From positions 48,508,766 through 48,572,765 of the forward strand of contig NC_054707.1 of the NCBI RefSeq assembly GCF_016097555.1: a stretch of DNA of 64,000 bases, read 5' to 3'. Position numbers and translations under genes: made by a program. The DNA is from Gigantopelta aegis. Lineage: Eukaryota; Mollusca; Gastropoda; Neomphalida; Peltospiridae. Below, piece by piece: positions 1-64,000 of this stretch (positions are counted from its first letter, which is position 1; each line of letters begins with the position of its first letter). The notes under the pieces are model-generated. The model was given only the letters and a program-made list of their open reading frames with translations, was not told where the DNA came from and ran no database searches.

Positions 1-290
1 AATAGAAACAGGACAGGAAAGTTGAGGGTATTAATAGATTATGCCGTCTGTGTAATCAGAGTATAGAGGACAAAATACATTTGTTAACAAAATGCCCTTC
101 AAATTTAACCCGTAGGAATATATTGTACACAAAAATAGACATACACTATCGTGATTTTATCAGCTTAACTGACTTCGACATTTTTCCCCTTCTAGACTCG
201 CATATCACCAATAGTTGGGGCACGCATGTTACGAAATATTTTTACACAAACAGAAAATTGCTCCTTTGCCCACAACATGCATACTTGATA
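1..290 (+). pseudogene. C-terminal fragment of a non-LTR retrotransposon reverse transcriptase
   Basis: Frame 3 is open from position 6 to the stop after position 290. It carries a Cys-x2-Cys ... His-x4-Cys cluster (CRLCNQ ... HLLTKCP) preceded by a basic stretch, which is the arrangement seen at the C-terminus of many LINE-type polymerases. No polymerase motifs lie inside the window, so only the tail of the element is visible. It may continue to the left of position 1. Family assignment rests on the zinc-knuckle-like spacing alone. Confidence 0.45.
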
Positions 291-390
291 TAAAATATTT
301 TTAGGCATTTATCATAAAAACACGACGCGACTTGATTCGTTTGTATCAAAATGGTTTTAATACATCTATATATTTATAATTTAGTTAAGA

Positions 391-460
391 CATCCAATAA
401 CCGATGTTTAATAAATCAGTGTGCACTAGCGGTGTCGTTAAACAAAACAAACTTTAACTT
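391..460 (+). repeat. SINE 3' tail fragment
   Basis: The stretch from CATCCAATAACCGATG to GTCGTTAAACAAAACAAAC matches the 3' ends of the SINE copies at about 37.98-38.05 kb and 47.22-47.28 kb. The tRNA-like head and central body are missing. The rest of 300-930 is AT-rich with no gene recognised. Confidence 0.6.
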
Positions 461-932
461 TAGTAGTTGTAAGGAATATAGTATTCTTATTTCAAAGATG
501 GCGACTTACTGCAAACCTTTGGAATTTTGGAACTATATTTAGAAAACCTGCGGGAACGATTCATCGCTTTCAAAGACGTACACGAATTTGATAGAAACCC
601 AAATCAGTATAACAACAGGTGTCTATACATAAAATTAATATTAATTATGTAAAACCTAAAAAGGGAGCTTAATTTTTGCTAGGTTTGGCCATAGAGTTGA
701 AACTTATAAAAGACCAAACTTGTTTCAGAATAAAATAAATAAACTATATTCTACCAATACGGCAACAGGCTCGTGTAAACTGATTGGAAATTGCAGCAGT
801 GCTGGCTATATCGTGATTCTGTCCTGTCAAATAAATATATGGGAATATTTGTATTACTTAAAATAATTTCATAATGAAATGATGTCAGTTTTCATACATT
901 ATATACTGTTACCATTAAATTATGGGCTTGCT

Positions 933-2503
933 GTGAACTCGTATGGAAAACTTACTCGTGTGGGGGGAAATGCAGTGAACTCGTATGGAAATCCACAAGT
1001 GAACTCGTATGGGGGAAAATGCAGTGAACTCGTATGGAAATTACAAACTGATATATCCAATACTCATTATACTGTATACAATATAGCAACTTCAAGAACT
1101 TTTGTGTAGTTTTTATGCAGAGTTCGACAAATCAGCTAGCCCGCTATTTATTATTCATTGGATGCTTGTTACAAAATAAATTAAACATGATTGAACATAC
1201 TTTGAACATACGGGTGACACGAAAATACAGGGTTCCAGCTGGAAAATTTTCATTAATAGCCAAAGTTGTAGCCAAATGTTTACTTTTATAGCCACGATAT
1301 AAATTTTATAGCCAAAAGAGCGGATTGAAAATTTTAATATTTATATTTGTGTTATTTATTCTCAAATTCATGTGGTGTATTTGTCCTAGTGAGCAATACA
1401 TTTGTGATTCTTTTCAGGTTTTCTTGAACTGCTTTTTAAATGGCCCATTCAGATTGTTAACAAACTATAATTATGAAATAAAAACAACCCGAGGTAAAGT
1501 GTATATGTTTAAATTTTATTTGTGTCAGAAAGCTATATTACCTGTGATGGAACATCATATTTCTTGTATACAAAGATCAAACAGGCCCCACACAACATAT
1601 TTAGCATGTGGTAACTTCAAACATTCTCTAAATTCTGCTATCTGTTATTTGTACGTGAGATTTCAAATCGCGATCCCGTTTGTACTTGGTTGGTTGCGGC
1701 ATTGTGTTGTAATCACTGGTGGTCCCGCAACGCTTAGCATCACCACGTGATAACTGTGATTAAAGATCGCATTTGAACGAGCGTTTGATTTACTAGAACA
1801 AAGTTTTAAAATTAAACCTAAACAATGATACAAAATGCAAATTATCTTGGTAGATAAAACATAAGAATATAATTCGGTGTGAAACTTAAATAAAAAATTG
1901 TGGACCCGCATATCTGGCGTTTTAATAGGTTATACCAAGCTTACGCAAACTGAAATAAATATATTCATACGAATGAAGTACTCGATCGATTAGAGCCCTG
2001 TATGTAGATTTTATTTGTGAGGAATCGTTAACGATTTGATTGGTTCACGATTCACTGCATCCACATTTTATTTTATTAAGGGCAAGGGTTTCGCGCGTAT
2101 ATTTTCTTTGGAATGGCAGCGACATTAAATATATATATATATATATATTAGGAAAATAAGATTATCCGAATTTCGGGAAACATTGGTTGAAAAAAATATC
2201 GCCTGATTGACCAGATTATAGCCAAATTTGTGATAATTCGCGAATTGGCGACAATGGCGAACGGCAGCTGGAACCCTGAAAATAGGTGACTGTCGTTGAC
2301 GCACAAACTGCGGTTGACACGCAAATAGTTGACTGATGGTGACATAAATAAGAAGCATGTATACAAAACAAGTGTCAAAATACACATTTAAGAGAAATAT
2401 CAAAGTATATTTGCATATCCATACATCCCCATACGAGTTCACCGTTATTTTTTTACATACGAGTTCGTTTTCCATACGAGTTTTCCGTTCATACGAGTTC
2501 ACC
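933..2503. mobile_element. Probable non-autonomous DNA element with clustered subterminal repeats
   Basis: GTGAACTCGTATGG occurs four times at 933-1040 on the plus strand, and its reverse complement CATACGAGTTCACC with variants occurs four times at 2428-2503. Opposed clusters of one short motif at both ends of about 1.6 kb resemble the subterminal repeats that bind a transposase. The interior has no convincing protein; it holds a (TA)n run at 2128-2149 and, at 1119, a CAGAGTTCGACAAATC motif identical to the ends of the hAT-like element at 31.46-32.67 kb, so the region is probably composite. Confidence 0.45.
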
Positions 2504-2930
2504 GCATCCCAAATTATGTATTGTGTACAATTTATCGATTAGTAGAACCTTTTAAACAAATAATTTATGTATTTTATGTAATAAAAATATTTCATTTTAT
2601 TCGTTTTTGTTGTGCATTCATTTATCGTTTGTGGTGTTAATTATAAAAAAAATTATTGTTTAAATATAATTAAAATATATAAATATATTTCATGAATTTG
2701 TATGTTATTATGGGTTTATTAGTTCATTAATTTTTCCGGTTTTGCCAGTTTGTTGTTGGGCTGTTGTATCATTAAACATATATTTTAATAAATATACTTT
2801 TCATTCTTTTAACATTTAAATATTTATTTGAAGTCTTCTTCTGTTTAAAAATGTTCTATAAAAAAAAAAAAATTCTGTGTTACGGGCCACCTAATTCTGC
2901 AAAGGACCATTAATTAGTTCCCCACATTCG
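2504..2930. other. AT-rich intergenic DNA
   Basis: Very AT-rich sequence with short A and T runs. I see no gene, RNA gene or repeat boundary here. Confidence 0.5.
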
Positions 2931-4145
2931 ATATATATAGTGTCACTTATTACATAATTTTCAATATATAACGTTCATTCTTTCAATGTTAACAATGTAT
3001 ATAAAGTGTATTAAAAGAAAATACATTAAAAATGTGTTAAACATATAAACACGGGATAGAATGAAAAACATTATATGTCACTTAATCGGCTACCGTCTAC
3101 ACGTGGACTTTAAAGGAACATCGAAGGTAGTTGTTTACAATAGTGATAGTTTCACTTTAGTATAGTGCAAGACATGAAATGAAAACACACAAAATTAAGT
3201 AACACATCAACTTTTATTTACACTTGCCATGAAATAAGACACAAATACAATTATAACGAATTAGGTTGGTTTTAGCAATTAAAATAAAATCCATCCACTG
3301 AAAAATTAACACTCTAGCTTTGACGTCTAAACAAACAATGATCAGAATTTGGACAAGCGAAACCAACACTACAAAAGTAATAATGTACGAAAAACATGAT
3401 CTTGATCTACTCAACATAAATTTAGGCGTACATGGTACCTTTTGCCATCTCAAAGTAACACAAAATATTTTAGTAATTTTAGTTAATATAGTTTACTCAT
3501 GACTGCTCAAATCAAAACTCTTAAATAATGTATCCTTAATATAATAATAATAATTTTTTTAAAGCTTACTATATAAGTAAATTATTATATACCAATTAAG
3601 AAATATATGTACCAAATTACCATACCAAAATTAATACAAATAAACCAAATTATATCCATATAATAAAAATAATTTATATTAAATAAAAAAATCCTAAATC
3701 CGTTTTCACAACAGCGTTTTCCTTTACTGGTTTCATTCCTTTCCTTTTATTGCCAATTTTTTTTTTTTTTTTAATTTAAAAATTTAAACACATTTTTAGT
3801 CAAAGGTTGTAAATCAGAATCATCAATGACATATTTTACTAAAAAAAAAAAAAAAATTCACCATCCCCTTGGCTTTTCAACTTCGATATTCCTTTAAACT
3901 CCACGTGTAGACGGTATTAAGTGACATATAGTGTTTGTCATTCTATCCCGTGTGAATGAACAGCAATTTTAAACTATTATTATTACATGTGTTATCATCG
4001 TTGTATATAATGTTTGTCATTGTATCCCGTGTTTATATGTTTAACACATTTTTAATGTATTTTCTTTTAATACACTTTATATACATCATTAACATTGAAA
4101 GAATGAATGTTATATATTGAAAATTATGTAGTAAGTGACACTATA
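2931..4145. mobile_element. Long inverted repeat with an unrelated 750-bp centre
   Basis: The left arm (about 2,931-3,131) is the reverse complement of the right arm (about 3,880-4,145). Both contain GTCTACACGTGGA, a match to CGGGATAGAATGA, and AAAATACATTAAAAATGTG or their complements. The right arm carries roughly 75 bp extra, which is one more copy of the satellite motif ATTCTATCCCGTGTG. The centre (3,132-3,880) is AT-rich and non-coding. The form fits a TIR transposon or foldback element, and its right arm runs directly into the satellite that follows. Confidence 0.6.
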
Positions 4146-6150
4146 TACTGTTCATCATTCTATCCCATGTGAATGAAAGTAAATTATATATAATTTGTAA
4201 TGTCATCGTCCTATATACTGTTCGTCATTCTATCCCGTGTTGATATGTTTAACATATTTTAAAGTATTTTGTATTTAAAACCCTTTTAAGACACCTGATA
4301 TACATTGATAATATTGAAATAATGAACTTTACATATGAGAAATTATTTAGTAAGTGACACTATATACTGTTCGTCATTCTATCCTGTGTTGATATGTTTA
4401 ACATATTTTTAAAGTATTTTTTATTTAAAACCCTTTTAAGACACCTGATATACACTGATAACATTGAAATAATGAACTTTATATATGGGAAATTATTTAG
4501 TAAGTGACACTATATACTGTTCGTCATTCTATCCCGGGTGGATGAATGTAAATTATTTAAAAAAAAATTGTAATGTAATCGTCCTATATACTGTTCGTCA
4601 TTCTATCCCGTCTCTACATCTTTAACACTTTTAATGTGTTTTTGAATTATTTTTCCACCAAAATATCTAAACCCCTTTTTTATATAATACTCCCCAAAAT
4701 AAACCCCTTTTAAGACATTTGATAATATTGAAAGAATGAAAGTTATATATTGAAAAATATGTAGTGAATGACACTACATACTGTTTGTCATTCTATCCCG
4801 TGTTTATATGTTTCACCTATTTTTAATGCTACTTTTATTTATTTTTCCCACAAAAAATATCTAAACCCCTTTTTCATATAATAGTCCCTAACATAAAACC
4901 CTTTTAAGACACTTGATAACATTTAAAGAAAGAAAGTTATATATGGCAAAATATGTAGTGAATTACACTATATACTGTTCGTCATTCTATCCCGTGTGAA
5001 TGAAAGTAAATTGCAATAAATGATTAGTGTCCACATCTCATATAAAGAGATAACTCTTGATAGAATGAAAATGTTAAATGCCACTCAATATATGGAAAAT
5101 TATGTAGTGAGTGGCACTATATACTGTTCGTCATTCTATCCCGTGTGAATGAAAGTAAATTGCAATAACTTATTACTGTCGACGTCTCTTAATAAGAGAT
5201 AACTCTTGATAGAATGAAAATGTTAAATCCCACTCGATATATGGAAAATTATGTAGTGAGTTACACTATACTATTCGTTATTCTATCCCGTGTGAATGAA
5301 CATAAAATATTGAAAAAATTGTAATGTCATCGTCCTATATACTGTTCGTCATTCTATCCCGTGTTTATATTTTTAACACAATTTTAATGCTATTTTTATT
5401 TCTTTTCCTCCCAAAAATATCTAAACCTCTTTTTTTTATATAATAGTCCAAAATAAAACCCTTTTATGACACTTGATAATATTGAAAGAAAGAAACTTAT
5501 ATATTGAAAAATATGTAGTAAATTACACTATATACTGTTCGATCATTCTATCCCGTGTTGATATGTTTCACATAATTATAATGCTATTTTTATTTCTTTT
5601 CCCCCCAAAAAAAATCTAAACCCCTTTTTTTTAATATAATATTCCCCAAAATAAAACCCTTTTAAGACACTTGATAATATTGAAAGAAATAAACTTATAT
5701 ATGGCAAAATATGTAGTTAATTACACTATATACTGTTCGTGATTCTATCCTGTGTTGATACGTTTCACATAATTTTAATGCTATTTTAAATACTTTTCCC
5801 CAAAAAAATATCTAAACCCCTTTTTTTATGTAATATTCCCCAAAATAAAACCCTTTTAAGACACTTGATAACATTGAAAGAAACAAAGTTATATATGGCA
5901 AAATATGTAGTGAATGACACTATATACTGTTCGTGATTCTATCCCGTGTTCATATGTTTAACATAATTTTTATGCTATTTTTATTTCTTTTCCCCAAAAA
6001 AATATCTAAACCCCTTTTTTTATATAATAGTCCCCAAAATAAAACCCTTTTAAGACACTTGATAACATCGAAAGAAACAAAGTTATATATGGCAAAATAT
6101 GTAGTGAATGACACTATATACTGTTCGTCATTCTATCCCGTGTGAATGAA
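3890..6150 (+). repeat. Satellite array, about 17 copies, period about 150-195 bp
   Basis: The motif GTTCGTCATTCTATCCCGTG and close variants recur near 3937, 4013, 4150, 4218, 4370, 4520, 4595, 4787, 4978, 5127, 5273, 5345, 5540, 5732, 5930 and 6122. The later units are about 191-198 bp apart and share the segments CCTTTTAAGACACTTGATAA and AAAATATGTAGTGAAT. Some units are short forms of about 70-150 bp. The motif also occurs in the arms of the inverted repeat at 2.93-4.15 kb, so the array seems derived from that element's ends. Confidence 0.8.
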
Positions 6151-6300
6151 AGCAAATTACAATAAATTATTACTGTCGACTTCTCTTATAAAGAGATAAC
6201 TCTTGATAGACATCTCTTATAAAGAGAGAACTCTTGATAAAATGAAAGGTTAAACCAATCGATAAATGGAAAATTTTCAATCCCGTATGGGATAGAATCA

Positions 6301-7125
6301 CGATATAGCCGCAGTGCTGTCAAGTCTCACTCATTTAGCGTAAGACTCACATATTCAGCGTGAGTCTCACATGTCACGCTCTCAAGCCGGTACATGATTT
6401 TCTCACGCATTTTAAACATAACAAAAAAACAATTATACATATACCATCAACGTCCCAAACTGCGTTGACCTAATGACATGAATACGATATTTACGGAAAT
6501 ACTATTCTACATTTTTCAACTACGATATGTGAAATAAAATAGATTGCAATCAGTTAACGTAAAACAGCAACAATGTTGACGTAAAACGAATCCATTTCAC
6601 GATAGTAAATAAAAGTGAAGTACCCTCTGGTAAACAGGAAAGAGTGCAACGTTTCTAACTGCATTCAGGCGCATGCGTTTAAAAAAGTATTGTACAGCGC
6701 ATGTGCGGTTTCTCATTTTCCATTTTTAAGGCCACTATATGAAAAGAAAGAAAAACATTCTTAACCATACACAATTGACTAAAGGAAAAATTCAATTTCT
6801 CAAGCGTTCTAGTCCGGTCCACGTTTTACCAACACCCATCGCTAACACTTGTTGTCAATACTGATAGGCATTACGTTTATACCAGTGAATAGTTTGTAAA
6901 ATAAAAAAAAATTAAGAATTGATTGTTAATTAACACAATTTATATACTCAAAATTATTTACAATTGTTGTGAATGGATTATGAATATTATTACTACAGTA
7001 GAGGCACATAAATGTAGCATACCTTTTGCAGATTGAATATAACAATTGAAAACAAATTCTAACAACAGGGGTGTTAAAAATCATACAAATTAAATGCTTT
7101 GACCTTGTTGATCTGGCACATGTGA
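6301..7125. other. Intergenic DNA with two NRF1-like motifs
   Basis: No coding gene is evident. GCGCATGCG at 6669-6677 and GCGCATGTGCGG at 6697-6708 match the NRF1/alpha-Pal consensus typical of housekeeping promoters. CUL2 needs a 5' UTR exon somewhere upstream of the acceptor at 10,193-10,194, so this may be its promoter. There is no direct evidence for a transcription start. Confidence 0.25.
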
Positions 7126-7272
7126 GCATGGGCGTATGGGGACTCTTTGATTTAGGGGGGCTGGAGGGATTGATTTGCCCGAAATTTTTCCCACTGTTTT
7201 GCCTGAATTTGGGGGGGGTGGGTGCAATTACCCCCCTGCCCCCTCCCCCCCCCCCGGGTCGTACGCCCATGC
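7126..7272. mobile_element. Small MITE
   Basis: It is bounded by GCATGGGCGTA and the inverted TACGCCCATGC. The inside is rich in G and C homopolymers, which could cause sequencing errors. Confidence 0.5.
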
Positions 7273-7525
7273 ATGTGAGGTCATGTGACACACACCGAAT
7301 GTTAATTCATCCTCCATTTTAAGTCAATTTCTATGAGTCATGTAGACCCGATATATAGGTAATTTTAAGGAACAAACAAAAAACGACTTGGTAAAATTAA
7401 TGGTTTTAGGGTATGTAAAGTTTTGTATTTAGATACTTGTTTGAACTTTATTGTTAATGAAAATTTTCTAGAACTGAAGAAAAATCACACAAATGAATGA
7501 CAAGCAAACAACAACAAATCAGATG

Positions 7526-7914
7526 TTAAAGGGACATTCCTGAGTTTGCTGCAATTTTTAAGATGTTATCGACTAACAGAGACTTTTTAACGATTGTAAT
7601 TACATATCAAATATATTTGTCTGCCTAAAATATTAGTGGCTATATATAAAACATGTTTCTGATCATTCTAATATTTGTATTACGTTAACTTTCATCTTAT
7701 TTCCTAAAATATAGTTTTTTCGTACGTACGAAATTATTTGAAGACAAAATCCAGTTTGGGCTTCTTAGAAATATTAAGATGACCAGAAACACATTGAATA
7801 TACAGACACTGATATTCTACAAGAAAACATATTTAATATATAAGTTTAATCGTAGAAATATTTTATTATTCAGAAACACCTTACAATGCAGCGAACTCAG
7901 GAATGTCCCTTTAA
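7526..7914. mobile_element. Palindromic MITE with TTAA-bounded ends
   Basis: The left end TTAAAGGGACATTCCTGAGT and right end ACTCAGGAATGTCCCTTTAA are perfect inverted copies, and the similarity extends inward through GTTTCTGATCATTCTAAT and its complement. TTAA at both outer edges would suit a piggyBac-type target site, though the TTAA may instead belong to the terminal repeat. A left-half copy lies at 36,535-36,740. Confidence 0.7.
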
Positions 7915-8299
7915 GTACACAAGAAAACAAAGTGAACGGAGTTGGAAGCATAATGCAGTTAGGGATGTTGACGATATATTTTTTGTTCATTCGATCTCGA
8001 CAACTGACAGACAAGCCTGTGACTGCCGGCCAGCCCAGTTAAGCATTGTAAGGCATTAAAATCATATAATAGGTGTTCACGCTGTTTATTGATCAGAATC
8101 TCGAACATTGACCAATTGTCAGCGTGCTTATTTCTCGCACCGGTTTATTCAGATTCACGATGTCAGACTCCGACCAGACAAAATCTCACTCCTTGGGGAA
8201 AGTTCCAACTTGAGATCTCTGTTGCAGGTCGGTGAGAGTTCCTCCCATTCCCCTTTAGAAGTATCTATAATGTTTATAATAATAAAACAAAATATAATA

Positions 8300-8646
8300 C
8301 GGCAAGACTTTCCAACATTCCAGTAGTCAGTTCATTCAGGTTTAGGGTTAGGGTTAGTGATAGTATATGTATTATCATACATGCTGGAACATTCGGAAGT
8401 CTTTCCGAGTAATTAATTTAATTTAGACTTCGTACAGAATTCTTCTTGAATATTAGGGTTACCCAGTTCCTTTTGGTAAAATGTCCAACCATTACCCCCC
8501 TATTTTGGTTAGTAGGGTTAGAGTTAGATTTACCTGTATGGCAAGACTTCCTTACGTTCCAGCATTCAATTCATTCAGGCTTAGGTTTAGGGTTAAGGTT
8601 AGTGATAGTATTAGCATGCATACAGGAACGTTTGGAAGTCTTTCCA
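8300..8646. repeat. Two foldback copies containing telomere-like TTAGGG
   Basis: Two related units, about 8300-8407 and 8540-8646, each start with GGCAAGACTT, carry an interstitial (TTAGGG)-like run, and end in the near-complement GGAAGTCTTTCC. The run TTTAGGGTTAGGGTTAG is at 8341-8357. They look like short hairpin elements that carry telomere-like DNA, not a true telomere. Confidence 0.55.
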
Positions 8647-8933
8647 CATGTATTTAGGGTTAGTGTTACTTTTTAGGTTAGAGTGAACTACGTTACTTCT
8701 TTATACATGTATCAATATAATGGGGGGATCACAGGCAGATATCTTTCCGTTTAACACCAGAATTTTGTTAAAAATAACTAAAAGTAAAAGAAACATTAGT
8801 CTTAAATTGTAAGTGGTGGATTATATTTTATAACCACGATGTACTTATGTTGTGGCATAATTTTACAAATATTTTGATGTATAAATGTAAAATAAATTAC
8901 TCAACCAATTTAACTGTATTATTGATTTGCACA

Positions 8934-8980
8934 GTCATACATACATACATACATACATACATACATACATACGTATGTAT
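8934..8980. repeat. (CATA)n microsatellite
   Basis: About ten tandem tetranucleotides, ending in ACGTATGTAT. The flanks (8.65-9.34 kb) show no gene. Confidence 0.85.
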
Positions 8981-9341
8981 TTTTAGATCTGTCTCATTAT
9001 ATAGCCCTAGATAGTTTTTTACACTGTATTTGTCATTTGTCAAGCTTTGACAGTCACAAACTTAATATTAGTGACACAAAAGTTTACCTAAAGTTCTAAA
9101 CTGAACAGTGGAGGGATAATCTAGTTCCATTGTGTTTATTGAATGTAAGTTGTACCTCTGAAACCACACGGTCCCTGCAGGTAGCAGTCATTATTTATGG
9201 CAGAATATCACATCGGCCGATTAGACAGCTACACGTGGTGCGATATACACATAGTTTGGGTTAATTGGCAGTCTTGTATTAATCAACAGTACCTGAGCAA
9301 TCACAATTAAATTATTCATTATTCATATGGTAATTAGGAGC

Positions 9342-9537
9342 AGGGCTAGCTTCGGGTGAGCAGAACATTTCGCCAAATTATCTATTAAACTTCAAGAATT
9401 GCAAAAACCCAGAACTTTATTTTCTAACAAAATATTAATTATTACATGTAATTATTTCGCCAAATTAAAAAAAAAAAGTGCCAATTGTTTTCAATGCTTA
9501 CAACTGACAAATTTGGTAAGTGTCAGAGCTAGCCCTA
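9342..9537. repeat. Imperfect inverted repeat, possibly hAT-like
   Basis: CAGGGCTAGC near the left edge faces GAGCTAGCCCTA near the right edge, with TTCGCCAAATTAT and AAATTTGGTAAG as further imperfect complements. It is a degraded small element at best. 9.54-10.19 kb holds nothing recognisable. Confidence 0.3.
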
Positions 9538-10194
9538 AGGAGCTTTGTTATAAAGTTATTTTGTTACAAACAAGATTGGAATTTGTTGACATCTTGTGGT
9601 ATCTTTTTTAAACATTTATTTATCCAAATAAATTTTTTGGCTTGGCGCTTAGTGGAAAAATATCAACTGTATTTCATTTTAAATGAAATTGCAACATGTC
9701 AGAAAGTCTGACTAAATATCAGCTTGTTTATTGATGAACAAAATGTTCCCTTCCCTCCATCGAAGTACTTATAAATTGCATAATTTTATCCACATTTGAT
9801 CATTTATTTTGTGCAAGAACATGCCACTCAACCTTAACACAGTCTTATGTTATATATTCTTGCGTAAAATAAACGTGCAATAAATAGGAAGTGAAAACTT
9901 TAAAACTATGCAAATTTTTTATCTGTGCAGCCCTATTATATACCAGGTGTCTGTAAATAACTAATTTATTATAGTCGAGAAAAAATACAGAAAATATTTA
10001 AAAGTTAAAACAATAAGTGCCAAATTTACGATGCCTGTTTTTCTTAGGAGCGGGTGTTTAGGCATTGGGAAATGTACGTAGTTAAACACATGTAAGACAA
10101 ACAGGCTTTGTAAATTTGGCCCTAACTGTTTAAGCACAAAATACTAGCAACTAACAAACTGAACTTGTAGTGATTTTGTGTTTTAATGTTTCAG

Positions 10195-33253
<23,059 letters not shown>

Positions 33254-35060
33254 TGCACAGCACTTGATTCCGTTAGAGTGAGACTCCACCAGTTGGGAGT
33301 GTGTGGACCCGTGTCTCGTAACGCCCTCGTACACAGTCTCGACAAGACTTCCAGTGTGCCGTACTGTCTGGAGCCACACCGAGTGCGACAAGGTTTTCTC
33401 ATTCACTCTCTCTCTCACACACACTCCAATACGGAAACATTTTCTCGAACAATGCCATGAAATATGTGATACACGATTAACAATGTTTGTATTTGATTTT
33501 ATTGTGATTTCCAACATGCAGAGGTTATACTGGAAATACGTTTTCTTTAGCCAACGTCAGAGGATATTTTTTTTTTGAAAATTATTGAAAGTACAATTTA
33601 TGCAAATTTCAGCCAATCTGTGTGAAATATAGCAGTTTGGTTAATTTGGTTTCAAACAAGGTGAGACCTGAATAGGATGAGAAATGGATGTCTTAGTCAT
33701 CATCATCATCATCATTATCATCATCAACAACAACTATTTAAATCATCAGTTTACAAAAATAATAAAATAAAAAAACTCCCATTATTTAAATGCATTGGAT
33801 AGAAAAGAAATGAAAATGTGTTGACTGATATTATAACATAGTGTTTGTTAACCATTTTACTGTTATTGGTTTCCTAAATGCTATGTCCTGAATAGTATAT
33901 TAACGAAATGTTGCGAACATTCAGTGGTTGAGATGGAGACTTTGTGTTTACTAAATGGTAAATATCGGTCATTATCTACAAGATGGAGAAAAGCAGTCCA
34001 CTGCTGCCGTATAGGTTGCATTTTCCACCAGCAGCAAGATGATTTTCATATGTAGCTTACCACAGGCACAGGTGTGTCAAAGCTGGAGGGGCCGATATTT
34101 AATCAAACATATACGAAAATGAACTTAGTCATTGATTCACTCAAAAGTAAGTCAAATTTTAAAAATTCCTGGGGACTCCCCTTATACCATTGTAGCAAGA
34201 TGGGAGACCACTCCTCTGTTGTACCTGCCCCTTCACCTTCCTAATGTCAGATTCCGTTAATGCTCTTGGGATAGCACATTTTAAAACTGAACATATCTGT
34301 GAAGGAGAATCTGTTTCAGCCAGACAAAAATCTTGGGTTTCTATACTATGGAACTACATTTCACCCCTACTTTTGACAGTGAATGAATGTCTTAAGTTTT
34401 TTGAGTTTTGACTTTTGCTGAAATTGGAAGGAAATGATACAGAATGAATTTAAAGTACTAGTGTTGGGTCGTTAGTTCTAATCAGTTTGCACCAAGTGAT
34501 CTATTTTCAATTTTTCAATAAGTTAAAGAGTTATATAATCACAAGAAAGATTTAAACTATTAGGATTATGCACCTATTCTCGTGTTCACCGAGAAAGACT
34601 TGACAAATCATTCACTTAGTACCTATTTAATATCTGTTTTCTGTACGTACCCATGAAAATAAATCAAACCGTAGCATATTTTCATGAATTCTATCATTCA
34701 AACTGTACAAATGAGTACAGTTACCATTTCCTGTGACAGTTAATTATGGATATTTATGATCAGTTATCTCTTCAGTAGAGCCTAACCAATAGTTTTCTAT
34801 TATAATCTATCATTGGAACATCACTAGTAGATATAATATCCAATACAATCATTTGACATGAATATGTATGAAGATTTACAAAGTAAACATTTTATGTCAT
34901 GTGCTATTCCACTGATCTTGAACCTTGGGGTTTGGAGGGTGGGGGTTAGAGCACCATGTGGTATCATTGTAAGGTGTAATGTAAATCCCTGTCAATAACA
35001 AATTTAGTTTTATTTAGTTATTTTCAGTTCCTAATATAATAAACGACTTTACAATCAGAT
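33254..35060 (+). other. CUL2: CUL2 3' UTR and downstream flank
   Basis: Follows the CUL2 stop codon. It contains a (CAT)n run at 33,691-33,728 and AATAAA hexamers near 33,760 and 34,658, with AATAAAC near 35,038. The polyadenylation site cannot be chosen from sequence alone. No further ORF of note. Confidence 0.5.
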
Positions 35061-35822
35061 GAGGTATAACAACCCTAAAGCAATTATTGAGCATATAATA
35101 TTCTGCCAGTTGATTAAATGGAAAACTGATATGATCTCTTACGAGAAGTGGCAAATCAGTTGGCAATGTGCTATTATTTCTTAGTTTGAAAAAAAAAATT
35201 GAGTTTTAGTTTTGTTTGATTTAATGAGATGTTTTGTAATATCGCTGTTGAAATGTGACTATGTCATTGTATGGCGAGTCCTTCTGGACATAATGTTCCA
35301 CCACACATTATAAGCAAAAATATATAGAGAATTCGTCTTTAGTGTTCTGTAATATGGAAAATATCAACTGAGTTTACGTTAATCAGTGTTTTTGTCAAGG
35401 CTCCGATGATACAAATATCGATTAACTAGGTGAGGTCAATATTTTACATATTAAAAACATGAGTAGCGAATTCTATTTATCATGTAACTCTTCTAAAATA
35501 ATTTGATATTTAGTAAATCAGATAAAGTTACCTCCATCGGTAATATGATGTCATAGCGATTAGCGTAGAATGTAGTTTGACAATGGATGATATGGGCAAG
35601 TTATAGGATAACAGTTTATAATCTTTATTAAAAGTTATCAAATACTAACATTAACCCTTGCCCTAATGTAGAAGCTGAACAAATAACTGGGACCCAATAT
35701 ACCCAGTACTGCAATGAAATTACACTGCAGCCAGAATATTTGATGATCAGAACGTATCATCTCTTAATCTTACAATTGTAGTGAAAGCTCATGAACAGCC
35801 TCCTGAGGCACAAAACATACCT

Positions 35823-35932
35823 GGCCCCATGCTTATAAACTTTTAATAAAGTCCAGACTTTAACATCATGGCAACACCATTCAAATAGCATTATGTTAAA
35901 GTCTAGACTTTAAGTTTTGTAAGCATGGGCCC
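35823..35932. mobile_element. Palindromic MITE, 110 bp
   Basis: GGCCCCATGCTTATAAACTT and AAGTTTTGTAAGCATGGGCC are near-perfect inverted copies, with AAAGTCCAGACTTTAAC inside both arms. The surrounding 35.06-36.32 kb has no other recognised feature. Confidence 0.75.
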
Positions 35933-36322
35933 AGAGCTAGATCGGAGTCTGGTGAATATAGGGGACATAAGCTGGGGAGGGTTGTATTTATTGGTGGGTC
36001 GGTGGATGACCCCCACCCCCCACTGAGGGTAAAATAATTTTTACAGAATAATATTAGGCTATTCATATAGATGTCCAGGGAAAACGTACATTAAAGTGTC
36101 TTCTAGGTTCATTTTTGAAACCAGCCGCCACACACACACACACATACCCAGGTCCACACCATACTATGCCTCTGGTGGTACCTGTAAAAAAAAAACAATA
36201 CACAGAATCGAACATGACAAAACAGATAAGATATGTCTATATTGGCACCAACTACAGATCTGGCAATAGACAAAATGTTTTGGGGTTTTTTTTACTGATT
36301 ATTATATATATACATGTATATA

Positions 36323-36410
36323 CAGTGGACTCTGTCTAAACTGGACTCACTTCGTACTTTCGAAATAGTCCGGTTTACATAGAGGACTGGTTTAGACAGA
36401 GTTCATCCAG
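36323..36410. mobile_element. pogo/Tc1-like MITE remnant
   Basis: CAGTGGACTCTGTCTAAACT after a TA dinucleotide faces an imperfect inverted copy (GGTTTAGACAGAGTTCATCC). Typical of mariner-superfamily ends, but short and degraded. Confidence 0.45.
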
Positions 36411-36534
36411 AGTTATGGTTCTTGAATGATCGACAAACTCGCGATCAACAATGACATTTGAACCCATGGATGGTTGGAAAATACAGTCATACAAGCCAGA
36501 CTTGCAATTGATCATTTCACAAACATAAATATAC

Positions 36535-36740
36535 TTAAAGGGACATTCCTGAGTTTGCTGCAATTTTTAAGATGTTGTCGACTAACAGACTTTTTAACGA
36601 TTGTAATTACATATCAAATATATTTTTCTGCATAAAATATTAGTGGCAGAACTTTAAACGTGTTTCTGGTCGTTCTAATGTTTGTACTAGGTTAAATTTC
36701 ATTTTATTTCCTAAAACATTATTTATTCGTACATACGAAT
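36535..36740 (+). mobile_element. Half copy of the TTAA-ended palindromic MITE
   Basis: It starts TTAAAGGGACATTCCTGAGT and follows the left half of the 7,526-7,914 element closely, including GTTTCTGGTCGTTCTAATG. The right half is missing. 36.75-37.67 kb has a (CA)n run near 36,895 and no gene. Confidence 0.7.
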
Positions 36741-37676
36741 TAAAATTTTGTGCTAAATCTTTCTGTTTTGACTATGGATTTGCATCAAATTCTTGTAGTA
36801 ATTTGACTTTAGTTTCTAACGAAAGTTCGATACGTTGTCGTTTTTTGGGGTCACCGCCATTATAAATAAAATAAGACAACACAAAATATACACGCACGCA
36901 CGCACACACACACACTAATATTAATCCGATTGATCTAACGGCTTACCGCAATAAAAGTAAACTTAACACGAGTGCGATTACATTTTGTATTTGATCTTGT
37001 GACGGCGTCCTGTTTACTTGGCAATTGACTATCATTGTTCAACTAATTAAGCAGCCCATCGTTCAGTCAAATCCCAATCCTGTGTAGACAAAGGTAATTA
37101 ATACATGAATGGTTCTTTTGTTCTTGATTTTTTATCCGGAGTCCGGAGTAGACAGATTACAGATTAGGCAGAGATTTATACCTAAGAGATAAACGGTAGC
37201 TGGACGGGGCTTTAGAAACTAATTATTATTATTATTTTGTTTTGTTACATTTGAGCTTAATAATATATAATACTAGAAAGTATTGTGTTTTAGCCATATT
37301 TGTTCTGAATTTTGAAGTAGGTTGTGATAAGTATTGAAAAGACTAATTTATGTAAATTTTTATTAGACAGATACAAATAAGAATTAAATATTATTTTTGC
37401 AAAATAGAATGCGTAATCATAAGGCCATTGAAATGTTTGAGCGTAAGGTAGAAACTGATGAGAATGACCAAAAACTCATGCTGGTTGGAACTCCCTTATC
37501 TATACCAAACAAAAAATACTAGGGATGCTGGTTTTTAGCTTTGTTTTTTCTGATTTCAGCTCTTTCTTTTTTTCTCTGTTTTTTTTGTTTTTTGTTTTTT
37601 TTTGGGAGTAAAAATATTTCCCCCAAGTAGGTTGGATTTGATTTAAAATGATGAAAAATTGCCTTTATTTAAAGGG

Positions 37677-38058
37677 GACCGGCCATCGGTCTACAGGCTG
37701 GTAGGTACTGGGTTCGGATCCCAGTCGAGGCATGGGATTTTTAATCGAGATACCGACTCCAAACCCTGAGTGAGTGCGCCGCAAGGCTCAATGGGTAGGT
37801 GTAAACCACTTGCACCGACCAGTGATCCATAACTGGTTCGACAAAGGCCATGGTTTGTGCTATCCTGCCTGTGGGAAGCGCAAATAAAAGATCCCTTGCT
37901 GCCTGTCGTAAAAAAGAGTAGCCTATGTGGCGACAGCGGGTTTCCTCTAAAAAACAGTGTCAGAATGACCATATGTTTGACGTCCAATAGCCGATGATAA
38001 GATTAAAAATCAATGTGCTCTAGTGGCGTCGTTAAATAAAACAAACTTTACTTTACTT
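37677..38058 (+). repeat. Full-length SINE, second head type
   Basis: The B-box-like GGTTCGGATCCC is in the head, the body shares AAAAGATCCCTTGCTGCC, and the tail reads CCAATAGCCGATGATAAG then GTCGTTAAATAAAACAAAC. The tail matches the fragment at 391-460. Confidence 0.85.
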
Positions 38059-38060
38059 TA

Positions 38061-38850
38061 TTTAAAGGGACACACCCTAGTTACGTTTATTTGTTAACCA
38101 TTACGGCGTTGTTTTTCGCTATTAAACCCCATTTTTCAGAAATAAAATTGCATTTTACTTACATTTTATTATTTAGAATACACATTTCCATTCACCTGAA
38201 GTGCTTTTTGGTAATCCTGATGTTTGTAAAACCACGAAATGCATTTTTTGCATTTTTTCACAAAACGTGTTGTCGAGAAAAAAACGTTAAGCAAGCGAGG
38301 TCCAATCTATTTTTAATGTCACAGACGTTGGTATATCACGTGACCGTTATCATTTTGGTTCGGTTTGTTTTCTCGTGCACGGTTCACGCAATCAACATCC
38401 GATTTGTTGTTGTTCATTTGTGAGATTTTTCTTCACAGTTCGTGAACATTTTCAGTAACAATAAAGTTCAGACAAGTAAGTGTCTCAATACAAAACGTTA
38501 CAAACCCTTAAAACCAATAATTTTGCTAAGTCTTACGATATCTGGAGAGGGGATACAACCAGGACAGAACAGTTGGAACATGTCCAGGAGAGGTGAAACG
38601 AATGCACCCCAAGTCTGTGAAATTTGTCGTGACGTAGGCATTGTTGTGCTTCTACCGGTGACATCAGAATACTAACTTTCAAAATTATTTCAAGCAATTG
38701 GGACATGGGGATTCCCATGGTATTTATCGATATAAAACCTGCTTTTTCACTCCATTTGATAAAAACGTGATCTAAGTGTGTTACAGGTTTGTAGATTAAC
38801 CAAATTATAATTTATTTTCGCTGGATGGAACTAGGGTGTGCGGCTTTAAG
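38061..38850. mobile_element. TIR element, about 790 bp
   Basis: TTTAAAGGGACACACCCTAG at the left faces GGAACTAGGGTGTGCGGCTT at the right. It abuts the tail of the preceding SINE. The interior has only short ORFs without recognised domains. Confidence 0.65.
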
Positions 38851-39334
38851 TGTATTTTAGAGCTTTTTAGAGATCAGTTCAGCTTTTATTTTCAAATAGG
38901 TATCACATCTCTGAATGACTAATTCTTTTTCTTGCTTCTTTAATTACAATAGGCAACAATGACAAGGTAAAGTGAATTATTTCTAGATCTATTGATAAAC
39001 ATCACACCTATAAACTCCATTAATAATACACCAACAAACATTAAGTCATAACAACTCCACGATTAATATTAGTTTGAAAATGTGTAACTGTCTGAATATT
39101 ACTTTTAAAAACCCCACCAAAAAACCCTCTGATATAACATTAACTGGTAATACTTATTACAATAAAATCATCACAGTTGATCATCCTGTGTATTTTAAAA
39201 TCCTGAAGTAATACTGAATTTTCTAGTCCAGTACAGCAGCTAGTCATTTATTATTCATTTTTAACTTATGTTTGTGCTTATATATAAGGTTTGAGCAAAC
39301 TGTCCTTGGCATACACCTCAACTATCTGGGCTGC

Positions 39335-39502
39335 CTGTCCAGGTTGGTGGTTAGTGAGAGAGAAATCTGGGTAGTAGCCTTATACCTACCCACAGAGTCA
39401 TTAAAATCTGCTTTGGGTGGGAATCAGAACCAAGATGCGAACCCAGTACCTACCAGACCCAAGACCAATTGGTTAACCACTACACTAATGAGACTGGTAA
39501 AA
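39335..39502 (-). repeat. SINE head fragment, minus strand
   Basis: Read on the minus strand it gives AGTGTAGTGGTTAACC and a B-box-like GTACTGGGTTCGCATC, then reaches GGTGGTTAGTGAGAG on the plus strand, as in the SINE at 55.82 kb. 38.85-39.33 kb contains nothing recognised. Confidence 0.65.
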
Positions 39503-39847
39503 GCTAGTCAATGCATAGACAAGTTGTGTAGTAACATCCACTTTGCATTATATATATTCTTTGTATAAATAACTATAAGTATGTCTTAAGTAAACGGTAA
39601 AAAGTCACAAGTATTCAGTCATCCCCATTCAACGGAGAAAACTCCCACTTAAAGTTACATTCAAAGTGGTATTCGGATCAACCGACTAAAAATACCTGTG
39701 GTTGAATTTTTTTTTATTAACACTTAAATTTGTTGCTAATGTGGGAGTGCATCCTTCTGATAAAGTGGGCAGGATCAATTTGCCTTAACTGCTTGGATCA
39801 TAAATTGAACATATTTGGCTAAACCTATTGTTTTACCACCACCTACC

Positions 39848-40010
39848 CCCAACCAGTGCCCATTGCTGGTATATCAGAGGTCATGGTATGTGCTGTCCTG
39901 GGAAAATGCATATAAAAAAAGTCGGAATTGCCAAAATGTTTGATAGCCAATACATAATAATCATTGTGCACTTGTGGTGTCGTTGAACAAAACAAACAAA
40001 CTTTCCAATA
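39848..40010 (+). repeat. Degraded SINE
   Basis: CCAGTGCCCATTGCTGGTAT, ATGCATATAAAA and GGTGTCGTTGAACAAAACAA mark body and tail; a block around the GATCCC segment is lost. Confidence 0.65.
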
Positions 40011-40099
40011 AAGGACACTGATTTTTCACTTACATTTTGCATGCAATGTGCAATGCAGAAAAATACATGCACAGGTATATTTTTCTGCAGTAATGCACA

Positions 40100-41275
40100 T
40101 CCATCGTCTCAAAAAAATTCCATTTCATGAATTATAGTGATGATGTTGTAAATCTTACAACAGCTGATATCAAATCATAGTAAATATTTACATGTAATTA
40201 AAGGAAAACTCAAGTTATTTTATTGATGGGATGACAAACCTTTTCCTGAACAACATTCAATGAATTGAGCTTCATGAGTAGTTTTGTCCCATTTTCATTA
40301 TTAAAATTGTTCAACTATTTATTAAAAAGTCTTCTCTTTTTTTTGGGGGGGGGGGGGGGGGGGTGATGGGTGGGTGATGTGGTTTAAGTGGAGATAAGAA
40401 GTTTTGTTCTATTGACAGCTGTCTGAAGCTACTAGTACAGACAGTGCACAATACTAGTGATGATTGCATGTTTAAGAATAATATATATGAAGTGTACAGC
40501 TTAATTGTGAATGGATCTGCAAGAAATATTTTGTGATTTGTTTTCTTATTTATAACACAAGCTGGGATCCTATGTGTTGAATGCAACTATTTTACAATAA
40601 AAGACAATTATGTTTTCTATGTTCTGCTTGTTACGTTTTCTTTTCTCAATTCTGTATGGGGCTGCTAAATGTATTTTGAGCCTGGAGTTAAACTAGTATT
40701 ATTATGAAGAATAAGTATTCTCTCTTGGAAAGATACCTATTCAAAGATGCTATATCAATATACGCATTAAAAAAAAAAATGGCATTACAAAAATCAGTTT
40801 TAAAAATACTGATTATTTTATGGAGATGACCATCTATACGACATGTGACATGCCTACCAGAATAAGATTACTTGACCTACAGGAGTTTACATAGAGAAAT
40901 ACAAGAAGCCGCTAACCAAAATGGATTGGGAGACCAATTTTTCCAGCACCAGTGATTGCAGTGAATTTGTTGTAAAAACAGTTTATGGGTGATATACTGC
41001 ATTCGTTTAGTTTGAGCCTGTATTCAGTTGTTGAAATAGAAGCTAGAAAAAACTAGCAGGTAATGATGTGATAAATACCAGTTTAAAGAAAATCTGTGTG
41101 TTGATAATTGTAGTGTAATGAGACAACTGGACAATTCGAGTTTGGTGTTATTTGGACACTGTCGACAAATTGAATGTGTTTATTTGTGGTACCAAAACAT
41201 TCTGACCAGAGACTGATCGGCTGTACCGTGTCTGGGTCTGACTGGGTGGCATTTGTAAGTAAAGGCTAAAAGAAG
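40100..41275. other. Intergenic DNA, no gene seen
   Basis: AT-rich sequence with a G homopolymer at about 40,344-40,362 followed by GTGATGGGTGGG. No gene, RNA gene or repeat end is recognised. Confidence 0.5.
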
Positions 41276-41301
41276 TTTTGGTTTGTTTAACGACACTACT
41301 A

Positions 41302-41459
41302 CAGAGCCGTACCCTGAGAATCTCACTTTTTTTTCTCTTGTTTTTAACTCCAGAAACTCAGGGTTTAATTAATTTGTATAGTGTTTCATTTGTTTATAAA
41401 AAGTAGTGCCCCCCTCCCCCCTCTCCCTCTCCAGGAATTTTGATCAGGGTACGGCTCTG
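41302..41459. mobile_element. Small TIR element nested in the SINE
   Basis: CAGAGCCGTACCCTGA and TCAGGGTACGGCTCTG are perfect inverted ends of a 158-bp insert. CACTA/CACAA on the flanks may be a decayed target-site duplication. The inside is T- and C-rich. Confidence 0.75.
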
Positions 41460-41561
41460 CACAAGAGCACATTGATATATTAATCTTCGGCTATTGGATG
41501 GCAAACATATGGTCATTTTGACAGTCACAGACAGGAAACCCATTACATTTTCCTATTAATA

Positions 41562-42386
41562 TACTAAAAGGCAAAAGTTATTGTGACACACAAAAGACAG
41601 ATACTTGATGATAAGATTTTACTGCCGTGTATGAAACGTTATAACATGGAAAGAGGAATATCATGAAAAGGGACCTGCCATATGCAAATGAGCCACATCA
41701 CTAGAGGGGGGTCCAGAGCGAAGTCCACACAGTCAGTAGTGAGTGTGTCCACCTTGAGCATTGATACAGGCCTGGCACCGTCATCTCACTGAGGCCACTA
41801 AACGTTGGAGAAAGGGATGGTACGGGCTGTGAGTGTTGCTGGCTAGAAGCTGGCTGGAACTGGTTTCGCAGATGCGTGGTTCGGATCCATGTGTCTTGGC
41901 GAGGGGTTGTCACGGGTGGTCGGCCGCTACGGGGACGGTCCCTGACCTGGTTGTTTTGTTGATATCGTTGCCATAAGTGCCATATTGTCTTTCTGTGGAC
42001 GTTGAATTGACGTGCGACGTCACGCTGCGAGGTCCTAGATTCAAGCATCCCTATGACTCGCCTCTGTCATTTTCACTGAGGTGTGACATGACGAAATTGC
42101 ATCAAACAGTTCACTAATAGTGTTTTTCTGACTTCTGCCGTTCTGGACTTCGGAAGGCTGCACAGAGTGGCAATGATTTGCGACTGAATGTCTGACCTTT
42201 TATGGTGAACACTGGGCAGCATTTCTCCCGAATATTCCATGTTTCTTGCACAAAGCATGCAATTGCTGCTTGGTTGCATTTCTTTGAGCTGTTTTATGCA
42301 CATTTTCTCTTGTTTACATCTCTAAATCCATTCACAAATGTATTACTCTAAACAATCCATGTCACAATAACTTTTGCCTTTGAGGA
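41562..42386 (-). mobile_element. Internally deleted Tc1-like transposon nested in the SINE
   Basis: The inverted ends contain AAAGGCAAAAGTTATTGTGA and its complement, next to TA on each side. On the minus strand an open stretch (42,048-41,701) encodes the N-terminal paired-type helix-turn-helix of Tc1 transposases: TSQRDVARQFNVHRKTIWHL followed by RPRSGRPPVTTPRQD. The catalytic DDE domain is absent because the reading frame leaves recognisable sequence after about 75 residues, so it cannot move by itself. Confidence 0.8.
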
Positions 42387-42919
42387 TAGTAAGGGATCTT
42401 TTATATGCACCATCCCACAGACCGGATAGCGCATACCACAGCCTTTGATATATAGCCCAATGGGCCCACCGACGGGGATCGATCCCAAACCGACCGCGCC
42501 TCAATTGAGCACTTTACCATTGAGCTACGCCCCGCCCCGTAAAGGCTAAAACAATGAGAAAGTAGAGAAAGTGTCTGTAATTGGACTATTAATTAAATGA
42601 GTTGGGATTTTTTTTTTTTTAATCATGTTAAATATATATATATATATAGGAACATTTTGACTAGAATTTAAATTGTTAAATTAAAAATGGATGGCATTGC
42701 TGACAATTTTGGATGAATACCAACATAATATTACCATATAATACAAACAAGTTGTGTATAGCAGACTGTTCAATGAACATGCTATGGATACTTTCCAGTT
42801 TATTTCTAGTCTTTTTGTTTTACTATATCTTCGGGGGCCGTCCATATATTACGTTATGTTATTCTTGTCAAAATTAGACACCCTTCCTTCCCCTGTGGCG
42901 CTCCGTAACGCTAGGCCAT

Positions 42920-43080
42920 ACCCCCCCAAAAAAAAAAAAAAAAAAAAAAAAATAATAAATAATAATAAAAAATAATAATAATTAAAAAAAATAAAAATAA
43001 TAATAAAATAAATAAATAAAAATAAATACATAACGCTTGGATACACTCCCCCTCCCTCCCCCCCCACCCCCCAACTCCCA
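42920..43080. repeat. A-rich and AAT-rich simple sequence
   Basis: A homopolymer at about 42,928-42,950, then (AATAATA)n to 43,027, then C-rich sequence to 43,075. ORFs over it are low-complexity artefacts. 43.08-43.5 kb has no recognised feature. Confidence 0.7.
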
Positions 43081-43559
43081 TTCACAAACAAGTAATATGG
43101 GCGTGTCTTTTTGCGAATTGGGAAAGCGTAGATATTCATTTTAACTCAATTTATAATCAGTATTGGGTGTTATATCCAGGTATTCATCTATGTTAAACAT
43201 CGTCGCTGTGACAGAGCGGGGTTTTTTGGGGGAAAAACCCAAAACATGCAACAAAATATTTTAGTAATAAAAAGTGTGTTACGTAACGCTGTTCAGAACA
43301 CCCACCCACCGAGTGTAACGCAACACAACGTTTGGACATATACCCACCCACCCCTTGAGCATTTCATAATATTTCAATGGCCCCTTCAATGAACCTTTTC
43401 CATATTTGTAGTAATTATACATGTCTTCCTTGTTTTCCTCATTGACTTCTTAACCTTCAGTGACATCATAGCAGAAAATAATCTCTGTGTTATCGATTGC
43501 ATTTCTTTCGGCACCTGATATCTTTTTCTTTTGGAGTAAAACAGAATTATAAATTATCT

Positions 43560-44600
43560 ATTGTCCTCATGCTACACTTTCCACATTAACTTTGTATGAA
43601 CGCCAGTCATCAATGTTAGGATGAGTAACAAGTGCTGTCTCATCTTTAAAAGTTTAAGCTGATGCATGAGCTTGGCCTTGTCTGTCTTCTTCGGCAGTTT
43701 ATCCTATGGTGCTACTGTCCATGAGACAGAACGTAATGGACAAAACAGTATCTTCTGAAGAGTGAGACTGTTGTCGCCAGAGAGCACTCGCAGTTTCTCA
43801 AAGATATAGTAGTGTGCAGTTTCTTGAACAACCTTCATATTTGAAGACTTCTTTTTTTAATGAAACCAAACGTTTTTAGTGATCGTCATGGGATGGGTGC
43901 AAGGAACTTAGTAGATTTGCCAACAAATCGTTTTATAAGAAATGTTTCGAAAGAAATTTCCCCAACTGCTTTAGCCTTCAAAAGATTGCTTGCAACTTTA
44001 GCTGGGGCTTGTGCATTAAACGAAATGCAAAACAAACCTTCTTTCATGTCAACTTCATATGGATTGATAATATTTTGGAAAGCACTTATCAGTCTCTGCA
44101 AATCTGTCTCGTCATATCTGGTCTCTGCCGACAGACTGTTCTTGTGCACCGTGTTTTCTGAACCCATCACACCTGCCATATTCAGCATGGCTCTGTGTTA
44201 ACGTCTTGCCAGGCACTATCAATAGCATATTGGATATTTTCTACTGAATCCACTGATGCCTCCCCTCCTGGATTTTGCATGGCGATTACTTGTCTATTTA
44301 ATTGTCACGTCATTTGGATTTCTTGATGCCAGTATATCTGATCTGGATACACTGATCCCACAGTTTCTCAGTAAATCGTCTGCTCTCAAGTGAGTGTGTA
44401 AGAGGTTGACGAGTGTAACAAAGTGCACAGACAGGTATCAAGTACAGTTGTGATGATCCATACTAAACAGCAAAGGACACAAGAGTGGGACACATGCCAG
44501 GTATAGATCAAAGTTGTTCTCGTTTGTAGCTCGAAGGGATCTTAAGACCAACCATATTATGTCCATGATTGAATGCAATGACGCAAAATGATAACAGTTT
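43560..44600 (-). pseudogene. Decayed protein-coding sequence of unknown family
   Basis: On the minus strand consecutive open pieces read as one protein with frameshifts and stops: a piece containing LRSLRATNENNFDLYLACVP and FVTLVNLLHTHS (about 44,530-44,390), then MLNMAGVMGSENTVHKNSLS with EVDMKEGLFCISFNAQAPAK (44,188-43,886), then a weaker tail. The amino-acid pattern is protein-like rather than random, and the disruptions indicate a dead copy, perhaps of a multicopy or transposon-borne gene. I do not recognise the family and assign no function. Confidence 0.5.
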
Positions 44601-44699
44601 CCTCCAGTCATCTCTCTACTGAAGAGACAGATTCAAATGCTGTTTCCACGACCTGCCCAGTTGGCACCTCATCAGAATATACAAGGTCACTTCTGTTAC

Positions 44700-45493
44700 C
44701 AAAATATAATTATCCTTTGACCAAAGTACTTCTTCAGTCTGTCTTTCAGCCTTCTGTCACGCTTGGAATGCCCCCTGGAAGTCACGTTCTTTAAGCGAGT
44801 CAATAACCAGCCTCGGTGTCAAAACGGCGACCCTTCAGATTGAACTTCATCTTGGGGAATCGCAGGGAACCAAATCCGGGGTGAGAAGCCATGATCATGT
44901 TCGTCCGGGTGAAAAACTCGCGTGTTTTCAACATTCTGTGAGGGGGCGCGTTGTTATGGTGGATCATCCAATTGCCATCGCGCCACAGTTGAGGTCGTTT
45001 GCGCCGAATGTCCTCTCTCAGACGCCTCAGAACGTTATATTAGAACTCGTGAGGCACAACTCGTTCAATTTCTTCGACATTTTCGGGGGTTGTGCTCGTG
45101 GAGGGTCGCCCTGACTTCTTGTCATCTTCCAGTGACGTTCTGCCCCTCTTAAATCGAGAATGCCACTCAAAACACCTCGCTCGGCTCATTGCTTCGTTGT
45201 TGTTTGGCTTGCTTAAGCATTTTGAGGGTCTCCGTTGCTGATTTCCCCGAGTTTGACACACAATTTGATGTTTGCTCTCTGTTCAAGTTTCAGGTCTATG
45301 GTGAAATCGCAAATAAGCAAGTAAAAGTGGTCACAAAAATTCGTGTAACACAGATCCCGATGTTGAACGCGCGACATCACATGGCATACTGAATAACGAA
45401 AGTCACTGCTCGCTCCTGCTGCACGTGCATGGCCATGTCGCGCTCCGTTCTTTCGCAACAGGAACAGTCTGGGAACTTTTTGATCGCACCTCG
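44700..45493 (-). pseudogene. Mariner-type transposase relic
   Basis: Beside a TA at 45,494-45,495 the minus strand begins CGAGGTGCGATCAAAAAGTT, a mariner-like terminal repeat. Downstream frames encode LEQRANIKLCVKLG, then RCFEWHSRFKRGRTSLEDD and SGRPSTSTTPENVEE (mariner helix-turn-helix region), and then, after a deletion that removes the first catalytic region, HHNNAPPHR, the mariner HHDNAPPH block with its second catalytic Asp changed to Asn. Several frameshifts are present, and the second terminal repeat is not found. Confidence 0.8.
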
Positions 45494-45763
45494 TACTAAT
45501 TTTCATTAGGAATCAAACATTTTAAAAAGCTGAATGAATGGTCAGCTTATGGCACATTTTTGGCGAAACACATCTCTAATTAGTTTTAATCAGTACATCC
45601 ATCACCATCATACACAGTAATAAAATAAATAATTTAAAAATAAAAAATCTTTAAAATCATAAGCAGCAAACTGCCATTTGCAATTTATAGTCTTTAATAG
45701 GACAGAAATATATTTTTAAAAAGCTTTTCCAATATAAATTAATTTATATTAAGACAAGTAAGT

Positions 45764-48700
45764 TTATTTATAGTGCTTCAGTGTCCTAGCAGACGGATCG
45801 TCTGATTTCGACCACTTTGGCATCCAGTAGTAGGGAATCCAAAATGATTTTCCAGGAAAGTGTTTCTCGAAAATCGTCCTGTAATAATAGGCTTCTTTTG
45901 ACCGTGGTGTGTTGTGTGGAAACAGACTAGAGGCTTCTTTGAGATCATCACTGTTAATCTGAAATGAAGATTGTTTTGTCAACTGACTGTAAAGTAAACA
46001 TCCTCTATCCACCGAACTCGACAATTTTGCTGAATAAATTGATGGAAAAATACCACCACATAAGAGTACTAAGTAATATATTTTTAGGAAGTACAGTAGC
46101 TTGGTAACTACATGACATGCAAATCATCAATACAAGTTAGTCACAAACGTGTCGAGTTATCTGCCCTTTAGCCAGACACATTTCCTCAATTTGCTGTTAT
46201 ACAAGGTGCAGCATTTCACATCACATATACAGTTATCATTTAGCAATGAAAACTAACAATGCAAACTTGATTTCAAACCACTAAGTTATTTATATAATAC
46301 AGAGATCAACCTACATGTACTTGTAATTAGTCTCCACGAGTACCCCGAGTACTCGGGCACGCGTCGAGTCTAGCAAGACTCGAGTACCCGTACTAGGTGG
46401 ATTACAATGATCAACTATAATACAATGGATAATGTAGGACAATAATTTCAGCAGTAGATAATCAACCATACAAGTTGCACAATAATTATATGATCATACG
46501 CTAGTTTCTCTTTTTAAACTGGCCGTCCGTCCTTCATAACGCTGAACATATCAACCTGCTTCTAAATGCAATGCAATAACATGATTTGACAACCATGTTC
46601 AGCGCTGGAATTAAGATGCATAATGCTATTTAACTTTATTCCTTAATCTCATCATCATCTAGTCCGAGTCGAGTTTGACCCTCGAGTACTCGAGTCCAAT
46701 ATTTTGGACTCATGGAGGCCATACTTGTAATCATTAAAGAAACTTTTAAAACTATTTCTGTATTTTCTAGTTATTTTTCAAAGAAGACCTACTTCCTAAA
46801 CTGGACTATATTAAGCTCCTACACAAAGTAACGACACAGTGAATGGTGGTGTGGTCCTTCTACCGAAAGGAACGTCTGTATAAGGATGCATTTCATCTTG
46901 GTAACTATTAGGTACACAGTAATATGTTAAGAAAAGAAAATAGCTGATGAAAATTAAATTATAATTTTCTATTGCCATTTGCTACAAATGTCATGTGACC
47001 TAAACTAGTTGAAACCTAATAACCTGCCAATAATAACCAATCAGGGACGAGTATTCAAATGCATATCACAAGGTTTTTCCCCGTTCCAGCTAGTATACCT
47101 CGACTGAGATATCAAACGCCATGTAATGTGGGAAATGCATATAAAAGATCCCTTGCTGCTGACGGAAAAATGTAACAGAATTTCTCTAAGACTACAAATA
47201 TAAAAGTACCAAATGTTTTACATCCAATAGCCAATGATTAATAAAACAATGTTCTCTAGTAGTGTTGTTAAACAAAACACTTTGATTTCTTTTTTTCTTT
47301 TTCTTTCTTGCACAAATTATGTAAGTTATATCAATGTCTGGTCACCCAAGAAGCATAATTTCTTTTATATATATGCAGTAAACATTTATAGAACAGTAAT
47401 TTTGACAGTCTAAGAAAGGACTCTCGCTACATTTTTCCTTTAGTAGCAAGGATCTTTTATATGCACCATCCCATAGACAGGATAGCACATCCCACAGCCT
47501 TTGATATACCAGTCGTGGCACACTGGCTGGAGCGAGAAATGACCCAATAGGCCCACCGAGGGGCCGCCAATTAATGAGATCCTTGTGTACATCAGAACTA
47601 ACGGCTGACTACCTTTTCCTCGACGTGTTCTTGAATGATATCGTGCCAGGATCTCGTGGTGGGAGACACTCCGTCACTGAACGCCTCTTTGGGTCTCCAC
47701 AGTATGTCCTGGGGTAGAAAATCACCGAGATCAAACGCTGAACGAAGCAGATACTTCTCTATTCCCTTTTTGGGCACTCGTAGCTCTTCATCGATGGAGA
47801 GGTAGTAACTGGTGAAGTGATGATCCAGGAACGGTACTCGTATCTCTAGGCTAAAAAATAAGTGAGAACAATAGTAAAAATTTTTTTTTTACAAATGAAT
47901 GAATGTTTAACGACACCCAAGCACAAAAAATACATCGGCTATTGGGTATCAAACAAAATTTGGACAGATAAAATTGATTTTTATTATTATTATTACTTTT
48001 TTAACAACACAGTGATCAATTCTGCCATATTGCAAACACTATTTTCTGTCTGCTTATAATTCTTGATCTCCTTATCCCCATGCCACTTTTGTTCACATGT
48101 CATCCCCATGAAAACGACTTCCAATCAAAGAAAAACATTACTGACAATAGTAAGTACTTACCACGATAGTAGTGCAGGGATTAATTTGTTATGATGTGAC
48201 TTGAGTCTACTGTCAGTTAAACACTGCCGTCCTTACTACTCACTTACTTTGTTATGATGTGACTTGAGTTTACTGTCGGTTAAACACTGCCGTCCTTACT
48301 ACCCACTTACTTTGTTATGATGTGACTTGAGTTTACTGTCGGTTAAACACTGCCGTCCTTACTACTCACTTACTTTGTTATGATGTGACTTGAGTTTACT
48401 GTTGGTTAAACACTGCCGTCCTTACTACTCACTTACTTTGTTATGATGTGACTTGAGTCTACTGTGAGTTAAACACTGCCATCCTTACCCCCACGCTGCT
48501 GTAGTCCTGTCTCCCCTCAATACATCATACATGTACAAATCCTCCAGAAGTCTGCGACTCTCGGCATCGGCCGCAGATGGCGACGGCGCGTTGTGGAAGT
48601 AGATGTAGCCTTGTGTGATCTCGTCCGACCCCTCCCCCGACATGATCACCACGGTGTCCGTTTTCCGGCTGATGTACTCACTCAGCAAATACATGCCTGC

Positions 48701-51700
48701 AATCACAAACATTTAGATATTCACTCAGCAAATACATGCCTGCAATCACAAACATTTAGATATTCACTCAGCAAATACATGCCTGCAATCACAAACATTT
48801 AGATACTCATTCAGCAAATACATGCCTGTAAGTGTAACATTCGCATACTCACTCAGCAAATACATGTCTGCAATCACAAACATTTAGATACTCACTCAGC
48901 AAATACATGCCTGCAATCACACATATTTAGATACTCATTCAGCAAATACATGCCTGTAAGTGTAACATTTGGATACTCATTCACCAAATACATGCCTGCA
49001 ATCACAAACATTTAGATACTCAGTCAGCAAATATATTCCTACAATCAACACATCCATGTACTCGCTCAGCCAATACACACCTGCAATCACAAACATTTCA
49101 ATACTCACTCAGCAAATACATGCCTGCAATCACAAATATTTCGATACTCACTCAGCAAATACATGCCTGCAGTCACAAACATTTCGATACTCACTCAGCA
49201 AATACATGCCTGCAATCACAAACATCTACATACTCATTCAGCAAATACATGCCTGCAGTCACAAACATTTCGATACTCACTCAGCAAATACATGCCTGCA
49301 ATCACAAACATCTACATACTCATTCAGCAAATACATGCCTGCAGTCACAAACATTTAAATACTCACTCAGCAAATACATGCCTGCAATCACAAACATTCA
49401 GATACTCATTCAGCAAATATATTCCTGCAATCACAAACATTCAGATACTCATTCAGCAAATAGATGCCTGTAAGTTTAACATTATTGTAATCACACAGCA
49501 AATACTGAGTTTCTCTAGTGGTTACATAACAGATACCAACAGATACTCTAACAGTGGTAATATCACACATACCGACAGATGTTCTAACAGTGGTAATATC
49601 ACACATACCGACAGATTCTCTAATATTGGTAATATCACACATACCGACAGATTCTCTAATAGTGGTAATATCACACATACCGACAGATGCTCTAATGGTG
49701 GTAATATCACACATACCGATATATGTTCTAATGGTGGTAATATCACACATACCAACAGATGTTCCAACAGTGGTAATATCAGACATACAGACAGATGCTC
49801 TAATGGTGGTAATATCACACATACCAACAGATATCAGTGGTAATATCAGACATACTGACAGATGTCCTAACAGTGGTAATATCGCACATACCGACAGATT
49901 CTCTAATTGTGGTAATATCACACATACCGACAGATTCTCTAATAGTGGTAATATCACAGATACCGACAGATGCTCTAATGGTGGTAATATCACAGATACC
50001 GACAGATGCTCTAATGGTGTTAATATCACACATACCGACAGATGCTCTAATGGTGGCAATATCACACATACCGACAGATGCTCTAATGGTGTTAATATCA
50101 CACATACCGACAGATGCTCTAATGGTGTTAATATCACACATACCGACAGATGCTCTAATGGTGTTAATATCACACATACCGACAGATGCTCTAATGGTGT
50201 TAATATCACACATACCGACAGATGCTCTAATGGTGGTAATATCACATATACCGACAGATGCTCTAATGGTTGTAATATCACACATACCGACAGAACCTCT
50301 AATAGTGTTAATATCACACATACCGACAGATGCTCTAATGGTGTTAATATCACATATACCGACAGATACTCTAAAGGTGGTAATATCACACATACCGACA
50401 GATGCTCTAATGGTGGTAATATCACACATACCGACAGATGCTATAATGGTGTTAATATCACATATACCGACAGATGCTCTAATGGTGGTAATATCACACA
50501 TACCGACAGATGCTCTAATGGTTGTTATATCACACATACCGACAGATGCTCTAATGGTGGTAATATCACACATACCGACAGATGCTCTAATGGTTGTTAT
50601 ATCACACATACCGACAGATTCTCTAATGGTGGTAATATCACATATACCGACAGATTCTCTAATCGTGGTGATATCACATATACCGACAGATGCTCTAATA
50701 GTGGTAATATCACACATACCGACAGATGCTCTAATGGTTGTTATATCACACATACCGACAGATGCTCTAATGGTTGTTATATCACACATACCGACAGATG
50801 CTCTAATGGTGGTAATATCACACATACCGACAGATGCTCTAATGGTGGTAATATCACACATACCGACAGATGCTCTAATGGTTGTAATATCACACATACC
50901 GACAGATGCTCTAATGGTGGTAATATCACACATACCGACATATGCTCTAATGGTGCTAAGATCACACATACCGACAGATGCTCTAATGGTGGTAATATCA
51001 CACATACCGACAGATGCTCTAATGGTTGTAATATCACACATACCGACAGATGCTCTAATGGTGGTAATATCACACATACCGACAGATGCTCTAATGGTGG
51101 TAATATCACACATACCGACAGATGCTCTAGTGGTTGTTATATCACACATACCGACAGATGCCTAATGGTGGAAATATCACACATACCGACAGATGCTCTA
51201 ATGGTGTTAATATCACACATACCGACTGATGCTCTAATGGTGGTAATATCACACATACCGACAGATGCTCTAATGGTGGTAATATCACACATACCGACAG
51301 AACGTCTAATGGTTGTTATATCACACATACCGACAGATGCTCTAATGGTGGTAATATAACACATACCGACAGAAGCTCTAATGGTTGTTATATCACACAT
51401 ACCGACAGATTCTCTAATATTGGTAATATCACACATACCGACAGATTCTCTAATAGTGGTAACATCACACATACCGACAGATGCTCTAATGGTGGTAATA
51501 TCACACATACCGATATATGTTCTAATGGTGGTAATATCACACATACCAACAGATGTTCCAACAGTGGTAATATCAGACATACAGACAGATGCTCTAATGG
51601 TGGTAATATCACACATACCAACAGATATCAGTGGTAATATCAGACATACTGACAGATGTCCTAACAGTGGTAATATCGCACATACCGACAGATTCTCTAA

Positions 51701-54700
51701 TTGTGGTAATATCACACATACCGACAGAACCTCTAATGGTGGTAATATCACATATACCGACAGATTCTCTAATAGTGGTAATATCACAGATACCGACAGA
51801 TGCTCTAATGGTGGTAATATCACAGATACCGACAGATGCTCTAATGGTGTTAATATCACACATACCGACAGATGCTCTAAGCAATATCACACATACCGAC
51901 AGATGCTCATGCTCTAATGGTGTTATATCACACATACCGACAGATGCTCTAATGGTGTTAATATCACACATACCGACAGATGCTCTAATGGTGTTAATAT
52001 CACACATACCGACAGATGCTCTAATGGTGTTAATATCACACATACCGACAGATGCTCTAATGGTTGTTAATATCACACATACCGACAGAGCTCTAATGGT
52101 TGTAATATCACACATACCGACAGATGCTCTAATGGTGTTATATCACACATACCGACAGATGCTCTAATGGTGGTAATATCACACATACCGACAGATGCTC
52201 TAATGGTGGTAATATCACACATACCGACAGATGCTCTAATGGTGGTAATATCACACATACCGACAGATGCTCTAATGGTGGTAATATCACAGATACCGAC
52301 AGATGCTCTAATGGTGATAATATTACACATACCGACAGATGCTCTAATGGTTGTTATATCACACATACCGACAGAAGCTCTAATGGTTGTTATATCACAC
52401 ATACCGACAGATGCTCTAATGGTGGTAATATCACACATACCGACAGATGCTCTAATGGTGGTAATATCACACATACCGACAGATGCTCTAATGGTGGTAA
52501 TATCACACATACCGACAGATGCTCTAATGGTGTATATCACACATACCGACAGATGCTCTAATGGTGCTAATATCACACATACCGACAGATGCTCTAATGG
52601 TGGTAATATCACACATACCGACAGATGCTCTAATGGTTGTAATATCACACATACCGACAGATGCTCTAATGGTGGTAATATCACACATACCGACAGATGC
52701 TCTAATGGTGGTAATATCACACATACCGACAGATGCTCTAATGGTTGTTATATCACACATACCGACAGATGCTCTAATGGTGGTAATATCACACATACCG
52801 ACAGATGCTCTAATGGTGGTAATATCACACATACCGACAGATGCTCTAATGGTGGTAATATCACACATACCGACAGATGCTCTAATGGTGGTAATATCAC
52901 ACATACCGACAGAACGTCTAATGGTTGTTATATCACACATACCGACAGATGCTCTAATGGTGGTAATATCACACATACCGACAGAACGTCTAATGGTTGT
53001 TATATCACACATACCGACAGATGCTCTAATGGTGGTAATATCACACATACCGACAGAAGCTCTAATGGTTGTTATATCACACATACCGACAGAAGCTCTA
53101 ATGGTGGTTATATCACACATACCGACAGAAGCTCTAATGGTTGTTATATCACACATACCGACAGAAGCTCTAATGGTTGTTATATCACACATACTGATAG
53201 GAGCTCCAATGGTTGTAATATCACACATACCGACAGAAGCTCTAATGGTTGTTATATCACACATACCGAGAGAAGCTCTAATGGTTGTTATATCACACAT
53301 ACTGATAGGAGCTCCAATGGTTGTAATATCACACATACCGACAGAAGCTCTAATGGTTGTTATATCACACATACTGCTAGGAGCTCCAATGGTTGTAATA
53401 TCACACATACTGACAGAAGCTCTAATGGTGGTTATATCACACATACCGACAGATGCTCTAATGGTGGTAATATCACATATACCGACAGAAGCTCATTGGT
53501 TGTTATATCACACCTACCGACAGAAGCTCTAATGGTTGTTATATCACACATACTGATAGGAGCTCCAGTGGTTGTAATATCACACATACCGACAGAAGCT
53601 CTAATGGTTGTTATATCACACATACCAACAGAAGCTCTAATGGTTGTTATATCACACATACTGATACGAGCTCCAATGGTTGTAATATCACACATACCAA
53701 CAGAAGCTCTAATGGTGGTAATATCATACATACCAACAGAAGCTCTAATGGTGGTAATATCACACATACCAACAGAAGCTCTAATGGTGGTAATATCACA
53801 CATACCAACAGAAGCTCTAATGGTGGTTATATCACACATACCGACAGATGCTCTAATGGTGGTAATATCACACATACCGACAGAAGCTCTAATGGTTGTA
53901 ATATCACACATACCGACAGATGCTCTAATGGTTGTAATATCATAGCTCTCCAGGTGATAGATAACCTTCTCGATGGCTACGATTCCCTCTTCTGGTGTGA
54001 ACACTACTTCGTGATGCTCAGTTCCTAAATACTTGGCAACCTGCCAATTAGTAAACATGATCACATTTCAAAACAATATCTTATGAATCTAAGTATTAGG
54101 TGCTTGACTAGAGCCTCGTGTATTCAAATGAGCTAGGTCACATTACCTCTCTTGCCTTTTGAATGACTGACCTCTAAGCGTGATTTCTGTCCCGGATTGG
54201 GCCCCTGGCCTCCAGAGGTCGAACCCGGGGTGGATATGCTCGAAACCTTAGTGGTATATGAGCATGTTAAAAACATTACATTACATTACATCTAAGCGTG
54301 GGGGCTTGGTGGTCTAATGACGTCACGACGTGGCTGACCTCTAAGCGTCGGTGCTAGGTTAATGGCTTTGGCAGCTTTCAACTGACCTCGATGACCGGGA
54401 TGAATGGGTTTGGCAGCTGTCGAGGGTCAGGAAACGGAAGTCGTTAATGACCCTGGCTTACGGAGGGGTGATTATGCAGCTGTTGGGGGTCCTTTGATAT
54501 ATGCAGAAAACAAATGGAGGCGGAAGTCAGTAAGGACTCGTAGAGAGGGTATCTCGGTTACGAGAAAAGAGTCGGGTGTGCCGTGGGAACCTGACCTCTA
54601 AGAGTGCTAACGGGGTTAATGGTTTTGACAGGTGTGGACTGAGTGGAATGTCTCTTTGTGTGGTATAATGAGAACCAGATGTGACCCTTGGTAACGGGGA

Positions 54701-57700
54701 GTCTTAGAGTGTAAATCTCAGGGGAAAAACCCCAGGATGTATTATCTCCCTATATGATGACCGACGTAGCGTGGGTACGCTATGGTTTTGGCAGCTGTAC
54801 AAATAATGTTAGAGGAAAATTCTACCAGGTCGTTAACCTTTAAGCCTGGCATCAATGTAAAATAATGGATTTTGCAGCTGTTGTGGTGAGCGTCGGTATG
54901 CTATGGATCATTGGATGGCGTGGGGTGTGACGTCACAAAAAATGCCCCAGACATTGCTGTATTAAAAAAAAAAAAAAAGCCACATTATTATCGGCCTCAG
55001 TGGTGGTTAAGCCATAGTACCGGTAGGTATTGGGTTCATATCCGGATATCAACTGGTGTAATGTACTTTTCACTAACCATTATCTCCCACTGTCCTGGAC
55101 AGGTAGATCGTAGATAGCTTAACTGCGTGCGTGTGTCCAGGATAGCGTGCTTAAACCTTAATGTCACAGAGACGTCCATGTGTATTATATTAGGTTGCTA
55201 GAGTGTTGTTTTGTTTTGAAATACAACCCTTCTTTGATATCTCGCAATGGTCGCACAATGGTAATTTCAGAAAAAAAGCTGACAAAAGCATTAATGATTG
55301 TTACTTTTTTTTTTGGGGGGGGGGCTTTAATTCGCGGGGGGGGGGGCTCTGGCTCTGGCTCTGGCTGTAGCTCTTGTTGCTGCTGCTTTTACTACTTTTG
55401 CTGCTGTTGCTGCTGCTTTTATTACTTTTGCTGTTGCTGCTTTTGCTACTGCTGTAGTTGTTGCTGCTGCTGCTGTTGAGAAGGGTTATTTTTCCAACAA
55501 TCCATATGTTTATTTCGCACGTGACGAGTTAGATCATGAGGCCATACATACGTCTTAGAACAAATATAACACTGATTCGTGATATTGACTGTTGGATGAC
55601 TCAAAGTGAAATGATGATATCTGACATTTTAGGCCTATACTCGTCTGACGCCATTAGACCACGCCCCACGCTAGAGGTCAGCCAATCAGAGCTCAGGACA
55701 GGTCATGTGACCTAGCTGATTTGCATACATGAGGCTCAAGTGATGCACCTACTACTAATCTAGTACTGAATGCTATAAAGAGGAAACCTTTTGGATTAAC
55801 AAGCAAATGATATCAAACCGGCCTCGGTGGCGCAGTGGTTAAGCCATCGGACTACAGGCTGGTAGGTACAGGGTTCGCAGCCCGGTACCGGCTCCAACCC
55901 AGAGCGAGTTCTTAAGGGCTCAGTGGGTAGGTGTAAGGCCACTACACCCTCTTCTCTCTCACTAACCACTAACCAACTAACAACTAACCCACTGTCCTGG
56001 ATATACATCCCAGATAGCTGAGATGTGTGCCCAGGACAGCGTGCTTGAACCTTAATTGGATATAAGCACGAAAATAAGTTGAAATCAATGAAATCAATCA
56101 ATGATATCAAAATGAAAGCCTTTAATACTTGAGTCCTGTGTATCTCCCTCTTATCTATAAATGCTACTGGAATACTAAACGTGCATTACTAGAATATATT
56201 TGCTTAAAACCAAACAACAATTATCTAATACCTAAATAAGATAACAGGTGTGCATACAAAAAACCACAGCTACATGTATATTACAAAAAAACCCACATGT
56301 ATATGTAACAATTAACTTTAATTATCTTTCATTAAGTCTACCGTTATAGGTAATATAGGTTTACATTACTTTCTTAGCTGCAGTTAAATCAGGACTTCCC
56401 TCCATGCCAATAGCAAACGTCTGGATGGGATACGTTAACTTCATCTCTTTCGCCTTCTTCACAACAATCGCAGTGACTAGACTGGAGTCGAGACCACCTG
56501 TCAACAAACACAGAAATCTCAATCTGAACGGGAAAAAAATGTTACCACAACCTATAGCGATATTTGAGTGCATAGCCTGTCTTTAAAGGTGGATTAAGAC
56601 GTGTTGATTATGACTGACCTGAGAGTAAACATCCAATCCGTCTTTCGGCCATCATCCGCTTCTCTACAGCTGCTTCTAGACACGTCACAATGTTCTTCTT
56701 AATGTTGTCCGCTGAAATAGTGAACACAATCATTACTTCATGCTAACTTCAGGGGCTATGGAACGGGGGTGGAGTAGCAGGAGCCATGATCCTCCCACTT
56801 TTCTGAGTTATTATGCTCAGCAAGCTGGAAACGCCCCTGAACCCTCCCCCATTACTAACAGGTTCAGGCCCTTAAATGTCCATACCTTAGGTCATTGCAG
56901 TGACTTTGGCCCACCCATGACGAAATACACTCCGCAGGCCCTGAACTTAAACATGTTACCAGTCTCGGCGATGTCGTGGTTAAGCCATCGGACATATGAC
57001 TAGTAGGTAGTAGGTTCACAGCCCGGTATCGTCTCCCACCCAGAGCAACTTTTAAAAATTCAATGGGTATGTGTAAGACCACTGCAGCATATTCTCTCTG
57101 ACTAACCACTAAGAACTAATAACTAACCCAATGTCCTGGACAGACCGCCCAGATAGCTGAGGTGTGTGCACAAGGCAGCGTGATTGAACTTTAATTGGAT
57201 ATAAGCACAAAAATAAGTTGAAATGAATGAAATAAACATGTTATTTTTAAAGCATGTCAACTCCAGAAAATCTATATAAAAAACATTAATTTTCTTACCC
57301 AAAATACTTTCTTACTGTCTACATTTTGACTTACTTAATGGAGGACATATAGTTTTGTAAACTGGCTCTGTCCCCATCTTGTGATATCTCGCTCTTTCTT
57401 TAAACTGGGCATGACCCAAATGGTCAAGGTCATATACCTCCACATGTCCTGGGGAAAATAGCTGGATATCTGCATCTTTGTCCGTGAAGCCATGACTAAG
57501 ACCAAATAAACCTGGAAAAAAGTAAATCAGTCATCTATTGAGTGGTACGCAGTTGTGAAAAAGTCGTTTTAAGACGAAGAGTGGAACCATTCTTGTACAA
57601 GTTTGGACTTGTCTTTCATGACTAGTTTGGTCAACAGCCACCCACACAATTTCCCCAAACAGCAAAGCATCCACGCACCCGAAACCCAAAACCCACCCAC

Positions 57701-59297
57701 CCATCCATCCATCTATCCACCCACACAAACCATCCATCCATCTCCATAATCCATCTATTCATCCACCCACACACTATTCATCCACCCACACACCCTCCAT
57801 CCATCCACCCACCCACCCATCCACCCACCCATCCATCCCTCCACCCACACACACACCCTCCATCCACCCATCCACCCACCCATACATCCCTCCAACCACC
57901 CATCCACTCTCCATCCATCCATCCACCCTCCATCAACCCTCCATCCATCCATCCACCCTCCATCAACCCATCCATCCATCCACCTACCCACACACCCTCC
58001 ATCCACCCATCCATTCATCCATCCATTCATCCATCCATCCACCCACTCATCCACCCACCCATCCATCCACTCACTGATTCAAAACAAGAGGACAATTTAA
58101 AACATTACCTTTTGCTTCAGAACACACGGCGAGGAATCCCTTATCTGTAATGAGTCTGTACATTGGTCGAATGCCGGCCGAGTCACGACCCAGGATGACC
58201 TTTCTGTTCGTCGTGTCGAGAAGACAGAAGCTGAAGACCCCGTCAAGATGACTGGCAGTGAATTCCGCGCCAAACTTGGCGTACAGGTGGATTATTGGTT
58301 CACCGTCGCACTCTGTGCTGGTGTTCAGATCAAACTCCTCAGTGAGCTGTGGAACACACAACACTGTTCATTGTAAACTCATCAGGAGTTTAGTTCTAAG
58401 ATTTGACTGGATGCCCATGGCTTTGACTTAGGGAATTTTAGCGTCATTTTACAAAAGAATTGGGAATTTTCAGTGTCATATCAAAAACACACACCCTGCT
58501 CAAGGCGAAAAAAAATTTCATGTCCCGATTTTTTACATTCCTGTGAATGTGGTCAGAAAGCAGCTCGGCTAGCCAGCAGAAAACACCTCAGAATAGCCCT
58601 AGAAGGGGTCAATTTTTCAAAAAATTTGGGGGGGAGGGCCCCCCAGACCCCCCGCCACGAGCTTCGCCAGACACCTCTACCCCCCCCCCTCCCCTGCAAA
58701 ATTTCCTGCGCACGCTCCTGAAGAGGCAAAATCAGTATTTAACGTACGAATATAAAACGCAGTATTCTATCTCTTAACCAGAGTTAATTTAAATCTTTTC
58801 AAGCCAAAATGTATTTACAGCACATGCACTTGCAGTTTGCTTGTACATCATATGTAAAACATGGCATCTGTAGTGTTAATTTCAGTAGACGGTTTAATTT
58901 TGATATGTAGATCATCACTATGGAGCAGCCAATGACATGTCTTTAAATATTTTTCGAATATCTATTGGATACAGCCGTGTTATAGAATAAATATCATACA
59001 GTGTTCTTTCAAACGGTTGTGTAAGAAAATTTGTTGTTCCACACTCACCAGTTTGTGGTTATAGATTTCTCCGTTGTAGATGAGCCAAATGTGAGGGTGT
59101 GTGTACAGCCTCATGGGCTGCATACCGCGGATGTCGTCAACGATGGCCAAGCGGTGGAAGCCGAGGCAGCAGTTGCGGAAGTGGTTGATGTTCTCGATCC
59201 GGAACGTGTCGGGTCCACGGTGTGTGATGGTGTGCACGGCACTACACTGTACTGACACGTCGTCATCACTGCCAAACACAGCCCATATACCACACAT
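45764..59297 (-). CDS. ASNS: Asparagine synthetase (glutamine-hydrolysing), 9 coding exons, 550 aa
   Basis: Makes asparagine from aspartate, glutamine and ATP in the cytosol. Exons in order on the minus strand: 59297-59049, 58346-58109, 57511-57335, 56711-56619, 56497-56370, 54040-53914, 48696-48489, 47850-47613, 45958-45764. Every junction keeps phase and the total is 1,653 bp. The N-terminal glutaminase domain begins [12 protein letters not shown] with nucleophile Cys2 and contains HRGPD and NGEIYNH. The synthetase domain has the ATP pyrophosphate loop SGGLDSS (252-258), [48 protein letters not shown] and the C-terminal [11 protein letters not shown]. Length is close to vertebrate ASNS (about 561). 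Intron 6 splits Gly338 and consists of splice-site repeats. A 5' UTR exon and promoter lie near 59.9-60.05 kb. Confidence 0.97.
46320..46735. mobile_element. Imperfect TIR element in ASNS intron 8
   Basis: The left edge (TAATTAGTCTCCACGAGTAC) faces a diverged complement at the right edge (ATGGAGGCCATACTTGTAAT), and CGAGTACTCG palindromes occur near both ends. The rest of intron 8 holds two SINEs. Confidence 0.45.
47082..47285 (+). repeat. Degraded SINE in ASNS intron 8
   Basis: It contains CATATAAAAGATCCCTTGCT, CATCCAATAGCCAATGATTA and a tail GTGTTGTTAAACAAAACAC. It is oriented against ASNS transcription. Confidence 0.75.
47405..47575 (-). repeat. SINE fragment in ASNS intron 8
   Basis: The minus strand of AGCAAGGATCTTTTATATGC, GGATAGCACATCCCACAGCC and GGCACACTGGCTGGAGCG gives the SINE body. 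It ends about 40 bp from the exon 8 donor, in the same orientation as ASNS. Confidence 0.8.
48192..48488 (-). repeat. ASNS: Five 63-bp units starting with the ASNS intron 7 donor
   Basis: Exon 7 ends GCGTGGGG and the native donor GTAAGGATGGCAGTG follows at 48,488. The same start GTAAGGACGGCAGTG recurs at 48,425, 48,362, 48,299 and 48,236, exactly 63 bp apart. Each unit also contains GTAAGTGAGTA near its end, directly before the next GTAAGG, so donor-like sites come in pairs. The array is intronic and about half of the 638-bp intron. Confidence 0.95.
48661..49508 (-). repeat. ASNS: 43-bp array of ASNS intron 6 splice acceptor plus exon 7 start
   Basis: On the minus strand the native acceptor reads TTTGTGATTGCAG|GCATGTATTTGCTGAGTGAG (exon 7 from 48,696). 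About 19-20 tandem units of 43 bp repeat this junction, giving plus-strand CAGCAAATACATGCCTGC near 48,727, 48,770, 48,898, 49,110, 49,153, 49,196, 49,239, 49,282, 49,325 and 49,368. The acceptor AG is kept in nearly all units, including variants ending TTACAG. 43 is not a multiple of 3 and the unit has TAA and TGA in some frames, so only the exon-proximal acceptor yields normal protein. Confidence 0.95.
49511..53941 (-). repeat. ASNS: 36-bp array of ASNS exon 6 end plus splice donor, about 122 copies
   Basis: Exon 6 ends with codons for DITTIRASV plus G (53,914), followed by the donor GTATGTGT. The 36-bp unit is exactly these last 28 exon bases plus the first 8 intron bases, and it repeats head to tail to 49,511. 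Most units keep GTATGT, a strong match to U1 snRNA; variants give GTATAT or GTATCT. Because 36 = 12 codons without a stop, the minus strand reads [12 protein letters not shown] repeatedly (open over 51,149-49,815 and, together with exon 6, 54,064-53,432). Units near the exon show 72-bp dimers with GAPIS variants. Long plus-strand ORFs here are by-products of the same repeat. Confidence 0.97.
54093..55768. mobile_element. TIR element of about 1.7 kb in ASNS intron 5
   Basis: The left end (AGGTGCTTGACTAGAGCCTC, then GAGCTAGGTCACATTACC) matches the complement of the right end (GGTCATGTGACCTAGCTGAT to GATGCACCT) over about 60 bp, and GACCTCTAAGCGTG / CACGCTAGAGGTC extend the match inwards. It encloses a SINE end at 54,191-54,292 with an (ATTAC)n tail, a SINE at 54,991-55,180, G runs at 55,315-55,348 and a CTG-rich tract to 55,478. 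No transposase is recognised. Confidence 0.65.
54991..55180 (+). repeat. SINE in ASNS intron 5, third type
   Basis: CGGCCTCAGTGGTGGTTAAG (head), ATTGGGTTCATATCC (B-box region) and CCACTGTCCTGGACAG (body) match the 55.82 kb copy, with a shorter tail. Confidence 0.75.
55819..56105 (+). repeat. Complete SINE in ASNS intron 5, third type
   Basis: Head CGGCCTCGGTGGCGCAGTGG with B-box-like CAGGGTTCGCAGCC; body CCTCTTCTCTCTCACTAACC and CCCAGATAGCTGAGATGTGT; tail GGATATAAGCACGAAAATAA followed by GAAATCAAT repeats. Antisense to ASNS. Confidence 0.85.
56958..57242 (+). repeat. SINE in ASNS intron 3, third type
   Basis: Full-length but diverged copy of the 55.82 kb SINE, with GTGGTTAAGCCATCGGACAT in the head and GGATATAAGCACAAAAATAA in the tail. 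Confidence 0.85.
57690..58077. repeat. (CCAT/CCAC)n minisatellite in ASNS intron 2
   Basis: Tandem 4-bp words arranged in longer blocks. The minus-strand ORFs over it are Gly-Trp-Met-Asp runs and are not genes. Confidence 0.9.
58490..58735. other. Low-complexity repeat-like block in ASNS intron 1
   Basis: G-rich (GGGGGGGAGGGCCCCCC) then C-rich sequence resembling the ends of interspersed repeats. Boundaries are unclear, and the overlapping ORFs lack domains. Confidence 0.3.
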
Positions 59298-59338
59298 GCT
59301 GATAACCTACAAATAGCAAACCCACCCATGTTGATAAC

Positions 59339-59340
<2 letters not shown>
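59289..59340 (-). repeat. ASNS: Tandem duplication of ASNS exon 1 acceptor and start codon
   Basis: On the minus strand AG|GTTATCAACATGGGTGG (ATG at 59,329) is followed 32 bp later by AG|GTTATCAGCATGTGTGG, whose ATG (59,297) starts ASNS. Both copies have acceptor-like AG; the first sits at the end of a (CT)30 tract, a strong pyrimidine tract. If the outer acceptor is used, the mRNA carries an out-of-frame upstream ATG. Confidence 0.75.
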
Positions 59341-59405
<65 letters not shown>

Positions 59406-59667
59406 ATAGAGAAGAGGCACAGGCAGAGACAGAGAGTGTTAGTTTGTTTTGTTTAACGACACAACTAGAGCAGACTGATATATTAATCATCGGCTATTGG
59501 ATGTAAAATATTTGGTAATTTTGACATATAGTCTAAGAGAAAAAAAAATATCTCATAGACAAGATAGCACATACCACTGCCTTTAATATACCAGTCGTGG
59601 AGCACTGGCTGGAATGAGATATAGCCCAATGGCACACCACCCATCAGATGAGGCTTTACCACTGGCC

Positions 59668-59732
<65 letters not shown>
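59341..59732 (-). repeat. SINE between two (GA)n tracts, ASNS 5' UTR intron
   Basis: (GA)n at 59,341-59,400 and about 59,671-59,732 border a minus-strand SINE (59,430-59,670) with GTTTGTTTAACGACACAACT as tail complement and TACCAGTCGTGGAGCACTGG as body. On the ASNS strand the inner (CT)n tract directly precedes the exon 1 acceptor. Confidence 0.8.
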
Positions 59733-59734
<2 letters not shown>

Positions 59735-59890
59735 AAGAAAGAGAAAGAAAGAAAGAAAAACGGACAGACAGCGACAGAGATGGATGGACTGGCAGACAAC
59801 CATCCATCCATGAATCCATGATCCATCCGTATATTCGTTCATCCATTCATTCATCAATAAAATGCAATACACAATATAATACACACGTAC

Positions 59891-59957
59891 CTTTTCTCCT
59901 AAATCAGTCTGAAATCAAGTATAATTCTGTCGTTGAAACTAAACAGACGATCCCGGT
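59891..59957 (-). other. ASNS: Predicted ASNS 5' UTR exon
   Basis: A strong donor, GAGAAAAG|GTACGTGTG, ends this exon at 59,891 on the minus strand. The 5' edge is placed about 25-30 bp downstream of the TATA box and is approximate. Splicing to the acceptor near 59,340 or 59,308 would join it to the start codon. No transcript evidence is available. Confidence 0.55.
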
Positions 59958-59981
59958 AAAATAACGTGCGTTTTTGTTGTG

Positions 59982-60053
59982 TTTATATAGTGGTGCTGAT
60001 GCAATAATATCTAACTGTTCACACACGCCCATTAAAATACACCTGTGACGTCA
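59982..60053 (-). promoter_or_regulatory. ASNS: ASNS promoter: TATA box, ATF4/CEBP element, CRE
   Basis: Minus-strand TATATAAA lies at 59,982-59,989. Just upstream, 59,997-60,005 reads TGATGCAAT (ATTGCATCA on the ASNS strand), the composite CEBP-ATF amino-acid response element known from vertebrate CHOP. TGACGTCA, a perfect CRE/ATF palindrome, is at 60,046-60,053. The order and compact spacing suit amino-acid starvation control through ATF4, which is established for mammalian ASNS; its use here is inferred. Confidence 0.65.
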
Positions 60054-60060
60054 CAGTATT

Positions 60061-63000
60061 GTCTCAACGCTCCATTATGAGACCGTGGGCCCCCCATTAT
60101 AACCCACCCCACCCCCTGCCTCCCACAGGTATTTTTCAAAATGAGTATATCTTTGAAGCCTATCCATAGACATATTCAAATCAGCTTGTCTGACCCAAAT
60201 ATGATGTATGTGAAGTTCACTATTTTCTTTATTCTATAAAGTAGATGTTAATAGCAACTACAAAACAACATAATATGAGGTATGAATAATTATATACTTC
60301 TCAAAATAAGTCAAACAATGTCAGAAATGTATTCATTTCTGTGTATACACATATTTGGGATTGCCTGAAGCTTTTATTAAAAAAATTTACCTGGCTTTTT
60401 TTTTTTTTAATCTAATTAAAATTAGCTCCACTGGTTAATTACTATTACCTGTGGATCTAACAGTACCCCGTTGGAGCTCATGACCAGTTGACATTTCATT
60501 CGACCAATCAAAACCTTACTTGCAAAATCATGCCAGTGATTTGAAAACATTTTGAAAACATTCGGAATTATGCTGAGGGTATACGAAGTGATTCGGGTGA
60601 ATTACGAAGTATGCCGGAAACTAATTTCAATATAAAGTTTTAAAGTTGATCTTTTGTTTCAAGACGAAAAACACCCGTGATGGTATAGCCATAAAATATA
60701 TTTATACTAGTATACAATCCAGGGTTTACTACTGCATCCCACCCCCCTCCACCCCTACCCCCCATTTTTTAATGTTGAAATAGACCAACAAGTTCGCCTA
60801 TTGCATAAATAGTCTCGCCCGATATTTTTAGAACTGGTATGCTCCCGAATAACGCTATAAAAGGCAAAGTGTGATTGGTCAATATTTAAATTATTATTTA
60901 TAGATGAAATGTCACCTGGACATGGGAGTGCACGCAATGCTGTTAGATCTACTGGTAGACCAGTAGAACTAATTTTAATCAGATTGTTTTTTTTTAACAT
61001 ATTGAGGCTTCATTGTTCAAATGTGGTTTATATGCTATGTTCACAAATTTATGAAGATGTCTCTCTGTTCTTAGTACCAGCCAATTGTAAGTGCCTTTCC
61101 TCGGCATATGTGTTTTAAATGTACAATTCGTCTATGTCACAGAAGCTTGTAATATTTTAAAAAAAACATATTTCTATTTAAATTGTGCTTAATTTATGCT
61201 TAGGTGTATATAATTGACATCAAATGTAGTAATCAGGCATATCTAGCATTTGACTTTCTTTCCTATTTCAGTGTTATCATCTGACTCAAATATAATGTCT
61301 ATCGTGTTCATAGTTTCTGTAATTTCTTATTTTTCTCTGTGCCTTTGCTCTTGTTCCTCCAGCAATATGTCAACAGCTCTTGTAGCATCAGATCACAAAC
61401 CATTCACTTCAGCTTCAGTATTTCTGTGGACATTTCTCAGCCATGTCCATGTGGTTGAGAAATATCCTGGACTTTGTGATATGACTAATACCAAAGGAGA
61501 CCATAATAATTTGCTCTCTTGCAATTTGCTCTATTGGTACAGCGTATTTTCAGGGAATCTCTCCTTGATGGAAGGTTTGCAACTAATCCACAGTAGCATA
61601 ATAACAGCATTCGGCGGTTTGGCACTAAATTCCTCATGTGATAGGGGTTCTTCCAAGCCACACTTGATCTAAGGAATCCCTACAAAGGTCTCAAGAGACT
61701 GGAAAACATTACCTTTAAAAGAAAAAAACAACAATTCTGCCCTCAGCTTCTTGGAAAGAGGGTTCTATTTGTAAGACAAAGTACATGTTTCAAATACATA
61801 CCATGCCTGAGGGTGTTGTAAAGTACGTAAGAAGATGCAGAGACAAATATTATACATTGCTGCCAGTTGACCATCCCAGATACGAATATTTATATACACT
61901 CAACTTGGCAACAAGAGGCATCTTATAGATGCGCACAGCATCATTACGGATGCAGGGAAGACACCAATTAGCAATTCCAGCTGTGTTTGCCATTACATAT
62001 GGCTGAGAAATTTTAGAAGGAACACTAGAGATGAAATACTAATATTATACCATGAGAACTGATGGACATTCTGATGGGGGAACTAGAGAAGAGCCTGAAG
62101 AAGGAGAATACCAGAAATTGTGAACATGACAGACATATTTTAATTGCATGAAAATACAAAGGAATATCAAAGGGTGTCAAAACTTTCCTCGACAATATTC
62201 GATGTAGAAACTAATTATATACATCTGAGCATAAGCTAAGCACAATGTAAATAGAAAAGCAAATCCAAAAATATTACCAACACAGACTAGCATAAGATGA
62301 ACTTCTGTGAGATAGATGAATTGTACATGTAATGCAAAAGACATTACGGTAGATACACAAAACTAATGTTTTAAATTTTTAACGCTGGTGTTTAGTAAAG
62401 AGGGACATCTTCATAATATTGATGCACATACATGTATACTCAACAAAATTAATTAAAGGTTAGTAAACTTTCTTATATTATAATATAATTCTTTGTTAGA
62501 GTCATATTATTTTGGCATGTTTTGGTCATATATATATGACTTCTACACATTGTTTCAGTTTAATGTGACTGGTAATACACGCAAAAAAAACACTGGGTAT
62601 TTCACATATTTATGAAAAATATTGAAATGAGCATTATGCTAGTATTACACATTTGTTCAGAATGATATTTGTCATTGTGTTCCCTCTAAATTGTTATTTA
62701 AATCATTAAGTTTAAGAACATTTCACAATGCTGACAGTTGAATTCCCCCCCCCCCCCATATTTAAAGGAAAATGCTAAAAGATCTTTTGGTTCTTAATTA
62801 ATTTTGTTTAGTATAGTATGGCAGATACACTGAACCATATTTGAATAATGCTGCATCAGTGTATTAAATGCCGTGCAATTTTTAATAATAAGAGGTTCAA
62901 GCAGCCCAAAATATGTGTAAATATAGAAAATAATGCATTTCAGGCATTGCTTAACTTTTGCCGATGAGTATATCATTATTCATACCACATATTGCACTGT

Positions 63001-63413
63001 TATTTCGTTTGTTAATATTAACATCTAGTATAGGATGAATATCATTAATTTTGGCCTTGTATATGTTAAAAATGTATATGGATAACAACTTTATCACTAT
63101 ACACATGTATTTAATTTTTCCACATAGCATTTTTGGGAGAGAAAATGTGCAACGGTACCCCTATTCAAATGGCAATATTGTTTTAATCCACCAACATTTT
63201 TGCTGCAGACAAGCACATATTAAATTCATATATAATGGGGTATATAAAAATCCTCGGGGGGAGGGGGGGGGGGAGAGAGGGTTTCGGTATCTGGCACATG
63301 GACTATATTGTTCAGTAACAGAGAGATGAAACCCTACTTAATTAACCCATCAAAATCACTAGCGTTAAACTCATACTAACATATATTGACATAAGTTATT
63401 ATTTAGTGGTGTA
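60061..63413. other. Intergenic DNA with no confident gene
   Basis: AT-rich sequence with C runs near 60,740-60,765 and 62,746-62,758. A 140-codon open frame at 61,250-61,672 (plus) lacks any recognised domain. The opposite strand there reads more like protein (for example LLEEQEQRHREK) but has stops, so the area may hold a decayed coding relic. No RNA gene is recognised. Confidence 0.4.
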
Positions 63414-63791
63414 TTTAAAAGGGACCGACTCTAGTTTTTACACACTAAGGCATATTTTCCACCTAGGCTCTAGTTTCAACCCGTAAAAATGGACACTAAG
63501 TTTGGTTAATTTACAAACCTGTAACAGTCTGTGACGTTGAAATACCCTTAAAAATAGACTAAAATGTGAATATATAACCGTTACTTCTCAGACGCACATG
63601 CGTTTTTAAAAAATATGAAAAATGCATATTACGGTATTAGAAACACCAGGATGTACGGAAACACTTCGGTTGTACGGAAATGAGTAATCTAAATAATAAA
63701 ATATAATCAATGTTGATTTCAGTGATGATAAACGGCTCTAATAGTGAAAAATATGTCTTAGTGTTTAAAAACTATGGTCTGTCCATTTAAA
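63414..63791. mobile_element. Palindromic MITE with TTTAAA ends
   Basis: TTTAAAAGGGACCGACTCTA and its diverged complement TATGGTCTGTCCATTTAAA close a 378-bp element, with CACTAAGGCATATTTT and AAAATATGTCTTAGTG as the inner match. A further repeat start (TTTAAAGGTAGAGTAAACTC) follows at 63,786 and runs toward the window end. Confidence 0.75.
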
Positions 63792-64000
63792 GGTAGAGTA
63801 AACTCAAACAAGAGATTTATGTGTTGGAAAGATGCATACCCGGACCACCAACATATACTGACACTTTAACAAATGAAAAACGCGTAATTTTAGAGTTAAT
63901 AAAAAAAAAACATGATTATTCCTGCTAACTGGGGGCAGCCATTTTGTTCCGTTTTTGTGACGTCCGGTGGTATAGCTTGGGGCGAAGTGACGTCAGCTCC

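Follow-up and report, generated by a model that had tools for sequence, protein, structure and literature searches.

How can an intron come to consist almost wholly of repeats of the splice sites at its two ends? The question is raised by the asparagine synthetase gene (ASNS-A) in a 64,000-nt window of the genome of Gigantopelta aegis, a deep-sea vent snail. A sequence-only reading of the window had described intron 6 of this gene as two arrays that meet, had suggested that they grew inward from both ends, each seeded across an exon-intron boundary, and had claimed that no intron of such construction was known. Here we examine how the arrays are built, how old the intron is, what the arrays imply for splicing, and whether splice junctions attract such repeats.

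Results

The joined exons of ASNS-A encode the public G. aegis ASNS protein P0001, and all eight introns have GT-AG ends (Table 1). Intron 6 measures 5,217 nt (53913-48697), close to the earlier estimate of about 5.2 kb. That it is almost wholly made of copies of its own splice sites is borne out by the computed coverage of 99.2%: two minisatellites account for 4,385 and 791 nt and leave 41 nt.

Table 1. Features of the ASNS-A locus and of the CUL2 array (positions within the window)
Feature	Position	Strand	Description
ASNS-A coding region, 9 exons	45764..59297	-	exon translation identical to P0001, 550/550 aa
ASNS-A exons 1-5	59297-59049, 58346-58109, 57511-57335, 56711-56619, 56497-56370	-	
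ASNS-A exons 6-9	54040-53914, 48696-48489, 47850-47613, 45958-45764	-	
ASNS-A exon 6	53914..54040	-	127 nt; 53941-53914, its final 28 nt, form the exonic portion of donor unit 1
ASNS-A exon 7	48489..48696	-	208 nt; first 22 nt are the exonic portion of the final acceptor unit
ASNS-A intron 6	48697..53913	-	5,217 nt; two arrays cover 99.2%
Donor-spanning array	49529..53941	-	36-bp unit, 28 nt exonic and 8 nt intronic; 123 copies
Acceptor-spanning array	48675..49487	-	19 usable 43-bp units (21 intron nt + 22 exon nt)
Meeting zone	49488..49528	-	41 nt, decayed copies of both unit types
63-bp array, 5 donor copies	48181..48488	-	starts at the exact first base of intron 7
Presumed 5'-leader acceptor ahead of the start codon	59298..59338	-	two diverged copies at a spacing of 32 nt, read by eye
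CUL2 donor-spanning array	21474..21671	+	60-bp unit plus a single 43-bp copy; exon end at 21489

The units were delimited on both sides of intron 6 by cyclic alignment, and Tandem Repeats Finder recovers both arrays too. Donor unit 1 is the true end of exon 6 (53941-53906, crossing 53914|53913), all 123 donor units contain the GT, and one further decayed unit inward of them reaches 49501. On the acceptor side the alignment yields 20 units of 43 bp (49526-48675), of which 19 differ from the consensus at 0 to 10 positions and the innermost, a weak 20th, at 16; the last unit is the true start of exon 7 (48717-48675, crossing 48697|48696). These counts agree with the roughly 122 donor and 19 to 20 acceptor copies reported before, and the array ends given then (49,511 and 49,508) are no more than 20 nt away from ours. 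The earlier reading also had the two arrays meeting with essentially no unique sequence between them, and the 41 nt that separate them are indeed decayed copies. Two features of the minisatellites called mirages in amphioxus are present at donor and acceptor: the unit crosses the boundary, and the outermost unit is the real boundary.

The donor array of ASNS-A comprises 55 distinct 36-mers. Units 31 to 60 match the majority unit at a mean identity of 0.978, units 61 to 90 at 0.947 and units 91 to 110 at 0.957; the values are lower at the array ends (0.933 in units 1 to 10, 0.904 in units 11 to 30 and 0.918 in units 111 to 123). The units of the cluster have evolved in concert with the boundary units excluded, as in a mirage, a pattern shown for the donor array only. 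Unit difference does not rise or fall with distance from the exon (Spearman -0.07, P=0.47), so that an age gradient inward from the exon is absent, and a block of seven units recurs 50 units away, which means that internal duplications occurred as well. The proposal of inward growth from both ends therefore stands in part: there were two tandem amplifications, with units of 36 and 43 bp and the true exon edge as the outermost unit of each, but the units do not point to a simple inward march.

Tandem arrays are prone to assembly error, and the draft-genome version of the amphioxus globin gene BflGb6 was, according to the accessible part of the source, apparently assembled aberrantly. We nevertheless regard it as very improbable that the snail array was wrongly expanded or misplaced. 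The published G. aegis assembly, as far as its accessible description goes, was built with PacBio Sequel long reads; the units differ from one another, as the 55 distinct 36-mers attest; and in the paralogue ASNS-B the structure takes a form of its own, with an insertion of 376 nt. The exact copy number in intron 6 rests on one assembly.

Could the intron itself be young, born by tandem duplication of a coding segment as in the Rogers model? When the sequence is read by eye, the start of intron 6 (GTATGTGT) and the start of exon 7 (GCATGTAT) are alike at six of eight bases. However, the human splice-site variant c.1031-2_1033del places a human ASNS intron after nucleotide 1 of codon 344, and this codon (Gly344) corresponds in the alignment to snail Gly338, within which exon 6 likewise ends after nucleotide 1 (phase 1). 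An intron position shared with human in both codon and phase makes intron 6 old, and a recent birth is hardly credible.

ASNS-B, a tandem paralogue 95% identical to ASNS-A, carries both arrays in its own intron 6 of 2,037 nt. It has about 40 donor and about 6 acceptor units, against 123 and 19 in ASNS-A (in the one assembly), and its majority 36-mer is the same. Mirages of the amphioxus type are also marked by lengths that vary from allele to allele or tissue to tissue; the difference here is one between paralogues. Units of the two genes share 16 variants where 10.4 are expected (P=0.0096), including one unit type with four variants together. On this comparison of units, a diverse array is probably older than the gene duplication; gene conversion could be an alternative source of the shared variants. 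A distant copy, ASNS-C, has six copies of a different unit (136 to 149 nt) at the equivalent acceptor. The GT is lost in 2 of the 40 ASNS-B units, and we make no claim that selection preserves it across the 123 units of ASNS-A.

Splicing of intron 6 has to choose among many candidate sites. Scored with a 22-site matrix, 90 of the 122 other donor copies equal or exceed the true donor, so strength does not explain a choice of the outermost donor. The annotated G. aegis proteins P0001 and P0002 join exon 6 directly to exon 7, and from this annotation and the amphioxus cases we infer that the intron is spliced correctly. Use of the outermost donor and acceptor would be expected, because exon definition pairs sites across the short exons 6 and 7. 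Splicing to an upstream acceptor is predicted to introduce a premature stop in 18 of 18 units tested; the 19th upstream unit went unscored when the script found no CAG in it.

The 36-bp unit consists of 12 open codons, and donors 1 to 12 of the 123 would leave the rest of the protein in frame, donors 2 to 12 with predicted insertions of 12 to 132 aa. The array might be in use: as in human IFI6, regulated isoforms of ASNS could arise when alternative donors add repeats of 12 aa. We consider such use very unlikely. The frame is lost from unit 13 on, insertions would break a stretch conserved with the human enzyme, and neither of the two G. aegis sequences among the 120 proteins listed has an insertion. 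A synonymous bias of high-copy variants, a possible sign that the array is translated or exon-templated, is not clear (P=0.06 by Mann-Whitney; by Fisher, P=0.53 at cut-off 3, 0.18 at 5 and 0.007 at 10), nothing is significant in ASNS-B, and we do not rely on it.

Other junctions of the ASNS genes also carry arrays. The intron 7 array of ASNS-A abuts the donor 7 junction and does not span it; in ASNS-B, two of the eight extra copies of this array include the last six bases of the exon (GTGGGG), and the others are near matches. ASNS-B also has a 44-bp unit repeated 14 times that contains the presumed 5'-leader acceptor plus the start codon. Arrays thus lie at four ASNS junctions in A or B (exon 1 acceptor, donor 6, acceptor 6 and donor 7), acceptor 6 is hit again with a different unit in ASNS-C, and one CUL2 donor is spanned in addition. 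In a chance control, 3 of 46 junctions had 30-mer copies (at least 80% identity, within 6 kb), namely 113, 14 and 3 copies, the third being the CUL2 donor; opposite-strand matches at those criteria occurred at 0 of 46 junctions. A BLAST version with 47 sites flagged the same three junctions, ASNS donor 7, and three sites with single or double matches of 13 to 14 nt that look like chance. The CUL2 edges were placed by aligning a human protein sequence and reading by eye; 30 were used, without the donors of exons 1, 10 and 14 and the acceptors of exons 2, 14 and 16, and the site taken at 11768, which scores -8.8 bits, may be wrong.

Are splice junctions, or the ASNS locus, true birth hotspots of arrays, or is this chance in a repeat-rich genome? 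Of 10 arrays in gene bodies, nine have an end no more than 40 nt from a junction, against 1.95 expected (0 of 20,000 placements as high), and 4 of 17 ASNS junctions carry arrays against 1 of 72 in CUL2 and the CCT genes (P=0.004), a comparison that was chosen post hoc and counts donor 7, only abutted in ASNS-A. With donor 6 and acceptor 6 of ASNS-A alone, however, the comparison becomes 2 of 17 against 1 of 72 (P=0.09), and at the sampled array density CUL2 and ASNS-A together give 4 observed against 1.45 expected (P=0.06). Because A and B are paralogues, their junction counts are not independent. Minisatellites make up about 10% of the sampled DNA, and splice-like motifs are not in excess in the units of 37 random arrays, which were drawn from 20 stretches of 10 kb at 1-Mb spacing within the initial 20 Mb of a single chromosome. 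Genome-wide seeding at splice motifs was rejected, with scores at P<=0.05 in 1 of 37 arrays (donor) and 2 of 37 (acceptor).

Arrays cross 0 of 42 exon edges in the CCT genes. This survey covered 21 of 64 family matches on 5 stretches, with edges taken as the ends of profile matches, some of which miss the true junction. A 24-bp array (L037, 163-328) lies directly against one acceptor, a 70-bp repeat ends close upstream of another (L039, 4414-4552), and one has a chance-like 13-nt match. This small survey is no demonstration that splice junctions in general attract arrays, and we regard a true hotspot as doubtful.

Discussion

We consider it likely that two mirage-type minisatellites arose in ASNS intron 6, an old intron of the ordinary spliceosomal kind, one across its 5' splice site and the other across its 3' splice site. 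Replication slippage and unequal exchange would have enlarged the arrays neutrally up to the point where they met, and the unique sequence of the intron may have been replaced in the process. The units show normal minisatellite turnover. The outermost copy cannot be lost, because it contains coding sequence together with the real splice site; hence contraction halts at one copy, and expansion is free. Hairpin-driven slippage was tried as a cause: none of five single or paired units, when folded as DNA, was more stable than its shuffles, and thus no slippage trigger was identified.

The claim that such a construction is novel does not hold, for boundary-spanning repeats are in print for amphioxus and for a human donor site. 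The human case is a donor-site minisatellite in IFI6 (6-16, G1P3), reportedly described by Turri et al. in 1995. According to the accessible text of one source, two downstream repeat units of IFI6 are said to act as donors (PMC4526556); the donor copies of the snail gene are not known to be used in this way, and that gene has an acceptor array too. The amphioxus mirages, in the accessible parts of the sources, span exon-intron boundaries in Adh3, the globin genes BflGb6 and BflGb9, TnC and PGBD5 and reportedly leave splicing undisturbed (PMC3087553, PMC3902484). Their reported copy numbers are 6 and 3 in two BflGb6 haplotypes and 3 in PGBD5 (108-bp repeat), against 123 and 19 in the snail. Compared with what is described there, the snail, of another phylum, has both splice sites of one intron arrayed, the arrays meet, and the intron is replaced. 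In the potato RdRp gene, a tandem duplication across an intron-exon boundary resembles the snail acceptor array in crossing an acceptor and carries branch site, tract and AG, but the accessible account has only two copies and a new intron created, whereas in the snail an old intron was enlarged (Ma et al. 2016, PMC4974935). Intron 1 of an earthworm metallothionein gene, like snail intron 6, holds minisatellite arrays; unlike in the snail, splice-site-spanning units are not described in the accessible part of that report (PMC12783039). Of the four papers that our literature search for mirages and boundary minisatellites found, two have the term "mirage", each time for amphioxus, and none deals with molluscs. 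As far as we searched, what is new is the mollusc host, the copy number, and two mirages that meet from both ends of an intron.

Mirage-type boundary repeats, described in amphioxus, are hereby extended to a mollusc, where they take an extreme form, and an old intron can enlarge via tandem repeats rather than transposons. Intron 6 also offers a natural test of splice-site choice, in which the real donor and 122 copies, 90 of them scoring at least as high, face 19 acceptor units. The outcomes are readable, as donors 2 to 12 would leave in-frame additions and the 18 tested upstream acceptors premature stops, and the paralogues with their different copy numbers are a built-in comparison of array length with splicing accuracy. 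We tentatively propose that splice junctions may serve as one-way anchors for minisatellite growth, the outermost copy being held by selection and the array expanding freely; in the snail ASNS family four junctions would have been struck, including one on two occasions by different units, and an entire conserved intron would have become a set of copies of the splice sites that bound it. If such anchoring is true, mirages would be a general route of intron growth in animals.

Results

The joined exons of the window translate exactly into G. aegis asparagine synthetase (P0001), and this gene, ASNS-A, has nine coding exons on the minus strand with GT-AG borders at 8 of 8 introns. The published genome of this vent snail is described as a 1.15-Gb PacBio and Hi-C assembly (PMC7895826). 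Intron 6 is a real and striking two-array intron, filled from its donor and its acceptor. The 123 donor units and 19 good acceptor units cover 4,385 and 791 of 5,217 nt and leave 41 nt, in agreement with the sequence-only reading that the arrays meet with essentially no unique sequence between them; its estimates of about 5.2 kb, about 122 donor copies of 36 bp and about 19 to 20 acceptor copies of 43 bp also agree. Unit 1 of the donor array is the real end of exon 6, made up of 28 exon nt plus GTATGTGT as its 8 intron nt. At the inner end, the array continues to 49501 as one decayed unit. The outermost acceptor unit is the start of exon 7 (21 intron nt, 22 exon nt), and the innermost is weak. 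Among 46 junctions scanned, three had copies at ≥80%: ASNS donor 6, ASNS acceptor 6 and one CUL2 donor. The opposite-strand control gave 0 of 46.

Features of the window, of contig NC_054707.1 (C9) and of ASNS-C (window positions unless stated)
Feature	Position	Strand	Description
ASNS-A intron 6	53913-48697	-	5,217 nt, from gene model
Donor array	53941 to 49529	-	123 units x 36 bp
Acceptor array	49526 to 48675	-	20 units x 43 bp
Array ahead of ASNS-B start codon	C9:48594626-48595252 (L012-L013)		44 bp x 14; includes presumed acceptor, ATG, MCGIWAV codons
CUL2 intron 1	10320-10839	+	reads AT-AC, CCA/ATATCCTTATTTT ... TTTGTCTAC/TGATGTC (by eye, human CUL2 reading frame)
Open frame within CUL2 intron	15878-17845	+	655 aa, LINE-type reverse transcriptase look, FADD motif (by eye)
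Long array	4101-6143		periods ~150 and ~194 bp, module CTATATACTGTTCGTCATTCTATCCCGTGT common to both
Transposase-like frames	41701-42066, 44803-45282	-	resemble Tc1- and mariner-type fragments (by eye)
Repeat within ASNS-C stretch aligning as coding exon	L034 9585-9673		22 bp x 4

ASNS-B, a tandem paralogue on the same strand, is 95% identical to ASNS-A, its start codon lies 26.6 kb off, and its exons reproduce annotated protein P0002 exactly. Its intron 6 (2,037 nt) holds both kinds of array, with ~40 donor units, a 376-nt insertion and ~6 acceptor units. The majority 36-mer is identical in the two genes, 16 unit variants are common to both against 10.4 expected (P=0.0096), and one unit type with four joint variants occurs in A units 64 and 114 and B unit 40. 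Because variants are shared above expectation, a diverse array probably predates the duplication, unless gene conversion spread the variants; 17 of 217 four-fold sites differ between the genes. At the equivalent acceptor of ASNS-C, a distant copy on another contig, stand 6 copies of a different unit (136-149 nt), which we read as an independent duplication at the identical junction, since unit size and extent differ. The repeat in the exon-like stretch of ASNS-C would suit a gene that is decaying or changing fast.

Arrays also lie at other junctions. ASNS-A intron 7 starts with a 63-bp array (5 donor copies from intron base 1) whose copies include no clear exon sequence; in ASNS-B the units are 62 bp, and the exon's GTGGGG recurs in 2 of 8 extra copies, with near matches in the others. 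Ahead of its start codon, ASNS-A holds the presumed acceptor in 2 diverged copies. In CUL2, a 60-bp array spans one donor; separately, CUL2 intron 1 has the look of a U12-type intron. Across the three gene bodies, whose paralogues are not independent, 9 of 10 arrays have an end ≤40 nt from a junction against 1.95 expected, one of the nine being simple sequence 37 nt away.

Discussion

Exons 1-6 of ASNS-A total 1,012 nt, so intron 6 interrupts codon 338, which encodes glycine, after its first base. The human ASNS variant c.1031-2_1033del, reported to remove 5 nt at canonical splice sites (PMC10611455), puts a human intron behind base 1 of codon 344, and Gly338 aligns with human Gly344 when counted on the protein alignment. 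This agreement in position and phase shows that intron 6 is old and that the arrays arose within an existing intron. The proposal of inward growth from both ends holds for an old intron filled by two arrays, but the units do not show a steady inward march: donor units 31-110 are more uniform (0.95-0.98 to the majority) than both array ends (0.90-0.93), and a block of 7 successive units recurs 50 units away. Turnover of the donor array is ordinary minisatellite behavior.

How is the correct splice site chosen? When donors are scored on a matrix built from 22 others in the window, 90 of the 122 further copies in the array equal or exceed the true donor. The reading frame with the true acceptor is kept for donors 1-12 and lost for donors 13-123, and a stop codon results from each of the 18 acceptors tested among the 19 upstream units. 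Presumably, the outermost donor and acceptor are picked by exon definition, and splicing mistakes would be removed or tolerated.

The sequence-only reading knew of no described intron built in this way. However, amphioxus mirages are tandem repeats across exon-intron boundaries (PMC3087553, PMC3902484), and a human IFI6 minisatellite is reported to provide splice donors (PMC4526556); an intron of a potato RdRp gene is described as gained via duplication across an acceptor (PMC4974935). Intron 6 belongs to the mirages by its boundary-spanning units and by concerted evolution inside the cluster, the latter in the donor array only, and it probably works in the manner of those of amphioxus. It differs from mirages as far as the cited accounts describe them in copy number and in amplification from both ends until the arrays meet, and from those of amphioxus in coming from another phylum; our literature searches, above all one on amphioxus-type boundary minisatellites, found no mollusc mirage, although one could still exist in print.

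Could such arrays simply reflect a repeat-rich genome? Twenty 10-kb stretches of the contig (L014-L033) contain 37 arrays with periods of 20-150 bp, occupying 20,075 of 200,000 bases (~10%), 12,692 of which are N; motifs resembling splice donors or acceptors are not enriched in their units. In five stretches with CCT genes, arrays cross 0 of 42 exon edges. At the sampled density, CUL2 and ASNS-A have 4 array ends near junctions against 1.45 expected (P=0.06), and 8 against 2.02 (P=0.0012) when the nonindependent paralogue ASNS-B is added. In a comparison picked post hoc, arrays occur at 4 of 17 ASNS junctions versus 1 of 72 others (P=0.004), or at 2 of 17 versus 1 of 72 (P=0.09) when the ASNS count is confined to the two intron 6 junctions of A. 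Array density and the motif and CCT results therefore indicate that a repeat-rich genome explains much of the occurrence, and that ASNS may stand out. Among the ideas left, the strongest is that splice junctions may anchor arrays. If splicing in ASNS-B used an inner acceptor of the array ahead of the start codon, the 5' leader could come to include many upstream start codons.
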